64,000 bases of DNA from Prevotella sp. (GTDB lineage: Bacteria; Bacteroidota; Bacteroidia; Bacteroidales; Bacteroidaceae), in contig JAFYJN010000040.1 of NCBI GenBank assembly GCA_017538105.1, positions 39,428 through 103,427 on the forward strand, in the 5' to 3' direction. Of this stretch, positions 1 through 64,000 are shown in pieces (the first letter of the stretch is position 1; each line of letters starts with the position of its first letter). Made by a program: the position numbers and the translations under genes. The notes below the pieces were generated by a model, which was not told the DNA's origin, did not search any database, and was given only the letters and a program-made list of their open reading frames with translations.

Positions 1-30
1 GTATCAGTATGCGTAGGCAAGGATAAGGTG

Positions 31-1314
31 ATGGGCAATGGAATAACGATTATAGTCGGTGCCGGTGCCGTTCTGGATTTTGATCACAAGGGCATATTTC
101 CATCTGTGAAGAATATTACAGATGAGGTGCTTAAACTGAGTATCCAGAAAGTTGCTGGAGGTGAAAGACCACTCTTGCGTGAGTTATATGACCATATTGT
201 TAGGAAATTGAACCTAGTAGGACGACTAGAGGTTAATCGCTATATTCCACCACAATTAAATTTTGAGAGCTTATTGCATGTCATAGAGATGTGCATTTCA
301 TATAGTAGCTGCTGGAATAAGGAATATATATCATGGCTTGCGCTTCCAGAATTCGGAACCTTAATTCAACCAGACGATTTCCTGAAAGATATTCAGACGT
401 ATGATTACATCAGGGGTGCATACGAATTACAAAAGACTGTAATGAGTATTGTTAATCAATACGATACTTCTTTTTGTGAGGATAAGTTAGCGGAACAATG
501 GTATCGAGATTTTTGGAAATCCTTGTCAGGGAAATCTAATATCTTCAATCTGAATTATGACAATACGATAGAGAACAGTCTAGGTGAGTATGAGGATGGT
601 TTCCCTCCAATCAAAGAAGGAGAGGAATATAGTCGCTTTTCTGCAAAACGTTATTATAATAACCAAAGAGGAGTCTCAACAATAGCACATCTTCATGGCC
701 AGATATTGTTCAGCGAAGCAAGGGAATACCCGTTAGATTATAGCATTCGGGACTTGGTAAAGAACAAAGATTATCAGACCGCTTGTAAGAATAGGATTGG
801 AGGGCAGTTCCCGCCTTCTAATCAGGCGAAAGAAGAATATTTACAACCGGTCATTGTGTCTGGTTCGAGGAAAACAGAGAAGATGACGTTTGCTCCCAAT
901 AACGTCTATCTGTCAGACATAGCGAGAAAGGTGGTTGAGAACAATCGTCTAATGGTTATCGGGTATTCATTTGGTGACTTATATCTGAATGAGATTCTTG
1001 GACTTGGTATGGACGCACATGGGGATGATTTCAGGGTGGTTATAATTGATAAGTTCCCCTCCTATGTTAACTCGTATAATTCGTTATTCCATCACATTGC
1101 TCATAGATGTAATCCACAAGAATACACTTTTGTTTCAAGGCTTGCTAAGGATGGGCTGTTTGTTGAAGTTGGGCAGAAGGAATATCCTATTATTTTTGAA
1201 GACTATTATACGCCTGTGGTTTCAAGGAATGGGAAGTTGATGATGTATATAGGTGGATTCAAGGATGCGGTTGTTAACCATAAAGAAACGATATTGGGGG
1301 TTCTTGGAGTGTAA
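31..1314 (+). CDS. SIR2-like (SIR2_2 type) protein, probable NAD-binding defence-type effector
   Basis: About 427 residues. The N-terminus has a nucleotide-binding glycine motif (IIVGAGAVLDF, about residues 7-17). A FNLNYDNT motif near 173-180 matches the NYD signature of SIR2-like proteins, followed by HLHG near 221-224 and VIGYSFGD near 310-317, the typical C-terminal SIR2 motif. These motifs in this order support the SIR2-like fold. SIR2 domains of this kind often hydrolyse NAD in anti-phage systems, so a defence role is inference. Start is uncertain: GTG at 28 and ATG at 31 are adjacent, AAGGATAAG lies just upstream, and the frame stays open to the window edge, so a longer N-terminus is possible. 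No partner gene lies downstream; one could lie before base 1. Base composition is more AT-rich than the core genes. Confidence 0.75.
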   Translation: MGNGITIIVGAGAVLDFDHKGIFPSVKNITDEVLKLSIQKVAGGERPLLRELYDHIVRKLNLVGRLEVNRYIPPQLNFESLLHVIEMCISYSSCWNKEYISWLALPEFGTLIQPDDFLKDIQTYDYIRGAYELQKTVMSIVNQYDTSFCEDKLAEQWYRDFWKSLSGKSNIFNLNYDNTIENSLGEYEDGFPPIKEGEEYSRFSAKRYYNNQRGVSTIAHLHGQILFSEAREYPLDYSIRDLVKNKDYQTACKNRIGGQFPPSNQAKEEYLQPVIVSGSRKTEKMTFAPNNVYLSDIARKVVENNRLMVIGYSFGDLYLNEILGLGMDAHGDDFRVVIIDKFPSYVNSYNSLFHHIAHRCNPQEYTFVSRLAKDGLFVEVGQKEYPIIFEDYYTPVVSRNGKLMMYIGGFKDAVVNHKETILGVLGV

Positions 1315-1320
1315 TTAGGT

Positions 1321-1352
1321 TGTAAATTGAACTGGGCCCAGTTTATTTTACA
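1321..1352. terminator. Palindrome between convergent genes, possible bidirectional terminator
   Basis: A perfect 14-bp palindrome (AACTGGGCCCAGTT, 1330-1343) is flanked by TGTAAA on the left and TTTACA on the right. It sits between the stops of two convergent genes. No long T tract follows, so terminator function is only plausible. Confidence 0.4.
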
Positions 1353-1378
1353 CCCTCATGAGTGCTAACATTTGGTAT

Positions 1379-2512
1379 TTATCGAAATGCTTCTGAATTC
1401 GGGTCTAATCCTGCATCATTAAACAATTTTGTTGCATATTTGTTGCCAGCTCTTGCCATAGCAGCTACTTCTAATAAAAAACCATCCGTAGACCATGCCC
1501 CAGAGCGTTCGTTACTTAAGAATAATCTATATAAGACATAATCAATTTCATCACATCTATAAGACTTTTCTTTCTTTTTTAATCTATTCTTACTGTCTCT
1601 TTGTAAATATGCTATATCCACATTATGAATTTCAGCAAAGATATTAGCTGTTATTCGGTAATAATTTGCCGCTTCTGAATAATTATCCATAATAAAATAG
1701 CAGTCCGCAATTTTCCTCAAATTCCAAAGCCATTTTTCTTTTTCTTTCTGTATTCTCTGACATGACAATTCAAAATAACTAATAGCGTCATTATATTTTT
1801 CTAAACTAATACATACATGTGCATAAAGTCGGTATATATCTACTTGATTTTTACGAAAATAGCTATAGTCTTCTATTGTTTTTAAAATTTGCTCAGCTTT
1901 TAATGGTTCTTCATTAAGGTAATAAGCTTCCGCGAACAAATATTTTCCATAATCCGACAATCTTCCTAACGCATATAATTGAGAGTACTTCTCAATTGCT
2001 ACTCCATATAATTGGTCATCAGATGCTTGGAAGGCCTCTTGAAACAATTTGTCTATCTTATTTTCATCCATTTGTCCACCATTCTTAATCGTTAACATAT
2101 TTCCATTTATTTCTATAGCTCCTAATTGTTGAATGGCAGATTGTCCCATTAGCAATGGAGCATTTTGGCCTTCTACAACTACGGCGCGTACATTGTATAG
2201 ATGTGTACCATTTATTTCTATATCTTTGATGTTTATTTCTACATGATTTACGATTCTTCCATCTGCAACAGAAGAAGAACCAGAACCTATAATGTCATTT
2301 TCATCGAGATAACCATTGTCATAAAGATATTCTGCCATAGCCATGGACAGGCAAACACTACTAGCGCCTGTATCAAAGATAAATTTCATCTTCGCTCCAT
2401 TAACAGTACATGGAATCCTGAAGACTCCATTATATTCTTCCATTTGAATAACGATTTGTGCGTATGATGATACACATATAAACAACGAAGCTATAAATAA
2501 AAGTCTTTTCAT
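1379..2512 (-). CDS. Secreted retropepsin-like aspartic protease with TPR-like C-terminal half
   Basis: About 377 residues. The chosen start gives a clean signal peptide (MKRLLFIASLFICVSSYAQ); an upstream in-frame ATG at 2536 adds residues that would spoil it. Residues about 20-145 form a retropepsin-type domain with FDTGASS near 46-52, a single catalytic aspartate as in clan AA proteases that act as dimers, and LLMGQSAI further on. The rest is helical, with repeats resembling TPR units (for example near ALGRLSDYGKYLFAEAYYL). The product is probably periplasmic or surface-exposed; its substrate is unknown. No promoter of the Bacteroidetes type is visible in the 70 nt upstream, where the terminator-like end of a structured RNA lies, so transcription may depend on read-through from 2906. 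AT-rich, accessory character. Confidence 0.7.
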   Translation of the reverse strand: MKRLLFIASLFICVSSYAQIVIQMEEYNGVFRIPCTVNGAKMKFIFDTGASSVCLSMAMAEYLYDNGYLDENDIIGSGSSSVADGRIVNHVEINIKDIEINGTHLYNVRAVVVEGQNAPLLMGQSAIQQLGAIEINGNMLTIKNGGQMDENKIDKLFQEAFQASDDQLYGVAIEKYSQLYALGRLSDYGKYLFAEAYYLNEEPLKAEQILKTIEDYSYFRKNQVDIYRLYAHVCISLEKYNDAISYFELSCQRIQKEKEKWLWNLRKIADCYFIMDNYSEAANYYRITANIFAEIHNVDIAYLQRDSKNRLKKKEKSYRCDEIDYVLYRLFLSNERSGAWSTDGFLLEVAAMARAGNKYATKLFNDAGLDPNSEAFR

Positions 2513-2583
2513 TTCGCAGCATACTACAATTCCCATGACACCCCAGTTCAGAATTTGATTTTGTTTCGGTTAACCACATAACG

Positions 2584-2906
2584 AAAAACGTGGGTATCCA
2601 CATCTGCCCGTCCGCTATCCGAGGCCTACCACAGCCCAGCTTACTGACGAACAAAGTGACACCCACGCATCTGCATTGCTGATATACCCCGTTAGTGTGC
2701 TATGAAGGCATGGTTAGCCCTCTAGCACACAACGGGACATGATTACAGCATACCCGTGGCATCAACTCAGCATTGTCTTTGGTAAGCTATCGAATGTGGT
2801 AGTTTCGGTATAGCCAATCGACAAAGCATCGTGTGACGCTTTTCCATTATGTAGTGCTTGCTCAGAAGGTATATGTTCCACGATAGGAACACCATGTTGG
2901 GCAATG
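2584..2906 (-). ncRNA. Structured RNA of about 320 nt, family unknown
   Basis: The RNA lies just downstream (minus strand) of an excellent promoter at 2912-2943. Helices visible on the minus strand, in transcript order: a GGUGUUCC hairpin (2868-2893); an 8-bp AAAGCGUC/GAUGCUUU stem with a 4-nt loop (2823-2842); a long stem 2688-2702 with 2723-2736 (CCGUUGUGUGCUA against UAGCACACUAACGG, one bulge); and a perfect 10-bp closing stem 2589-2598 with 2658-2667 around about 60 nt that fold further, followed by UUUUU. No credible open reading frame runs through it. I could not match tmRNA, RNase P RNA, SRP RNA or 6S RNA signatures. It could be a stand-alone RNA or a long regulated leader of the protease gene at 1379-2512. 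Confidence 0.6.
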
Positions 2907-2911
2907 CTTTG

Positions 2912-2943
2912 CAAATATAATGCATTTTTCGGAATAATCCAAA
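2912..2943 (-). promoter_or_regulatory. Bacteroidetes-type promoter for the structured RNA
   Basis: On the minus strand TTTG (2940-2943) is followed by 20 nt and TATATTTG (2912-2919), a full match to the TTTG/TAnnTTTG consensus. Transcription would start near 2906. Confidence 0.75.
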
Positions 2944-2989
2944 AAAGGGGGAGTTTTTTTTGGAAAAGGAGGGGAAAGCCACCCCAGGG

Positions 2990-3215
2990 AAGATTAAAAA
3001 ATTAAAAGATTAAAAGACTTAAAAAGAGGTTGGAACATGGAAGATTATAAAATGAAAAAATTAGAAGATTAAAAGATAAATAAAAAAGAGGTTGGGAAAT
3101 GGAAGATTATATAATTAAAAGATTAAAAGATTAAAAAAGAGGTTGGGAAATGGAAGATTATAAAATTAAAAGATTAAAAGATTAAAAAAGAGGTTGGGAC
3201 ATTATTTGACATACC
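2990..3215. repeat. AT-rich tandem repeat, 51-bp unit
   Basis: GAGGTTGGGAAATGG-type starts occur at 3026, 3088, 3139 and 3190. The last two spacings are exactly 51 bp, and each unit ends in runs of GATTAAAA. The last unit continues into GAGGTTGGGACATT, then a CCACCCCT segment, and the same combination recurs near 61734-61775. The rest of the gap to 3468 is purine-rich (AAAGGAGGGGAAA repeats) with no gene visible. Confidence 0.8.
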
Positions 3216-3468
3216 ACCCCTGACTTGAAGATTTTGTCCGCTTAAGGACTATATCGCCTTTGGGAAAGAAGGGGAAAGGCAGATTGAGTAGAAAAGGAGG
3301 GGAAAAGGGGAAAAGGAGGGGGGACTGATTGAGAAGAGGGAAAGGTAGATTGATTTGGAAAAGGAAGGAATAAAAAAGAACTGCAGCTATAGGCTTCAGA
3401 TGAAGGATACAGCTGCTGTTGGTGAGTTAGTTTTTATTGGTAAAAGTGATTTAGAAAAGATTGTGTAA

Positions 3469-5172
3469 TTATTTCATGATGACCTTGACAGCTCTATTGC
3501 CAATCCTGATGACGGCGACATTGCCGGCATGGAGGTTGGTGAAGACATTGGCCTCGTTGTGCTGGATAACAGCAGAACCCACTTGTTGGCCTGTCACGTT
3601 ATAGACATAGACCTGGGTGCCATCGTCAGCGCCTTTGATGTGGATGTGGCCATTCTCTGACTGGATGAGAACAGGCGTGGACTTGATATTCGCCACTGCA
3701 TCGGTGATACCTTCCGTCTGCGGATCCACATCAATCCAGCAAAGTGTAGCCGTGGCGGTTTCCGACTTCTCGTAACCCGGACAGGTGGCATAAACACTGA
3801 TGTTGTAGGTGACGCCCAACTGCACCTCGCTACTATTGTAGGAAGCGATGTCGGTATCGGTGATTGTAGAATAGTATGTAGCACCTTCCGTACCGCAGTC
3901 GAAGGTCAGTTTACCTTCCGAATAACTAATGGTCGGTTTAGACAATGTAGGCATCTCATCGCTGCAGTCGTCGCCGTCAATCCACATGCACGAGAAGCGC
4001 CAGCGGTTGGGAATCATCGCCACGCGTGTACACTCACCCGTGGTGATGTCAATGGTATAGAGACAGGTGTCGTATTTGCCGTTTGTGCGCCAATCCTTGT
4101 CAGGCAGCGAAGTCCACGAGCCATATTCATTGACGCCCTTGCCGCTATTGTAGAAGCCGTTCCAATAGAGAATATTGGGATTGCTCTTGGCAAAGCATGC
4201 ACTCTGCCGGCTGTATTGTGAACAATAGCCGAGAGCAGGATAAGGATTCACCTGTTCGACATAGGACTCGCCCGTCTCAGAATCTACAGCAGGTGTGGGA
4301 ACAGTCTTCATGATGCCCGTGGTGAGGTCGAACTCACAGAGTTCAGCACCCGTCAGTTCATTGTTGATATTATACATTTTGCCGTCGGCTCCTTCATAGC
4401 CACCAGTTCCACCACTGGTGATGGCGAAAGCCCTTCCTTCGGAGTTGATGGCAAAAGCCACGAAGTTACGGTAATAGAGTCCCGGGGTAATGGGAGTAAT
4501 CTGCATGGTATTGATATCTACCGTGCAGAGACAGTAACCTGCATCGGTACTTGTTGCGTCGCCATCCTGGTCGACGAAGAAGTCAGGGTCAGACGTTATC
4601 TCCTCACCCAGGTCCTGATTGGTAAGGTAGAACAATCCATACACCAAGCCGTCTTTCGGGTTGTAGCACATTCCCGCCGACTCAATATTGCTTGACATCG
4701 CCATATAGTCTTCTGGTCCAGAGAGCAGGTCGCCGGTGTTGGCGTCCCATTTCCTTACGGCGAAGAGCACATCGTCGACCGTCGACTGTTCGTCACGAGA
4801 ATAGACCGTCACCAGTTGCCCGTGGACATACGCCGCACCCGAATTACCAACCATGAGATTGAAATTGTTAGCCCACAAAGCCTTGTCGTTGTCGGTGAAT
4901 TGGCCGTTGCTATAGAAATCAGCCTTGTTCACAGGCGGTTCCTTCACCGGCGTGGAGAGCGTCGTCCCGTCCCATGTCATGGCATAGATGCCTTGTTCGA
5001 CGATGAAGATAGCCTTTCCGAGGGCACTGTTCCATCCCACGTACTCCGATTCCATCTGGTCGCCATTGTCATAACGGTTCCAATGACCAATCCCCTTGAT
5101 TTTGATTTGCGCCATGGAAGGAAGTGCCACCATTAAAGCCATTGCAGTTAAGAAGTAGAGTTTTTTCTTCAT
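3469..5172 (-). CDS. Secreted protein with T9SS-like C-terminal tail, function unknown
   Basis: 567 residues. A signal peptide (MKKKLYFLTAMALMVALPSMAQ) is followed by about 380 residues that look like a beta-propeller or repeated-sheet domain, with Kelch/YVTN-like phrases such as YTIDITTGECTRV and LCTVDINTMQITPIT. An Ig-like or chitobiase-type segment follows (about 400-480). The last 70 residues resemble a type IX secretion sorting module (VYVYNVTGQQVG, then NLHAGNVAVIRIGNRAVKVIMK-like ending). The fold calls are inference from sequence texture. A TAATTTTG element lies upstream near 5225-5235. It is monocistronic, divergent from the regulator at 5496. Confidence 0.65.
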   Translation of the reverse strand: MKKKLYFLTAMALMVALPSMAQIKIKGIGHWNRYDNGDQMESEYVGWNSALGKAIFIVEQGIYAMTWDGTTLSTPVKEPPVNKADFYSNGQFTDNDKALWANNFNLMVGNSGAAYVHGQLVTVYSRDEQSTVDDVLFAVRKWDANTGDLLSGPEDYMAMSSNIESAGMCYNPKDGLVYGLFYLTNQDLGEEITSDPDFFVDQDGDATSTDAGYCLCTVDINTMQITPITPGLYYRNFVAFAINSEGRAFAITSGGTGGYEGADGKMYNINNELTGAELCEFDLTTGIMKTVPTPAVDSETGESYVEQVNPYPALGYCSQYSRQSACFAKSNPNILYWNGFYNSGKGVNEYGSWTSLPDKDWRTNGKYDTCLYTIDITTGECTRVAMIPNRWRFSCMWIDGDDCSDEMPTLSKPTISYSEGKLTFDCGTEGATYYSTITDTDIASYNSSEVQLGVTYNISVYATCPGYEKSETATATLCWIDVDPQTEGITDAVANIKSTPVLIQSENGHIHIKGADDGTQVYVYNVTGQQVGSAVIQHNEANVFTNLHAGNVAVIRIGNRAVKVIMK

Positions 5173-5333
5173 GATAATGGTATTTTTCTATTTAGTTGGT
5201 TGAGGGTAGTTTGCATGATTTTTCGCAAAATTACGATTTTCTTTTATAAAAAGGCATAATTATTTGCTATTATTCTTTTCATATTTGGCAAATTGTCGTT
5301 TTTGAAAAGAAAAAACAACTTTTCATTTGTTTT

Positions 5334-5365
5334 TTTGGCGTATTTGCGGTTTTTGAATAAATTTG
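5334..5365 (+). promoter_or_regulatory. Promoter of the TPR/AraC regulator gene
   Basis: TTTG (5334-5337), 20 nt, TAAATTTG (5358-5365). It leaves a leader of about 125 nt that carries the 10-bp-phased repeat. Confidence 0.65.
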
Positions 5366-5390
5366 CAGAGGGAAGAAGAGGATAGGAAAA

Positions 5391-5480
5391 CCTAAGAAAT
5401 TCTAGGAGAACCTAGGGAATTATAGGAGAGCCTAGGAAATTCTAGGGGATTTTGGAGAATTTAGGAGAGGGATTTAGGGG
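5391..5480. repeat. 10-bp-phased CTAGG repeat in a 5' leader
   Basis: Nine consecutive degenerate 10-mers, aligned without gaps, of the form CCTAGGAAAT / TCTAGGAGAA. The array lies between the promoter and the start of the gene at 5496. Related arrays occur at 9567-9600, 13888-13947 and 39835-39945. Confidence 0.8.
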
Positions 5481-5495
5481 GAGCGATAAAGAAAA

Positions 5496-7373
5496 ATGGG
5501 ACGAACGACAAGGCATATCATTCTCTTATTATTTGCTACCTTATTTATATATAAGGGAACGGGGTATGTGTATGCCCAAGGAGCTAATAATGACCAGTTA
5601 ACGGGTTCGCTTTGGGAGCAATGTGAACGAGCGAGGAGTCTTTGCCACTACGACACGTTGCAAGCATTATCTTCGCGGCTTTTAGAAACGGCACGCAAAG
5701 ATAATAACGGCCGCGACGAGGCTTACGCCCTATTCTACCAAGGTCTGGCCCAGTTGTTCACAGGTAAGAAGACGGAGGCCCTCCATTCTCTAAACGAAGC
5801 CGGGGAAAGAGCCGAGGAAATTGAGAACGACTCTATCCTCGCCTTGGTGATGAACACAATGGGCATTTTCCACGCCATGACCGAGAACAACAACTACGTA
5901 GCCCAGCGTTATTTTTTCAAGAGTCTGGAATATGCCGAGAAAGCGCATTACGAACAGGTAAAAGGACGCATCTATGGCAATCTGCTCATCCTCACCCATG
6001 CCGATAACGACACCACAGGACTGGACAATGCCGTGAAGATATATGAATATGGCAAAAAGAACGGTGACTTTGAGCAGACCTTCATGGGAGCCTATTACTT
6101 AGCCATGTATTACAACCTTAAAGGCGAGAACACCCGTTCCGAACAATACCTTGAAGAGTCGTTATCCCTTTACGACCGTTACCATTACGACGATGTGGCC
6201 TCGGTGTATACCCTCTATTCGAAGGTAAAAGCCGACATGGGCGACCTTACCACAGCTTCGGTCCATGCCCAAAAAGCCATCGAATTGGCCCAACGATACC
6301 ACCAAGCCATGTTGTTGCCCGACGCTTTCCTTCAATATGCCATGGTGCTGCATGAGATGGGCGATTATGTACGTTCCAACGATGTGGCCCATCAAGCCTT
6401 GGCCGCCGCGGAGCAGTCGTCGAGCCGAACGAAGAGCGTCGCCTGTTATGAGTTAATCGCCAAGAACTGCCAACGGTTAGGGCAAAAAGACCTGGCCATG
6501 GAGTATATGGAGCGCGCCAACCGTGCCATGGACACCCTATCCTCCATCAACATGGAACGTCTACGTCACGAACAAACCATTTTGAACGACATCAACCAAA
6601 AGGAACAAGAAGCATTGGTGAGGAAGCAGCAAATGGCCGACCAGCGCAAGTTGAACCTTCTCCTGATTGTCACATCCTTGATTCTTGCCAGTCTTCTTGC
6701 TGTCATCTGGGCCAACTACCGCCGGCGGAACCGCTTGTACAAGAACATTGTCCGCCAGAACGCCCACGCTGTTCTTCAACACGATGAGATGCAACAGCGC
6801 ATCAACAAATTGGAAGAGGTCAATGCACAATTGACTATACACCATACGCAATCACCGAACCCAAAGGAGCCATTGACCATTGAGGACGATTCGACACAAT
6901 CATCAGAAATGCCGACAGACAGCACTACTCTCGACGACACCCCCATCCGCTCCGGTTCGATGGTTGACGATGAGCGCCGAGCTCAAGACCTATACCAACG
7001 CGCCTGTCAACTGATGGAGAAAGAACGCCTCTTTACCGACCCCCAACTGAACCGCGAACGTTTTGCCGAGTTATTGGGCACCAACCGCACTTATCTGAGC
7101 AAGATCCTGAAAGAGAAGAGCGGCATGACCTACGTGCAGTTCGTGAATACCTACCGCATCGATGAAGCCATTCGCCAACTCTCCGACCCCACACTCGGCC
7201 AGTCACCGCTGAAACAGATTTGGAGCGATTTGGGCTTTAACTCTCCTGTCACTTTTTACAAGCAATTTCAGCAGGCGGTAGGTATCACCCCTTCGGTATA
7301 TAGGAAACAATTCCTGGCGATGAGGGAGGAAGCCCCCCTCTTATCCCCCGATGGGGAAGACAGCGAAGGGTGA
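5496..7373 (+). CDS. Membrane-anchored TPR sensor with C-terminal AraC-type DNA-binding domain
   Basis: 625 residues. N-terminal signal or anchor (about 1-28, ending YVYAQ). TPR-type helical repeats run from about 35 to 350. A single transmembrane helix (LLLIVTSLILASLLAVIWA, about 388-406) is followed by a coiled-coil stretch, a Ser/Thr/Asp-rich linker and a C-terminal AraC-type double helix-turn-helix (about 505-605: FAELLGTNRTYLSKILKEK, then IWSDLGFNSPVTFYKQF). This architecture, an outside TPR sensor linked through the membrane to a cytoplasmic AraC domain, is common in Bacteroidales regulators. The ligand and regulon cannot be told. The most obvious neighbour is the divergent secreted protein at 3469-5172. 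Confidence 0.85.
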   Translation: MGRTTRHIILLLFATLFIYKGTGYVYAQGANNDQLTGSLWEQCERARSLCHYDTLQALSSRLLETARKDNNGRDEAYALFYQGLAQLFTGKKTEALHSLNEAGERAEEIENDSILALVMNTMGIFHAMTENNNYVAQRYFFKSLEYAEKAHYEQVKGRIYGNLLILTHADNDTTGLDNAVKIYEYGKKNGDFEQTFMGAYYLAMYYNLKGENTRSEQYLEESLSLYDRYHYDDVASVYTLYSKVKADMGDLTTASVHAQKAIELAQRYHQAMLLPDAFLQYAMVLHEMGDYVRSNDVAHQALAAAEQSSSRTKSVACYELIAKNCQRLGQKDLAMEYMERANRAMDTLSSINMERLRHEQTILNDINQKEQEALVRKQQMADQRKLNLLLIVTSLILASLLAVIWANYRRRNRLYKNIVRQNAHAVLQHDEMQQRINKLEEVNAQLTIHHTQSPNPKEPLTIEDDSTQSSEMPTDSTTLDDTPIRSGSMVDDERRAQDLYQRACQLMEKERLFTDPQLNRERFAELLGTNRTYLSKILKEKSGMTYVQFVNTYRIDEAIRQLSDPTLGQSPLKQIWSDLGFNSPVTFYKQFQQAVGITPSVYRKQFLAMREEAPLLSPDGEDSEG

Positions 7374-7436
7374 AAGTATACGGTCGCACAAACCGCATAC
7401 AGCACATTGAAAATTGAACATTGAATCAAAAAAGAT

Positions 7437-9566
7437 ATGAATACATTCAGTGAACAGATAGCCAAGGCTGTGAATTTGAAGGCCGAATATGTTGATAACA
7501 CCATAGCCTTGTTGGACTTGGGATGCACCATACCATTCATTGCCCGTTACCGCAAGGAGCGCACCGGTGGAATGGACGAGGTTCAGATAATCCAAATAAA
7601 AAACTTGTATGAACGTCTACAAGAGATACAGAAGCGAAAAGACACCATACTGAAGACCATTGGTGAGCAAGGTAAACTCACTCCCGAGTTGCAGCAACGC
7701 ATTGAGAACAGTTGGGATGCCACGGAATTGGAAGACCTTTACTTGCCCTACAAGCCCAAGCGGCGCACCCGAGCACAGGTGGCCCGCGAACAAGGTCTGG
7801 AGCCATTGGCAACCCTTCTGCTCCTACAGCGTGAGCGCGACCCATGGCAAGCTGCCCAACGTTTTGTGAAAGGCGATATTGTAGATGCGGAATCCGCCAT
7901 CAGGGGAGCCCAGGACATCATCGCCGAAAAGGTGAGTGAAGACGAGCGTTCACGCCAAGCCGTCCGCCACGCCTACCGTCAAGGAGCCATCATCCGTTCA
8001 AAAGTGGTAAAGAGCAAGTCGGAGAGTGACGAAGCCGCCAAATACAGCGACTATTTCGACTGGGATGAGCCATTGAAGCGATGCACCTCACATCGGCTGC
8101 TAGCCATGCGCAGGGGCGAGAGCGAAGGTATCCTTCGTGTGAGCATCACTATCGATGACGAGCGTTGCGTGGACCGTCTGGATCGGCTATATATGAAAGG
8201 ATACGGTCCATGCAGCCGTCTGGTGGGCGAAGCCGTGGAAGATGGCTACAAACGGTTGTTGCGTCCATCAATAGAGACCGAGTTTGCATCTGAGAGCAAG
8301 CAGAAGGCCGATGACGAAGCCATCAATGTGTTTGTGGGCAACGTACAGCAGTTACTGTTATCCGCCCCACTTGGGCAGAAACGCGTGATGGGCATCGATC
8401 CCGGTTTCCGTACCGGATGTAAAGTAGTATGTCTCGATGCCCAGGGAAATCTCCTTCACCATGAAGCCATTTTCCCCCACCCCCCTGTGAATCATCGTAT
8501 GCAAGCCACCGTCCATGTGGAACAGATGGTGAAAGACTACCAAGTGGAAGCCATCGCCATCGGCAACGGCACCGCCAGCCGCGAAACTTCCGACTTCATC
8601 CGCGACCTTCATTTCGACCATCATGTGCAGACCTTCGTGGTGAGTGAAGACGGGGCCTCCGTATATTCCGCCTCAAAGACCGCCCGCGAAGAGTTTCCCA
8701 ATGAAGATGTTACGGTCCGCGGCGCCGTGAGCATTGCCCGCCGTCTGATGGATCCCCTGGCTGAGTTGGTGAAGATCGACCCCAAGAGCATCGGCGTGGG
8801 ACAATACCAGCACGATGTAGACCAAAGCAAGTTGAAAAAGAGTTTGGATCAGACCGTCGAACACTGTGTGAACCTGGTTGGTGTAGACCTGAACACTGCG
8901 TCACGCCACTTGCTTACCTACGTAAGCGGTTTGGGTCCGACACTCGCCCAGAATATAGTGGACTATCGCAAAGAACATGGAGCCTTTAACACCCGTTCTG
9001 ATTTGAAGAAAGTAGCACGTCTGGGACCTTCCGCCTTCGAGCAATGCGCCGGTTTCCTCCGTATCCGCGGCGGCAAGAACCCCTTGGACAACAGTGCCGT
9101 CCACCCCGAAAGCTACGGCATTGTGGAACAGATGGCGACAGACTGCGGTTGCACCGTATCGAACCTCATGAGCGACGCATCCATTCGCCAGCGGATTGAC
9201 TTGGGACGATATGTGAACGACCGGGTGGGTATGCCGACACTGAAAGACATCATGGCTGAATTGGAAAAGCCAGGTCGCGACCCACGGGAACAGATAGAAG
9301 AATTTGAGTTCGACCCCAGTGTGAAAGAGTTGGATGACCTGGTGGAAGGCATGGTGCTACCCGGCATCGTCACCAACATCACGAAATTTGGAGCCTTCGT
9401 TGACATCGGTGTTCACCACGACGGACTGGTACACATCAGCCAGATGGCCAACCATTATGTGAAAGACCCCAATGATATCGTTCACCTTCACCAACATGTG
9501 AAGGTGAAAGTGACGGAAGTGGACAAACGTCGAGGACGTATCGCACTGAGTATGAAGGGAGTATAG
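7437..9566 (+). CDS. tex: Tex-family RNA-binding protein with S1 domain
   Basis: 709 residues, close to the usual Tex length. The order of domains is as expected: a helical N-terminal Tex domain (about 1-190), a YqgF/RNase H-like domain opening with VMGIDPGFRTGCKV (about 318-331), helix-hairpin-helix units (about 490-560, ASRHLLTYVSGLGPTLAQNI), and a C-terminal S1 RNA-binding domain (about 635-707, GIVTNITKFGAFVDIGVHHD). Tex is a cytoplasmic nucleic-acid-binding factor linked to transcription and RNA turnover. The start at ATG 7437 matches the typical N-terminus. It stands alone, 63 nt after the regulator gene. Confidence 0.95.
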   Translation: MNTFSEQIAKAVNLKAEYVDNTIALLDLGCTIPFIARYRKERTGGMDEVQIIQIKNLYERLQEIQKRKDTILKTIGEQGKLTPELQQRIENSWDATELEDLYLPYKPKRRTRAQVAREQGLEPLATLLLLQRERDPWQAAQRFVKGDIVDAESAIRGAQDIIAEKVSEDERSRQAVRHAYRQGAIIRSKVVKSKSESDEAAKYSDYFDWDEPLKRCTSHRLLAMRRGESEGILRVSITIDDERCVDRLDRLYMKGYGPCSRLVGEAVEDGYKRLLRPSIETEFASESKQKADDEAINVFVGNVQQLLLSAPLGQKRVMGIDPGFRTGCKVVCLDAQGNLLHHEAIFPHPPVNHRMQATVHVEQMVKDYQVEAIAIGNGTASRETSDFIRDLHFDHHVQTFVVSEDGASVYSASKTAREEFPNEDVTVRGAVSIARRLMDPLAELVKIDPKSIGVGQYQHDVDQSKLKKSLDQTVEHCVNLVGVDLNTASRHLLTYVSGLGPTLAQNIVDYRKEHGAFNTRSDLKKVARLGPSAFEQCAGFLRIRGGKNPLDNSAVHPESYGIVEQMATDCGCTVSNLMSDASIRQRIDLGRYVNDRVGMPTLKDIMAELEKPGRDPREQIEEFEFDPSVKELDDLVEGMVLPGIVTNITKFGAFVDIGVHHDGLVHISQMANHYVKDPNDIVHLHQHVKVKVTEVDKRRGRIALSMKGV

Positions 9567-9600
9567 GAAGGGCTAAGGAATCCTAGGTATTCTTAGGGGG
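9567..9600. repeat. Short 10-bp-phased CTAGG repeat
   Basis: About three 10-mers (GCTAAGGAAT, CCTAGGTATT, CTTAGGGGGA) directly after the tex stop; the same motif and period as at 5391-5480. Confidence 0.6.
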
Positions 9601-9609
9601 ATAGAGGGC

Positions 9610-9974
9610 TTATTGTTTGCCGTCGTCGGCATCGAGCCCTTGCGCGATGCACCTGTCGCAGATGGCTATCTGCTGTTGGAGAGCCGAAATGTCAGGATTT
9701 TGAAGTGTGCGGACAATGAGTTCCATAGCCTCCATGTATGCCGTGCGTGCCTGACGGAAGTGGTAGCTTTTAATAAGCTGATCACCCGCCTTGACATACC
9801 TTTGGAACAGTTTTCCCTTGTAGTAATAGTTTGTTTGTCTTTTTTATCCTTATGTTTGTAATAATCCGATGCTGAACCCAGCACCACGGAGTCGGTTCTT
9901 GCTTGGCTGCTGACAGTTTGAGCCATGGCCATCACAGGCATCATGAGCATCAATATCAAGATTATCTTTTTCAT
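9610..9974 (-). pseudogene. Small secreted protein gene broken by a frameshift
   Basis: The first part reads as a signal peptide plus a lysine-rich stretch (MKKIILILMLMMPVMAMAQ, then ASDYYKHKDKKDKQ). In that frame the rest is nonsense-like. Shifting by one base near 9840-9845, a run of six T on the plus strand (A on the coding strand), opens a protein-like continuation, YYYKGKLFQRYVKAGDQL to CIAQGLDADDGKQ, that ends at a stop at 9610-9612. One extra A in the run would join them into a protein of about 121 residues. The sequence does not contain a canonical -1 slippery heptamer in the right register, so a deletion, phase variation or a sequencing error is more likely than programmed frameshifting. 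The function is unknown; the gene is convergent with tex. Confidence 0.65.
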
Positions 9975-10018
9975 TATTGCAGTAGGTTTTCGTTATTATG
10001 GCGCAAAGATAAGGAAAA

Positions 10019-10080
10019 ATTAAAAGATTAGAAAAATTAAAAGAAAAATAAAAGATTAAAAGATTATAAAATTAAAAAAT
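10019..10080. repeat. A-rich GATTAAAA tract
   Basis: Repeated AAAGATTAAAAGATTATAAAA-like text, the same low-complexity class seen at 2990-3190, 17628, 24545, 29838, 60265 and 61676. Confidence 0.6.
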
Positions 10081-10120
10081 CAGAATATTTAAAGGGTAAG
10101 GGTTGGGAGTCGTGGATACA

Positions 10121-10151
10121 AAAATCGCCATCCCGATGGAATGGCGATTTT
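10121..10151 (-). terminator. Terminator after rplT
   Basis: An 11-bp perfect stem (AAAATCGCCAT with ATGGCGATTTT) around a 9-nt loop, 19 nt past the rplT stop. A and T tracts on both sides allow termination on either strand. Confidence 0.85.
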
Positions 10152-10169
10152 ATGATGGATAAAGTGGAT

Positions 10170-10514
10170 TTACTTCACTTTCTCAACGATAGCCTTGAAG
10201 GCATCGGGATTGTTCACGGCAAGGTCGGCCAACACTTTGCGGTTGATTTCGATACCAGCCTTGTGCAGTTTACCCATGAGCTGTGAATAGCTGAGTCCTT
10301 CGAGACGTGCAGCAGCGTTGATACGCTGAATCCAGAGAGCGCGGAATGTGCGCTTCTTGTTACGACGGTCGCGATAGGCATAGGTAAGACCTTTTTCCCA
10401 AGTATTCTTCGCTACAGTCCAAACATTCTTGCGAGCTCCGAAGTAACCTTTCGTGAGTTTAAGGATACGTGTTCTTCTTGCTTTAGAAGCAACATGATTT
10501 ACTGATCTTGGCAT
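10170..10514 (-). CDS. rplT: 50S ribosomal protein L20
   Basis: 114 residues, full length for bL20. The N-terminus ([20 protein letters not shown]) and the central [18 protein letters not shown] segment are the family signature. It binds 23S rRNA early in large-subunit assembly. It is the last gene of infC-rpmI-rplT, 32 nt after rpmI, and is followed by a strong terminator. Confidence 0.97.
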
Positions 10515-10546
10515 AATTTTTTCCTTTAAATGTTTGACTTAGAATG

Positions 10547-10744
10547 TTAACGAAGGCAGAGCAAATCGCGCACCTGCTTTTGATTTGACTTGTCGACGAT
10601 AGCCTGGTGAACCAGATTACGTTTCTGCTTCTTGGTCTTCTTCGTCAGGATGTGGCTGTGGTAAGCATGATGTCTTTTGATCTTACCAGTACCGGTGAAA
10701 CGGAATCTCTTCTTCGCACCGGAATTTGTCTTTACTTTTGGCAT
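10547..10744 (-). CDS. rpmI: 50S ribosomal protein L35
   Basis: 65 residues from the ATG at 10744, giving the standard [14 protein letters not shown] start; an in-frame ATG 12 codons upstream would add a non-conserved extension. Small and very basic, as expected for bL35. It lies between infC and rplT, about 108 nt after infC, with a stable hairpin in that spacer. Confidence 0.96.
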
Positions 10745-10776
10745 TGTTTTTATGAATTTATTGTTAATAATCGGCG

Positions 10777-10799
10777 GCAACGCATATACCGGGCGTTAC
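10777..10799 (-). promoter_or_regulatory. Leader hairpin before rpmI-rplT
   Basis: On the minus strand GTAACGC (10793-10799) pairs with GCGTTGC (10777-10783) over a 9-nt loop, about 33 nt ahead of the rpmI start. Its place in the spacer before rpmI-rplT fits an autoregulatory L20 leader as known in other bacteria, but the motif was not matched to a named family. Confidence 0.4.
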
Positions 10800-10852
10800 G
10801 CACCATTGTTTTCATCAAGAATTGAGCGCTGAATATTAGAGTAATTAACTCC

Positions 10853-11569
10853 TTATTGCTCTTCTTTGTTTTCCGTGAGCTTTTTGAGGGCGTCAGCACT
10901 TATTTTTGCGTTGGCGAGCAATCCACCATTAGCGGGCATTTCGGGGTCGGTCTCCTGTTGTAGGTTTTCCTTCGCTTGTTTTGCCAGTTCCCTTGCTTCC
11001 GCCTCCCGTCGTTCGCGGTCCATTTTCTGTTGGCTTTTTTTCGCCACGCCAGCCTTTTTGGGAGCGATGAATATCGCCATTTTCTTACCTTCAAGTTGTG
11101 GAAGTTGTTCCACTTTTCCATATTCCTCAAGGTCGTTGGCAAAACGCAGGAGTAGCACCTCACCTTGTTCCTTGAATAGAATGGACCGGCCTTTGAAGAA
11201 CACGTATGCACGCACTTTGTTTCCTTCTTCAAGGAATTCCTTGGCGTGTTTTAGTTTGAAGGCATAATCGTTGTCGCCCGTCTGGGGTCCGAAACGGATT
11301 TCCTTCACCTCTATCTTCACTTGTCTGGCCTTCATCTCCTTGGCCTTTTTCTTTTGTTGATAGAGGAATTTGGAATAGTCGATGAGACGGCATACAGGCG
11401 GTTGTGCATTCGGAGAGATCTCCACCAAGTCGACACCTTGTTGTCGAGCCATATCCAATGCTTGTCGGGTAGGTACCACTGTGGACCCCCCATCGCCTAC
11501 AATACGTACCTCGCGCACTCGAATTTGCTCATTCACGCGGTACTGATTTTGTTTTTTGTCGTTCTTCAT
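10853..11569 (-). CDS. infC: Translation initiation factor IF-3
   Basis: 238 residues. The N-domain begins [19 protein letters not shown] and contains [20 protein letters not shown]; the C-domain carries the 30S-binding [20 protein letters not shown] segment. It is longer than the E. coli protein (180 residues) because of a Lys/Arg/Glu-rich C-terminal extension (about 180-238), typical of Bacteroidetes IF-3. It prevents premature subunit joining and checks start codons in the cytoplasm. First gene of infC-rpmI-rplT; thrS, its usual neighbour, is 4 kb away. Confidence 0.96.
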
Positions 11570-11655
11570 CCAGCTATTTTACGTTTAGCGGCTGCAAAGG
11601 TAGTATTTTTCAACGAATTGACAAAATAAAGTAATGTTTTTTTTGCAGTGAAAAA

Positions 11656-11686
11656 TTGTGTATATGTCATAAATATCGTAATTTTG
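11656..11686 (+). promoter_or_regulatory. Promoter of the TlpA/DUF6029/Omp28 operon
   Basis: TTG (11656-11658), 20 nt, TAATTTTG (11679-11686), 33 nt before the thioredoxin start codon. Confidence 0.7.
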
Positions 11687-11719
11687 CACACGAGAACAAA
11701 TAAAAAGACGTGAGCAATC

Positions 11720-12211
11720 ATGAAAAAGTCTATATTATTTATTGTCATTGCCCTATTTTTTTCGTTGTTGGACATGAATGCCCAACTACCCTCCGTGACT
11801 TTGAAAGACATCAATGGCAAGACCATCAAGACCGACACATTGAGCAACGATGGCCGTCCGATTATCATTGACTTCTTCGCCACATGGTGCAAGCCCTGCA
11901 ACCGCGAGTTGACCGCCATCAGCGAGGTGTATGACGATTGGCAGGCCGAAACTGGCGTTAAGCTTATCGCCGTGAGCATTGATGTGGCGCAGAACATCAA
12001 CAAGGTTCGTCCGTTGGTGGAGCAGCACAATTGGCCGTATGAGGTGTTGTTGGATCCCAACAGTGACTTCAAGCGTGCTTTGGGCATCCAAATGATTCCC
12101 TATGTGCTGGTTATCGACGGCGAGGGCAATATCGTCTACAAGCACAATGGTTATACCGACGGCGATGAGGAAGAGTTAATCGAGAAGGTTCGAGAATTGA
12201 TCAGCAAATAA
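11720..12211 (+). CDS. TlpA-like thioredoxin-fold protein, exported
   Basis: 163 residues. A signal peptide or anchor (about 1-20, LFIVIALFFSLLDMNAQ) precedes a thioredoxin fold. The active site is WCKPC (about 56-60) inside IIIDFFATWCKPCNREL, with the cis-proline loop at IQMIPYVLVID (about 118-128). Proteins of this kind reduce or isomerise disulfides, or transfer electrons, in the periplasm. It is followed after 6 nt by a DUF6029 barrel protein and further on by Omp28, so a shared role in envelope redox or protein folding is a fair inference. Confidence 0.85.
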   Translation: MKKSILFIVIALFFSLLDMNAQLPSVTLKDINGKTIKTDTLSNDGRPIIIDFFATWCKPCNRELTAISEVYDDWQAETGVKLIAVSIDVAQNINKVRPLVEQHNWPYEVLLDPNSDFKRALGIQMIPYVLVIDGEGNIVYKHNGYTDGDEEELIEKVRELISK

Positions 12212-12217
12212 TCACCG

Positions 12218-13876
12218 ATGATGAAGTCACGAACTTTACTCGTTATCAGCGCATTGGTCTGTGGCATGAGTGTACAAGGCCAGACCGACGACAAACCTGT
12301 CAGTGTGTCGGGTAGCATCCAGAGCGACATCCTTATCCCCCAAGACGACGAGAAGATCAACACCGAGCATATCTCCGAAGACCTACTCACCAACACCTAT
12401 GCAGAGGTGAACGTGATGAGCAAATACGTGGATGCCGGCATGCGTCTAGAATACTTGGAGCATCCCCTTCCCGGTTTTGAGAACGACATCAAGGGTTGGG
12501 GAGTTCCTTATTTTTTTGTCAAGGGCAAGTTGAAGGAAACCGAGCTCACACTAGGCCATTTCTACGAGCAGTTTGGCAGCGGCTTTGTGCTCCGCACCTA
12601 TGAGGAACGCTCTTTGGGCATCGACAATTCATTGTTGGGCGCCCGTTTGGTGAGTAAGCCCTTGAAAGGGGTTCAGGTGAAGGTACTCACCGGCAAACAG
12701 CGTCGTTACTGGCATACCAATGATGCTTGGGTGAGTGGTGCCGATGTTGAGTTGAGTCTTGACCAATGGTTGCGCCCTTTGGAGTCCCAAGGTTTTTACC
12801 TCACCCTCGGGGCCTCGTTCGTGAACAAGCACGAGAAGGCCTCCGACGATGAAATTTTCGTCGATGCCACCCACAAGCTCAATTTGCCTGAGAACGTCAA
12901 TGCCTGGGATGTTCGCATTAACCTGACAAAAGGACCTGTGAGCGTACTCGCTGAATATGCCGGGAAATCTCAAGACCCTTCCTTCGACAACGGCTATATC
13001 TATCGTCACGGTCACGTTGCCATGTTATCGATGACTTATGCCAAGAGTGGGCTCAGTCTGCTGGCCCAGGCCAAACGTTCTGTAAACATGTCGTTCCGCA
13101 GCAAGCGTTCTATGACCGGCACCTCGTCGACCATCAGTTACCTTCCCCCGTTTACGATGGAGCACACGTACGACCTCCCCGCTTTATACCCCTACGCCAC
13201 CCAGCCCGACGGAGAATGGGCCTACCAATTGGAAGCCGGCTACACCTTCAAACGCAACACCAGCCTTGGTGGTCGCTACGGCACCAGTGTGAAGGTGAAT
13301 TTCTCGCATGTGCATGCCATCGACCGCAACGACCATGAGAATGAAAGTGCCAATGGTCTCATGGGGACCGACGGTTATGGGTCATCGTTCTGGAAGTGGG
13401 GCAACCAAACCTATTACCAGGATTTCAACATCCAGTTGGAGAAGCGACTGACCCGCGATTTCAAGATGAACCTGCTTTATATGAACCAGATTTACAACAT
13501 GACTGTCATCGAAGGCGAGGGCGGCATGGTTCATTCCAACATATTTGTAGCGGAGGGACAATACAAGTTCAACAAGCGACTGTCGTTACGTGGTGAGTTG
13601 CAGTATCTGACCACCCACGGCGACTTGGGCGATTGGTTGTATGGTTTGTTGGAACTGTCTATCGCCCCCCATTGGATGTTCACTGTAAGCGACGAATGGA
13701 ACTGCGGTGCCACCGATGTCCATTACTATATGGGAATGATTACGTTCAGCACCGGTTCCCACCGCATCCAAGCCGGCTATGGCCGCACTAGCGAGGGTTT
13801 CAACTGTTCTGGCGGCGTATGCCGATATGTTCCCGCCACCAAAGGCTTTACGCTCTCATACAACTATAGTTTTTAG
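12218..13876 (+). CDS. DUF6029-like outer-membrane beta-barrel protein
   Basis: 552 residues with a signal peptide (about 1-21, VCGMSVQGQ). The remainder is rich in alternating, aromatic-containing strands (for example SLLAQAKRSVNMSFRSKR) and ends in phenylalanine (LSYNYSF), as outer-membrane barrels do. I recognise it as the DUF6029 family, whose biochemical role is unknown. Two tandem ATG codons (12218, 12221) start the gene 6 nt after the thioredoxin stop, so the two are co-transcribed and probably act together at the outer membrane. Confidence 0.75.
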   Translation: MMKSRTLLVISALVCGMSVQGQTDDKPVSVSGSIQSDILIPQDDEKINTEHISEDLLTNTYAEVNVMSKYVDAGMRLEYLEHPLPGFENDIKGWGVPYFFVKGKLKETELTLGHFYEQFGSGFVLRTYEERSLGIDNSLLGARLVSKPLKGVQVKVLTGKQRRYWHTNDAWVSGADVELSLDQWLRPLESQGFYLTLGASFVNKHEKASDDEIFVDATHKLNLPENVNAWDVRINLTKGPVSVLAEYAGKSQDPSFDNGYIYRHGHVAMLSMTYAKSGLSLLAQAKRSVNMSFRSKRSMTGTSSTISYLPPFTMEHTYDLPALYPYATQPDGEWAYQLEAGYTFKRNTSLGGRYGTSVKVNFSHVHAIDRNDHENESANGLMGTDGYGSSFWKWGNQTYYQDFNIQLEKRLTRDFKMNLLYMNQIYNMTVIEGEGGMVHSNIFVAEGQYKFNKRLSLRGELQYLTTHGDLGDWLYGLLELSIAPHWMFTVSDEWNCGATDVHYYMGMITFSTGSHRIQAGYGRTSEGFNCSGGVCRYVPATKGFTLSYNYSF

Positions 13877-13887
13877 CAAAGTGCGGG

Positions 13888-13947
13888 AATACTTAGGATA
13901 TTCTAGGTAAACCTTGGTAATTCATAGACATACCAAGAAATAGAGGG
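13888..13947. repeat. 10-bp-phased CTAGG-type repeat
   Basis: Roughly six 10-mers (GGGAATACTT, AGGATATTCT, AGGTAAACCT, TGGTAATTCA and so on) between the DUF6029 gene and the Omp28 gene; the same period as at 5391 and 39835. Confidence 0.65.
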
Positions 13948-13998
13948 AGAAATAAGACGTTAGGAAAAATCAAGAAAAGACAATAGAAGATTCGAGAA

Positions 13999-14781
13999 AT
14001 GAACAAGATATTTGTGTTTCTTTTTGCTCTGTGCTACCTACTGACAAGCTGCGACGAGGTAAAAGAAGGCGACCGTCTTATCTACGTGAAGCCTGCCGAA
14101 GTGAGCCGTGCCGTTCTCATTGAAGATTTTACCGGTCAACGTTGTATCAACTGTCCCAATGCCGCCGATGAGATAACTCGTTTACAAGAAGAATACGGTG
14201 AGGACAAGGTGATTGCCGTGGGTATTCACGGTGGTGCTTTGGCCGTGTACAGTAATGCCAAGGTAAAAGGATTGCGCACTGCTTTAGGAGATGAATACAA
14301 CACCTATTGGAACGTTGAGACGTGGCCCACAGGAATGGTAGACCGTCAGGGGCAGCCTGTCACCCACGACCGATGGTCGTCGCTTGTCCGTTCTGAGATT
14401 GAGAAGACCTCGCCTGTTACATTGTCGGCGAGATCATGGTATGATGAAGCGACCAACTCGTTATTCGTCGATACCGACGTATTCAGCAGTGAGACCAATA
14501 ACTGCAAGTTACAAGTATGGTTGACTGAGGACGGTATCGTTGCCCCGCAGCAGATGCCCGACGGCTCGATGAATCAAGAGTACGTACACAACCACGTGTT
14601 ACGTGCCGCGGTTAATGGTATTTGGGGCGAAGACATCTCCTTGAAAGAAGGCGAAAAGAGCACCTTCCGCCACAGCATCACGCTTCATGATGAGTGGGAG
14701 GTCGAGAATTTGAGCTTTGTCGTTTTTGTTTATAATGACAATGGTGTGATTCAAGTATCAAAATCCAGTAAACAAAACTAA
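13999..14781 (+). CDS. Omp28-related outer-membrane lipoprotein with CxxC motif
   Basis: 260 residues. A lipoprotein signal (FALCYLLTSC, lipid cysteine about residue 18) precedes an Omp28-type domain whose N-terminal part is thioredoxin-like: AVLIEDFTGQRCINCPNAAD holds the CxxC pair (about 50-53). The C-terminal half is a beta-sandwich ending near VVFVYNDNGVIQVSKS. Omp28 proteins are described as surface or outer-membrane proteins in Porphyromonas; the exact function is unclear. Third gene of the plus-strand redox operon; a 122-nt gap with phased repeats separates it from DUF6029, and 6 nt separate it from the next gene. Confidence 0.8.
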   Translation: MNKIFVFLFALCYLLTSCDEVKEGDRLIYVKPAEVSRAVLIEDFTGQRCINCPNAADEITRLQEEYGEDKVIAVGIHGGALAVYSNAKVKGLRTALGDEYNTYWNVETWPTGMVDRQGQPVTHDRWSSLVRSEIEKTSPVTLSARSWYDEATNSLFVDTDVFSSETNNCKLQVWLTEDGIVAPQQMPDGSMNQEYVHNHVLRAAVNGIWGEDISLKEGEKSTFRHSITLHDEWEVENLSFVVFVYNDNGVIQVSKSSKQN

Positions 14782-14787
14782 TAATAT

Positions 14788-15408
14788 ATGAAGAGAATCT
14801 TTACACTTATCATTGGGTTGATTGGCATGAGCCAAATTATGGATGCCCAGACTCTGGAGTTCAGGAACAATGGCACCCCCGTAGGTGCTGGGGAGACCAT
14901 CACGTTCTACGCTGAGGAAGACGACTGGGGCATTGTGTCCATTACCACCAACCCCATTGACAAGAGCAACGACCTACGTTTGTATAACCTTACCGATAAT
15001 GACGTGAGTGGCAAGGCAACCATCAACATGACATCGAACACCTTAGGCACCGATGCCAGACAATGGTGTATGGGCGGCGAGTGCGTGTCGACCAGTGCCG
15101 CAAGCTATGATAAGGAGTTCACCATCCCTGCCGGAGGAAGCATTCAGGTTCAGTATGATGTTGAGCCCGAACAGTTCGGAGAGATGACCACGGAGATGTC
15201 TGTGCGCGTGGGGCTTGCCGCTTCCACCAGTATCACCATTCGCTTTGTGTATTCCGATAATGCTGGAATGACGGGTATCTCTGATTCGGAACGAGTCACA
15301 GAGGAAGCCCGCTATGGAGTCGACGGTTCGCAACTTAGCAGATCCCGTCGAGGATTGAACATTGTGAAACTGTCGAATGGAAAGACGGTGAAAAAGATAG
15401 AAAGATAA
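14788..15408 (+). CDS. Secreted protein with T9SS-like tail, function unknown
   Basis: 206 residues. Signal peptide (about 1-20, ending QIMDAQ). The body is beta-rich and has one close cysteine pair (WCMGGEC, about 91-97), perhaps a substrate of the thioredoxin and Omp28 proteins in the same operon. The tail (YGVDGSQLSRSRRGLNIVKL, then a Lys-rich end) resembles short type IX sorting signals of Prevotella. It starts 6 nt after the Omp28 stop and is the last gene before a repeat array and a terminator. Confidence 0.65.
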   Translation: MKRIFTLIIGLIGMSQIMDAQTLEFRNNGTPVGAGETITFYAEEDDWGIVSITTNPIDKSNDLRLYNLTDNDVSGKATINMTSNTLGTDARQWCMGGECVSTSAASYDKEFTIPAGGSIQVQYDVEPEQFGEMTTEMSVRVGLAASTSITIRFVYSDNAGMTGISDSERVTEEARYGVDGSQLSRSRRGLNIVKLSNGKTVKKIER

Positions 15409-15416
15409 GATAAGGG

Positions 15417-15552
15417 GATATAGATGCTATAGAGGCTATAGCAGAGATAGAAGGGATAGTAGGGATAGAAGCTATAGCTGGAATAGTAACTATAGCTGGG
15501 ATAGCAGGGATAGTAGAGATAGCGACAATAGTAGGGATAGAAGCTATAGAAG
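15417..15552. repeat. 9-bp ATAG tandem repeat
   Basis: About fifteen degenerate 9-mers of the form ATAGNNGGG / ATAGAAGCT / ATAGCTGGG. The most regular part is 15467-15547. It lies between the last gene of the redox operon and its terminator. The minus strand is open through it but codes only for a Pro/Ile/Ala/Ser tripeptide repeat, which I do not take as a gene. Confidence 0.85.
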
Positions 15553-15575
15553 GCACCACGGTGGTGCCTTCTTTT
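15548..15575 (+). terminator. Terminator of the redox operon
   Basis: A perfect 12-bp inverted repeat (AGAAGGCACCAC with GTGGTGCCTTCT) with almost no loop in the written duplex, followed by TTTT. It separates the plus-strand operon from convergent thrS. Confidence 0.8.
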
Positions 15576-15620
15576 GTTGTGGATTATCTATTGAATGCTT
15601 ATTCGGGGGCTCGACAAATC

Positions 15621-17585
15621 TTATTCAGGACGTAGGTCAGCGGCGGCCAATTGCTCTGCCACTTCTGAGAGAATGCGCTGAGCAAATTCTTCTTTAGATA
15701 GCACAGCCTGCTCACCTCCGCCTTGCTTACGCATAGCTACGGTACCATCGGCCGCCTCTTTCTCGCCCACGACGACCATGTAAGGCACGCGCTTGATTTC
15801 GTTGTCGCGGATCTTTCGACCAATTTTCTCGTTACGGTCGTCGATGGTCGCCCGTACACCTACGCTGTCAAGGTATTTTGCCACCTCGATGGCATAGTCG
15901 TTGTATTTCTCCGAGATAGGCAGTATGGCCACCTGGTCGGGAGCCAGCCAGAGGGGGAAGTGTCCCGCTGTATGCTCAATGAGTACCGCCGTGAAACGCT
16001 CCATCGAACCAAAGGGAGCTCGGTGCACCATCACAGGAGTCTGCTTAGAGTTGTCCTCCGCCGTATATTCCAGTTTGAAACGTTGTGGCAGGTTGTAGTC
16101 CACCTGAATGGTACCCAGTTGCCAACGACGTCCGATGGCATCCTTGACCATGAAGTCAAGCTTCGGTCCGTAGAATGCCGCCTCACCCAATTCCACCTTC
16201 GCCTCAAGACCTTTCTCTTTGCAAGCGTCGATGATGGCTTGTTCACTTTCCGCCCACACCTCATCGGAGCCGATATATTTCTCCTTGTCCTTCGGGTCGC
16301 GGAGAGATATCTGCGCCTCGACATTGTCGAAGTGGAAGATGGAGAACACCGCCTTGATGATGTCCATGACACGCATAAACTCGTTTTTCACCTGGTCGGG
16401 CCGGCAGAAAATATGTGCATCGTCCTGTGTAAACGAGCGCACACGTGTGAGTCCGTGCAGCTCACCGCTCTTCTCATAGCGATAAACCGTACCGAACTCC
16501 GCAATACGGAGAGGCAGGTCTTTGTATGAACGCGGTTTCCACGCAAACACCTCGCAGTGATGCGGGCAGTTCATCGGTTTGAGCATATATTCCTCACCCT
16601 CTTCAGGTGTAGTGATAGGTCGGAAAGCATCCTTGCTATAATGGGCATAATGGCCACTAGTGACATAGAGGTTCTTTCCTCCAATATGCGGAGTGATGAC
16701 CTCTTGGTAGCCAAAGTTTTTCTGTATTTTCCGCAACAATTCCTGTAGGCGTAAACGCAGGTCTGTACCTTTCGGTAGCCAGATAGGCAATCCCTTGCCC
16801 ACGCGGTCGGAGAACATGAACAGTTCCATCTCCTTGCCTATCTTTCGGTGGTCGCGTTTCTTCGCCTCCTCGAGCATGACGAGATATTCGTCGAGCATCT
16901 TCTTCTTCGGGAAAGATATGCCATAGATACGCGTCATCTGCTCACGGTTGGCATCGCCACGCCAAAAAGCGCCCGCCACACTTGTTATCTTGAGAGCCTT
17001 GATGGCTCCTGTGGACACGAGGTGCGGTCCACGGCAGAGGTCAGTGAATGCCCCCTGTGTATATGTAGATATCGTACCATCCTCCAAATCTTGGTCGATA
17101 TGTTCACATTTATACGTCTGTCCGTCGGCCTCGAACTCCTTCATGGCATCCGCCTTGCTGATGTCTCGGCGCACAACCGGTTCGTTTTTCTTTGCCAACT
17201 CGCGCATCTTCTCCTCGATTTTCGGGAAGTCGGATTCGCTGATGACATCGCCCTCTTTAGGCATGACATCATAGAAGAAACCATTTTCCACCGCTGGTCC
17301 GAAACCGAACTGTATGCCCGGATAGAGTTCTTTCAGCGCCTCGGCCAAGAGGTGTGCCGACGTGTGCCAAAACGTGTGTTTTCCCTCGTCGTCATCGAAC
17401 TTGTAGAGAGCGATGGTGGCATCGTTGAGGATAGGACGGTTGAGTTCCACTGTCTCGCCATTAACCCCGCAAGATACAACGTCGCGGGCGAGAGCCGGCG
17501 AGATGCTCTCTGCGATTTGATAGCCGGTCACTCCCTGCTCATATTCGCGCACGGAGCCGTCCGGAAAAGTGATTTTTACTAACAT
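15621..17585 (-). CDS. thrS: Threonyl-tRNA synthetase
   Basis: 654 residues, full length. TGS domain at about 1-60. The second editing domain has HTSAH at 74-78 and the CRGPHL motif near 186. The class II catalytic core includes [14 protein letters not shown] with the zinc-binding cysteine, and the [10 protein letters not shown] motif 3 segment; the anticodon-binding domain fills the last 100 residues. It charges tRNA-Thr and hydrolyses mischarged Ser-tRNA-Thr. It is monocistronic here, with a TACCTTTG element at 17613-17620 just upstream, separated from infC by the plus-strand redox operon. Confidence 0.97.
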
Positions 17586-17612
17586 ACAAATATAGTTTTT
17601 TGAAATTCAGTG

Positions 17613-17620
17613 CAAAGGTA
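17613..17620 (-). promoter_or_regulatory. Minus-7 element of the thrS promoter
   Basis: TACCTTTG on the minus strand, 28 nt ahead of the thrS start codon; the upstream TTTG element is not clear. Confidence 0.5.
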
Positions 17621-17767
17621 AGGAAAAATAAAAGATTATAAGATTAAAAGATAAAAAAAAGAGTGAGAATGAATGTATCCATCTAAAATACTTAGGAATG
17701 ACATCTTCTTCAACAATGATTCAACAATGAATTAGAGGGTGAGGTGGCGGCGACCAGATAACTACAC

Positions 17768-17801
17768 AAAAAAGCCCCATCCGAGAGGGATGGAGCTTTT
17801 T
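17768..17801 (-). terminator. Terminator downstream of the outer-membrane protein gene
   Basis: AAAAAGC, CCATCC, 5-nt loop, GGATGG, GCTTTTT: a stem with one internal mismatch flanked by A and T tracts, 33 nt past the stop at 17834. Works on either strand. Confidence 0.8.
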
Positions 17802-17833
17802 GTTAAATTATCAGTATGTTTTCGATTAACTGT

Positions 17834-18412
17834 TTAGAGATCGAAGCGGTAACCGAGAGTAATCTGGAAGAGGCTGTTCTTCTGGTCGCCGTGGTCGAAG
17901 ACCTTGGTCAGGCCAAGGTTGTAGCGAGCGTCGAGCACCACATTCTGATACTCATAGGAGATGCCAAGAGGAATGGAGAAGTCGAACGACTTGAAACCAG
18001 ACATATCTACCTCATTGGTACCTGCAGACGTTTCTGACTTCAGTTTATGCGACATATTGAATCCGAACTGGACACCTGTTTTGAGTGCTAAGTTCTTAGC
18101 TACATAGACATTAGCCACCATGGGCAAATTGAGATAGTCGAATTTCCATGTATATTCCACTGGACCATCGTCACGATTTGCACCCTGCATGGAGTACATG
18201 ATTCCACCAGCGAGGCTGAACATGTCGGTCAATGTGTATTCAACTTCTGCGCCAGCAGCCAAGCCAATACGGGGATCGCTTTTACCGTTGTCAGTCAGAT
18301 TGGCAATGTTTAGAGCCACTTTAGGTTGAAGTGTAACGCTACCCACGGCATGTTGTGCGTAAGCACCCATGGAAGCCATGGCCATCACAGCAAGAAACAT
18401 TAGTTTTTTCAT
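17834..18412 (-). CDS. Small outer-membrane beta-barrel protein
   Basis: 192 residues. Signal peptide (MKKLMFLAVMAMASMGAYAQ). The mature part shows about eight amphipathic strands with aromatic girdles (for example SLAGGIMYSMQG, LALKTGVQFGFNM, LFQITLGYRFDL), matching the small barrel family often annotated as porin-family or PorT-like. It probably sits in the outer membrane; no cargo can be predicted. It is monocistronic, with its own terminator. Confidence 0.75.
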   Translation of the reverse strand: MKKLMFLAVMAMASMGAYAQHAVGSVTLQPKVALNIANLTDNGKSDPRIGLAAGAEVEYTLTDMFSLAGGIMYSMQGANRDDGPVEYTWKFDYLNLPMVANVYVAKNLALKTGVQFGFNMSHKLKSETSAGTNEVDMSGFKSFDFSIPLGISYEYQNVVLDARYNLGLTKVFDHGDQKNSLFQITLGYRFDL

Positions 18413-18533
18413 AATTCTTACGTTTTAATTTGACAATAATAGTATGATAATATGCTACGTTTATGTAAAAGAATCTTTTACAATGCAAAAATATGAAAAA
18501 AAATAATTCCCTCCAAAAAAAGAGTGAGAAAAA

Positions 18534-19763
18534 TTACGAAAAGAAGAAATAACTGATGAAAACGGCCGCTATCATGCCCGCCACGTCAGCGCAAAGGCCA
18601 CATGTGACGGCATAGCGGTAACGTCGAATGCCCACGCTACCGAAGTAAACAGCGAGGATATAAAAAGTGGTGTCGGTGCAACCTTGCAAGACGCTGGCCA
18701 AATGTCCCACGAAAGAGTCGGGACCGTAATGGGCGAAACAATCTAGCATCATGCCACGTGCCGCCGGTCCACTGAGCGGTTTCATCAGTGCCACGGGAAG
18801 TGCTCCCACGAAATCGCTGTTCACATTCAACCCGTTGACCAAGGAAACCAAGCCGTCCTGCAGCAGCTGCAATCCACCGGAAGCGCGGAACACCCCCACC
18901 GCCACGAGGATGGCCACGCAATAAGGAATGAGCGTCACCGCCACATGGAATCCCCCTTTCGCCCCCTCGATGAACGAGTCGTAAACATTTCGCCGTCGCA
19001 GCGCTCCCGAGCATATAAAGACCATGATGGTACCGAGGATGAGGATGCCTGTGAGCACACGGCAGAAGTCCTGCACCTGTCCGTTTGTCATTCCGATGAT
19101 GAACGAGAACAACGCTGCCACGAACAACGCGATGCCTCCTAGCAATGCCAAGATATAACGGTTAAACAAGTTGATGCGTTGGTAAGCAGAACACACCAAC
19201 AACCCCACTACTGTGGAGCACAGTGTTGTGAGCAATAGTGGCAGGAACACGTCGGTAGGGTCTAAGGCCCCCGCCTTTGCGCGGTATGCCATGATAGACA
19301 CCGGGATGATCGTCAGTCCCGACGTGTTGAGTGTGAGGAACATGATCATCGGATTACTCGCCGTCTGCTTGTCGGGGTTGATGGTCTGCAATTCCTGCAT
19401 CGCCTTCAGTCCCACGGGCGTCGCCGCATTGTCTAGCCCCAACATATTCGCCGACACATTCATGAAGATGGAACCGAGCGCTGGATGTCCCTTCGGTATA
19501 TCAGGAAACAGACGAGTTAGCACAGGACTGAGCCAACGTGCCAGCCGCGCTATGAGTCCACTATCTTCGCCTATCTTGAGTATACCCATCCACAGCGTGA
19601 GTGTTCCTGTCAGTCCCAGACACATTTCGAATCCCATCTTCGACATGTCGAAGGTGGACTGCACGATGTCGGCCATGACAGCATCACCCCCGAAAATCCA
19701 TCGCAACAAAGCGACGAGCACACCGAGGATGAAGAGAGCTGCCCAGATGTAATTCAGTGCCAT
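18534..19763 (-). CDS. SpmA-SpmB fusion, nucleoside-recognition (Gate) membrane protein
   Basis: 409 residues, about ten hydrophobic helices. Residues 1-190 match SpmA (FDMSKMGFEMCLGLTGTLTL; MNVSANMLGLDNAATPVGLK), and about 225-409 match SpmB (GFHVAVTLIPYCVAILVAVG; SDFVGALPVALMKPLSG; VLQGCTDTTFYILAVYFGSV). In Bacillus these are two spore-maturation proteins; in Bacteroidetes one fused protein of this size occurs without sporulation. The Gate domains suggest transport or gating of a small molecule, but the substrate is not known. It lies 30 nt downstream of the TPR gene and is probably co-transcribed with it. Confidence 0.88.
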   Translation of the reverse strand: MALNYIWAALFILGVLVALLRWIFGGDAVMADIVQSTFDMSKMGFEMCLGLTGTLTLWMGILKIGEDSGLIARLARWLSPVLTRLFPDIPKGHPALGSIFMNVSANMLGLDNAATPVGLKAMQELQTINPDKQTASNPMIMFLTLNTSGLTIIPVSIMAYRAKAGALDPTDVFLPLLLTTLCSTVVGLLVCSAYQRINLFNRYILALLGGIALFVAALFSFIIGMTNGQVQDFCRVLTGILILGTIMVFICSGALRRRNVYDSFIEGAKGGFHVAVTLIPYCVAILVAVGVFRASGGLQLLQDGLVSLVNGLNVNSDFVGALPVALMKPLSGPAARGMMLDCFAHYGPDSFVGHLASVLQGCTDTTFYILAVYFGSVGIRRYRYAVTCGLCADVAGMIAAVFISYFFFS

Positions 19764-19793
19764 GGGATGAGGTTAAGGATACGCGATGAGCGA

Positions 19794-21761
19794 TTATTTT
19801 GAATATTGTTTGATGAGGTTGTATGCCCCATAGACGCCTAATTGTCCGGCTGTACTGAAGTCTTTCACCGCCTGTTGTTTGTCACCCATATTGGCATAAG
19901 AAAGTCCGCGGTTGAGGTATGCCTCTGGCAAGCTGGCATTCAACTCCACCGCTTTGTCATAATCATCGATGGCCTTCTGGTAATCACCTCGTGCCGCATG
20001 AACATTAGCCCTGTTGTAGTACAAATACGCATTTTGGGGTGACAGGGTGAGAGCCTGTGAGAAATTGTCGATGACGCGTTGCTGCATCATGTGTATATCC
20101 ATACCTTGCGCCACAACGGGAATCATCATCGAGAGACACACCCCCCGCTGCCAATAAGCCACTGTACATGTGGAGTCGATAGAAAGCAGGGTGTTGAGGT
20201 CGGCCACCGCATCATCAAGGTTCTGCAGAGCAGTATGTGCCACCGCCCTTTGCAACAACAAGTTTCTTGTGTCTGTCATGTCATGTGACGCATCGATCTT
20301 TGCCGACAACGTATCGACGAGCGTAAAATAGCCTTTCGAAGTGTTCTCATCGAGCTGAGATGGGTTACACGTTAGGAACAATGTATGAAGTGGTTTGTTT
20401 TTTTGGTTGAACTCATCGACGGCACTGTCGAACGCCAAGTACGATTTCACCACATTATTATATTTTGTATAAGCCAGCAGATACATCGGTTGATATTCCG
20501 TACCCACATCGCGGTCCTGCACCCTACCTCGGTATGGACTATCGTATTTGAACTCATGCTCCACCGTCTCCTCGTCGGCCACCACGATCTGGTTGTATTT
20601 GTTCATGTCGATCTCGCTTTTCTTACGCGTAGCCCTCCGTTGGGCTGCCGTCCATCTAGGCTGGATACCGATATGCTTGTCCATCTGCGCCTTGAAGATA
20701 CGGAACTCATCCATCTCCGCCTGATTCACCATACCCAACCGTCGGTAACACTCCGCACGGTTTTTCAGTCCAATCCAGAAGTTGGGGTATTGGTTGATAA
20801 CCGCCGTGTAATCGGTAATGGCCGCCCTGAGGTTACCCGTTTTGTGGTGTAGCACCGCCCTGTTATAGGTGGCCATGAGATTACCCGGTTCCATCTGCAG
20901 GATGAAGTCGAAGTCGTCAATGGCCCTGTTGTCGTCGCCTACCTGGACGCGAAGCAGTCCACGATTATAGTGAGCGAGGAAATTGTTCGGATCAATTTCT
21001 ATTGCCCTGTCGTAGTCGGCCATTGCCCCCCTAAGGTTATTGGTATTCAGTCTGGCGAGAGCCCGGTTGACATAATTGGACACCATCTTCGGACGTAGTC
21101 GTATAGCTTCTGACAGTTGCCTTTCCGCATCGCCCCACTGTGCCCTTGCCAGTGATATATTTGCCGCCGTCATCCACCCTTCGGCATCATAGGGGTCTAT
21201 CTCCAACCCTTTGTTAAGCCATGTTGCCGCCTGTGTGGTATCTTTCTGCAGCATGAATATTTGCGCCTTTATCGAGTAAGCCCTGGCATTCTGGCTCCAG
21301 TGCTGGATAATCGTGTCGAGGTCAAGCTGTGCTTGATCATACTGTTTTAGTTCGAATCGGCATAGCATGCGGTTGAACCAGAAGTTTTGTGCCGACGAGT
21401 CGTTGTGAATGGCGATGTCGTAGTCGCTGATGGCCTCTTCGTATTTACGCTGTCGTATCCGGCACAGCCCCCTCAACTCATACATGTTATTGATATAGGG
21501 ATTGAGGTTTATGGCCTCGGAGCAGTCTTGTTCTGCCCCATAAAAATCATCGAGGTAATATTTCGCCACCCCACGGTAAAACCACGGCTCATAGAGATAT
21601 GGTTTCGCACTGATGGCCCTATTGAAATGCTGAATGGCCAGCACATAATCCTCGTAGTACAATGCGCTTCGGCCATTGATGATAAGCCTGTCGACATTGA
21701 ACTGCGCCGCTAAATTCAGCGGCGCGAGCATTAGAAGGATCAGTGTTAACCGTCGGAACAT
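19794..21761 (-). CDS. Exported protein of many TPR repeats
   Basis: 655 residues. Signal peptide (MFRRLTLILLMLAPLNLAAQ). About nine classical TPR units run from residue 25 to 370 (for example PWFYRGVAKYYLDDFYGAEQ; AHYNRGLLRVQVGDDNRAID). A less regular middle follows (about 370-480), and more TPRs end at about 645. It is probably a periplasmic scaffold. It is 36 nt downstream of def in a run of minus-strand genes (SPOR, ruvX, def, TPR, SpmAB); this gene order is familiar from Bacteroidales, where it usually continues to thrS and infC. Confidence 0.85.
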   Translation of the reverse strand: MFRRLTLILLMLAPLNLAAQFNVDRLIINGRSALYYEDYVLAIQHFNRAISAKPYLYEPWFYRGVAKYYLDDFYGAEQDCSEAINLNPYINNMYELRGLCRIRQRKYEEAISDYDIAIHNDSSAQNFWFNRMLCRFELKQYDQAQLDLDTIIQHWSQNARAYSIKAQIFMLQKDTTQAATWLNKGLEIDPYDAEGWMTAANISLARAQWGDAERQLSEAIRLRPKMVSNYVNRALARLNTNNLRGAMADYDRAIEIDPNNFLAHYNRGLLRVQVGDDNRAIDDFDFILQMEPGNLMATYNRAVLHHKTGNLRAAITDYTAVINQYPNFWIGLKNRAECYRRLGMVNQAEMDEFRIFKAQMDKHIGIQPRWTAAQRRATRKKSEIDMNKYNQIVVADEETVEHEFKYDSPYRGRVQDRDVGTEYQPMYLLAYTKYNNVVKSYLAFDSAVDEFNQKNKPLHTLFLTCNPSQLDENTSKGYFTLVDTLSAKIDASHDMTDTRNLLLQRAVAHTALQNLDDAVADLNTLLSIDSTCTVAYWQRGVCLSMMIPVVAQGMDIHMMQQRVIDNFSQALTLSPQNAYLYYNRANVHAARGDYQKAIDDYDKAVELNASLPEAYLNRGLSYANMGDKQQAVKDFSTAGQLGVYGAYNLIKQYSK

Positions 21762-21797
21762 TTTGAGGGATGAAGGATGAGCGATGGGCGATGAAGG

Positions 21798-22364
21798 TTA
21801 GCGCTTGCCGAGAGGAACCTTTACTTTGTAGTGGCAGCTGACTCGGCCCTGTAGCAATGCTTTCAGTTTGCCCTTTATCATCTGTTTGCGCAGAGGAGAC
21901 ACATGGTCGATGAACATTTTCCCTTCGAGGTGGTCGAACTCATGTTGCATGACGCGAGCCAAATAGCCCTCCACCCACTCATCATAGGTGTTGAAATTTA
22001 CGTCTTGGTAGGTGACATGAATACGAGTGGGACGAGTCACTTTCTCGTGAATCCCAGGGAGGCTAAGGCATCCCTCTTCCGATGTCGCAGTCTCCTTGTC
22101 GTCTTTTTCCACGATATGGGGGTTGATGAACACCTTTCTGAATCCCTTATATTCAGGATAGTCTTCTGCGAGGACGTTGAGGTCGATTACCACGATGCGG
22201 TCGGCTCGTCCCACCTGTGGTGCAGCCAGTCCGATGCCTTCCGAGTTGTCGAGCGTTTCGTACATATCGTTGATGAACCCGTCGAGGTTGGCGTATTCAG
22301 GTGTTATGTCCTGGGCCACTTTTCGCAGCACGGGTTGTCCGTAAGTATAAATGGGTAAAATCAT
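21798..22364 (-). CDS. def: Peptide deformylase
   Basis: 188 residues, standard length. All three motifs are present: GIGLAAPQ (about 44-51), EGCLSLPG (about 97-104, metal-binding Cys) and QHEFDHLEG (about 141-149, two metal-binding His and catalytic Glu). It removes the formyl group from new N-terminal methionines in the cytoplasm. Its start overlaps the end of ruvX by 4 nt, so the two are translationally coupled. Confidence 0.97.
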   Translation of the reverse strand: MILPIYTYGQPVLRKVAQDITPEYANLDGFINDMYETLDNSEGIGLAAPQVGRADRIVVIDLNVLAEDYPEYKGFRKVFINPHIVEKDDKETATSEEGCLSLPGIHEKVTRPTRIHVTYQDVNFNTYDEWVEGYLARVMQHEFDHLEGKMFIDHVSPLRKQMIKGKLKALLQGRVSCHYKVKVPLGKR

Positions 22365-22777
22365 CTATGTGTGGATTGCAAATAACTCTGTAATATAATG
22401 GTGGCACTGATTTCATCGACCAGAGCCTTGTTCTGTCGTGTTTTCTTTTTCAATCCCGCATCGATCATTGTCTGGTGGGCGATGACCGACGTGAACCGTT
22501 CGTCGTAGAGCGTGACGGGAATATCCGGGAATGCATTTTTGAAATTGTTGACGAATGTCATCACCCTTTGATGGTTCTCACTTGGCGAGCCATCATTCTG
22601 CCGTGGCTCCCCCACGACAACCCTTTCAACCTGCTCCTTTTGGAAATAGTCAGCAAGCCATTTCAAGAGTGATGATGTAGAAACAGTCGCCAATCCGCCT
22701 GCAATAATCTGCAGCGGATCGGTGACTGCCACTCCTGTTCTTTTTTTCCCGTAGTCGATAGCCAATATTCGGGCCAC
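22361..22777 (-). CDS. ruvX: RuvX/YqgF-family Holliday junction resolvase-like nuclease
   Basis: 138 residues, full length. RNase H-like fold with the first acidic motif in LAIDYGKKRTGVAV (about 5-18), a central VVGEPRQNDG motif and DERFTS (about 92-97). Family members are implicated in 16S rRNA 5' maturation and in resolving Holliday junctions. Starts 6 nt after the SPOR gene and overlaps def by 4 nt. Confidence 0.93.
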   Translation of the reverse strand: MARILAIDYGKKRTGVAVTDPLQIIAGGLATVSTSSLLKWLADYFQKEQVERVVVGEPRQNDGSPSENHQRVMTFVNNFKNAFPDIPVTLYDERFTSVIAHQTMIDAGLKKKTRQNKALVDEISATIILQSYLQSTHR

Positions 22778-22782
22778 GGTGA

Positions 22783-23295
22783 TTATCTTCCTTTATAGAG
22801 GAGCCAAGCGTCGGCATAAGTATTGCGCAGCGAGTTTCTGCTGGCCACGGCGCTTGATTTGTCGTCATAGGTAGAAGCCACCACACGGTACATTCCTCTA
22901 TCGGAATTGTAAGCGAGTTGCGCATCGAGTCCTTGTGAGCGCAGTCTCTGCACGAGGCTTTCCGCATTGGCTTTCACAGAGAAAGAACCAACAACCACGC
23001 TGAAGTTACGCAGTCCTGAACCGTCAACCACGCTGAGGTTTTCCGTCCTCACGGGGACATTGTCGTTATTGTCGGTGACACGGGTGTCGGTGACGGGGTT
23101 TTCGGTCAAGGGTGTAACCACGGGGATGTCGTTGTTGTCGCCATAGCCGTTGTTGCCACTTGTGGTTGTTGTAGTTGTTCCGCCTTGTGCCAATGCTGCA
23201 TCATAAGCTTTTCTGTAAGCGCTCTCGCTTGATTTGCAACTGGTGAAAGCCACTGCGGCGCACATGGCTGCGCAGATAACGATAGATTTTTTCAT
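22783..23295 (-). CDS. SPOR-domain lipoprotein
   Basis: 170 residues. A lipoprotein signal (AAMCAAVAFTSC, lipid Cys about 20) is followed by a Thr/Asn/Asp-rich low-complexity linker (about 38-90) and a C-terminal SPOR domain (about 97-168, FSVVVGSFSVKANAESLVQR). SPOR domains bind denuded glycan at the division septum, so a cell-envelope role at division is likely. First gene of the ruvX-def-TPR-SpmAB run. Confidence 0.88.
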   Translation of the reverse strand: MKKSIVICAAMCAAVAFTSCKSSESAYRKAYDAALAQGGTTTTTTSGNNGYGDNNDIPVVTPLTENPVTDTRVTDNNDNVPVRTENLSVVDGSGLRNFSVVVGSFSVKANAESLVQRLRSQGLDAQLAYNSDRGMYRVVASTYDDKSSAVASRNSLRNTYADAWLLYKGR

Positions 23296-23441
23296 AATCG
23301 TTGTAGAAATATTTAATTAGACATTGTTACTAATTTTGTGCGAAATTACACAAAAATGCTCAAATATGAAGTTTTTACGTCTATAAAGTTTGTTAAATGT
23401 CGCAAATACAACTTTTTTAACAAAAAATGTATGAATAATCG

Positions 23442-23471
23442 TTGATATTTGGAAAAGATTTATTAAATTTG
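23442..23471 (+). promoter_or_regulatory. Promoter of the YtxH/holin-like operon
   Basis: TTG (23442-23444), 19 nt, TAAATTTG (23464-23471), about 78 nt ahead of the YtxH start. It also argues against the longer start at 23489, which would leave almost no leader. Confidence 0.6.
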
Positions 23472-23548
23472 CTTTCGAAAATCTGTGGTTGACTTTTCCC
23501 GTCATCGCAGACATCGCCCCGATTTGTCTAACATTTAATAATTATCAC

Positions 23549-23761
23549 ATGAAAGCATTAGGTTACCTTGGCGCATTTTTCGGAGGCGCCATTGCCGGAG
23601 CGGCCTTAGGCCTGCTTTTGGCTCCCGAGAAGGGTTCAGACACCCGCACGAAGATTTCCGACACGGTAAGTGATTTTTGCAAGAAGCATAACTTGAAGTT
23701 GAGCCGCCAGGACGTAGAGGACTTGGTTGACGACATCAAGGATGCCGCAGTGGAAGACTAA
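23549..23761 (+). CDS. YtxH-domain small membrane protein
   Basis: 70 residues from ATG 23549 (MKALGYLGAFFGGAIAGAA). One glycine-rich transmembrane helix is followed by LLLAPEKGSDTRTKI, the YtxH signature, and a short charged tail (VEDLVDDIKDAAVED). YtxH proteins appear in stress-related membrane clusters; their molecular role is unclear. A stable hairpin separates it from the holin-like gene. Confidence 0.85.
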   Translation: MKALGYLGAFFGGAIAGAALGLLLAPEKGSDTRTKISDTVSDFCKKHNLKLSRQDVEDLVDDIKDAAVED

Positions 23762-23763
23762 GA

Positions 23764-23791
23764 CTTGATTGGGGGCGAGCCCCCAATCAAG
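23764..23791 (+). terminator. Strong hairpin inside the YtxH/holin-like operon
   Basis: A 12-bp perfect stem (CTTGATTGGGGG with CCCCCAATCAAG) with a CGAG tetraloop, 3 nt after the YtxH stop, followed by AATGTTTT. It may end most transcripts or protect the ytxH message. Confidence 0.8.
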
Positions 23792-23837
23792 AATGTTTTA
23801 CTATTTTAAGGTTACGAGATTACACCATTAAAGATTC

Positions 23838-24188
23838 ATGTTATCGAGCGACAAGAACATAGAGACGATAGCCCAGTTGGCTGAATCGCTGAAACATTAC
23901 ATTGGTTTACAGTCGGAGTATGTCAAACTGGACGTTGTTGAGAAGGTGGTTCGTTTGCTGACCGCTTTCGCCATCGCTATCGTGGCGTTGTTCTTGGTGC
24001 TGTTCATATTGATTTGCCTGACCATTGCGGCAGCCCATGCCCTCACGCCATGCGTGGGTGTCGTGGGTTCCTATTGCATAGTGGCTGGCATTTACCTTCT
24101 TTTATTAGTATTGTTCCTGATTAACCGCCGCCGTTGGGTAGAGAAGCCTTTGGTTCGTTTTCTGGCGGGCATCTTATTAAAGAACTGA
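23838..24188 (+). CDS. Holin-superfamily III-like membrane protein (DUF1469 type)
   Basis: 116 residues. An amphipathic N-terminal helix (about 1-38, ETIAQLAESLKHYIGLQSEY) is followed by two strongly hydrophobic helices (about 43-70 and 76-97) and a basic end. This matches the phage-holin-like DUF1469 family, which in chromosomes is found beside YtxH and is not thought to be a lysis gene. It sits 76 nt after YtxH and 1 nt before the next gene. Confidence 0.8.
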   Translation: MLSSDKNIETIAQLAESLKHYIGLQSEYVKLDVVEKVVRLLTAFAIAIVALFLVLFILICLTIAAAHALTPCVGVVGSYCIVAGIYLLLLVLFLINRRRWVEKPLVRFLAGILLKN

Positions 24189-24189
24189 C

Positions 24190-24543
24190 ATGGCCGACAT
24201 ACCTTCCCCCAACCCTTCGCATGATGTGCAGTTGCCGCCCATCTACCGCTCCTTGGAAGAAATACGTCTTCGCAAGGCCCAGTTGCGTATGGAGTTGCAA
24301 AAGGACACCACCCACATGCGCGACATGACTCACACCTTATTTCAGAAAGAAGAAGTGTCGGGCACCCCGAGCCAGCGCTTGGTGGGTTTTGTGACCAAAG
24401 GAGCAGGTTTTGTTGACGGTATGTTGCTGGTTTGGAAACTTTACCGTCGTTTCCATGGTGGCAACGTACCAGCGAAACGCCGCAGTAACGGTTTGCTGGG
24501 TTTATTTGGCGGTGGCAAAAAGAAAAAGAAGAGAAGGAAGTAA
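24190..24543 (+). CDS. Small basic protein of the YtxH/holin-like cluster, function unknown
   Basis: 117 residues. The N-terminal half is charged and helical (YRSLEEIRLRKAQLRMELQK), then comes a more hydrophobic part (RLVGFVTKGAGFVDGMLLVW) and a glycine/lysine tail ending in KKKKKRRK. No enzyme motif is visible. It starts one base after the stop of the holin-like gene, so the two are co-translated; a role at the inner membrane surface is inference. Confidence 0.7.
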   Translation: MADIPSPNPSHDVQLPPIYRSLEEIRLRKAQLRMELQKDTTHMRDMTHTLFQKEEVSGTPSQRLVGFVTKGAGFVDGMLLVWKLYRRFHGGNVPAKRRSNGLLGLFGGGKKKKKRRK

Positions 24544-24544
24544 G

Positions 24545-24740
24545 AGCAGATTAAAGGATTAAAAGATTAAAAAATTATAGAATTAAAAGATTATAAGTTC
24601 AAAAGAATATAGTTTTAATCAAGAATATATTCCAAATAAGAAACGCCTGTCGAGGGCGAGTTGGAATAATTTGACGCAAAGCGGATGGGGTTACCATCCG
24701 TTTTATGTATCTTGTTAACAGAAGGTTTCGCCACAAAAAG
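24545..24740. repeat. Intergenic A-rich tract and small hairpin
   Basis: GATTAAAA-type low-complexity sequence (24545-24605), then a CGGATGG/CCATCCG hairpin followed by TTTTA (about 24681-24705). No gene seen. The remaining gap 24844-25085, beyond the small RNA and its promoter, shows nothing I can name. Confidence 0.5.
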
Positions 24741-24743
24741 GCA

Positions 24744-24807
24744 CAAAAAAAGGAGTACCGCTGTACTCCAACCTTTGTTAACCTTAAATCTAATACTATG
24801 AAAAACA
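24744..24807 (-). ncRNA. Small RNA candidate of about 65 nt with own promoter and terminator
   Basis: A perfect promoter lies at 24813-24843. The transcript would contain a GTATTAGATTTAAGG stretch and end in a hairpin GGAGTAC/GTACTCC with a 4-nt loop (24752-24769), followed by seven U (24745-24751). There is no room for a protein. It may be a free small RNA or a promoter-terminator leftover; I could not assign it to a family. Confidence 0.6.
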
Positions 24808-24812
24808 CATTG

Positions 24813-24843
24813 CAAAGATACGGAAGTTTTTTCTATCTGCAAA
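24813..24843 (-). promoter_or_regulatory. Promoter of the small RNA candidate
   Basis: TTTG (24840-24843), 19 nt, TATCTTTG (24813-24820) on the minus strand, a full match to the Bacteroidetes consensus. Confidence 0.75.
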
Positions 24844-25085
24844 TTATTTGCTTAAAAATCAATGGAATTTAACTGTTTTTAACATTAGATTGCGTTTTTG
24901 AAGGCATTTTAAGTTACGGATTGACGTATTTTGATGCAAAGGAAGACATAATCAACCGTCCCTCTTGAAAATGACAATCGCATGAGGACTAAATCGCCAG
25001 AAATAGTTCCTCGCCATGATGATAGTAAGTAATGGCTAAGGAAAATAAGAAATAACACTACGAAAGAAAAAGAGGAAAGAAGTGT

Positions 25086-25862
25086 TTAGAAATGGATGGT
25101 CTGCCCATCGTACGCCAGTTGGACGCCCTGGGGTAAACGTTTGGAAGATTCGGCATGAAGGCCGATTCCATGAGAACCATGTACGAGGAACGTACGTCGC
25201 GCCCCCACCTTTTGCGCAAACGAAATGGCATCGTCAACGAGTTGATGCGAGTGGTGTTCTTTTTCAAAGCGCAAAGCATTGACCACTAATGTTTCCACCC
25301 CTTCGAGATACCTCATCTCCTCGAGTTGGATGGTCTTCATGTCAGTGATATATGCCAATGAGCCGATGCGATAAGCAAAGATGGGCATTTGACCATGCAT
25401 AACCACGAAAGGTGTCACCTCAATGTCGCCAATGCGGAAAACATGATGAGGCGGCATCTCATGGAGGAGCAGTCTAGGTATTCCCGGATAATGGTTTTCA
25501 TGGAAGCAATATGGCATGGTTTGCCTGAGAGCCTTTGCCGTATCTTTATTGGCATAGACATCTATATCGTAGAGTTTGGGATAGTCAATGGAACAGAACG
25601 GTCTCAAGTCGTCGATACCCGCAACGTGGTCATAATGGATATGCGTTATCAACACCCCATCGATTTTCCTGAACGGCACCCGCAGCATTTGCTGCCGGAA
25701 ATCTGGACCACAGTCAATGATGACGCGCGTGCTATCCGTCTCCACCATAGCCGCCGTACGCAACCTATTGTCACGAGGATCGCTGCTGGTACACACCTTG
25801 CAATTACATCCAATGGAAGGGACGCCACCCGAAGTGCCAGTGCCAAGAAACGTGAAAACCAT
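25086..25862 (-). CDS. PhnP-like metallo-beta-lactamase-fold hydrolase
   Basis: 258 residues. The fold opens with FLGTGTSGGVPSIGC, then a CNCKVC cysteine motif, and has the metal motif HIHYDHVAG (about 74-82) and further ligands near FVVMHGQMP and VHGSHG. This pattern is that of PhnP-type phosphodiesterases. The physiological substrate, probably a cyclic phosphodiester, is not determined by sequence. It follows murB by 30 nt on the minus strand in a run DUF4348-murB-MBL. Confidence 0.85.
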   Translation of the reverse strand: MVFTFLGTGTSGGVPSIGCNCKVCTSSDPRDNRLRTAAMVETDSTRVIIDCGPDFRQQMLRVPFRKIDGVLITHIHYDHVAGIDDLRPFCSIDYPKLYDIDVYANKDTAKALRQTMPYCFHENHYPGIPRLLLHEMPPHHVFRIGDIEVTPFVVMHGQMPIFAYRIGSLAYITDMKTIQLEEMRYLEGVETLVVNALRFEKEHHSHQLVDDAISFAQKVGARRTFLVHGSHGIGLHAESSKRLPQGVQLAYDGQTIHF

Positions 25863-25892
25863 AATGAGGGATGAGCGATAAGAAATGAGGGG

Positions 25893-26906
25893 TTAAACTA
25901 TGTTGACTTCGGGGTATATGGCGATGGAGAATTGTTGCCACACATCGTTTTGTATGGCTTCACAAAGTTTGATTATGTCTTTGCCCGTTGCCCCGCCCCT
26001 ATTGACAAGGATAAGAGCCTGTTTCTCATACACCCCGGCCCTACCCAGGTCACGTCCTTTCCATCCGCATTGCTGAATGAGCCATGCTGCCGGTATCTTC
26101 ACCCTTTTCTCGTCTACCTCATAAAAAGGCATATCGGGATATTGGCTGCGCATGGATAGGAACTGTTCGCGGGGCACCATTGGGTTGACAAAGAAACTCC
26201 CCGCGTTGCCCAGCACTTTCACATCTGGCAATTTGCTGTTTCTTATGTCGATGATGGCATCACGCAACTGTTGGGCATCAGGTTGAGCGATGCCCTTTTC
26301 CGCCAGGAACGCTTTGATGTTGCCATACTCCAACCGAGGATGGAACGTCTTTTCCAGTCGGAAAGTGACGTATGTGATGAGAAAACGGTTTTTCCAATCG
26401 TGCTTGAATCGGCTGTCGCGGTATGCGTATTCACAGGCGGATGCAGGGATAGTGACTATTTCGCCCGTAGCGAGTTCCACCGCCTCCACAGAGGAAATGA
26501 TCTCACAGGCCTCGGTGCCGTATGCCCCGATGTTCTGCACAGCACAAGCCCCCACTTCACCTGGTATGAGCGAGAGGTTTTCCGCCCCATGCCATCCATT
26601 TTTCACCGCATAATCCACGATTTCGTCGAAGGTCTCCCCCGCCCCGCATCGCAGCAAAACATATTCGTCATATTCCTTCACCTCCCGTCCAAGGACCGTG
26701 GCATGTATCACAGTTCCCTGGAAGTTGCCAGAGAGAAGCAGATTACTTCCCGCTCCTATGATAAGCAGTGGCATGTCGCCATCGGAAAGAGCCGCCGCCA
26801 CCTGACGAGCTTCGTCGGCAGTGGCATATTCAATGAACCGACGGCATTGGGCATGAATGCCAAAAGTATTATGTGAAGTGAGGTCGTAATTAAGAATATC
26901 GTTCAT
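25893..26906 (-). CDS. murB: UDP-N-acetylenolpyruvoylglucosamine reductase
   Basis: 337 residues, type I MurB length. FAD-binding segments LLIIGAGSNLLLSG (about 48-61) and LIPGEVGACAVQNIGAYG (about 114-131) are clear; the catalytic serine sits in GNAGSFFVNP (about 234-243), and the C-terminal domain ends IAIYPEVNIV. It reduces enolpyruvyl-UDP-GlcNAc to UDP-MurNAc in peptidoglycan synthesis. It lies 32 nt after the DUF4348 lipoprotein gene. Confidence 0.97.
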   Translation of the reverse strand: MNDILNYDLTSHNTFGIHAQCRRFIEYATADEARQVAAALSDGDMPLLIIGAGSNLLLSGNFQGTVIHATVLGREVKEYDEYVLLRCGAGETFDEIVDYAVKNGWHGAENLSLIPGEVGACAVQNIGAYGTEACEIISSVEAVELATGEIVTIPASACEYAYRDSRFKHDWKNRFLITYVTFRLEKTFHPRLEYGNIKAFLAEKGIAQPDAQQLRDAIIDIRNSKLPDVKVLGNAGSFFVNPMVPREQFLSMRSQYPDMPFYEVDEKRVKIPAAWLIQQCGWKGRDLGRAGVYEKQALILVNRGGATGKDIIKLCEAIQNDVWQQFSIAIYPEVNIV

Positions 26907-26938
26907 TATAATAAGAAAGGGGAGTTATGATGGGCGGG

Positions 26939-27805
26939 TTATTGCAACAATTTCACCAGTTTCCACTTCCCATCTTTTATCTGGAATGTCATCTCCGTCT
27001 CCAGTCCGTTGGAGATGCCCCTGATGATGAATATCTTCTGTTTGCTCTGTTTATATTCCTGTCCGTAGATGATTGTGTAGATGGACCCCTTGGGCAATAC
27101 CGGTGGCTGGAAGTCCTGCCATTGCTCGGGATAAAATTCCCCGTCAATCATATGGAAGTCGTCGTCAGGGTCGGGCACCGTCGTCTTCACAGGCTCGCAG
27201 AGGCTTTGCACCTGAAAGAGAGAATCGGCTGCAAATTTAGCGTAGAAATCAAGGAACGACGCATTGTTGTTTTGCGCCATGGCATCATGGTTAATCTCCG
27301 TAAGCATCCATAGTCCGTTTTCACGGTTGAATATAAACTGTTCCACCGTTTTTGTGTCGAGTTGGACTTTTTCCACGACCACATGATTCACCGTCGTATC
27401 TTTCGACAGTTCCATCTGTTTCTCATTGTCGAGGATGAGCGTGTAGAAGCCCTGTTTCATGAACAACTTCTCCATTTTCCATTGCTGTTGTTCAACTAGG
27501 GTCGTTTGTTTTCCCTTGATCACCGGCAGAGGGAATTTCACCCTTTCAAGTTGCAGTTTTCTGTTAGCCGTAAAGTTGAAGAGGAAGTCGTCGAACAGTT
27601 CGTCGGCCGCCTTTGGCATGGGTGTTTCCGCGATGATTGTCTCCATGGTGTCTAGGGGAACTGTATCCGTGTCGGCGGGCATGAAATCGATGTGCATGTC
27701 GAGACTGTCGTCTTGACCGACATTGTTTTTTCTGTCAGAACAGCCGTATGACATCCACAGCATGAACGTTGCCAGAGCAACGAACAACGAGGCCAGGTGC
27801 TTCAT
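26939..27805 (-). CDS. DUF4348-like lipoprotein
   Basis: 288 residues. Lipoprotein signal with the lipid cysteine in MLWMSYGC (about 22), an acidic linker, then a domain of about 220 residues beginning DELFDDFLFNFTANRKLQ. Long strand-turn-strand stretches recall NTF2- or SnoaL-like folds. I recognise it as DUF4348 from Bacteroidetes; its function is unknown. First gene of the murB operon, with a TACTTTTG element at 27845-27852. Confidence 0.75.
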   Translation of the reverse strand: MKHLASLFVALATFMLWMSYGCSDRKNNVGQDDSLDMHIDFMPADTDTVPLDTMETIIAETPMPKAADELFDDFLFNFTANRKLQLERVKFPLPVIKGKQTTLVEQQQWKMEKLFMKQGFYTLILDNEKQMELSKDTTVNHVVVEKVQLDTKTVEQFIFNRENGLWMLTEINHDAMAQNNNASFLDFYAKFAADSLFQVQSLCEPVKTTVPDPDDDFHMIDGEFYPEQWQDFQPPVLPKGSIYTIIYGQEYKQSKQKIFIIRGISNGLETEMTFQIKDGKWKLVKLLQ

Positions 27806-27844
27806 ATATGAAGGGTTGAGACTTGTTTGTTACAATAATTCATG

Positions 27845-27852
27845 CAAAAGTA
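27845..27852 (-). promoter_or_regulatory. Minus-7 element ahead of the DUF4348-murB operon
   Basis: TACTTTTG on the minus strand about 40 nt before the DUF4348 start. Confidence 0.5.
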
Positions 27853-27916
27853 ATGCATTTTTCCCTTTAGTCCTTCATTTCCCATAACAAATTTTCGTTT
27901 TGTCTGGAAAAAGGTC

Positions 27917-28687
27917 TTATTTACGGGTTGTCAGCGGGCTTCTCGTGGTACGTTTGTAACTTCTGTAGGGGTCGAGCGGAATCTCTTCCTCGGACTCTTC
28001 AAGAGGATTTCCGTGAGGCAGACGAAACTTAAGATAGCGTATATTGAGCCCACGTTCTATCCATTGACTTTCATAATAAGTCTGTATGATGAGTATGCGC
28101 TGAGTTTCGGAATCGATGCCTCCGGTATGGTACAAGTCGTCCGTTGTGAACAGCACGGGCAGATTGTTTTTTTCCACCATCCGCATAGTGTAGGTAAAGA
28201 GAAAATTCGAGTCGGTTTTCAGATGGACGATGCCCCCGTCGACGAGGAACCTGCGATAACGCTCCATAAAGAACGTGCTGGTGAGGCGTTTCCTTGGGTT
28301 CTTCATCTGCGGATCAGAAAAAGTAAGCCAAATCTCCTGTACTTCCCCGGCATCGAAAAACCGGTCGATAATCTCGATGTTGGTGCGCAGGAACGCCACA
28401 TTGGGCAAGTTCTCCTTTAGCGCCTGCGTAGCTCCTGTCCACATTCGAGCCCCTTTGATATCGACACCGATAAAATTGACATGGGGAAACAGTTTTGCCA
28501 ATCCCACGGTATATTCACCTTTTCCGCATCCCAGTTCAAGTACGATGGGATGGTCATTATGAAAATACTGCTCACGCCAATGCCCCTTCATCTCGAAGGG
28601 CACCTGTTCAGCCACCGAGAACGGGTATTGAAACACGTTTTTGTAGGTAGCCATATCGGCGAATTTAGCCAGTTTTCCTTTTGCCAT
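27917..28687 (-). CDS. trmB: tRNA (guanine-N7)-methyltransferase
   Basis: 256 residues, slightly longer than the E. coli enzyme. SAM motif [11 protein letters not shown] (about 49-59), acidic motif [14 protein letters not shown], and the conserved [17 protein letters not shown] (about 118-134) all fit TrmB. It methylates G46 of tRNAs. It is downstream of ilvE across a hairpin. Confidence 0.95.
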
Positions 28688-28712
28688 TGAAATGGGAGTG
28701 ACGAATGGTGAA

Positions 28713-28740
28713 GTTCGGGCGGACAGTCCTCCGCCCGAAC
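28713..28740. terminator. Hairpin between ilvE and trmB
   Basis: An 11-bp perfect stem, GTTCGGGCGGA with TCCGCCCGAAC, around a 6-nt loop. No T run on the minus strand, so it may be an mRNA-processing or partial termination structure. Confidence 0.5.
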
Positions 28741-28747
28741 GGAAAAA

Positions 28748-29776
28748 TTATTCCAACACCACTTTGGTCCAGTTGTGGATGTCGGGCTCTATGCCATACT
28801 GTATGTTACGCAATTTGGTGTATAGTTTGAAAGAGATGGGGCCGGGTTTGCCATCCTTGGAGAATACGAACCTTTTGCCTGTGTCGAGGTCGTCGATGTA
28901 GGAAATGGGAGATATGACCGCCGCCGTACCGCAAGCTCCAGCCTCTTCGAACGTATCCAGTTCTTCTTCAGGTATCGGCCGGCGTTCCACCTTCATGCCC
29001 AAATCCTCCGCCAATTGCATGAGACTCTTGTTGGTGATACTCGGCAATATGGACGTGCTCTTAGGCGTGACGTAGGTATTGTCCTTTATGCCGAAGAAGT
29101 TGGCCGCTCCGCACTCATCCATAAATTTCTTTTCCTTGGCGTCGAGGTAGAATTCGCAAGCGTATCCTTTTTGATGTGCCAAGTCGTTGGCTCGTAATGA
29201 TGCTGCATAGTTGCCGCCCACCTTATAAATACCGGTGCCGAGCGGTGCCGAGCGGTCGTATTCACGAACTATGACGTATGGGTTAGTGGAGAATCCCCCC
29301 TTGAAATACGGTCCCACCGGAGTGACGAATATCATAAACAGATACTCTTTTGCGGGATGCACGCCCACCTGTGCGCTGGTGCCGATGAGCAACGGTCTTA
29401 TATATAACGATGCGCCGCTTTCATAAGTAGGAATATACTCCTGGTTGAGACGTACCACTTTTGCCACCATCTCCTCGAACAGTTCCGTAGGCACTTCAGG
29501 CATCATGATGCCACGACAGGTGCTTTGCAGTCGCGCCGCGTTCTCGTCCATACGGAAGACGCGCACCTTTCCGTCGGGGCATCGGAAAGCTTTCAGTCCT
29601 TCGAAAGCCTCCTGTCCGTAGTGCAGACATGTCGCCGCCATGTGGATGTTGATGTTTTCTTCAGAGCTGACCTCTATCTCGCCCCATTTGCCATCACGGT
29701 AGTAACATCTCACATTGTAGTCCGTTTTCATGTAGCCAAACGACAAGTTGGCCCAATCAAGATTTTTCATAAGCAT
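28748..29776 (-). CDS. ilvE: Branched-chain amino acid aminotransferase
   Basis: 342 residues. Class IV PLP fold: GQEAFEGLKAFRCPDG (about 54-69), the PLP lysine in IYKVGGNYAASL (about 196), and the FFGIKDNTYVTPK and EAGACGTAAVISPI segments near the phosphate site. It transfers amino groups between Val/Leu/Ile and their keto acids. Two ATG codons (29776 and 29770) are possible starts. A TATTTTTG element lies at 29819-29826. Confidence 0.95.
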   Translation of the reverse strand: MLMKNLDWANLSFGYMKTDYNVRCYYRDGKWGEIEVSSEENINIHMAATCLHYGQEAFEGLKAFRCPDGKVRVFRMDENAARLQSTCRGIMMPEVPTELFEEMVAKVVRLNQEYIPTYESGASLYIRPLLIGTSAQVGVHPAKEYLFMIFVTPVGPYFKGGFSTNPYVIVREYDRSAPLGTGIYKVGGNYAASLRANDLAHQKGYACEFYLDAKEKKFMDECGAANFFGIKDNTYVTPKSTSILPSITNKSLMQLAEDLGMKVERRPIPEEELDTFEEAGACGTAAVISPISYIDDLDTGKRFVFSKDGKPGPISFKLYTKLRNIQYGIEPDIHNWTKVVLE

Positions 29777-29818
29777 TTATTTTTGGTTAGGTTATACATT
29801 TCACGCCTAATAATCATG

Positions 29819-29826
29819 CAAAAATA
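29819..29826 (-). promoter_or_regulatory. Minus-7 element ahead of ilvE
   Basis: TATTTTTG on the minus strand, 43 nt before the ilvE start codon. Confidence 0.45.
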
Positions 29827-29837
29827 CGAAGAAAAAT

Positions 29838-29896
29838 TGAAAGAATAAAAGATTATAAGATTAAAAAAAACGAAAGATTAAAAAAAAAGAAAGATT
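29838..29896. repeat. A-rich GATTAAAA tract
   Basis: GAAAGAATAAAAGATTATAAG and related text between ilvE and xseA; the same class as at 2990 and 61676. Confidence 0.55.
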
Positions 29897-29909
29897 ATGA
29901 AGAGTACGA

Positions 29910-31214
29910 TTAAGATTTCACTTCCGATATGATGGAGCCTTTGGCGAGACGTGTGGTGACGATGTCTCCCGGACGGAGGAGAGAAGCATCGGTCAAGGCA
30001 TGGCCGTTGTGCAAGGTGATACTGTAACCCCTCTTTAGGGTATTCTCCGGATCGAGAGCAGCGACGCGCTGTGAAAACATATCAAGATGATGCCGCTGTT
30101 CCGTTAGATGTCTCTTGGCCGCTGGCAGTACCTTTTGCGACAACAATTCCAGGGCATGACGGTGAAGGAGGATATTGTTGTTGAGAGCATTCTCCATACG
30201 TACATTCATCTGTCCCAATCTATTACGTTCCTTCATCAGAGCCATACCCACCTGTTGAGGTATGACAGACGACAGGCGAAGGAGTCGCATTCTCTCCTTT
30301 TCCAGCGTTGACCCCACCCTGCCAGTGATAATTTGTTGCATCTCGGTGATATGCTCCGCCACCCTTTTCAAATGTTCGACAAGAAAAGAGGCTGCCGCTG
30401 TCGGTGTCTTCACCCTCATATGAGCCACCATGTCGAGCACGCACTCATCGCGGTCGTGCCCGATGCCCGTGATGACTGGTAGCGGGAAATTCGCCACATG
30501 TCGAGCCAGATCCAGCGTGTCGAACCCACTCATGTCGCTCACAGCCCCGCCACCACGAATGATGACCACCACATCAAAATCGTCTATCCGCTCGTTGATG
30601 GCATCAAGAGCTTGTATCACCCCTTGCGACACCCCCTCGCCCTGCATCACCGAAGGGAACAGCGTTACCCAGAAACGCATTCCGTAGTCGTTAAGCAACA
30701 GTTGGTGTCTGAAGTCGCCATATCCCGCCGCCCCCTCGCTGGACACCACCGCCACACGCTGTGCAAAGAGCGGAAATGGCAGTCGTTTATTGTCGTTGAT
30801 GACCCCTTCAGCCTCCAACGTTCTCAGGATCTCCTGACGTCGCAGCGCCAAATCGCCCATGGTGAATGACGGGTTCACGTCGGTGACTATCCATGCGAAT
30901 CCATAGTTCTCATGGAACTGCGCCCTCACTTTGAGCATCACCTTGATACCCGCCGCAAAAGGTTGGCCGGTGGACCTTTCAAAATGAGTCCTTACCAGCA
31001 TCCATCTGTTACGCCAGCATCGCGCCTGGGCACGTGCCACAGGAGTGTTCGACCGTTGGTCCTTTTCGACGAGGTCGATGTAACAATGTCCACCACGTTC
31101 GTGCACCTCAGCCAGTTCAGCCACCACCCAATAGTCATGGTTGAGATGGTTATCGACCATCTCCGCCACTATGCCGTTCAGTTCGAGTAACGACAATGCC
31201 CCATCAGGAGTCAT
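29910..31214 (-). CDS. xseA: Exodeoxyribonuclease VII large subunit
   Basis: About 434 residues from the ATG at 31214, which overlaps the subtilase stop as ATGA and gives MTPDGALSLLELNGIVAEMV, a usual XseA N-terminus; an ATG at 31235 would overlap more. An OB-fold domain (about 1-100) precedes the catalytic core with VAVVSSEGAAGYGDF, the VVIIRGGGAVSDMSGFD motif (about 220-236) and TGIGHDRDECVLDMVAH. A long helical region and a short C-terminal domain follow. It degrades single-stranded DNA with XseB. xseB is not beside it but at 60071. Confidence 0.95.
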   Translation of the reverse strand: MTPDGALSLLELNGIVAEMVDNHLNHDYWVVAELAEVHERGGHCYIDLVEKDQRSNTPVARAQARCWRNRWMLVRTHFERSTGQPFAAGIKVMLKVRAQFHENYGFAWIVTDVNPSFTMGDLALRRQEILRTLEAEGVINDNKRLPFPLFAQRVAVVSSEGAAGYGDFRHQLLLNDYGMRFWVTLFPSVMQGEGVSQGVIQALDAINERIDDFDVVVIIRGGGAVSDMSGFDTLDLARHVANFPLPVITGIGHDRDECVLDMVAHMRVKTPTAAASFLVEHLKRVAEHITEMQQIITGRVGSTLEKERMRLLRLSSVIPQQVGMALMKERNRLGQMNVRMENALNNNILLHRHALELLSQKVLPAAKRHLTEQRHHLDMFSQRVAALDPENTLKRGYSITLHNGHALTDASLLRPGDIVTTRLAKGSIISEVKS

Positions 31215-32626
31215 TTGTTCCTGCCGTTCTCCCATGCTTTCATGAAATCAGGAATACCATATCCCATCACGTTGTTGGGCGTATCATAATTGCTGCCGCT
31301 CCTCCTTACGAGGTCCATGATTTCCAGGGCCGTTTTTTGCGGCAGAGCCTGCCACAAGCATGCCACCATTCCCGCCACGATAGGCGCGGAGAACGACGTG
31401 CCCATGCTGTAACTTATCGTCCCTCTGCCGTCAATGACCGCCGCCGGACTACCCAGCGCCATCACATCCGGTTTCACCCTCCCATCGTCAGATGGTCCCA
31501 CGCTACTGAATGCCGCGTTGTTCTTGAGCATGTTCACCGCCCCCACCGCCAATATGTCGGTGGCATCAGCAGGGAAATTTATTTTTTTCCATACATTCAT
31601 GCCGTCATTTCCCGCACTGTTGACATGGATGATACCCTTGTGGGCCAACATCGAAGCAGTGCGCGAGATGAGTGCCGTATGTCCGTTTAGATCCGAGTAG
31701 GCATGGTCCATTTCTTCCTCGTCGAAGTCTTGGTATCCCAACGAGCTGTTGATGACATCGACACCCACGCTATCAGCAAACTCCACCGCCGCCGCCCAAT
31801 AGTCTTCCTCTACAAGAGTCTCGGTGGCATTGTCCTCAGAGCGCAAAAGCCAAAATTCCGCTTCCGGAGCCGTTCCCACGAAATACTCCGGTTGGTTCAT
31901 ACCCATGCACGACAACACCATTGTTCCATGTTCAGTCTCTGCGAAGATAGACGGTGTAGGCGTAGCCACGAAATCACGATGTCCGAGTATCTTGATATTT
32001 CTCATCATCGCCATTTGATCGGCGTTCATGAATCCCCCGTCCAAGATGGCGATGGTCATCCCTTTTCCTTTGAAGCCAGCATCGTGAAGCGGTTTTCCGT
32101 TGAGCAGTCCAATCTGTGCCCCGCCCGCTCCATAGTAATGGCCCTCGTTACGGTCGGTTTCCGAGAAGGTATCTGCACACTTCACACGGTGTACCGACTT
32201 GAGTGAATCGGGGGCTGACCACACTTTTTGGGCACTGCGGATGAAGGGCTGAAGCAGCAGATTGTCGACCTTTGTCTTGTCGGCCACACGCACCACCACA
32301 GTATTGTTCCACCGGCTCCGGCTCATTATCTTCACCCCCTGCGCCTCTATCTGGCGAATGTAAGTAAGAGGTATGGGCAAGTCGGTTGAATCGACCTCCA
32401 GATGTTGTTTTTTTCTCCGTTCAATGGCTTTTGACGACAGGAACCGTTCCGGTTTGTTGAGTTTATACTCCGTAGGCTTTTTATCCGTGAGGTAAAGCCT
32501 GTACATGAAACAATTTCCCCAAGGATATCCATTTGTCGAGGCGATGCCCGTTGTTTTCTGTGCAAATGTCGCAACCACCGACATCCCCGCAATGAACATG
32601 ACGAATAGTCTTTTCTTGTAATTCAT
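31211..32626 (-). CDS. S8-family subtilisin-like serine peptidase, exported
   Basis: 471 residues from ATG 32626, which yields a signal peptide (KRLFVMFIAGMSVVATFAQ); an upstream ATG at 32686 lies before the likely transcription start. The catalytic triad is visible: Asp in MTIAILDGGF (about 197), His in AETEHGTMVL (about 235) and Ser in YSMGTSFSAPIVAGM (about 424), with the oxyanion Asn in VNSAGNDG (about 360). An N-terminal inhibitor-like region (about 25-150) probably acts as propeptide. Likely periplasmic or surface protease. It precedes xseA by ATGA overlap, an odd functional pair. Confidence 0.9.
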   Translation of the reverse strand: MNYKKRLFVMFIAGMSVVATFAQKTTGIASTNGYPWGNCFMYRLYLTDKKPTEYKLNKPERFLSSKAIERRKKQHLEVDSTDLPIPLTYIRQIEAQGVKIMSRSRWNNTVVVRVADKTKVDNLLLQPFIRSAQKVWSAPDSLKSVHRVKCADTFSETDRNEGHYYGAGGAQIGLLNGKPLHDAGFKGKGMTIAILDGGFMNADQMAMMRNIKILGHRDFVATPTPSIFAETEHGTMVLSCMGMNQPEYFVGTAPEAEFWLLRSEDNATETLVEEDYWAAAVEFADSVGVDVINSSLGYQDFDEEEMDHAYSDLNGHTALISRTASMLAHKGIIHVNSAGNDGMNVWKKINFPADATDILAVGAVNMLKNNAAFSSVGPSDDGRVKPDVMALGSPAAVIDGRGTISYSMGTSFSAPIVAGMVACLWQALPQKTALEIMDLVRRSGSNYDTPNNVMGYGIPDFMKAWENGRNK

Positions 32627-32648
32627 ATCGTTTTTGAGATGTGATTTG

Positions 32649-32656
32649 CAAAAGTA
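32649..32656 (-). promoter_or_regulatory. Minus-7 element of the subtilase-xseA operon
   Basis: TACTTTTG on the minus strand; start of transcription near 32642, 16 nt ahead of the chosen start codon. Confidence 0.55.
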
Positions 32657-32701
32657 AAGAAAAAAAACGCATAAAAGACCAAACAAGTAGCATTTTTTCT
32701 G

Positions 32702-32709
32702 TAATTTTG
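32702..32709 (+). promoter_or_regulatory. Minus-7 element of the MATE gene
   Basis: TAATTTTG, 15 nt before the MATE start codon, divergent from the subtilase promoter. Confidence 0.55.
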
Positions 32710-32723
32710 CAAATAATTAGAAC

Positions 32724-34088
32724 ATGGACAACAAGAAAGCGACATTGGAGTTGGGCACAAAGCCTGTGGGCCGTCTGTTGGTGCAGTATGCCGTACCCGC
32801 CATGATAGCGATGACCGCATCAAGCCTGTACAACATCATCGACCGTGCATTCATCGGCCAAGTGGTTGGTCCAGAGGCCATTGCCGGATTGGGTGTCACA
32901 TTTCCCTTCATGAACCTAAGTGCCGCCTTCGGAGCCGCCGTGGGAGTAGGCGCGTCCACCTCAATCAGCGTAAAACTGGGGCAGAAAGACTACCGCACCG
33001 CCCAGTTGCTTCTGGGAAACACAGTGACATTGAACATGATCATCGGTATCCTCTTCGCCGTTGTCTGCCTCATATTCATCAACCCCATTCTCCGTTTTTT
33101 CGGGGCCAGTGACCAAACGTTGCCTTACGCCCGTCAATTCATGGAAGTGATTTTATGCGGCAACGTGATCACCCACATGTATTTTGGCATGAATGCCGTG
33201 TTAAGGGCAGCCTCAAAGCCCCGTCACGCCATGTACGCCACCATCTTTACGGTAGCGATGAACATTCTGTTGGATGTGGTGTTCATCTGGTGGTGGGGCT
33301 GGGGAATCCGTGGCGCCGCTTTTGCCACCCTTATCTCCCAAACATTAGCCATGACATGGCAGATGTGGCTTTTCTCAAACAAGAAAGAGTTGTTGCATTT
33401 ACAACGCGGCATCTACCGTTTGAAAAGTGTGCTGGTGAAGAATATCATCAGCATCGGCATTTCCCCCTTCTTGATGAACGCCTGCGCCTGTGTGATTGTT
33501 ATCTTCATGAACAACCAGTTTGTGCGTTATGGAGGTGACATGGCCGTCGGCGCATACAGCATCGCCAACTCCATCGGCATGATGTTCGTGATGTTTGTGA
33601 TGGGTGTGAACCAAGGTATGCAGCCGATAGCAGGTTACAACTATGGCGCTGGGCTGACCGGCCGTCTGATGCGCGTGTTGAAGTTGGCCATCTGGGCCGC
33701 CACAGCCATCATGACCCTCGGTTGGTTGATAGCCATGTTCCTTCCCTACTATTGCGCCCGACTGTTTACCACTGACGACACACTCATCGCGATGGCCATC
33801 ACTGGTATCCGCATCAACATGTTGATGTTTCCCATCATTGGTTTCCAGATGGTGGTGACCAATTTTTTCCAATGCATCGGCAAGGTGAAAATCAGCATAT
33901 TTCTCTCGCTTTCGCGCCAGTTGCTCTTCCTGCTCCCGCTGTTGTTAATGCTTCCTTGGGTGTGGGGGTTGAACGGAGTATGGGCCGCCCTTCCCTCCTC
34001 CGACTTGATATCCGCCATGGTCGCGCTGGCTATGATGGGAAAAATAAGAAACATTAAAAACGCCAACCTTCCCAGCGCATCCAAATAG
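32724..34088 (+). CDS. MATE-family efflux transporter
   Basis: 454 residues, twelve predicted membrane helices in two similar halves. The N-terminal LLVQYAVPAMIAMTASSLYN, the PEAIAGLGVTFPF motif and the second-half NSIGMMFVMFVMGVNQGMQP are MATE features. It probably exports cationic drugs or metabolites with Na+ or H+. Substrate not predictable. It stands alone, with convergent maf downstream. Confidence 0.92.
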   Translation: MDNKKATLELGTKPVGRLLVQYAVPAMIAMTASSLYNIIDRAFIGQVVGPEAIAGLGVTFPFMNLSAAFGAAVGVGASTSISVKLGQKDYRTAQLLLGNTVTLNMIIGILFAVVCLIFINPILRFFGASDQTLPYARQFMEVILCGNVITHMYFGMNAVLRAASKPRHAMYATIFTVAMNILLDVVFIWWWGWGIRGAAFATLISQTLAMTWQMWLFSNKKELLHLQRGIYRLKSVLVKNIISIGISPFLMNACACVIVIFMNNQFVRYGGDMAVGAYSIANSIGMMFVMFVMGVNQGMQPIAGYNYGAGLTGRLMRVLKLAIWAATAIMTLGWLIAMFLPYYCARLFTTDDTLIAMAITGIRINMLMFPIIGFQMVVTNFFQCIGKVKISIFLSLSRQLLFLLPLLLMLPWVWGLNGVWAALPSSDLISAMVALAMMGKIRNIKNANLPSASK

Positions 34089-34145
34089 AAGGGAGCGTCG
34101 GGCGAACAGTAAGTCCCACACAATTTATAAAATACACCTTATGCT

Positions 34146-34721
34146 TTAAAGAGGTGTCACGCCGAGCGTTTTCAGTTCCTCATAGATACGTTGTACGGGC
34201 AGTCCCATGACATTGAAATAACTACCTTGCAATCCTGTTACGCCGATGTATCCAATCCACTCCTGAATTCCATAAGCGCCAGCTTTGTCGAACGGCTTAT
34301 AGTGTTCGACATAATAATCTATTTCCTTTTCTTCTAGTTGTTTAAATGTGACATAGGAAACGACAGCGAAAGACCGTTGTACGTTTTTCCCCGTGATGCA
34401 CACCCCCGTGATGACCCTATGCGTTCGTCCCGAGAGGTCGCGCAGCATGTCGGCAGCCTCATGTGCGTCGGCGGGCTTGCCGAGGATGCGGTTGTCAAGT
34501 ACCACCACCGTATCGGCAGTGATGACCAGTTCATCGGGTTGTATGAGCGGCAGGTAAGCCTGCGCCTTTTCACGCGCAATGAAGACAGGGATATCGTCTA
34601 CGGCGAGGTCCTTGGGATACGACTCGTCGATGTCGGGCAGCACCCGCACTTCGAAGGGAAGTCCAAGTCCCGCCAAGAGTTGGCGTCGCCGCGGAGAGTT
34701 GCTGGATAAGATGATATGCAT
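34146..34721 (-). CDS. maf: Maf-family nucleotide pyrophosphatase
   Basis: 191 residues. Hallmarks: ILSSNSPRRRQLLAGLG (about 3-19), DIDESYP, and ITADTVVVLDNRILGKP (about 67-83). The dTTP/UTP pyrophosphatase subgroup is likely from the overall pattern. It cleans non-canonical or excess nucleotides and has been linked to septation. Last gene of DUF2520-kdsC-maf. Confidence 0.94.
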   Translation of the reverse strand: MHIILSSNSPRRRQLLAGLGLPFEVRVLPDIDESYPKDLAVDDIPVFIAREKAQAYLPLIQPDELVITADTVVVLDNRILGKPADAHEAADMLRDLSGRTHRVITGVCITGKNVQRSFAVVSYVTFKQLEEKEIDYYVEHYKPFDKAGAYGIQEWIGYIGVTGLQGSYFNVMGLPVQRIYEELKTLGVTPL

Positions 34722-34754
34722 AGGGTATTACTGACAAGAATCGAAATATTGAAC

Positions 34755-35273
34755 TTACCACCCGAAAGCTTCAGCCCCAGATAGCCATTTACCCTGTGCG
34801 CGGAGCACCTGTTCGATGACATCGCGTGCACAACCCTGCCCGCCAAGTTGTTGGCTAACATAGCAGGACGCCTCTTTCACTTCGGGACATGCATCGGCCG
34901 GACAAGTTGGGCATCCCACTTGGTGCAATATCTCTAAGTCGGGGATGTCGTCGCCCATGAAGAGCACCTCTTCGTCGTGAAGGCCGTATTTGGTGAGGAA
35001 TTCACGATAGGTGGTGATTTTCACCGCACATCTGAGGTATATGTCCTCCACGCCCAAGTATGCATAGCGCCGATGGATGTTTTCGTTGTGCCCACCTGTC
35101 ATGATGGCAATGCGCAAACCCATTTTCTTTGCCAATTGTATGGCATAGCCATCCTTGATATTAATGGTACGTAACGGTTCGCCATTCTCATCCATAGCAA
35201 TGGTTTCCTGACTGAGTACCCCATCGACATCAAAGATGAGGGCGCGTATTTTTGTAAGATCGTAAGGTATCAT
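34755..35273 (-). CDS. kdsC: KdsC-like HAD phosphatase (KDO 8-phosphate phosphatase)
   Basis: 172 residues, C0-type HAD without a large cap. Motif I FDVDGVLSQ (about 14-22), motif II MTGGHNE (about 58-64), and motif III/IV GDDIPDLEIL (about 108-117) match KdsC. It dephosphorylates KDO-8-P for lipopolysaccharide inner core synthesis. It lies 33 nt before maf. Confidence 0.9.
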   Translation of the reverse strand: MIPYDLTKIRALIFDVDGVLSQETIAMDENGEPLRTINIKDGYAIQLAKKMGLRIAIMTGGHNENIHRRYAYLGVEDIYLRCAVKITTYREFLTKYGLHDEEVLFMGDDIPDLEILHQVGCPTCPADACPEVKEASCYVSQQLGGQGCARDVIEQVLRAQGKWLSGAEAFGW

Positions 35274-35335
35274 TGTTTTTTAGTTAAAAGAGTGGGAGGA
35301 GTGAAAAGAGTGAGAGGAGTGAGAGAGAATCCAAG

Positions 35336-36142
35336 TTATTCTGGGGGTGGCGTCGTTGCAAGTTGGTGAATGAGATTGCTGGCCGTTTGGTAGAATCCTG
35401 CGAGCGATGAGGGTTGGGAGGTGGCCAAGGTAATTTCGGCAAGCATGTCCATGTGCTTGTCAATGACATTTCTGTCGTAGCGTATGGCCGGTCCTGTCTG
35501 TGCTTCTTCAGGTGACATGTCATGCACCTTTCTTGCCGTCTCGTCGATAAGAGGCAACATCACATCGAAGGGTATGTCTTCCGTTTCGAGCACCTTGTGG
35601 GCAAGTTGATAACACAGATTGGAGAAATTGCAAGCGAACACCGCCGCCAAGTGTACATAGCGCCGTTTTTCGGAATTCAGTTCTATGACCCTCTCGGATA
35701 GCGATGCCGTCAGTTGGCGGATGTAAGAGAGCGACTTCCGCGATTCTGCCTCAATGAAACAAGGAATGTTCCGGAAGTCGACGATACGCGATTTCGAGAA
35801 CGTCTGCATGGGATAGACCACCCCATAATGCCAAAAATATGGTTTGAATATATCTGCCGGCAGACTACCCGCCGTATGTACGAAAAGCCTGTCTTCCCTG
35901 CCCTTGGCAAGAGATGGCAGCAATGAAGCCACCACACTGTCTTTCAGCGCCACGATATAGATGTCGGAATCGTGGTCGACACTTTCAATATTGTTCGTGG
36001 CTTGTGCGCCAATTTGATTAGCCAGCGTCTCAGCCGAGTCCATGGTACGGCTAAACACCTGGCTCACCGTATGACCCGCCTTGCACAGAGCCATGCCTAA
36101 ATTGGTAGCCAAGTTTCCCGCCCCTATAAGCGTTATCTTCAT
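35336..36142 (-). CDS. Rossmann-like DUF2520 protein
   Basis: 268 residues from ATG 36142, which gives MKITLIGAGNLATNLGMALC, a dinucleotide-binding motif at the extreme N-terminus. The C-terminal half (about 135-260) is the DUF2520 helical domain (SEKRRYVHLAAVFACNFSNL). These proteins resemble ketopantoate or pyrroline-5-carboxylate reductases, but the substrate is unknown. First gene of the operon with kdsC and maf, with a TAATTTTG element at 36185-36192. Confidence 0.85.
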   Translation of the reverse strand: MKITLIGAGNLATNLGMALCKAGHTVSQVFSRTMDSAETLANQIGAQATNNIESVDHDSDIYIVALKDSVVASLLPSLAKGREDRLFVHTAGSLPADIFKPYFWHYGVVYPMQTFSKSRIVDFRNIPCFIEAESRKSLSYIRQLTASLSERVIELNSEKRRYVHLAAVFACNFSNLCYQLAHKVLETEDIPFDVMLPLIDETARKVHDMSPEEAQTGPAIRYDRNVIDKHMDMLAEITLATSQPSSLAGFYQTASNLIHQLATTPPPE

Positions 36143-36253
36143 GAAATGATCGTGTTGAATCGTCATCTAATATTGTTAGCCATGCAAAATTAAGAAAAAA
36201 AAACGATATCCACCCATTGCGTGAAATAAAAATGCGATTTAGCACCGAAGAGG

Positions 36254-36284
36254 TTGTATAATTGAAAAAAAAAGTGTAAATTTG
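36254..36284 (+). promoter_or_regulatory. Promoter of the GNAT/FemAB-like gene
   Basis: TTG (36254-36256), 20 nt, TAAATTTG (36277-36284). A divergent TAATTTTG for the DUF2520 operon sits at 36185-36192 on the minus strand. Confidence 0.65.
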
Positions 36285-36300
36285 CAAATTGATTCGCACC

Positions 36301-37287
36301 ATGAAGGCCATGGAAAGCTGCCAGATTGTCATTGTAACCCGTTCGAAAGAGTTGCCCGCAATGGAATGCAAGGACTTTTTCCACAGCACGGAGATGTTCC
36401 ACATCTGGGAACAGACACCGGGCAGCACCCCTTACATGGTTATTGCCCAGGATGCCAATGGCGTGGTCCATGCCCACCTGCTTGCCGTTGTGAACCGCCG
36501 TGGCTCGATGATCCCCCCTTATCTCTATTCCGTGGGACGAATCTATGGTGAGGGCGAATATGCGGACGATGCCGAGAGGCCCCAACTATTCCGTCAGATG
36601 TTGCGCGCCATCACTACCCGTCTGAAACGCCGTCTGTGTCTATATATTGAGGTGAGCCACATCAGCAAGAAAATGTTTGGTTACCGCACCTTCCGTGAAA
36701 ACGACTATTTCCCCATCCGTTGGTTACAAGTACACAACTCGTTACATTCCAAACCACCCGTAGAGCGTTTAGACGAGAAGATGAAGAGTCGCATCGCCCA
36801 TGTTCAAGAGATTGGTGTCACATGTTGCGAAGCCACGACACAGGAAGAGACCGATGAGTTTTACAAAATCCTCCGCAATTTCTACCGTTTCAAGTTTCAG
36901 CGTTTTATTCCCAAGAGAAAACTGTTTGAGCAGCTTCAGAAGAGTCCCAACAGCCGCATCTATACAGTGAGTTTCAAGAAGTGGATCATCGGCGGTTGCG
37001 CCGTGGTTTATTCCCGAGGCAATGCCTACCTGTGGTATATAGCCACGAAGAGAAAGTCGTTTGCCAAATGTCGTCCCACGACGATGACCATCTGGCATGC
37101 TTTGCAGGACTCCTACGAACGCGGATTCGATCATTTGCATTTCATGAATGTGGGTTTGCCTTATAGCAAGAACCCCATCCGCGAGACCATCCTTCATTTT
37201 GGAGGGAAGCCAGCCAGCACGAACCACTGGTTTCGATGTTCCATTGGTTGGGTGAACAGATTGCTGAAATGGTTTTATAGAGAATGA
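36301..37287 (+). CDS. FemAB/GNAT-like acyltransferase
   Basis: About 328 residues. No signal peptide. Two halves resemble tandem GNAT folds as in FemAB-type proteins: the first near YMVIAQDANGVVHAHLLAVV, the second near IYTVSFKKWIIGGCAVVYSR and AYLWYIATKRKSFAKCRPTT. The C-terminus is basic and aromatic. FemX-type enzymes add amino acids to peptidoglycan or other polymers; the real acceptor here is not clear. The ATG at 36301 is preferred over a TTG at 36289 because transcription probably begins near 36290. Confidence 0.65.
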   Translation: MKAMESCQIVIVTRSKELPAMECKDFFHSTEMFHIWEQTPGSTPYMVIAQDANGVVHAHLLAVVNRRGSMIPPYLYSVGRIYGEGEYADDAERPQLFRQMLRAITTRLKRRLCLYIEVSHISKKMFGYRTFRENDYFPIRWLQVHNSLHSKPPVERLDEKMKSRIAHVQEIGVTCCEATTQEETDEFYKILRNFYRFKFQRFIPKRKLFEQLQKSPNSRIYTVSFKKWIIGGCAVVYSRGNAYLWYIATKRKSFAKCRPTTMTIWHALQDSYERGFDHLHFMNVGLPYSKNPIRETILHFGGKPASTNHWFRCSIGWVNRLLKWFYRE

Positions 37288-37392
37288 GGGGGCTTCTACC
37301 CTCCCCCCCCAAGGAAGGGAGTGCCAATGGGCGCAGTCTTTTCAATATTGGGATTGATACAATAATGGCGATGATTTGTCGTTATTAGATAG

Positions 37393-39795
37393 ATGAAAAC
37401 AGCATTGAGACTTATTTTTGTGTTGGTGATGGCGTTGTCGTGGAGTGGCAATGCCATGGCTCAGTCGTTCACTCTACAAGGCAAGGTGACCGACGAAGAC
37501 ATGAATCCCGTGGAGTTGGCCACGGTAGCCGTGTTGAGTCAGGGCAAGGTGACCTTTACCAACCTTAAAGGAGAATATTCAATGCAGCTGCTGTCTGACG
37601 ACAGTGTTGTTGTCCGCTATTCCATGGTTGGTTACAAGACCAAGACCCGCGTTTTGCGCAATCCCAAGGGCAAGCAGATCCTTCAGATACAATTGTTCAG
37701 TGACAACACATTGGGCGAAGTGGTCGTTACCGAGACCCGCCGCCAAACCACGCAGACCCAGACTCTCGACCCCAAGGACCTGAAGACCACCCCTTCCACT
37801 TCTGGCAATGCCGTAGAAGAGCTGATCCAGCAGCAAGCCGGTGTGTCTACGCACGACGAGTTGTCGTCGCAATACAATGTGCGTGGCGGCACTTTTGACG
37901 AGAACAGCGTTTATATCAACAATGTGGAAGTGTACCGTCCTTTCCTGGTTCGCAGTGGCCAACAAGAAGGTCTTTCCGTCATCAATGCCGACATGGTGGA
38001 GAAAATTGCTTTCTCCACGGGTGGTTATGAAGCCAAGTACGGTGACAAGATGTCGTCGGCATTAGACATCACCTACAAGCGTTTACAGCCCACCGGCGGC
38101 AAGAAAAATATATTCGAAGGCAGTCTGAGTGCCAGTCTTTTAGGAGGCAGTGCCTATGTTGGTTTTGGAACAAAGAAACTGTCGTGGTTAAACAGTGTCC
38201 GTTATAAGACCAACCGTTACATGTTAGGTTCATTGGAGACCAAGGGAGAGTACACCCCCAACTTCTTAGACTACCAAACCTACCTGAGTTATTCACCGAA
38301 CAAGCGTTGGACCATCGACGTGATAGGCAACATCAGCGAAAACCATTACAATTTCATCCCCCACGACCGTGAGACGAAATTCGGCACGATGGAGAACGTC
38401 AAATCGTTCCGCGTGTATTTCGATGGTCAGGAGAAAGACGTGTTCCGCACGTTGTTCGGCACTTTGAACATCACCCGACATATCACCGACAACACCCATT
38501 TGTCACTTATAGCCTCTGCTTTTTACACTAAGGAGCAAGAGCGTTACGACATACAGGGACAGTATTGGCTGAACCAGACCGAAACGAGTGAGCAGTTGGG
38601 TGTGGGTAGTTATATGGAACATACCCGCAACTATTTGGAAGCCAACGTAGAGAGTTTCCGTCTGTTATTCACCCACAAGAACCGCCATCATGATATCCAA
38701 GCTGGCGCCACCTACCGTCTGGAACACATCACCGAGAACAGCCGCGAGTATGAGATGCGCGACTCTGCCGGCTATACCGTACCCCACACCGGCAAGGACC
38801 TGAATATGATATACACGCTGACGGCCCGCAACAAACTCGACGCCCACCGCATAGAGACCTATATCCAGGACACCTATCGTTTTTCGAGCGCCGACGAGAA
38901 CACCTTCTTCACCCTAGGCTACGGTATCAGGTTCTCGCATTGGAGTTTTAATGGCGAGAGCATCGTCTCTCCCCGCGTCTCGCTGGCCATCGTCCCCTCG
39001 TTCAATCACGATGTCACCTTCCGTGTGGCCGCAGGTTTGTATTACCAAGCCCCCTTCTTCAAGGAGCTGCGAGACACCAGCACCGTAAACGGCATCACCT
39101 ATGCCACGCTGAACGACAAGATCAAGAGTCAGCGCTCCATCCATTTCATCGGTGCCATGGACTACCGTTTCAAGATGAACGACCGTCCGTTCCGTTTCTC
39201 CGCCGAGGCCTACTACAAGGCACTGAGCAACCTCATTCCCTATAGCGTGAACAATGTGAAGGTAGTTTATTACGGCACCAACGAAGCCAGCGGTCACGCC
39301 ATGGGTCTGGACCTCAAACTATACGGAGAGTTCGTTCCCAGCACCGATTCATGGCTCTGTCTGTCGCTGATGGACACGAAGATGAAGCTCAACGGCAAGA
39401 GCGTTCCCATGCCCACCGACCAACGCTATGCCGTGAACCTGTTCTTCACCGACTACTTCCCTGGCACCACCCGCTGGAAGATGTCATTGAAGCTGTCGTT
39501 CGCCGACGGACTGCCCTTCTCCACTCCCCACAAAGGGATAGAGAACAACACCTTCCGCGCCCCCTCCTACAAACGGGCAGACATTGGTATGAGTTACCGT
39601 CTGTTGGACAATGACAAACGCCAGAAGAAGACCATCTTCAAGAATATCTGGCTGGGGGTTGACTGCCTAAACCTTTTCGGCGTGAACAACGTGAATAGCT
39701 ACTATTGGATTACCGACGTAAGCAACCAGCAGTATGCCGTTCCGAACTACCTGACGGGAAGGCAGATTAACGGCCGGGTGCTGTTTGAGTTTTAA
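37393..39795 (+). CDS. TonB-dependent outer-membrane receptor
   Basis: 800 residues. Signal peptide (about 1-24, GNAMAQ), an N-terminal carboxypeptidase-regulatory-like domain (about 26-105, LQGKVTDEDMNPVELATVAV), a plug domain (about 110-220, with YNVRGGTFDENSVYINNVEV) and a 22-stranded barrel ending NGRVLFEF. No SusD partner is adjacent, so it is not a classical SusC polysaccharide transporter. Import of an iron complex, vitamin or oligomer is possible. It follows the GNAT-like gene by 105 nt and is followed by 300 nt of phased repeat. Confidence 0.92.
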   Translation: MKTALRLIFVLVMALSWSGNAMAQSFTLQGKVTDEDMNPVELATVAVLSQGKVTFTNLKGEYSMQLLSDDSVVVRYSMVGYKTKTRVLRNPKGKQILQIQLFSDNTLGEVVVTETRRQTTQTQTLDPKDLKTTPSTSGNAVEELIQQQAGVSTHDELSSQYNVRGGTFDENSVYINNVEVYRPFLVRSGQQEGLSVINADMVEKIAFSTGGYEAKYGDKMSSALDITYKRLQPTGGKKNIFEGSLSASLLGGSAYVGFGTKKLSWLNSVRYKTNRYMLGSLETKGEYTPNFLDYQTYLSYSPNKRWTIDVIGNISENHYNFIPHDRETKFGTMENVKSFRVYFDGQEKDVFRTLFGTLNITRHITDNTHLSLIASAFYTKEQERYDIQGQYWLNQTETSEQLGVGSYMEHTRNYLEANVESFRLLFTHKNRHHDIQAGATYRLEHITENSREYEMRDSAGYTVPHTGKDLNMIYTLTARNKLDAHRIETYIQDTYRFSSADENTFFTLGYGIRFSHWSFNGESIVSPRVSLAIVPSFNHDVTFRVAAGLYYQAPFFKELRDTSTVNGITYATLNDKIKSQRSIHFIGAMDYRFKMNDRPFRFSAEAYYKALSNLIPYSVNNVKVVYYGTNEASGHAMGLDLKLYGEFVPSTDSWLCLSLMDTKMKLNGKSVPMPTDQRYAVNLFFTDYFPGTTRWKMSLKLSFADGLPFSTPHKGIENNTFRAPSYKRADIGMSYRLLDNDKRQKKTIFKNIWLGVDCLNLFGVNNVNSYYWITDVSNQQYAVPNYLTGRQINGRVLFEF

Positions 39796-39834
39796 GAAAA
39801 GAGGTTCATCAGGAAATCCTGGTTGTTATTAGAT

Positions 39835-39945
39835 TGTTCTAGGTTATCTTAGGTTATTCTAGGATTTCTTAGGCTATTCTAGGAAACTTTGGGTTATTCT
39901 AGGATGCTTTAAGTAGTTCTAGGAAATTCTATGATTTTAGGGGGA
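39835..39945. repeat. 10-bp-phased TTCTAGG array, longest copy
   Basis: About eleven 10-mers in uninterrupted register: AGGTTATCTT, AGGTTATTCT, AGGATTTCTT, AGGCTATTCT, AGGAAACTTT and so on. It fills the space between the TonB receptor gene and mce. No gene is visible in 39796-40096. Confidence 0.85.
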
Positions 39946-40057
39946 TGGAAGGTAGAAAAAATGGTAGAATGACATATGGAAATGGCAAGAAGGGGCGTTT
40001 TTTGTTTTAATAACATTTTTTTGATAATTTAAGGTCTGTTATGTCATAGGAAATCCC

Positions 40058-40065
40058 TATCTTTG
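40058..40065 (+). promoter_or_regulatory. Minus-7 element of the mce-mmdA operon
   Basis: TATCTTTG, 32 nt before the mce start codon. Confidence 0.55.
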
Positions 40066-40096
40066 CATGTCATTTTTTAACTAAATATCAATTATT

Positions 40097-40501
40097 ATGA
40101 AAATCTCACACATTGAGCATTTAGGTATTGCTGTTCAGAGTATTGAAGAAGCGTTGCCTTATTTCAAGGAAGTATTGGGTTTGGAATGCTACGCCGTAGA
40201 AGAAGTAGCCGACCAGAAAGTGAAGACCGCTTTTTTGAAATGCGGTGAAGTGAAGTTGGAACTTCTTGAACCCACATCGCCCGAGAGTACCATCCAGAAG
40301 TGGTTGGACAAAGGGAACAAAGGTGTTCACCATGTAGCTTTCTGCATCGAGGATGGTGTAGCCAATGCATTGGCCGAATGTGATGGCAAAGGAATCCGCC
40401 TGATTGACAAGGCCCCCCGCAAAGGTGCAGAGAACCTGAACATCGCTTTCCTTCACCCAAAATCCACTTGCGGCATTTTGACCGAGCTTTGTGAGCATTA
40501 A
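40097..40501 (+). CDS. mce: Methylmalonyl-CoA epimerase
   Basis: 134 residues, the usual size. Vicinal-oxygen-chelate fold with SHIEHLGIAVQSIEEALPYF at the N-terminus, VKLELLEP near 51-58, the second half GVHHVAFCIEDG and the end CGILTELCEH, which supply the metal ligands. It interconverts the R and S forms of methylmalonyl-CoA between mutase and decarboxylase in propionate formation. It heads the operon with mmdA and the biotin carrier. Confidence 0.95.
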   Translation: MKISHIEHLGIAVQSIEEALPYFKEVLGLECYAVEEVADQKVKTAFLKCGEVKLELLEPTSPESTIQKWLDKGNKGVHHVAFCIEDGVANALAECDGKGIRLIDKAPRKGAENLNIAFLHPKSTCGILTELCEH

Positions 40502-40594
40502 GGGAGCAAGGGGCAAGGAGCAAGAGGTATGCTTAATTATATAAGAGCTGTACTTTGCCTTTATATTTAGAAACATTTTCAATATCAACAATAA

Positions 40595-42160
40595 ATGAGC
40601 AAACAATTAGAAAAGATCAAGGAGTTAATCGCCAAGCGCGAGAAGGCTCGTTTGGGCGGTGGTGAGAAAGCCATCGAGAAGCAGCATGCCCGTGGCAAGT
40701 ATACCGCACGTGAGCGCATCGACATGTTGCTTGACGAAGGAAGTTTTGAAGAGTTCGACATGTTCAAACTCCACCGTTGCACCAACTTCGGCATGGAGAA
40801 GAAACAGTATCTTGGCGACGGTGTCGTCGCCGGTTCCGGAACTGTTGACGGTCGTTTGGTATATATCTTTGCCCAGGACTTCACGGTCAACGGCGGTTCA
40901 TTGTCGGAGACGATGGCTGAGAAGATTTGCAAGGTGATGGACATGGGTATGAAGATGGGAGCCCCCGTAATTGGCATCAACGACTCTGGTGGTGCCCGTA
41001 TCCAGGAAGGTATCAACGCGTTGGCCGGCTACGCCGAGATTTTCGAGCGTAACATCTTGGCTTCTGGTGTCATCCCCCAGATTTCCGGTATTTTTGGTCC
41101 TTGCGCCGGCGGTGCCGTTTATTCACCCGCTTTGACCGACTTCACGCTGATGATGGAGAACACGTCATACATGTTCTTGACCGGTCCGAAGGTGGTGAAG
41201 ACCGTCACTGGTGAAGATATCGACCAAGAGCACCTTGGCGGTGCAAGCGTCCACTCCACGAAGAGCGGTGTCACCCATTTCACCGCCGCGACAGAAGAGG
41301 AAGCCATTGAGATGATCAAGACCCTGTTGAGCTACATCCCTTCGAACAATATGGAGGAAGCCCCCCGCAAGGAGTGCACCGACCCCATCGACCGTATGGA
41401 AGACAGTCTGAACGAACTGTTGCCTGACGACCCCAACAAGGCTTACGACATGTACAAGGTGATCAGCGCCATCACCGACAATGGTGAGTTCTTCGAAGTA
41501 CAGCCCAAGTTCGCCAAGAACATCATTGTAGGCTTTGCCCGTTTCAACGGCCAAAGCGTTGGTATCGTGGCCAACCAGCCTTCATGCTATGCCGGTGTTC
41601 TTGACGTGAACGCCAGCCGCAAGGGAGCGCGTTTCGTCCGTTTCTGCGACGCCTTCAACATCCCCATCGTCAGTTTGGTTGATGTTCCCGGATTCCTCCC
41701 CGGAACCGGCCAGGAATACAACGCCGTCATTTTGCATGGAGCCCAATTGCTGTATGCCTATGGCGAGGCCACTGTTCCCAAGGTGACCGTAACGTTGCGC
41801 AAGAGCTATGGTGGCAGCCATATCGTGATGGGCTGCAAACAGTTGCACACTGACCTTAACTACGCATGGCCCAATGCCGAGATTGCCGTCATGGGAGCCT
41901 CTGGCGCTGTTGCCGTGTTGTATGCCAAGGAAGCGAAAGCCAAGAAAGAAGCCGGCGAGGACGCCAAAGCATTCATTGCCGAGAAGGAGCAGGAATACTC
42001 CGACCTGTTTGCCAATCCCTACCAGGCTGCGAAGTACGGCTATATCGACGACGTGATAGAGCCACGCAACACCCGTTTCCGTATCTGCCGCGCCTTGGCC
42101 CAGTTGGCCACCAAGCGTGATGCCCTTCCCGCGAAGAAACACGGCAATATCCCCATGTAA
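40595..42160 (+). CDS. mmdA: Methylmalonyl-CoA decarboxylase alpha subunit (carboxyltransferase)
   Basis: 521 residues. Two crotonase-like carboxyltransferase domains: the first with GGGEKAIEKQHARGKYTARER and GINDSGGARIQEG (about 128-140), the second with VDVPGFLPGTGQEYNAVILH (about 366-385) and SYGGSHIVMGC. It removes CO2 from methylmalonyl-CoA onto biotin. Together with mce, a small OadG-like protein and a biotin carrier it forms the decarboxylase, but the membrane sodium-pump beta subunit is not adjacent. An equivalent reading is propionyl-CoA carboxylase beta chain. Confidence 0.92.
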   Translation: MSKQLEKIKELIAKREKARLGGGEKAIEKQHARGKYTARERIDMLLDEGSFEEFDMFKLHRCTNFGMEKKQYLGDGVVAGSGTVDGRLVYIFAQDFTVNGGSLSETMAEKICKVMDMGMKMGAPVIGINDSGGARIQEGINALAGYAEIFERNILASGVIPQISGIFGPCAGGAVYSPALTDFTLMMENTSYMFLTGPKVVKTVTGEDIDQEHLGGASVHSTKSGVTHFTAATEEEAIEMIKTLLSYIPSNNMEEAPRKECTDPIDRMEDSLNELLPDDPNKAYDMYKVISAITDNGEFFEVQPKFAKNIIVGFARFNGQSVGIVANQPSCYAGVLDVNASRKGARFVRFCDAFNIPIVSLVDVPGFLPGTGQEYNAVILHGAQLLYAYGEATVPKVTVTLRKSYGGSHIVMGCKQLHTDLNYAWPNAEIAVMGASGAVAVLYAKEAKAKKEAGEDAKAFIAEKEQEYSDLFANPYQAAKYGYIDDVIEPRNTRFRICRALAQLATKRDALPAKKHGNIPM

Positions 42161-42172
42161 AGCGAGAGAGCC

Positions 42173-42331
42173 ATGGCAACAACGAGTAACGAAGTGTATG
42201 CAGCCATCGCTATGGCATTGCATGAGTTCAAAGGCAACAATGTACACGACAAGGAGGCAGGCATCATCACCATCCGTCCGCACCACACCGAGTGGAACGG
42301 CCATACGCTGATGATGACCCAGCATCCTTAA
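42173..42331 (+). CDS. Small OadG-like subunit lacking a membrane helix
   Basis: 52 residues, MATTSNEVYAAIAMALHEFK to LMMTQHP, starting 12 nt after mmdA. The text AAIAMALHEF followed by VHDKEAGIITIRPH and EWNGHTL resembles the cytoplasmic C-terminal end of OadG/gamma-type subunits of sodium-pumping decarboxylases. The usual N-terminal transmembrane helix is absent. Coding is supported by its place in the operon and its protein-like composition. Probably links the alpha subunit to the biotin carrier. Confidence 0.7.
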   Translation: MATTSNEVYAAIAMALHEFKGNNVHDKEAGIITIRPHHTEWNGHTLMMTQHP

Positions 42332-42354
42332 TGACACCCAAACAAACGTTTATC

Positions 42355-42783
42355 ATGAAAGAATACAAATATACGATCAACGGCAACAAATATGAGGTTG
42401 CCATCGGCGACATTGTTGAGAACATCGCCACCGTATGTGTGAACGGCGAGGAGTATAAGGTTGAGATGGAGCCCGAAGCCGAGCCCGAGAAGAAGAAAGT
42501 GGTGGTGAAGCCTGTGGCAGAGCAGCCCGCTTCCACCGAAGCCGCTGCCCCCAGCGGTCCCGTGAACACGAACAATGCCTTGAAGGCTCCTCTGCCAGGT
42601 GTTGTAGTAGAGATCAGGGTAGCCGTGGGCGACGCCGTAAAGAAAGGCGACGTGGTGGTGGTATTGGAAGCCATGAAGATGGCCAACAACCTGGAAGCCG
42701 AGAAAGACGGCACCGTCACCGCCGTTTGCGTTCAGCAAGGAGCGAGTGTGATGGAAGACACTCCCCTTGTGGTGATCGAATGA
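42355..42783 (+). CDS. Biotin carboxyl carrier protein of the decarboxylase
   Basis: 142 residues from ATG 42355 (MKEYKYTINGNKYEVAIGDI). An N-terminal strand domain is followed by an Ala/Pro/Glu-rich linker (about 40-72) and a biotinyl domain with VLEAMKMANNLEAEKDGTV, the biotin lysine in AMKM (about 108). Carries the carboxyl group between the active sites. It ends the mce operon and is followed by a strong bidirectional terminator. Confidence 0.93.
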   Translation: MKEYKYTINGNKYEVAIGDIVENIATVCVNGEEYKVEMEPEAEPEKKKVVVKPVAEQPASTEAAAPSGPVNTNNALKAPLPGVVVEIRVAVGDAVKKGDVVVVLEAMKMANNLEAEKDGTVTAVCVQQGASVMEDTPLVVIE

Positions 42784-42829
42784 TGTCCCCCCCTCTCCTC
42801 TAGAGAGAGGGGCATGAATCACCTATATG

Positions 42830-42863
42830 CGACAAGGGCTGCGAAGTATCGCAGCCCTTGTCG
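42830..42863. terminator. Strong bidirectional terminator
   Basis: A perfect 15-bp stem (CGACAAGGGCTGCGA with TCGCAGCCCTTGTCG) with a 4-nt loop, between convergent biotin-carrier and panD genes. A second C/G-rich palindrome (CCCCTCTC, TAGA, GAGAGGGG) lies at about 42791-42812. Confidence 0.85.
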
Positions 42864-42908
42864 TGTGTTTAGCGTTTTATTACGTTTGAGATAAACGCAC
42901 GCCAACCA

Positions 42909-43256
42909 TCACTTCTCCACCCTGTTGTTCTTTGGGAACACGATCGTAGGTTTATAATTTCTCGCCTCCTCGATATCCATGGTGGCATAGGAAATGATGA
43001 TGATGGTGTCGCCCACCTCACATTTTCTGGCAGCAGCCCCGTTAAGGCATATACTTCCCGACCCTCTTTCACCTTTGATGATATATGTTTCGAGTCGTTC
43101 GCCATTATTGTTATTGACGATTTCCACTTTTTCTCCCGCAATCATATTTGCAGCATCCATAAGGTCCTCGTCAATGGTAATGCTTCCCATATATTTCAGG
43201 TTAGCTTCTGTCACCTCCACACAGTGAAGTTTTGACTTCAAGACTTCGATCATCAT
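42909..43256 (-). CDS. panD: Aspartate 1-decarboxylase proenzyme
   Basis: 115 residues. The self-cleavage site GS lies in [15 protein letters not shown] (Gly24-Ser25), which creates the pyruvoyl group; [16 protein letters not shown] is the substrate-site segment. It makes beta-alanine for pantothenate. It lies 46 nt downstream of panC in a two-gene operon. Confidence 0.96.
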
Positions 43257-43302
43257 AATGCTATTGTCTATTATTTGTAGAAAATATTCTGGTTATTTGT
43301 TT

Positions 43303-44151
43303 TCAAGAGAATTTGATGTGATCAATCAGTCGTATGGGAGTCTTTCCGCAATACACGGTGATACATCCCACCACACGTTCTGAATCGTCCCAATTTTTCA
43401 CTTCTTGCAGCGTATTGCCATCGACGATGGCGAAATATTCCACATCAAGTCCATCTATGGCGTTGATGGTTTCGACCACCTTGTCGTGAGTTTCTTCCAC
43501 GGAATGTTTTTTGGCATATTTCACGCCCATCACCAATGTTTTATAGATGTTGGGAGCGATGGCCCTCTCGTCTGGTGCCAGCAACGTATTCCTGCTGCTT
43601 TTAGCCAGTCCGTCGTCATCTCTTACGATGGGACATTCCACGATTTCCACAGGCAGGGAAAGCGCCTTGACCATACATTTCACGACTGCTATCTGCTGCC
43701 AGTCTTTCTCTCCGAAATAAGCTTTCCCTGGTCTGACGATATAGAACAGTCTGCTCACCACCTGACACACCCCGTTGAAGTGTCCTGGTCTGTGTGCGCC
43801 CTCCATAACAGTGGAAACAGGCGGATATTCGAATTGCCGTTTGTCGGGCGTGGGATACATCTCTTCCACGGAAGGAGCGAACACAAAGTCGGCCCCCACC
43901 TTTTCGAGCAATTCACAATCCTTCTTCAGGTCACGCGGATAGTTCTTGAGGTCGTTCTTGTCGTTGAACTGTGTAGGGTTGACGAAAACCGACACTACGG
44001 TGACATCATTCTCCTCCACGCATCTTTTCACCAGAGAAGCATGTCCCTCGTGCAGTGCCCCCATGGTAGGGACCAGCCCCACGGACACCCCCTTTTTCCT
44101 CAGTTCGAAAAGTTCGTTCTGCAGTTCTGCGTTTTTCTGAAATACCTTCAT
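43303..44151 (-). CDS. panC: Pantothenate synthetase
   Basis: 282 residues from ATG 44151 ([20 protein letters not shown]). The nucleotidyl-transferase signature is [20 protein letters not shown] (HEGH about 34-37), with [13 protein letters not shown] and [15 protein letters not shown] as further ATP and pantoate contacts. Joins pantoate and beta-alanine, which panD supplies. Confidence 0.97.
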
Positions 44152-44295
44152 ACTTAGGTAACAAATCATTTATTTGGGTGCAAAATAACTACATTTTTCT
44201 CAAATTAGGAAAGAAATATGTGAAAAATATCCTCAAAGGACCTTGGTTTTCCTTAAATTAAACAAAAAGAATACTTAAAAATCGACTTTTTTTTG

Positions 44296-44303
44296 TACTT
44301 TTG
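44296..44303 (+). promoter_or_regulatory. Minus-7 element of the starch-synthase-like/DUF4270 operon
   Basis: TACTTTTG, about 64 nt before the start at 44367; divergent from panC. Confidence 0.5.
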
Positions 44304-44366
44304 CACATTGATAGGCTGTATTGTCATCTTTTCAGCCGTAAAAGAACCCAAAAATTAGGATTGTCA

Positions 44367-45173
44367 ATGAAAGTATTATTCATCAACCAAGAGATTACGC
44401 CTTACGTAGCGGAAAGCGAAATGTCGATAATGGGTAAGAATTTGCCACAAAGCATGCAGGAGCAAGGTTTTGAGATACGCACATTCATGCCCAAATGGGG
44501 AACCATCAATGAACGTCGCGGCCAGCTACATGAAGTGATACGACTTTCTGGCATCAACCTGATTATTGACGATACCGACCATCCTTTGATTATCAAGGTT
44601 GCCTCAATACCCGTGTCCCGTCTGCAAGTATATTTCATTGACAACGACGACTATTTCCAAAAGCGTAAGATGACAGAAGACGAGAGTGGCGAGGAATATC
44701 CTGACAATGGTGAGCGCGCCATCTTTTTCGCCCGTGGCGTGCTGGAGACGGTGAAGAAACTTCGTTGGGCTCCCGACATCATCCATTGCCAAGGTTGGAT
44801 GAGCAGTGTCGTTCCCCTGTATGTGAAGACCGCCTACAAGGAAGAGCCCTGCTTCGCCAATTCCAAGGTTGTCACATCCCTGTTCCACGACCAGTTGAAG
44901 AACGACCTCGGCACCAATTTCAAGCGTTGCCTGGAGTTCCGCGAAGTGAAGGAGGATATGTTGAAGGATTACGCCAACGATTTCGATTTCATGGAGTTGG
45001 GCAAGCTTGCCATCGACTACAGTGACGGTATTGTTGAAGCCAGCGAGACAGCCAACGGCGAGTTGCTGTCGTATGCCGAGCAGCGTTCACTTCCCATCCT
45101 CCGCTATCCAGGCCAAGAAGATTTCGGATTAAAATACAAAGACTTTTACCAGCAATTACTTCCTACAGAATGA
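44367..45173 (+). CDS. Short glycogen/starch synthase-like protein (GT5 N-terminal domain only)
   Basis: 268 residues from ATG 44367 (MKVLFINQEITPYVAESEMS). It matches the N-terminal GT-B lobe of starch synthases, including PDIIHCQGWMSSVVPLYVKT (about 138-157), but the C-terminal lobe with the nucleotide-sugar site is missing: full GlgA has about 480 residues. The substrate-binding KxGG motif is also replaced by a SEMS-type text. It cannot be a complete glycosyltransferase alone. Short versions of this size occur in Bacteroidetes; their role is unknown. It overlaps the DUF4270 gene by 4 nt. Confidence 0.8.
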   Translation: MKVLFINQEITPYVAESEMSIMGKNLPQSMQEQGFEIRTFMPKWGTINERRGQLHEVIRLSGINLIIDDTDHPLIIKVASIPVSRLQVYFIDNDDYFQKRKMTEDESGEEYPDNGERAIFFARGVLETVKKLRWAPDIIHCQGWMSSVVPLYVKTAYKEEPCFANSKVVTSLFHDQLKNDLGTNFKRCLEFREVKEDMLKDYANDFDFMELGKLAIDYSDGIVEASETANGELLSYAEQRSLPILRYPGQEDFGLKYKDFYQQLLPTE

Positions 45174-46639
45174 GCCACATCATCAAGAACATTTGTTTGT
45201 TCGCATTTGCCATCCTTGCGATGAATGTTCTCACAGGTTGCGACGACCAGTCGACCGACACTTTCGGTGTCAGTTTGTTGGACCGCAGCGATAATGTCAC
45301 CATCACCAATGCCACTTTCAAGGCCAGTTCCCGTTCAGTGAAAGCCGACGCCATCTGGGCGCGCAGCTCCACGGGTTACCTGGGCAAAGTGAAAGATCCC
45401 GAGACCGGCGGATATGTCACCGGTAGTTTCATGAGTCAGTTTCACGCGTTGGAAGACTTCGAGATGGTGGAGGAGTCGATTATCACCAGTCGTGAAGACG
45501 GCCTTATCATTGCCGACTCTTGTGAGGTGCGTCTGTTCTTCACCAGTTTCTTTGGCGACTCCCTCGCCACGATGAAGCTCACCGCCCATGAGTTGGACCA
45601 TCCGATGAAAGAGAACCAGCATTACACCAGTTCTTTTGACCCCGTGGCAGAAGGTTACACCCGTGAGGGAGGCATCAAGAAGAGCCGCTCCTACACGTTG
45701 GTGAATTATCCCGACGGCACCCAACGTTTTGACGATAACTATGTGAAGAATATCTGTGTGCCGTTGAATGAGCCTTACACCTCGAAAGAAGGTGTCACCT
45801 ACAACAATTTCGGCACTTACATTCTTCGCACCTACTATGCCCATCCGGAATATTTCAAGAATTCCATCAGTATGATGGAGCATGTGCTCCCCGGTTTCTA
45901 TTTTGAATATTCCGGTGGTGTCGGCTCCATGGCATATATCATCACTCCCCAGCTGAATATCTATTTCCGTACGACCAAAGACAGCAAGGAGAGCAACCAG
46001 ATACTGCTTTTCTCAGGTACCCAAGAGGTGCTTCAGACGACGAAAATCACCAATGATGACAACACCATCGAATCATTGGTCAACGACCCCACCTGCACCT
46101 ATCTGAAGACCCCCTCCGGCATTTTCACCGAGTTGACACTTCCCATCAATGAGATGATGTCAGGTCATGAGAATGACACCATCAACCAGGTGAAGATTTC
46201 CATACCGCGCATCAATTCTGCGATGCAAAATGAGTGGTTGTTATCGGCACCGAGTTATGTATTGATGGTCCATGCAGACAGTGTATCGACTTTCTTTGAC
46301 AATGAGCAGCTCTCCGACAACAAATATTCTTTTTTAAGCTCTTTTTCGAACAAGACAAACAGTTATACGTTCAGCAACATCTGTACGCTTGTGAGTCGTA
46401 TCGCAGCCCTTCGCGAGTCAGGTCTGAAGAGCGACAGCGAATGGGAGTCGAGACATCCCAATTGGAATCGTGTGATGCTTATCCCTGTCTCCGCTGAATT
46501 CAAGAACCAAACCAGTTATGGAGGCACTACCACGACCACACTCATCCACCTGACGCACGACCTGTCCCTGGGCAGCACCCGATTGATCGGCGGTGATTCG
46601 GCTCTGGAGTTGCAGGTGATATACAGTAAGTTTAAATGA
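45170..46639 (+). CDS. DUF4270-like lipoprotein
   Basis: 489 residues. Lipoprotein signal (FAFAILAMNVLTGC, lipid Cys about 24). The rest is beta-rich, with conserved-looking blocks STGYLGKVKDPETGGYVTGS and RTYYAHPEYFKNS, recognised as DUF4270. No catalytic residues are known. It is translationally coupled to the starch-synthase-like gene and followed after 26 nt by a 42-residue protein; the set recurs in Bacteroidales, which suggests a shared envelope role. Confidence 0.78.
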   Translation: MSHIIKNICLFAFAILAMNVLTGCDDQSTDTFGVSLLDRSDNVTITNATFKASSRSVKADAIWARSSTGYLGKVKDPETGGYVTGSFMSQFHALEDFEMVEESIITSREDGLIIADSCEVRLFFTSFFGDSLATMKLTAHELDHPMKENQHYTSSFDPVAEGYTREGGIKKSRSYTLVNYPDGTQRFDDNYVKNICVPLNEPYTSKEGVTYNNFGTYILRTYYAHPEYFKNSISMMEHVLPGFYFEYSGGVGSMAYIITPQLNIYFRTTKDSKESNQILLFSGTQEVLQTTKITNDDNTIESLVNDPTCTYLKTPSGIFTELTLPINEMMSGHENDTINQVKISIPRINSAMQNEWLLSAPSYVLMVHADSVSTFFDNEQLSDNKYSFLSSFSNKTNSYTFSNICTLVSRIAALRESGLKSDSEWESRHPNWNRVMLIPVSAEFKNQTSYGGTTTTTLIHLTHDLSLGSTRLIGGDSALELQVIYSKFK

Positions 46640-46665
46640 GCGAAGAGGGATGAACTTTAATTTAT

Positions 46666-46794
46666 ATGGCTGACAACTATTTAGAGCGTCGCAGAGAAAG
46701 TTACGAAGAGCGTAAGGAGGCGTGGCTTCGCAAGAAACGCGGACTGCCTGCATCCTCCAAACGTTTGGAACGTCCCGAAGACGAGGCGTTGTGA
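46666..46794 (+). CDS. 42-residue highly charged small protein
   Basis: MADNYLERRRESYEERKEAW and so on to PEDEAL, a single predicted charged helix with many Arg/Glu pairs and a Lys/Arg patch (LRKKRGLP). Starts 26 nt after the DUF4270 stop. I recall similar 40-50-residue proteins beginning ADNYLE in other Bacteroidales, sometimes mislabelled dehydrogenase; function unknown. Too short for most gene finders. Confidence 0.65.
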   Translation: MADNYLERRRESYEERKEAWLRKKRGLPASSKRLERPEDEAL

Positions 46795-46865
46795 TAACCC
46801 ATCCCGCCCCTCCCAAGGGAGGGCGTTGAAAGTGAGATTCAAGGGTGTTGGAGGTGAGGCTATAC

Positions 46866-46907
46866 AAAAACGATATAAGGGCGCTTACACGCCCTTATAT
46901 CGTTTTT
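46866..46907. terminator. Bidirectional terminator between small gene and xpt
   Basis: A 17-bp perfect stem (left arm starts AAAAACGATATAAGGG) with an 8-nt loop and T tracts in both directions. A C/G palindrome (CCTCCC, AA, GGGAGG) precedes it at about 46807-46822. Confidence 0.88.
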
Positions 46908-46923
46908 ATGTATATCAGTTCAA

Positions 46924-47493
46924 TTATTTTCTCAGTTTGATGACACAGTCGTCGAGATTGTCGACGATAGCAAGAGACTCCACCCTGACGCCTTCTTTTT
47001 CCAGTTGTTCGCGCCCTTTTTGGAAAGCCTTTTCAATGATGAATCCCATACCCACGAGTTGCGCCCCAGACTGTCTGACAAGGTCGAGAATTCCCATGGC
47101 AGCATTTCCATAGGCAAGGAAATCGTCGATGAAAATCACCTTGTCGCCCGCGCCGAGATAATCATGACTGATGACCACGTCGTATGAACGTTGTTTGGTA
47201 AATGAATATACGGTGGTGCTGAGCATATTCCCCATGGTAGAGGGTTTTTTCTTTTTCGCGAACACCACCGGCAGGTCGAGCAAGAATCCGAGCATGATGG
47301 CCGGTGCTATGCCACTAGCCTCGATGGTAATAATCTTGTTTGCCTCGGAGTTGGCAAATCGTTTGATAAACTCCACTCCTATGGCTTTCATGAGGTTAGG
47401 ATCCATTTGGTGGTTGAGGAACCTGTCAACTTTCAGTATTCCTCCGGGATAGCATCTACCCTCGTCGAGTATTTTTTCGTTGAGTAGTTTCAT
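46924..47493 (-). CDS. xpt: Xanthine phosphoribosyltransferase
   Basis: 189 residues. Type I PRTase fold with the PRPP motif [13 protein letters not shown] (about 124-136) and the N-terminal [20 protein letters not shown] expected of the Xpt family. It salvages xanthine to XMP in the cytoplasm. It is 43 nt downstream of the glucosaminidase gene. Confidence 0.94.
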
Positions 47494-47536
47494 ATAGGCT
47501 ATGAGTATTTAAGATGTGCTTAAGGTTTGAGGATCG

Positions 47537-48460
47537 TTAATACACTCTCAAGCGGTCGCCCACTTTGAGTTGGTAATCGGGTGAGAGATTGTTGATTTTG
47601 TAAAGGAACTTGAGGCGTATGCCGTATATTTGCGAGATGAGATACATGCTTTCTCCCGGTCGCACGACATGGATATGGTCGCGGAACTCCTTGTCGGCAT
47701 GCTTGCGTTTCTTCTTCAAGTAGATAATGTCACCATCATACAGTTTGTCATTGTACGGCCGCTCATTGAATTTCGCCAAGTCATGTCCCGAGACGCCCAC
47801 CTCTCGTCCGATGGAAGCGAAGGTGTCGCCTTTGCGTGCCTTCACATAATAATTCTTGTTGTTTTTATAGATGGGATACTGTCGTTGCGAAGGTGTTGCC
47901 GGTTTCTCCGTCCCCGAATGTTCAGCCACATAGCGGTCATAATTTGTGGCGCGATCGTATCGGTCGAGCTGGTATAGTTCGATGATATTGATTAGCGCCT
48001 GCGCATAAGTTGGACTAGTGGCATAACCACATTCTTTCAGTCCCCTAGCCCACCCTTGGTAGTCGGTAATTCTAAGTTGGAACAGTCTTGCATATCGCCG
48101 ATGTTGTGTGAGGAATTTGGAGTGGTCTTCGTAGCTTTGCCTGGCATTGTCGTAGACTCGGAAACACTCGTTTTTCAAGTCATCATCTTTTCGCATGGTG
48201 CGTCCTGTCCAGTCGTGACATTTAATGCCGAAGTGGTTGTTTCCGATGCTGGCCAGTTCGCTTCTGCCCGCCCCACTCTCGAGCAACCCCTGTGCGAGCG
48301 TTATACTGGCAGGAATCTTATATTTAAGCATCTGTTCGATAGCCATGTCATGGTATTGGTCGATGTATGCCTGGTATACCGAGTTCCACCGAGGCTTCTG
48401 CGCCATAGCATGGCAGCAGAAGAGGCACAAGCCGACGAACAGCAAAAACGTTTTTCTCAT
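47537..48460 (-). CDS. Exported N-acetylglucosaminidase-like protein with LysM repeats
   Basis: 307 residues from ATG 48460, giving a signal peptide (RKTFLLFVGLCLFCCHAMAQ). A glucosaminidase (FlgJ/Auto-type) domain follows (about 30-180: ITLAQGLLESGAGRSELASI has the catalytic Glu; GNNHFGIKCHDWTG). Two LysM motifs lie at about 200-245 and 262-305 (YYVKARKGDTFASIGREVGV; HVVRPGESMYLISQIYGIRL). It trims peptidoglycan glycan chains. A TAGCTTTG element at 48481-48488 supports this start over one at 48517. Confidence 0.9.
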   Translation of the reverse strand: MRKTFLLFVGLCLFCCHAMAQKPRWNSVYQAYIDQYHDMAIEQMLKYKIPASITLAQGLLESGAGRSELASIGNNHFGIKCHDWTGRTMRKDDDLKNECFRVYDNARQSYEDHSKFLTQHRRYARLFQLRITDYQGWARGLKECGYATSPTYAQALINIIELYQLDRYDRATNYDRYVAEHSGTEKPATPSQRQYPIYKNNKNYYVKARKGDTFASIGREVGVSGHDLAKFNERPYNDKLYDGDIIYLKKKRKHADKEFRDHIHVVRPGESMYLISQIYGIRLKFLYKINNLSPDYQLKVGDRLRVY

Positions 48461-48480
48461 TATCCGTATGAATTTGCGTA

Positions 48481-48488
48481 CAAAGCTA
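48481..48488 (-). promoter_or_regulatory. Minus-7 element of the glucosaminidase-xpt operon
   Basis: TAGCTTTG on the minus strand, 20 nt before the start codon. Confidence 0.5.
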
Positions 48489-48540
48489 CAAAAAAAAAAT
48501 GATTTCAACCATGCCACGACATATTTTGTCGTTTTTTTAT

Positions 48541-48548
48541 TACTTTTG
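48541..48548 (+). promoter_or_regulatory. Minus-7 element of the folK-M64 operon
   Basis: TACTTTTG immediately before the folK coding region; it bears on the start of that gene. Confidence 0.45.
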
Positions 48549-48552
48549 CAAT

Positions 48553-48930
48553 GTGAGAGAAGAACGCATCATCATCGCCCTGGGCTGCAATGTGCACCGT
48601 CAGCGCAACATGCGTGCCGCCCGCGCCTTGCTGTCGGAGTTCATCCCCGACTTGCAGTTCACACGCAACATAAAGACGCAACCCATCGGAACCGTTGGCG
48701 GATTACCCTACCTGAACTGTTTAGGATGGGGGTTCACCAGCCATCCGCGGTCCTCTCTCTCCTCCATGCTGAAAGAGGTGGAACAAGAGTGCGGCAACAC
48801 CTCCGAGAAGCGTCTGTCTGGCCAGGTGGAGATGGATGTCGACCTATTGCTGTACGGCAGCCAGCGTCACCATGAGAAAGATTGGTCTCGCCCATATATC
48901 GCCACCTTACTTGAAGAGATTGGCAATTGA
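48553..48930 (+). CDS. folK: HPPK-like (folK) protein, divergent short form
   Basis: About 125 residues if it starts at GTG 48553; ATG codons at 48499 and 48511 lie upstream of the likely promoter. It reads RIIIALGCNVHRQRNM (the HPPK start is usually LGSNLGDR), GGLPYLNCLGWG, and VEMDVDLLLYG in place of the usual PRTIDLDLLLYG. The aspartates that bind magnesium (D and D in MDVDLL) are kept, but the arginine before them is not. It would pyrophosphorylate hydroxymethyl-dihydropterin in folate synthesis, or be a derived paralogue. It lies 26 nt ahead of the M64 peptidase. Confidence 0.65.
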   Translation: MREERIIIALGCNVHRQRNMRAARALLSEFIPDLQFTRNIKTQPIGTVGGLPYLNCLGWGFTSHPRSSLSSMLKEVEQECGNTSEKRLSGQVEMDVDLLLYGSQRHHEKDWSRPYIATLLEEIGN

Positions 48931-48956
48931 AAAGCACTATCTATCATTCACATATC

Positions 48957-50246
48957 ATGAGAATTAAACCACTATTTATCATCCTTTGTCTGGGCATCGG
49001 CCTGTCCATCCAAGCCCAGCAGTTTTCCGACTATTTCGAGGAAGGTACCCTTCGTCTGGACTATATTTTCAGTGGCAATTCCAGCCACCAAGAGATATCG
49101 CTTGACGGCATGAGCCATATCCCCCGCTGGTGGGGTAAGCACGACCGTCTGTCGGAAGTGCCTGTTGAAGGCAATGGGCAGGTTATCGTCCGCGACCACC
49201 GTAGCGGCACCGTCATCTACCGCCATTCCTTTTCCACCCTTTTCCAAGAATGGCTGAGCTATGATGAAGCCAGCACCGCCAACCGTTCTTTCGAGAATGT
49301 CTTCCTTGTTCCCATGCCCAAGGACAGCGTCGACATCACCGTCGACCTGCGCAATAACCGTCGTGAGACTATGGCGAGCATGACCCATACCGTAAACCCA
49401 CGCGATATCCTTATCCGTCGTATCGGCGAACGCGGCGTGACCCCTTACGAGACGTTGCAGCAGGCCCGAGACACCACCCGTTGCATCCACATCGCCTTTT
49501 TGGCCGAGGGCTATACCGAGAATGAGATGGGCATCTTCCTTGCCGATGCCCGTGAAGCCATCGGCGCCCTGTTCGAGCATGAGCCATTCAAGAGTATGCG
49601 CGACCGTTTCCACATCATCGCCGTGAAGTCGCCCTCCGAAGAGAGTGGCACAAGCATGCCACGTGTGGGTGACTGGCGTCGCACCGCCGTTAGTTCCCAT
49701 TTCGACACGTTCTATAGCGACCGTTACCTGACCACCCTTCACCTGAAGACTCTTCACGACTGGCTTGCCGGCACTCCCTACGAGCATATCATCGTGCTGG
49801 TGAACACCGACAACTACGGCGGTGGAGGCATACTCAACTCCTACAACCTGAGCATGACCCACCACCCTTTGTATCATCAAGTGGTTGTCCATGAGTTTGG
49901 CCATAGTTTCGGAGGCTTGGGTGACGAGTACGCCTATGAAAACGAGCCCATCCCCATGTATCCCCACGACGTGGAGCCATGGGAACCCAACCTCACCACC
50001 CTGGCCGACTTCCATGGCAAGTGGGAGGACATGATAGAGAAAGGCACTCCAGTTCCTACACCCGAGTCAACGAAACCAAAAGTGATTGAGAGGCGGGTGG
50101 GTCTGTTCGAGGGTGCCGGCTATAGTCTAAACGGCGTGTACCGTCCCTGTCAGGACTGCCGCATGCGCACCAACGACAACCCCATTTTTTGTCCGGTATG
50201 CACACGCGCCCTCACCCGTCTCATCCAATTCTACACTGGCGAATGA
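48957..50246 (+). CDS. M64-family zinc metallopeptidase (IgA-peptidase-like), exported
   Basis: 429 residues from ATG 48957, giving a signal peptide (FIILCLGIGLSIQAQ). An N-terminal beta-domain (about 20-150) precedes the catalytic domain: HIAFLAEGYTENEM, VNTDNYGGGG, and the zinc motif VVHEFGHSFGGLGDEYAYE (about 310-328, HExxH). The last part holds four cysteines (CQDCRMRT; CPVCTRAL), possibly a metal site. M64 includes Clostridium ramosum IgA peptidase; the native substrate here is unknown. It overlaps the following TPR gene by 4 nt (ATGA). Confidence 0.9.
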   Translation: MRIKPLFIILCLGIGLSIQAQQFSDYFEEGTLRLDYIFSGNSSHQEISLDGMSHIPRWWGKHDRLSEVPVEGNGQVIVRDHRSGTVIYRHSFSTLFQEWLSYDEASTANRSFENVFLVPMPKDSVDITVDLRNNRRETMASMTHTVNPRDILIRRIGERGVTPYETLQQARDTTRCIHIAFLAEGYTENEMGIFLADAREAIGALFEHEPFKSMRDRFHIIAVKSPSEESGTSMPRVGDWRRTAVSSHFDTFYSDRYLTTLHLKTLHDWLAGTPYEHIIVLVNTDNYGGGGILNSYNLSMTHHPLYHQVVVHEFGHSFGGLGDEYAYENEPIPMYPHDVEPWEPNLTTLADFHGKWEDMIEKGTPVPTPESTKPKVIERRVGLFEGAGYSLNGVYRPCQDCRMRTNDNPIFCPVCTRALTRLIQFYTGE

Positions 50247-50977
50247 AAACCATGTTCCTCCATGCCATGGTGGCCTTGGTGCTGTTATCGAGCTGCATGA
50301 CGGTTTCCTCCCAGACCCGCGACAGCGAGCGTCTGGGCATGGCCTTGGAGTATTTCGCTAGCGGCAAGTATCACGAGTCACTACTCATCTTGGAGCGCCT
50401 TGACAAGCAATACACGCTGAACGAGCGTTTCCACGCTTATATGGGCATCTGCTATTTCCATGAGTGGGACTATGCCAAGGCCATCACTTTTTTGGAACGC
50501 GCCATGCCATCGCTCGAAGTATTCGCGCCGCATGAGCGCAGCGTCTATTACTACACCACTGGCGAGAGCCATTTTCAATTGGAACATTTTGCCGAGGCCA
50601 TCCCATGGTATGAGCGCACACTGACCGTGTGTTACGATAATGAGAAAGCCCACATCCATTATCGGCTGGGGTTCTGCCATATGTTTCTGAAAGATTGGGA
50701 AGGTGCCGTCTCATCCTACCGTGAGTCACTGTCATGGTATGAGCTCTATCCCCAGTTGGAAGAGGCGCGCGCTCGGATTGCCCAGATAAAAAACATACTC
50801 AAGGGTTGTGAACATGAGTTGCGAGTAGCGAATGATGAATTACGAATGAGGAGTGAGGAACAAACAGGCATTGGGCAGGTACGCGATGTTCATGTGCGTG
50901 ACACCATACAGGCCGACAGTGTATATACCATCGACCTGCAGAAGCTGTATGAACAGAAGATAGAAGTTGGGGAATGA
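50243..50977 (+). CDS. TPR lipoprotein coupled to the M64 peptidase
   Basis: 244 residues from ATG 50243. Lipoprotein-type signal (ALVLLSSC, Cys about 17). Four to five TPR units run from about 30 to 185 (LGMALEYFASGKYHESLLIL; AHIHYRLGFCHMFLKDWEGA). The C-terminal 60 residues are charged and carry DTIQADSVYTIDLQKLYEQK. Overlap with the M64 stop suggests joint translation and a shared envelope complex. Confidence 0.8.
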   Translation: MKTMFLHAMVALVLLSSCMTVSSQTRDSERLGMALEYFASGKYHESLLILERLDKQYTLNERFHAYMGICYFHEWDYAKAITFLERAMPSLEVFAPHERSVYYYTTGESHFQLEHFAEAIPWYERTLTVCYDNEKAHIHYRLGFCHMFLKDWEGAVSSYRESLSWYELYPQLEEARARIAQIKNILKGCEHELRVANDELRMRSEEQTGIGQVRDVHVRDTIQADSVYTIDLQKLYEQKIEVGE

Positions 50978-51017
50978 GTAAGTCTCACCCTATCCATCCC
51001 CCAAGGAGAAAGGATGA

Positions 51018-51500
51018 TTATTGGTGCATGTCTTCATCTGCGAAGCTGAGAGGGAGTAGGCTTTCGGCAGAATCTACCACATATATGCCCTCCGTGCCAT
51101 AAAGCAGGATGCGCATGGGAACATTATAGCGTTGTTCCACTTCAATCATCACCTGTCGACATGCCCCACAGGGCGAAACAGGCTTGGGTGTCAGTCCGTG
51201 TTCATTTTTTGCCGCTATGGCCAATATTTTCACTGACATTTCAGGATGATTGGCCTGTGCAGCGAAGAGTGCCACCCTTTCCGCACAAAGTCCGCTGGGG
51301 AATGCCGCATTCTCCTGGTTGGCCCCTCTTACCACCGTACCGTCATTGAGCAGCACCGCCGCCCCTACGTTGAAATTCGAGTATTTGGCGTACGACCCTT
51401 CGGTAGCTTTTATGGCCTCGTTGATGACCATCCGGTCAGTATCACCCAGTTCATCGTAATGGCACAGCCGCACGTTGGTTTTTAGTACTATTGTTTTCAT
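51018..51500 (-). CDS. cdd: Cytidine deaminase
   Basis: 160 residues. Zinc and catalytic motifs CAERVA (within GLCAERVALFAAQ, about 71-83) and PCGACRQ (about 108-114) are exact. Deaminates cytidine and deoxycytidine in pyrimidine salvage. Standard homotetramer size. Confidence 0.95.
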   Translation of the reverse strand: MKTIVLKTNVRLCHYDELGDTDRMVINEAIKATEGSYAKYSNFNVGAAVLLNDGTVVRGANQENAAFPSGLCAERVALFAAQANHPEMSVKILAIAAKNEHGLTPKPVSPCGACRQVMIEVEQRYNVPMRILLYGTEGIYVVDSAESLLPLSFADEDMHQ

Positions 51501-51513
51501 AGGCTCTATTTCT

Positions 51514-52956
51514 TTATTCTTGTTTCACATATTCATAACACCCCACGTCAGGCTCGTCATCGCGTTTGACGCCCAGTCGATCATATTCCAGCGCCTCCTC
51601 TTTATTCGCCGCCCCTATGGCCAGCGACAGTGAATCGAGCCGGAAATCGTATCTCAGGTTATCCGTGTCGATAAGCGCGAAATGTTTCGTCCCCACGCTA
51701 TCCGTCTTTTCTGGATCTTCCCATGTCACGCCGATGATTCGCTCGGCATCTTCGATGGCCGGTGTCCGGAGCACACAATGGTCGAATTTATATGTGTATG
51801 GGGCCGTCTCGTCGGCCTCGCCCATAATCACATCGTCGGCATATCCCGTGACGAGCGTATTGACACACTGGAAATCGTAAAGCGGATAGACTCCTTTGTC
51901 ATTAAAGTTGCTGAAGCGCAATGCCACGCCTCTGTTGGCCGAGAAAGGATAGAATTGCCCTATCGTGCAATGCTGCAAAAGGCACACCCCTCCACACACA
52001 CTGACGCAGTCGCCAAGGGCGTTTGTTATCTGACAGTTGCGCACGTCAACCACAGAATGAATGGTTTTCAGGCCATATCCCTCGTTGTTGTGCACCACCG
52101 AGTTGTAAAGTGCCAGTTTGAGCCGGCTCACATCCGACGAGTCGCACACTATGGCATCACGGGCGCTATGGATGTCCACGTAATTGAGCTCGTTGTCGTA
52201 TGATTTCTCATGGAAATGAATGCCCGGCCACTGTCCGCTCACATTATCATAGGGCAGGTAATCGAACATATTGTCGATACGGTCGCCACGGAGCACCACA
52301 TTTTTTTCGGGTGAGCCTTGTGCCACCAGCTGTCCGTAGACGTTGAATTCCGCGTCAGCATGAAAATAAATTGTTGTTCCCTCGGATAGGGTGAGTGTGA
52401 CCCCTTCCGCCACTGTCAGTCCCCCATATACTATAATAGGTATGGAAGTGTTGATGGTGGTGTTTTCCGTGATGACCCAGTCGGTGTGCATCTCCGCGTC
52501 CCACGTAAATGCCCTGAGGTTCACCTTCTGCTGAGCACCACTTTCCAGCGAGAACAGCAAGTCGTCTTGCAGGAGCGTCGGTTTCTCTTGGTTGTTGGCT
52601 GGAGATGTCAGCTCCACAAACACCCTAATGCTGTCATTCTTGCGTATCTCAAGATCGTTGATTTGGTAGCCCGAAGAAGCGCCGAGGTACGACCCGTCCA
52701 CATTCACGCGGAATCCCGTCTGGTTGCCATTGGCCAGTCGGATGTTGCTGCAACGTATTCCGTCGCCCGACCGGTTGTATACCCAGAACGACTTCGTGGG
52801 TGTGGGCACTTTTGAGAACACCGTATCCAGTCGGACGGTGTCTTGTGAAAAGGTAAGCAAATGACTCGGCGACGATGTAAAGGAGTCGTCGTCGGAGCAC
52901 GCCACAAAAGCCAGCGCGAGAATGGCGGAGCACAGCAGTGCTAGAAAATTCTTCAT
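51514..52956 (-). CDS. Lipoprotein with right-handed beta-helix
   Basis: 480 residues. Lipid cysteine after AILALAFVAC (about 20). An Ig-like part (about 30-150) is followed by a parallel beta-helix with turns such as IIVYGGLTVAEGVTLTLSEG and NSVVHNNEGYGLKTIHSVVD. No catalytic motif is seen, so it is more likely a surface adhesin or binding protein than an enzyme. A cytoplasmic cdd gene lies 13 nt downstream, a surprising partner. Confidence 0.75.
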   Translation of the reverse strand: MKNFLALLCSAILALAFVACSDDDSFTSSPSHLLTFSQDTVRLDTVFSKVPTPTKSFWVYNRSGDGIRCSNIRLANGNQTGFRVNVDGSYLGASSGYQINDLEIRKNDSIRVFVELTSPANNQEKPTLLQDDLLFSLESGAQQKVNLRAFTWDAEMHTDWVITENTTINTSIPIIVYGGLTVAEGVTLTLSEGTTIYFHADAEFNVYGQLVAQGSPEKNVVLRGDRIDNMFDYLPYDNVSGQWPGIHFHEKSYDNELNYVDIHSARDAIVCDSSDVSRLKLALYNSVVHNNEGYGLKTIHSVVDVRNCQITNALGDCVSVCGGVCLLQHCTIGQFYPFSANRGVALRFSNFNDKGVYPLYDFQCVNTLVTGYADDVIMGEADETAPYTYKFDHCVLRTPAIEDAERIIGVTWEDPEKTDSVGTKHFALIDTDNLRYDFRLDSLSLAIGAANKEEALEYDRLGVKRDDEPDVGCYEYVKQE

Positions 52957-53134
52957 TACCTGTTATGTGCTTGTTATGGTATAACGCATAGTTTTTGTTT
53001 TTATTGTATTGGTTGTAAGGATATGAAATGGCGGCCATTTCTGACTGCATTTAATGTATATCAGGGTCAAATCCTATATAATTGCCATTGTTTATATCAT
53101 TGCTCCAACAAGGAAGTGGGAATTTGCATTGTAC

Positions 53135-55024
53135 TCAAATAATCACGATTTTCTTCCCATTAACGATATACACACCTTTCTGTGTTGGTATGTTGCCAAG
53201 TTTGCGTCCATCCAGCGTGTAGTATGAATTGTCATGATTGTCAACTGACACTTGTGAATTATCAATGCCCACAGGCTCAGTTGAGCCCATCTCTACAATA
53301 TTTATAAATTGGTTCCAAACATCAGTGTTTCGATATGCATCCACACATCCCACAGGAACATAAAGCGTAGCGGTGTCATAGTTGGTGAATGTGTTTTCCC
53401 ATATTTCTATGGGAGACACCATGTAACTATAGATGGCATTTAAACTTGAGCAATATTCAAATGCTTCGTCATCCATAAACGTCAAACCCGAAGGGAGAGA
53501 GACCATGGCCAAATTTGAACAACACGCAAAGGAGAACCATGCTATTGAGGAAACGCTCTCTGGAATGGTCACGTTTGTAATGCTTAAGCAACCAAAAAAC
53601 GTCCCCCAGTCTATTACCGTCACTCCATCAGGAATCACCAAATTCGTTATTTCTGTATTCTCATCGCTATAAAGGCGATGGGAGTAATACAATGGACTTG
53701 CGAAAAAAGCATGATCATTTGGTTCATGACTTTCAACAAAATCTCTATGATACAAATTCATATCTGTATCAAAATCAAAGACAATATTACACCATGCCGC
53801 AATATCCGGAACAATGACCTTGGTAAGACCTGAACATTGCCAGAATGCACTTGCACCGATGCTGGTGATAGTCGAGGGAATGGTGACACTCGCTAGGTTC
53901 GTACAACTTGAAAATGCCCATTCGCCAATGGTCGCGACTCCCTCTGAAATGGCCACGCCCGACAAGCCTGTGCTCTCTTCAAAGGCATGAGCGCCTATTC
54001 CTGTCACATTGAATTCTATTCCGTCCTTAGTCACAGTCGAAGGGACAACCAAATTACCCTCTGGTTGGGTGCAACCTGTGATTGTGGCATTAGAACCGTT
54101 GGTTATGAATTTCCAAATGCCATCCTGACCATTAGTTCCAATCTCGTAAATATACGGGAACTGATTCCAACCTGCAGTGTTACGATAGGCATTTACACAA
54201 CCAAGAGGAACATAAAGAGCATCCACTTCTATACATTGCGTTTCTTGTGAGATGAAGGTATTGCTGTCTATCGAGAAGGGCTCGGTTATATATGAAATTA
54301 CCTCCTTCAATTTTATATTGTCCGAGAATGCCCACTCTCCTATGCTTACCACTGAAGAAGGAATCGTTACACTTTCCAAAGCCAGCATATAACTAAAAGC
54401 GCAATCACCAATCGTAGTTACTCCTTCAGGAATATTAATATTGGTAATATTGGAGCAATTCTCAAATGCATCACCACCAATACTCTTTAAAGTTGAAGGA
54501 AAGCTAACACTTTTAAGACTAATGCAACCTAAAAATGCAAAATCACCAATTCTTGTAACCCCTTCAGGAATTATCAAATCTGTGATTTCCGTATTCATGT
54601 CGCTAAATAGACGGGCTCCATTCAAAGGATTGGTGAACCAATCATCGGAGAAATCCATGTCACACCAAGCGGCGATATCTTGCACTATCACTTTTGGCAC
54701 GGCACTTTCGCCAAATGCCAAAACACCAATTTTCCTTATACATGGAGGAATCGTAACGCTTGTGTATTCTGGAGTTATTTGCCCAAAGTCATCGTAAGTC
54801 ACAAATGCATAATCCCCTATGGATGTTACAGTATAAGCGGTTCCATTACTGTAAACGATTGAAGGAATAACCATATCACCTTCTGAAAAACTAGAGCCTG
54901 TAATAGTCGCATCTGATCCCCTTAGGGTAAAAGACCATGTTACCCCTTCGCTATCCGTCCATTGATATGCCCATGCCTGCAATAAACCACATAGCATAAA
55001 AGCTAGAAGTAATGCCTTTTTCAT
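53135..55024 (-). CDS. BspA-type leucine-rich repeat protein with T9SS-like tail
   Basis: 629 residues from ATG 55024 (signal peptide LLLAFMLCGLLQAWA). The body consists of LRR_5/BspA repeats of about 23 residues (for example IGDCAFSYMLALESVTIPSS and ASVTIPSTITSIGASAFWQC), in two blocks divided by a repeat of the N-terminal VTWSF-type domain near 330. The end, YYTLDGRKLG then KGVYIVNGKKIVII, resembles the sorting tail on the protein at 56409. BspA proteins bind host or microbial surfaces. A TATTTTTG element at 55157-55164 suggests a leader of about 125 nt. Confidence 0.85.
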   Translation of the reverse strand: MKKALLLAFMLCGLLQAWAYQWTDSEGVTWSFTLRGSDATITGSSFSEGDMVIPSIVYSNGTAYTVTSIGDYAFVTYDDFGQITPEYTSVTIPPCIRKIGVLAFGESAVPKVIVQDIAAWCDMDFSDDWFTNPLNGARLFSDMNTEITDLIIPEGVTRIGDFAFLGCISLKSVSFPSTLKSIGGDAFENCSNITNINIPEGVTTIGDCAFSYMLALESVTIPSSVVSIGEWAFSDNIKLKEVISYITEPFSIDSNTFISQETQCIEVDALYVPLGCVNAYRNTAGWNQFPYIYEIGTNGQDGIWKFITNGSNATITGCTQPEGNLVVPSTVTKDGIEFNVTGIGAHAFEESTGLSGVAISEGVATIGEWAFSSCTNLASVTIPSTITSIGASAFWQCSGLTKVIVPDIAAWCNIVFDFDTDMNLYHRDFVESHEPNDHAFFASPLYYSHRLYSDENTEITNLVIPDGVTVIDWGTFFGCLSITNVTIPESVSSIAWFSFACCSNLAMVSLPSGLTFMDDEAFEYCSSLNAIYSYMVSPIEIWENTFTNYDTATLYVPVGCVDAYRNTDVWNQFINIVEMGSTEPVGIDNSQVSVDNHDNSYYTLDGRKLGNIPTQKGVYIVNGKKIVII

Positions 55025-55156
55025 TCTCAATAGTTTTTGGTTCGTTAGTTGTTTGGTTTTTAAGGCGGCTCTCCTCAAGTTCCCAAAGAAAGCCTAGGTA
55101 ATAGATACGCAGAAGCTTATTGCATAATCAAAGACAATTAGGTGATATAAGTCATG

Positions 55157-55164
55157 CAAAAATA
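55157..55164 (-). promoter_or_regulatory. Minus-7 element of the BspA-type gene
   Basis: TATTTTTG on the minus strand. Confidence 0.45.
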
Positions 55165-55361
55165 ATTGTTTTTTTTCAGAACTGCAAACTTCGTTCTTAA
55201 ATAAATATCTACATAAGGCATATTCTGGGATGGCAAAAATGCTGCCCAAATAGTTTTTATGAATCAAACGCAACAAACAAAAGTATACCTATCCTATAGA
55301 CAGATAACAATCCTGAAGAAACGGATACTAATATAGTATAAAATAGTATGACGCGATATGT

Positions 55362-55658
55362 TCAAACATCGTTCAGTTCTGATAGGCGTATTAGGGTGTC
55401 AGTAATTGTAGACCGATTGTCTGAAACATAGTAGTCGGCACTGACGGCCTGTTGTTTTGGAATGATGTACTGAGCCAACCGTTCTGCAATGAGCAGTCGG
55501 TCTTTCGGGCTGAGGGACAGGAAATCCTCAGCCATCTGTCCCGTGGACTGGTAGTGGTCCAAGAGATGTGCTATCATTTCATGGCCGAAAGATGTGACTC
55601 TGTTCTTCGACCCCGGCTTGCGTCCGGATATTTTCTTGTGACCTTTTTGAAACGGCAT
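55362..55658 (-). CDS. Small basic DUF5681-like protein, possible terminase-related
   Basis: 98 residues. It starts MPFQKGHKKISGRKPGSKNR, the glycine/lysine opening seen in DUF5681 and some small terminase subunits, followed by two or three helices (LSPKDRLLIAERLAQYIIPK). Small-terminase proteins start DNA packaging in phages, but no other phage gene is here, so the role is open. It is divergent from the hypothetical gene at 55852. Confidence 0.55.
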   Translation of the reverse strand: MPFQKGHKKISGRKPGSKNRVTSFGHEMIAHLLDHYQSTGQMAEDFLSLSPKDRLLIAERLAQYIIPKQQAVSADYYVSDNRSTITDTLIRLSELNDV

Positions 55659-55790
55659 AGACTAATATTTTATAAACTATAGGCAAAAGTAGCCGTATTT
55701 CATCAAACGACATTTTTATTTGTTAACTTTCACTTACTACAACTTATTCTAAAAAGCAGATAGGGACATGTGTTTACCGACAATAATTAT

Positions 55791-55798
55791 TATCTTTG
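55791..55798 (+). promoter_or_regulatory. Minus-7 element of the small gene at 55852
   Basis: TATCTTTG, 54 nt before the start codon. It lies inside a competing reading frame that begins at 55770, and so argues against that frame. Confidence 0.55.
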
Positions 55799-55851
55799 CA
55801 CTGACATAGAAAAAGAAGGTAATTTCACGGTTTTAGCAACTCTACCAATAA

Positions 55852-56175
55852 ATGGAAATGAAGACCTTATCAACGAAATTAGAGGAAAGCACAAACGGCA
55901 AGGGTTCGTGCCTATCGGAACTACAGAACGTATTAGCCGATATGTTGATTCTATTAGGAGTAGAGGAGGACGAATTAGTTGGGACAATGTTGGTTCTGAA
56001 GGATTCAGTTCCAGAGCAGGAGGAGATGCTTCTTTATCTATGGGACAACAAACCGAATCCAACACAGATATACAACAAACTGGTGTCGATGGTGAAAGCA
56101 AGAACTTCGGACACGCAGAAAGATAACAATCCTAATTATCTTAATTCGGCAAACAATACTCAGCGAGAATGCTAG
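55852..56175 (+). CDS. Small acidic hypothetical protein
   Basis: 107 residues, mostly helical: ELQNVLADMLILLGVEEDEL then LLYLWDNKPNPTQIYNKLVS. I recall similar small proteins near mobile-element genes in Bacteroides, but I cannot name a family. The reading frame is chosen over an overlapping frame at 55770-56126 because of the promoter and the hydrophobic-helix pattern. Its end shares the sequence AGATAACAATCCT with 55312-55324. Confidence 0.5.
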   Translation: MEMKTLSTKLEESTNGKGSCLSELQNVLADMLILLGVEEDELVGTMLVLKDSVPEQEEMLLYLWDNKPNPTQIYNKLVSMVKARTSDTQKDNNPNYLNSANNTQREC

Positions 56176-56248
56176 TAAAGGAACTTGTTCACAGCTAAGC
56201 GGTATTGGAAGACCTTTCTCTTTACCATATAGGTATGTATAAAGAAAA

Positions 56249-56316
56249 AGCACCATCGCACAACATCGTTGGGACATCCGAAGATGGGCTCGCATCTTGT
56301 CGATGGTGCTAATTTT
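56249..56316. terminator. Two-part hairpin between convergent genes
   Basis: An outer 10-bp stem AGCACCATCG (56249-56258) with CGATGGTGCT (56301-56310) encloses an inner AAGATG/CATCTT hairpin (56281-56298) and is followed by AATTTT. Probably a terminator for one or both neighbours. Confidence 0.6.
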
Positions 56317-56408
56317 GGCTCGGATTGGCGCGTTGTTTCGTTGGTTGAAAATACCCCTTTACAACTATTTTTGTATAGTGTTTATGAGATAATTGTTTAT
56401 TGAAAGAA

Positions 56409-57422
56409 TTACTTTACGACAATTTTCCTGCCATTGTTGATATATATCCCTTTCTTGATGGATGTACCGTCAAGTTTTTGTCCGTTGAGGTCGTACCAAC
56501 TCCCCTCGCTCGTTGCAGGGGGAGTGATGCTGATTCCTGCGGATTCATCACTGAAGTTTAGTTCATCAATATTGTTTGAATGTGACCCGATAGCAAGCGT
56601 TATCTTGTTACCGCAAAGATACCCCGGTTGTGTCACCATATTATCAAATCGGTAGATAATACCGCTACCTACCCCGTAATCCTCGGAGACGAGCGTATTG
56701 CAAGAAAACTCCGCATCAACAAGACCGGGTTTGTTGACCGCCTCCATGACGAGTGCAGCCTTCTTGCCCTGCAAACGTGAGTTGCGGACAAATAACTTAC
56801 CCGTCCCTGCATTGTTTGACACTCCATCGTTGTGGAAAAACAAACCGCCCATCTCTACCCAATGCCCTGCGTAGCTACTATATACCCTCTCACTATTTGA
56901 TATCAATTCGCAGTCGATTATTTCCACGGTTTGGTTGTAACGAAGACCAATGCCCAATGCCGCACTCCACTTGCTTACAATCTTGCAGTTGCGGATGCTC
57001 AATGTGTATGCCGTTGAATTGGCATATTCGATGTGTATGCCATAACTCGCCCTTTCTTGATAGACGGACGGGTCTTGAATTGTAGGATCGTAGTTGTCGG
57101 CAATGATGGTCATGTTGGATATACTCCCGATGTTTGCCTCAAGAGGTGGTGTTAGGTAGTTGCCCGTTCCATTGGTCAAGATACAAGAATCTCTATCAAC
57201 ACCGACAATGTGCCTCGTCTTTCCCCACATATGCACCTCTTCTTCGTATGTCCCTGCGTTCACGATGATGGTGTCACCGTTGTTCGTCCCTGCTACGGCA
57301 GCGGCTATCGTGGTGTATGTGCCGGTGCCGTTCTTGTCAACGAATACTACGCGCCTCTCCCCGGCATAACCTTCGCTGGCATATAAAAGGAACACCAAGA
57401 AAGTAAGTACTCTAAATATCAT
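56409..57422 (-). CDS. Exported pectin-lyase-like beta-helix protein with T9SS-like tail
   Basis: 337 residues from ATG 57422, giving a signal peptide (FRVLTFLVFLLYASEGYA). The fold opens VVFVDKNGTGTYTTIAAAVA and NNGDTIIVNAGTYEEEV, which matches pectin methylesterase or pectate-lyase-like right-handed beta-helices. The usual pectinesterase catalytic QD/DF pair is not clear to me. The C-terminus (YDLNGQKLDGTSIKKGIYIN) is a sorting-type tail. Possible carbohydrate-active or adhesive surface protein. Confidence 0.7.
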   Translation of the reverse strand: MIFRVLTFLVFLLYASEGYAGERRVVFVDKNGTGTYTTIAAAVAGTNNGDTIIVNAGTYEEEVHMWGKTRHIVGVDRDSCILTNGTGNYLTPPLEANIGSISNMTIIADNYDPTIQDPSVYQERASYGIHIEYANSTAYTLSIRNCKIVSKWSAALGIGLRYNQTVEIIDCELISNSERVYSSYAGHWVEMGGLFFHNDGVSNNAGTGKLFVRNSRLQGKKAALVMEAVNKPGLVDAEFSCNTLVSEDYGVGSGIIYRFDNMVTQPGYLCGNKITLAIGSHSNNIDELNFSDESAGISITPPATSEGSWYDLNGQKLDGTSIKKGIYINNGRKIVVK

Positions 57423-57602
57423 AAGAATTAGTAAAGTACGCTTGTTATTATTATCAAAAACGCTTGAAAGAATGGATAGAAATCCTCTTTCTATCATTTT
57501 GGCTGTAAAAATACAAAAAAAGTATTAAGCACCAAAACATTTCGGGTGTGGAATATTGATTTTAATAGGTATGGACAACCGTGAAATTTGACGCACATTT
57601 CT

Positions 57603-57633
57603 TTTGACGGGTGCGGATGAATAGCTATCTTTG
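57603..57633 (+). promoter_or_regulatory. Promoter of a small RNA candidate
   Basis: TTTG (57603-57606), 19 nt, TATCTTTG (57626-57633), a full consensus match on the plus strand. Confidence 0.7.
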
Positions 57634-57639
57634 CAACGA

Positions 57640-57710
57640 ATTATTGTCAACGGCAATATTTCTAATGTGATACGGCGTTGTTAGGCGTGATGCCTGGCAA
57701 CGTCTTTTTT
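57640..57710 (+). ncRNA. Small RNA candidate of about 70 nt
   Basis: It starts after the promoter at 57603-57633 and ends in an 11-bp stem with two G-U pairs, CGTTGTTAGGC with GCCTGGCAACG (57676-57702), and TCTTTTTT. No reading frame. It lies just before the GTTCAANNN array and may regulate replication or transfer of the element, which is inference. Confidence 0.55.
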
Positions 57711-57748
57711 GATGAAAACCACTATTTTTCCACTATTATAGGGGGAAC

Positions 57749-57812
57749 GTTCAAGGTGTTCAATATGTTCAAGGTGTTCAACACGTTCAATATTGTTCAA
57801 TCCGTTCAGCGT
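57749..57812. repeat. Iteron-like GTTCAANNN array
   Basis: Seven direct copies of GTTCAANNN or GTTCAGNNN with 9-bp spacing (one is 10), followed at 57831-57844 by two inverted TTGAAC copies. Iteron-like arrays often bind replication or transfer proteins, but no such gene is next to it. Confidence 0.75.
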
Positions 57813-57878
57813 GTACACACATTCTTAAACTTGAACATTTGAACAACGAGAAAAACACTATATTATTTGGTCAAATAC

Positions 57879-57909
57879 TTGCGTGAAATGAATTAAAACC
57901 TTAACTTTG
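57879..57909 (+). promoter_or_regulatory. Possible promoter, target unknown
   Basis: TTG (57879-57881), 20 nt, TAACTTTG (57902-57909). The downstream 80 nt hold no reading frame and run against the small gene at 57993, so it could make an antisense or small RNA. Confidence 0.35.
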
Positions 57910-57992
57910 TAGACGGAAATAGGTGTAGACGGTTTAGCCCGGGACATATTCCCCTTAGCACCGTGATAATGCATCTGTTTCCTTTTTTGTTC

Positions 57993-58172
57993 CTAATCGA
58001 ACAATTTGAAACCTTCCAGAATTGGGATAAGATTCTTTACTTCATCACTTGTTGAGGGTAATTGTTCCTTTTTACTATCAAGGATGATGTTCTCAACGTC
58101 ACGCTCTCGAATAGCATTCTTTTCTTCTGTATGCAGTACAATGGCTTCAATCTTTAAGTCAGATTTTGTCAT
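57993..58172 (-). CDS. 59-residue hypothetical protein
   Basis: MTKSDLKIEAIVLHTEEKNA to LEGFKLFD: a mixed charged protein with helix-type pattern and no recognised motif. Its start codon overlaps the stop of an upstream broken reading frame (ATGA), the usual sign of an operon. The upstream partner is truncated, so this gene may be a relic. A plus-strand frame over the same place (58006-58203) has a less protein-like composition. Confidence 0.55.
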   Translation of the reverse strand: MTKSDLKIEAIVLHTEEKNAIRERDVENIILDSKKEQLPSTSDEVKNLIPILEGFKLFD

Positions 58173-58327
58173 GTCGCAGAAAAATCGTAATTTTGCACTG
58201 TAAAATGCTTTCGGGCAAATTGCGCGACATATTGAAAACTGAATAGTGCCTCAACATACTCGTTGAAATCGCCAATCTCAAAGTAGTTATATACAAGAGG
58301 CACGGAGCGGCCCCATACGTGGGCTGT
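58169..58327 (-). pseudogene. Remnant of a gene upstream of the 59-residue protein
   Basis: An open frame of 52 codons without a start codon, containing AHVWGRSVPLVYNYFEIGDF and FSFQYVAQFARKHF, looks like the C-terminal end of a real protein. A stop at 58328-58330 cuts it from further text that reads LPPMHPLVAIAKHPYI in another frame (about 58340-58395). The family was not identified; it was probably truncated when the element decayed. Confidence 0.45.
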
Positions 58328-58446
58328 CTAACCGTGTGTGTATATAAGGGTGTTTGGCGATAGCCACGAGTGGATGCATGGGAGGCAGTCCACTTTTCTT
58401 TTGTCCTTTATTTATCATATTGTTGAATCACTCGAAAATCGCCAAA

Positions 58447-59490
58447 ATGAAAGTATTCAAAACTAATTCATGTGCTGAACAAGCACATAATATTGCTGTA
58501 TCTTTAAGAGACAATACTCTTGATATAGTGGCAGGCATTCTTATTATTAGAATGATATTGGGACATTACATGGTAATGTGTAAACTTCAAGATACACTAT
58601 TATTTGAGTCACTAAACATACTGTTTTTCTATATGCCGTGGTTCTTTTTCAAATCAGGCATGTTTTGCTCTGCAGAAAGGAAGGAACCCAAAAAGTTCTT
58701 AGGGACTAACATAAAGAAATTCATGTTGCCATTTCTTGTGTTTTCTGTAATAGGGACTATATTAGCAATTATTCCTGCATTTGTTTCTGATTACTCGAAT
58801 ACTACTATATTATCAACAATCAAGGGTGAACTCACAACTTTTGTAAGACATGGTTCTACAGGTTGGAATAGTCCACTGTGGTTCCTTATCAGTTTATGCC
58901 TTGTAAGAGTTGTCTTTAACTATATCCGTAATTTTATAAATCACTATGTTATTATTGGAATGTTGATGGCGTTTGCCTTCTTTCATTATCTCTATTTGGC
59001 AGATAAAGGACTATGGTGGGGTGGTAACTTTTCACGTGGTATGATTTTCTATATTTTGGGAATGAAACTAAAAGATTTACAATACAACAAAATTGTCTTT
59101 GTGATATCCTTAATCATAGTCATTGCAGTAGGTGTTATCAAGCCAACTATTGTTACTATGTTTGGCAATTTCCTTCTTTTCGATGATGGTATATACTTAC
59201 TATGGTATCCATTTTGTTTGGCTGGCATAATAGTATTTAACAACTTAATCAAATTCACAGGAAAATTCTTAAATCATTACCACTTCGATGATATGGGTAG
59301 TAATTCTATGATTTACTACGTTATTCATTATCCACTTGGTTTCTTGTTGTGTAGTGCTTATAATCATTTCGCACCCAATCCTAATAATTGGGAACTTTTC
59401 ATGTATTTATGCTTAATGTGGTTAGGTATGCTACCACTAATAACATACATTTTCAATACAAAACGTCTATCATTTTTGATAGGAAAATGA
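58447..59490 (+). CDS. Acyltransferase-3-family membrane protein
   Basis: 347 residues from ATG 58447. About ten transmembrane helices with the acyltransferase-3 pattern: DIVAGILIIRMILGHYMV in helix 1 (R and H are catalytic in the family), NSPLWFLISLCLVRVVFNYI and GMIFYILGMKL. It probably O-acetylates a surface polysaccharide or exported glycan. The gene is markedly AT-rich compared with the core genes, which fits transfer on the element ending at the tRNA-Arg gene. Confidence 0.85.
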   Translation: MKVFKTNSCAEQAHNIAVSLRDNTLDIVAGILIIRMILGHYMVMCKLQDTLLFESLNILFFYMPWFFFKSGMFCSAERKEPKKFLGTNIKKFMLPFLVFSVIGTILAIIPAFVSDYSNTTILSTIKGELTTFVRHGSTGWNSPLWFLISLCLVRVVFNYIRNFINHYVIIGMLMAFAFFHYLYLADKGLWWGGNFSRGMIFYILGMKLKDLQYNKIVFVISLIIVIAVGVIKPTIVTMFGNFLLFDDGIYLLWYPFCLAGIIVFNNLIKFTGKFLNHYHFDDMGSNSMIYYVIHYPLGFLLCSAYNHFAPNPNNWELFMYLCLMWLGMLPLITYIFNTKRLSFLIGK

Positions 59491-59682
59491 AAAAGTGCCC
59501 ACCATCCTAACTTTCGTTTTACATTCAACATAAGTTCATACTCTATGCGTATATAAACTTTGGGACAAAACGAAAACGAACAGCCTTGCTACTTTAGTTT
59601 AGGGTAAAGTCATAAATACTCACCTATACTTTTCATGAACCGAGAGAATTATAATTAGCCCCAAAAACCGCAAAATAAATGG

Positions 59683-59740
59683 TTCGCAAAAATTATCTCG
59701 CCAAAAACTCGCCAAAAATAGGAAAAGAAAAATCGCCAAC
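59683..59740. repeat. TCGCCAAAA repeats next to the junction
   Basis: TCGCCAAAA at 59698 and 59709, TCGCCAAC at 59733 and a variant near 59684, all in one orientation, 35-90 bp from the duplicated tRNA end. Further copies occur near 58439 (direct) and 58350 (inverted). They resemble arm-type or accessory protein sites of integrative elements. Confidence 0.5.
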
Positions 59741-59774
59741 TATTTGATTACCAAATAATTAGCGACCGTTTTAA

Positions 59775-59787
59775 GTGACTCCCGCGG
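59775..59787. repeat. Duplicate of the tRNA-Arg 3' end (candidate attachment core)
   Basis: GTGACTCCCGCGG is identical to 59889-59901 inside the 3' end of tRNA-Arg, 114 bp away; the text after it (ATT) also matches with a one-base offset. Such duplications mark integration at tRNA 3' ends. Confidence 0.6.
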
Positions 59788-59828
59788 ATTGACATTCGTC
59801 CATCCCTGCCCTGCCACGGGCAGGGCAA

Positions 59829-59891
59829 CACGAAAGAAGAGGAACAAACTTTTGAAAGCAAGCTTTCACCGTCTGTTCCTCTTCTTTCGTG
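59829..59891 (-). terminator. Long hairpin touching the tRNA-Arg 3' end
   Basis: A 21-bp stem (59829-59849 with 59871-59891, one G-U) topped by a second TGAAAGC/GCTTTCA hairpin (59853-59868). It directly follows tRNA-Arg and may be its terminator or processing signal. A GCCCTGCC/GGCAGGGC palindrome lies beside it at about 59808-59826. Confidence 0.6.
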
Positions 59892-59963
59892 ACTCCCGCG
59901 GGATTCAAACCCACAACCTTCTGATCCGTAGTCAGATGCTCTATTCAGTTGAGCTAGGGAGCC
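59890..59963 (-). tRNA. tRNA-Arg (anticodon ACG)
   Basis: The minus strand folds into a full cloverleaf: acceptor GGCTCCC with GGGAGTC (one G-U), D arm AGCTCAACTGAATAGAGC, anticodon arm with loop CTACGGA (anticodon ACG), and T arm GTGGGTTTGAATCCCGC. CCA is not encoded. It has its own consensus promoter upstream. Its 3' end is duplicated at 59775, so it is a likely integration target. Confidence 0.95.
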
Positions 59964-59982
59964 ATTTGCTTAATTGCGGTTG

Positions 59983-60014
59983 CAAAAGTACATTGTTTTT
60001 TTGAACCGACCAAA
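59983..60014 (-). promoter_or_regulatory. tRNA-Arg promoter
   Basis: TTTG (60011-60014), 20 nt, TACTTTTG (59983-59990) on the minus strand, 20 nt ahead of the tRNA. Confidence 0.75.
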
Positions 60015-60070
60015 TAAAAATGGAGTTTTTTTTGTTATGGATGGGAATTTCCGTGGTTTTTCCTCCATTC

Positions 60071-60259
60071 CTACTGCTCTTCCATTATTTTCTTGATTTC
60101 CGCATCGGTGGTATTGAGACGTTCGGTGCAAAACTTGATGAGTTGTTGTGCCCGTTTGAGATATGTACTGAGTGAGTCGATGTCGAGTTGCTCGTTTTCC
60201 ATTTTCTTGACAATGCTTTCAAGCTCTTGCACCGCTTCTTCGTATTTGATTGCGTCCAT
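60071..60259 (-). CDS. xseB: Exodeoxyribonuclease VII small subunit
   Basis: 62 residues, typical for XseB: KYEEAVQELESIVKKMENEQ and LDIDSLSTYLKRAQQLIKFC form the two-helix fold. Partner of XseA, whose gene is 29 kb away in this window. It is 39 nt downstream of rarA and probably transcribed with it. Confidence 0.93.
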   Translation of the reverse strand: MDAIKYEEAVQELESIVKKMENEQLDIDSLSTYLKRAQQLIKFCTERLNTTDAEIKKIMEEQ

Positions 60260-60298
60260 GAAAGATTATAAAATTAAAAGATTAAAAGATTGAAAAAT

Positions 60299-61573
60299 TT
60301 ACTCCTCATATCGTTTTCCCCAGCAGCGGAGCATCTGTTGGTAGAGTTTTTCCTCGTTGGGATAGTGCTGTGCATGCCAGATACGCTGTTGCAGCAGTTC
60401 GTCGGGCAGGAACTGCTGCTCGACAAAATGACCTGGGAAGTCGTGGGCGTACTTATATCCGTCGGAATAGCCTAGGTCGGCCATGAGTTTGGTAGGTGCA
60501 TTGCGCAGGTGCAACGGCACGGGCAGGTTGCCCGTCTGTCGAACGATACTGAGAGCCTTGTCGATGCCCAAGTAAGCCGAGTTGCTTTTAGGACTTGTGG
60601 CGAGGTACACCACCGCCTCGGCCAAGGGTATGCGCCCCTCGGGCCATCCCAGTTTCATCACCGCGTCGAAGGCCGCATTTGCCAACAGCAACGCATTAGG
60701 ATTAGCCAGTCCCACATCTTCGGCGGCGCTGATGACCACCCTTCTGGCGATGAACTCCGGATCCTCACCCCCTTCTATCATCCGTGCCATCCAATAGAGT
60801 GCCGCATCGGGATCGCTCCCCCTGATACTCTTGATGAACGCAGAAATGATGTCGTAGTGCATCTCACCATCCTTATCGTAAGCCAGCGGATTCTGCTGCA
60901 GTCTGTTGACCACCACCTCATCGTTGACCACCACCGTGTCGGTATTATCCGCCTCCACCACCAGTTCGAGGATATTGAGCAATTTGCGCGCGTCGCCGCC
61001 ACTATATCGGAGCATCGCGTCAGTCTGTTCCAGCTGTATGCGTTTCTCTTTGAGCAACGCATCATCGTGTATGGCCTTGTCAAGCAAAGTGAGCAGGTCG
61101 TCTTTCTCAAGCGACTTCAGCACATACAGCTGGCATCGTGAGAGCAGCGGTCTGATAACCTCGAACGACGGGTTTTCGGTGGTGGCGCCGATGAGCGTGA
61201 CGACGCCCCTCTCCACCGCCCCGAGGAGAGAGTCCTGCTGGTTTTTTGAGAATCGGTGTATCTCGTCGATGAAGAGTATCGGCGACTGAGCGTTGAAGAA
61301 CCTTCCTTTCTCCGCCCTCTCGATGACGTCGCGCACATCCTTCACGCCGCTTGTCACGGCGCTAAGCGTATAGAAGGGTACCTTCAATTTGTTGGCGATG
61401 ATATGGGCAAGTGTCGTCTTGCCCACGCCCGGCGGTCCCCAGAGGATGAACGACGGTATTCGTCCCGCATCGATCATCTTCCTGAGCACGGCCCCCTCTC
61501 CCACGAGATGTTTCTGCCCGATGTAATCATCGAGCGACTTGGGACGCATTCTTTCGGCTAATGGCTGGAGCAT
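60299..61573 (-). CDS. rarA: Replication-associated recombination protein A (RarA/MgsA AAA ATPase)
   Basis: 424 residues. Walker A in LWGPPGVGKTTLAHIIANKL (about 44-63), Walker B in ILFIDEIHRFSKNQQDSLLG (about 97-116), sensor 1 LIGATTENPSFEV, then the RarA C-terminal domain (YDIISAFIKSIRGSDPDAAL; ARRVVISAAEDVGLANPNAL). It acts at stalled replication forks. A TACCTTTG element lies at 61665-61672. Confidence 0.96.
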   Translation of the reverse strand: MLQPLAERMRPKSLDDYIGQKHLVGEGAVLRKMIDAGRIPSFILWGPPGVGKTTLAHIIANKLKVPFYTLSAVTSGVKDVRDVIERAEKGRFFNAQSPILFIDEIHRFSKNQQDSLLGAVERGVVTLIGATTENPSFEVIRPLLSRCQLYVLKSLEKDDLLTLLDKAIHDDALLKEKRIQLEQTDAMLRYSGGDARKLLNILELVVEADNTDTVVVNDEVVVNRLQQNPLAYDKDGEMHYDIISAFIKSIRGSDPDAALYWMARMIEGGEDPEFIARRVVISAAEDVGLANPNALLLANAAFDAVMKLGWPEGRIPLAEAVVYLATSPKSNSAYLGIDKALSIVRQTGNLPVPLHLRNAPTKLMADLGYSDGYKYAHDFPGHFVEQQFLPDELLQQRIWHAQHYPNEEKLYQQMLRCWGKRYEE

Positions 61574-61593
61574 GGGAAATTGTTATTAAATGC

Positions 61594-61870
61594 CTCCCCC
61601 TTTCCCTCTCCCAAGGAGGGGGGAACCTGATTGGGAGTTAAGAGTGAGGAGGTGATTTGGTTTACAAAGGTAAGGAAAAATTGAAAGAATTGGAAAATTA
61701 AATTATTAAAAGATTATAAGATTAAAAAATGAATAAGAGGTTGAGACATTGTTTTTACAAACCACCCCTACCCCCTCCTTTGGAAAAGGAGGGGAAAAGA
61801 TGGCTTGCTTTGAAAAAGGAGGGGAAAGGGAACCCACCCCCAGCCCTCCCAAAGGGAAGGTGCAGAAATA
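61594..61870. repeat. Intergenic C/G palindromes, A-rich tract and dispersed repeat
   Basis: CCTCTCCCAAGGAGGGGGG near 61605-61624, a GATTAAAA tract (61676-61735), then AAGAGGTTGAGACATT and CCACCCCT text (61734-61775) like that at 3187-3225, and the hairpin CCCCTCCTTT/AAAAGGAGGGG (about 61773-61796). No gene is seen between 61574 and 62009 other than promoters. Confidence 0.7.
61665..61672 (-). promoter_or_regulatory. Minus-7 element of the rarA-xseB operon
   Basis: TACCTTTG on the minus strand, about 92 nt before rarA. Confidence 0.45.
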
Positions 61871-61949
61871 TGGAAAAGGAGGGGAGTTTGTTAGTAAACT
61901 TTGGAAAAAGTGGGGTGTAGATAGACATTACAAAAAAAATCATGAATTG

Positions 61950-61981
61950 TTTGCACATATTAGATAAAGTATTTATTTTTG
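61950..61981 (+). promoter_or_regulatory. Promoter of the nitrilase-family gene
   Basis: TTTG (61950-61953), 20 nt, TATTTTTG (61974-61981), 28 nt before the start codon. Confidence 0.7.
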
Positions 61982-62009
61982 CAACGACATAAAGCACGAT
62001 TTAGGACAC

Positions 62010-62753
62010 ATGAGAATCACAGGTTTGCAGATGGACATAGAGTGGTCATCACCACGCGCCAACATCGAGTCGGCCGAGAGCCTACTGCAGTCGAGTGCAA
62101 AGAGCGACCTGTATATTCTGCCCGAGACGTGGAGCACAGGATTTGCCATCGATCCCCGTGGCATTGCCGAGAGTGACGGCATCACCCTTCAGTGGATGCG
62201 CACCACCTCACATCGTCTTGACGCTGCATTGTGTGGCAGTCTGTCGATTTACGAATCCGACCGTTACTACAACCGTCATTATTTCGTTTTTCCCGACGGC
62301 ACCTACACTTGGTACGACAAGCACCATTTGTTTGTGCCCGGTCATGAAGACAAGTATTATACCCCAGGAAAAACACGCACGGTGGTGAGTTGGCGTGGCG
62401 TGCGCTTTTTATTAGCCACCTGCTACGACCTCCGCTTTCCGGTATGGAGTCGTTATGCGGGCGACTACGACGCCATCATCTATGTGGCCAACTGGCCATT
62501 GCCACGCATCAGTGCCTGGGAGACCCTTCTCCGTGCCCGTGCCATCGAAAATCAGTGCTTCGTGGCAGGAGTGAATCGCGTGGGACGCGACCCCTACAAC
62601 ACCTACGGCGGCGGTAGTGCCGTCATCAGCCCCAAGGGCGAGGTGCTGTCGAAGTTGTCAGAAGACATGGAGGGTCTCGTCAGTGAAGAGATAGACATGA
62701 ACAGTCTTCTTCATTTCCGCGAGAAATTCAAAGTGTTGGAAGACCGTGATTAG
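62010..62753 (+). CDS. Nitrilase-family amidohydrolase (omega-amidase-like)
   Basis: 247 residues. Catalytic triad: Glu in LPETWSTGF (about 38), Lys in YDKHHLFVPG (about 106) and Cys in LATCYDLRFPVWSRY (about 139). Size and sequence fit the YafV/omega-amidase group, which hydrolyses alpha-ketoglutaramate or related amides as metabolite repair. It precedes the acidic-tail protein by 17 nt. Confidence 0.9.
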   Translation: MRITGLQMDIEWSSPRANIESAESLLQSSAKSDLYILPETWSTGFAIDPRGIAESDGITLQWMRTTSHRLDAALCGSLSIYESDRYYNRHYFVFPDGTYTWYDKHHLFVPGHEDKYYTPGKTRTVVSWRGVRFLLATCYDLRFPVWSRYAGDYDAIIYVANWPLPRISAWETLLRARAIENQCFVAGVNRVGRDPYNTYGGGSAVISPKGEVLSKLSEDMEGLVSEEIDMNSLLHFREKFKVLEDRD

Positions 62754-62770
62754 ATTTAACCATTAGCATC

Positions 62771-63571
62771 ATGAAATCAGAAAAGAAAGCATTGACCTTA
62801 AAGACTTTGAACAAGAGCAACATTTGGGACTTGCAGGAGAATGATATCTTCCGCATGTGGGAAGCCGCCGAGAAGGATTCCGACATGAAGGACAATCTTC
62901 GCCACTACATCGACATCATTCGCAGCGCCTTCGACATGGAAGAGGTGAAGGTAGACCGTCCGGAGGTGATCAAGAAATATGAGGCTCGCGGTTTCAAGGT
63001 TGGTCAGTTGCGCATCGAAGATAACAAGAGCAAGTGGGGTATCAAGAAACGCCCCATCCTTCGCGTCACCGACCTCAGTTACGAAAATATCCGCCATATC
63101 AGTGCCCAGAAACTCATCGAGGTGTTGGACCGCAATTTCGGCGGTGGCTGGGACAGTCTGTCGCAGAGCATCCAAGACATTATCGAGAGTGGTTTCGACA
63201 TCAGCACCACGACGCTGCCCAAAGACCGTCTGCGTAAGCCCGGGGGCATGTACGAAAAGAAAGTGACGGACGGTTTCGAAGTGTTGGAGATACCGAAGGG
63301 GTTATGGGTGGAAGCCATCTTCGCCAAGGCCAAGCCGGAAAAGGAGAAGCCGAAGATGACATTTGACGATTTGGATGACCTCTCTTCAGAAGACGACACG
63401 AATGAGGATTTAGAGGATCTGCCGGAGCAGAACGAGTACGAAGACGAGGAGGAGGATGATTACGATGAGGACAAGCTGACTGAAGAAAGCTATCGCACCA
63501 CGTATGAGACTGACCCCGAAGACTTGAGCAGTCTGGAAGCTGCCGAGATGGCCGACGACTATGAGGGATGA
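62771..63571 (+). CDS. Protein with acidic C-terminal tail, function unknown
   Basis: 266 residues, no signal peptide. The N-terminal 150 residues are mixed alpha/beta with basic patches (EDNKSKWGIKKRPILRVTD; DRNFGGGWDSLSQSIQDIIE). From about 198 to the end it is extremely acidic (EDLEDLPEQNEYEDEEEDDY). A basic-core plus acidic-tail layout fits nucleic-acid or ribosome-associated proteins, but I recognise no domain. Co-transcribed with the nitrilase-family gene. Confidence 0.75.
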   Translation: MKSEKKALTLKTLNKSNIWDLQENDIFRMWEAAEKDSDMKDNLRHYIDIIRSAFDMEEVKVDRPEVIKKYEARGFKVGQLRIEDNKSKWGIKKRPILRVTDLSYENIRHISAQKLIEVLDRNFGGGWDSLSQSIQDIIESGFDISTTTLPKDRLRKPGGMYEKKVTDGFEVLEIPKGLWVEAIFAKAKPEKEKPKMTFDDLDDLSSEDDTNEDLEDLPEQNEYEDEEEDDYDEDKLTEESYRTTYETDPEDLSSLEAAEMADDYEG

Positions 63572-63687
63572 TACCCACCCAAAGGGACACCCACCCCGAC
63601 CCTCCCGAAGGGAGGGAGAAAAAGAGGAAAGAGAGGAAGGAGAGAGAGGAGTGAAAAGCAAATACTTAAATACTATAACAAATCAAC

Positions 63688-63894
63688 ATGAAGAGAAAGA
63701 TGTATGAACACCCCTTGACCAAGTGTGTCGTTGTGGGAACACGCGATGCCATGCTCGACATCATCATCGACGGTGAGGATTCGGGCATCGAAATGGGCAG
63801 TGCCGGCGACGGCGATGACCAGGCCGGCAACGAGACAAATATGTGGGAAGAAGAAGAACAGACTAACGTGGAGCATTCCATTTGGTCTGACTGA
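63688..63894 (+). CDS. 68-residue acidic small protein
   Basis: It starts MKRKMYEHPLTKCVVVGTRD, then AMLDIIIDGEDSGIEMGSAG and an acidic tail. This resembles the abundant short Prevotella/Bacteroides proteins that begin with a basic MKK-Y-P stretch and end in glycine and acids, whose role is unknown. Preceded by a purine-rich spacer. Confidence 0.6.
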   Translation: MKRKMYEHPLTKCVVVGTRDAMLDIIIDGEDSGIEMGSAGDGDDQAGNETNMWEEEEQTNVEHSIWSD

Positions 63895-63935
63895 TGCGTC
63901 GAGGGTGTGTTGCCTATACACATTCAACGTATTGA

Positions 63936-63976
63936 AACCGTGAGGCCCAAGGCGTACGCCGTGGGCCTCACGGTTT
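63936..63976 (+). terminator. Terminator at the window end
   Basis: A perfect 12-bp stem CCGTGAGGCCCA with TGGGCCTCACGG enclosing a self-complementary GGCGTACGCC, followed by TTTG. Confidence 0.8.
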
Positions 63977-64000
63977 GTCATTCCGGTTGCGAACCAAAAG

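Follow-up and report, generated by a model that had tools for sequence, protein, structure and literature searches.

What is the folded RNA that seems to be encoded near one end of the window (the whole stretch of 64,000 nucleotides of Prevotella DNA analyzed here), and which gene, if any, does it serve? The original prediction was a free-standing structured RNA gene on the minus strand, at 2906-2584, with its own promoter and lying beside a SIR2-like gene and a protease gene. Its local features could be confirmed in the minus-strand sequence. The promoter (2912-2943) consists of TTTG at 2943-2940, N20, and TATATTTG at 2919-2912, an arrangement that we take to be the Bacteroidetes-type promoter motif and that would place the transcript start of the window copy near 2906. 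The segment 2906-2584 is strongly folded, with a minimum free energy (MFE) of -130.9 kcal/mol (z = -6.0) that none of 100 shuffles equaled. The 10-bp stem (2667-2658 paired with 2598-2589) and the U-tract that had been reported for its end are both there, the latter as U5 at 2588-2584. Farther upstream of the promoter, AT-rich direct repeats occupy 2988-3238, with a spacing between successive copies of mostly about 51 nt. A search of 2400-3300 against Rfam 15 gave zero matches at E ≤ 5, and the whole window at gathering scores gave only a FopS sRNA (RF04319, 77.6 bits) at 24742-24808 on the minus strand and a tRNA at 59890-59963. In four related loci (L071, L098, L167, and L085), three Rfam matches were found at E ≤ 1, all outside the RNA, and no Rfam riboswitch match fell within the RNA in the window or in these loci. 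These searches rule out a known Rfam RNA, and frequent indels, seen in the alignments, speak against a coding gene.

The RNA is part of a larger family. When the window sequence served as a blastn query against 200 genomes of the genus, 66 gave matches at E ≤ 0.01, in some cases only to the AT-rich promoter end. R1, a covariance model that covers a portion of the RNA and was built on 25 copies found with the window sequence, matched 151 of 398 Prevotella genomes, with a maximum of seven matches per genome, showing that the RNA is conserved in relatives, as the original prediction had proposed to check. The window's own genome carries two R1 copies, the window RNA and one ahead of a C5 methylase. 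Among 393 genomes sampled across the order, 11 were positive, namely two of the three from the same genus and nine of the 390 from other genera (five families); among 295 genomes sampled across the class, only the same two genus genomes were positive. A second model restricted to the 5' domain (R2) was positive in 50 of 100 genus genomes, including three without an R1 match (G007, G054, and G059), so that R1 must miss some copies; for both models, searches of more than 40 genomes used stricter filters, at which weak matches are lost. In addition, a 24-base pattern retrieved at least 120 stretches from named genomes, 104 of which yielded a near full-length copy by profile search, and the 80 that were shown came mostly from rumen and gut Prevotella and from other Bacteroidales. 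Full-length copies are present in the cultured Prevotella sp. ne3005, Prevotella sp. tc2-28, and Prevotella communis E15-14. Two limited tests for mobile carriers were negative: the L071 copy alone had no blastn match at 1e-5 among plasmids and phages, and one 24-base pattern had zero exact matches among viral contigs.

To place the RNA relative to genes, we used a set of 141 loci, comprising the window copy and 140 of the best 150 R1 places from a longer list, 9 of the 150 being omitted. The first downstream ORF lies on the strand of the RNA in 130 of 139 copies, compared with 79 of 132 for the nearest upstream ORF; ORFs were called by a simple ATG script, and eight of the nine opposite-strand downstream ORFs are only 60 to 110 aa long and may be spurious. 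The distance to the ATG is clustered, with 54 of 132 loci at 55-80 nt beyond the core and 36 at 260-320 nt. The conserved core of the RNA runs from about 2858 to 2570 (minus strand) rather than from 2906 to 2584, and pairing partners kept in the family extend beyond the U-tract to about 2530. Because of the same-strand bias, the clustered ATG distance, and the conserved partners beyond the U-tract, the RNA is, judged by its sequence context, the leader of a downstream gene or operon and not a lone RNA gene next to the SIR2-like gene. In the window, the led gene (1379-2512, minus strand) encodes a secreted gag-asp-type aspartyl protease with TPR-like repeats (PF13975); its start at 2512 was derived from the family spacing, which the gene would fit with that start, and the ORF list has 2536. 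Of the two predicted neighbors, the protease gene thus goes with the RNA. The SIR2-like gene (PF13289; 28-1314, plus strand) does not: it lies on the opposite strand and is convergent with the led gene, which rules it out as the partner. It also shows a similarity to AbiH at E = 0.0036, below the Pfam cut-off.

The promoter claim held family-wide in part. Of 140 copies, 131 have the motif TAnnTTTG at 25-110 nt ahead of the core, versus 16 of 392 control windows, and 90 of these 131 have it at 62-67 nt ahead of the core start. The perfect TTTG around -33 seen in the window is not general, since even TTG is found in that range in only 51 of the 131. At the other end, a run of at least four T residues was detected near the 3' end in 130 of 141 copies; a script found no U-run in eleven copies in each of two slightly differing scans.

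The architecture of the RNA can be followed from 5' to 3' on the minus strand of the window. The MFE structure includes a variable 5' hairpin (2873-2892), near which a stem in a slightly shifted register (2889-2886 with 2875-2872) covaries. The P2 hairpin (2824-2841), a well conserved sequence within the 5' domain, is 93.8% paired over 77 sequences, with changes that are mostly one-sided. It is followed by H5 (2774-2823), whose stem (2823-2815 with 2782-2774) is 90.7% paired, with two-sided changes at 5 of 9 pairs, and encloses loop 5 (about 2814-2783). The middle domain (2663-2759) consists of element 1 (2759-2755) paired with 2667-2663 and of hairpins at 2731-2725 with 2700-2694 and 2722-2717 with 2709-2704, all 95-99% paired; this domain is absent from L419 and mostly absent from L413, both of which retain H5, the terminator, and element 4. 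The putative terminator hairpin (2589-2667) is built from an outer stem of element 2 (2667-2658) with element 3 (2598-2589), an inner stem (2655-2645 with 2613-2603), and loop 3 (2644-2614); outer and inner stems are 92.7% and 95.0% paired, and 4 of 10 and 6 of 11 pairs show two-sided changes. It leads into the U-tract (2584-2588), present in the window sequence and as T-runs in the family. Past the U-tract lie the partner of P1 (2574-2854), in which 2854-2850 pairs with 2578-2574 and so links the 5' domain to the downstream sequence (92.7% paired, 2 of 5 pairs two-sided), and the element-4 hairpin (2530-2553), whose loop (2543-2537) is complementary to element 3 (2598-2592). This 3:4 pairing is 95.1% and 89.5% paired, with two-sided changes at 6 of 7 pairs; the element-4 stem, counted at two pairs only, is 85.8% paired. 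Finally, loop 5 and loop 3 can pair with each other into a rod (2614-2814), through 2814-2810 with 2618-2614, 2808-2807 with 2620-2619, 2802-2795 with 2633-2626, and 2787-2782 with 2644-2639. The rod covaries strongly, with two-sided changes at 19 of 21 pairs; its 68-84% of paired cells in the MAFFT columns probably understate the pairing, because the columns are imperfect in the variable loops.

Covariation supports both of the alternative folds. The compensatory changes that were to be checked for are present: RNAalifold on 25 copies gave 31 of 59 pairs changed on both sides; a scan of all column pairs in 153 copies recovered the rod helices and the hairpins, plus pairings that compete with those. 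The two folds were scored on an alignment (A7) of 77 of the 153 copies, made up of every second copy in tree order, the window copy, and distant ones. Before A7, 14 copies were set aside (L078, L099, L116, L119, L125, L126, L142, L150, L161, L171, L174, L177, L179, and L205), and as these include the 11 copies without a U-run in one of the two scans, the pairing percentages apply to copies that have one. The set of rod, terminator, middle hairpins, P2, and P1 is 89.5% paired, with 41 of 67 pairs changed on both sides (shuffle mean 26.5, 0 of 500 as high). The set of H5, the pairing of elements 1 and 2 (1:2), middle hairpins, a GGC:GCC stem, 3:4, and the element-4 stem is 94.3% paired, with 23 of 39 two-sided (shuffle mean 12.3, 0 of 500 as high). 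Sliding the columns by one to three positions lowered pairing to 37-51% in both cases; the shuffles ignore relatedness, so their ranks are not to be read as probabilities. Element 3 covaries with both element 2 and element 4; in the 1:2 helix, all changes are one-sided and there is hardly any copy specificity. The nested rod proposed by RNAalifold is ruled out as the whole structure, given that the terminator, H5, and 3:4 also covary. None of the three adverse outcomes that had been set beforehand, namely an Rfam match, no conservation in relatives, and no compensatory changes, appeared.

The loops may be read as a code that differs between copies. Pairing of loop 5 with loop 3 averages -31.7 kcal/mol within a copy, compared with -13.1 kcal/mol when partners are swapped between copies and -12.1 kcal/mol for a reversed partner, and the copy's own pairing is better in 97.8% of swaps; at two sites, loop 5 comprises 80 and 88 distinct strings in 152 copies. 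The duplexes formed by element 3 are only modestly copy-specific (142 copies): for 2:3, own, swapped, and reversed values are -17.1, -15.3, and -13.2 kcal/mol (own better in 68% of swaps), and for 3:4 they are -14.1, -11.6, and -11.2 kcal/mol (69%). The two folds are also close in energy. When the 153 copies were folded up to the U-tract, the MFE contained the rod in 81, the terminator inner stem in 59, neither in 13, and never both, a fold being called if at least 40% of the rod or terminator-inner-stem pairs were present. Forcing the terminator fold costs a median of 3.3 and a mean of 4.5 kcal/mol (152 copies).

We consider it about two-thirds probable that the RNA is a cis-acting 5' leader that works as a transcription attenuator of the downstream gene. 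Direct results of the computations are the existence of a family, its promoter motif and helices, the two alternative folds, the pairing beyond the U-tract, and the link to operons; three features of attenuators are among them, namely a close promoter with the leader in cis, a terminator-like hairpin with a covarying stem and a U-tract ahead of the ORF, and a conserved competing fold, seen in both covariation and energy. Under the attenuator model, transcription would begin at the adjacent promoter and the leader would adopt one of two folds that exclude each other. In the terminator state, separate hairpins would form in the 5' and 3' halves, and the one ending in the U-tract would stop RNA polymerase ahead of the gene. 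The rod state would arise when the two hairpin loops pair and strand exchange opens the terminator stem, so that transcription continues; the 3' arm of the terminator, freed by the rod, could then pair with the downstream hairpin loop of element 4. A trigger, be it a protein, a ligand, or transcription speed, would bias the choice. As the 3' strand of the rod is made before the 3' arm of the terminator, the rod may be the default and the trigger may favor termination, although the reverse is equally conceivable. The natural copies L419 and L413, which have lost all or most of the middle domain but not the two hairpins, also favor the attenuator. Some observations count against it. Element 4 lies downstream of the U-tract and is therefore made too late to influence termination; it may keep the read-through RNA open. 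In addition, the loop of the terminator is long and partly structured, unlike that of a compact intrinsic terminator. The modest copy specificity of 2:3 and 3:4, the one-sided 1:2 helix, the copies with no U-run by script, and the 13 copies with neither fold also weigh against it.

Three other explanations were weighed. An unlikely one is that the leader recruits a dedicated elongation factor of the NusG-paralogue type, as RfaH is recruited at ops (the element to which the name JUMPstart is tied), its main effect being processive antitermination, in which the local terminator would be just one of several overcome. According to the accessible sections of PMC7593976, RfaH is mostly limited to Proteobacteria, and a divergent NusG paralogue occurs in about half of Bacteroidota. 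In being one element ahead of several unlinked horizontally acquired operons, ops resembles our leader. The many unrelated accessory operons led here recall RfaH targets, and the first gene downstream of the L177 copy looks NusG-like by eye. However, ops, as portrayed in those sections of PMC7593976, is a protein-recruitment site, whereas the element in Bacteroidales is a covarying RNA of large size that brings a terminator-like hairpin of its own; moreover, 130 of 141 copies include a U-run, and the two folds balance each other. Improbable, in our view, is a stand-alone trans-acting sRNA of about 320 nt that lies upstream of genes by chance and would act by pairing its 3' arm with element-4 loops in target mRNAs. 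Its own promoter motif and U-tract would suit such an RNA, as would the complementarity of element 3 to element-4 loops, but its position and strand should then be independent of the neighboring gene, and we find the same strand in 130 of 139 copies and a clustered spacing. Furthermore, element 3 binds the element 4 of other copies about as well as reversed controls (-11.6 and -11.2 kcal/mol), which argues against shared targets. The loop 5 strings also differ widely between copies. There is only a slim chance that the leader controls translation or mRNA stability, with 3:4 and P1 of the read-through RNA setting ribosome access and the U-tract hairpin serving in processing or stability: conservation of element 4 and P1 extends past the U-tract, the ATG lies 55-80 nt from the core in 54 of 132 loci, and hairpins restricting access to restriction-enzyme start sites are known (accessible part of PMC12707154), but in 36 of 132 loci the start codon is 260-320 nt off, past a second leader-like stretch.

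The attenuator reading was also compared with known systems. Transcription attenuators and riboswitch-type leaders are characterized by competing terminator and antiterminator folds. Our leader resembles them in being structured and promoter-proximal, with a terminator-like hairpin before the gene and a competing fold that breaks it, and differs from attenuators in its length (about 290 nt), the loop-to-loop strand exchange between two hairpins, the copy-variable loop code, the partner beyond the U-tract, and the accessory genes it leads, mostly DNA methyltransferases. The abiF and ToxI-type RNAs each partner one toxin family, whereas the RNA here leads many gene families. A ToxI-like repeat RNA is ruled out for the window copy, which has no tandem direct repeats inside it; direct repeats start at 2949, outside the RNA. 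What is shared with abiF and ToxI, as far as the accessible text of PMC12373285 and PMC8040213 goes, is a structured RNA upstream of defense genes. The EcoRI and Eco29kI RNAs likewise place restriction-modification (R-M) under control at the RNA level, but they are antisense RNAs within the operon, as covered in the available portions of PMC3874152 and PMC12707154, and the RNA here is a sense leader. The FopS sRNAs of Bacteroides (RF04319), in the available portion of PMC11697453, are also a multi-copy RNA family of Bacteroidales; they measure about 70 nt and form a separate family, with one copy elsewhere in the window.

What kinds of genes are led? By Pfam, C5 DNA methylases head the list of first downstream genes, with 45 of 132 loci, followed by N6/N4 methylases (8), D12 methylases (7), TdeIII restriction enzymes (5), Eco57I (5), MBOAT (4), acyltransferases (3), and others; these counts come from the 25 listed of 55 families, may overlap, and are based on proteins cut at 330 aa. 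No DNA methylase was among the 25 listed of 71 families for the nearest upstream ORFs (n = 127). Methyltransferase motifs gave the same picture, with 67 of 132 first downstream genes versus 0 of 127 upstream ORFs, 46 of which fall below 120 aa and may not be real; when the count is limited to ORFs of 200 aa or more, it is 67 of 106 versus 0 of 49. A single PADLOC type II methyltransferase model matched at most 48 of the 132 genes in first position and 22 of the 104 in second. Within the first three genes, 81 of 132 operons have a methyltransferase motif, and the 51 that have none were counted against our best explanation. Conversely, only 2 of the 30 strongest PF00145 C5-methylase loci (about one per genome) carry the RNA within a flank of at most 1.5 kb, shortened in some cases by the end of a contig, and most of those methylases are therefore without it. 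On a FastTree phylogeny of the RNA core, the label with or without methyltransferase changes 11 times, versus 40.9 on average (minimum 34) when the labels were shuffled 200 times. The clades without methyltransferase, among which the window copy falls, lead genes for surface or secreted proteins and for glycan modification, small genes of unknown function, and what is probably a peptide-modification cluster (assigned partly by eye). Our best reading is that the leader is carried by accessory operons, chiefly R-M, in gut and rumen Prevotella and some relatives. In one locus, L116 (1459-5558, turned so that the RNA is on the plus strand), the led operon encodes a Cys-rich small protein and two radical-SAM/SPASM-like proteins, all named by eye, perhaps a modified-peptide cluster.

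A paper on 224 RNA motifs reportedly includes a D12-methyl motif. Nothing describing the present leader was found in the titles and abstract openings of the literature searched, coverage that largely excludes subscription papers, and the main text of a human-microbiome RNA survey, in the portion available, mentions neither methyltransferases nor restriction. The leader is likely absent from print so far. It has long been asked how an incoming R-M system spares its naive host, and the answers to date are control proteins, methylase autoregulation, and antisense RNA (accessible parts of PMC3874152 and PMC12707154). A word search of the available text of these two reviews found control proteins, antisense RNA, and start-site hairpins, and no leader-RNA attenuation. 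A common leader ahead of many unrelated methyltransferase operons would offer one RNA handle on R-M timing, extending to the surface and defense genes that share it in gut and rumen bacteria. Differing loop codes would prevent interference among copies in one cell and would make a natural case of parallel RNA switches kept separate. As a more tentative idea, on which we would not bet, the element could be a general RNA-only switch for newly acquired Bacteroidales genes: R-M, defense, and surface-modification operons would each bring their own leader, with loop codes distinct enough for several copies per cell without cross-talk, and the switch would time expression on entry into a new host or upon phage-altered transcription. 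If true, this would amount to leader-RNA attenuation of restriction-modification.

C5-methylase loci (41 aligned; for example, L071, 880-1130) contain a further conserved stretch of about 200 nt, of two sequence types, whose end, at or close to the start codon, is a hairpin followed by a U-run. No Rfam match covers this element in L071, L098, or L167. A search with one of the types gave 17 matches, spread over 14 of 100 genomes; of the 17 loci fetched, 5 showed no copy of the first RNA, one of these (L375) being truncated where its contig ends. Lastly, two truncated copies, at 1501-1891 of L024 (ahead of hicA, by eye) and at 380-323 of L028 (ahead of a lipoprotein-like ORF), retain only the promoter and the 5' domain, and are possible natural escapes from attenuation.
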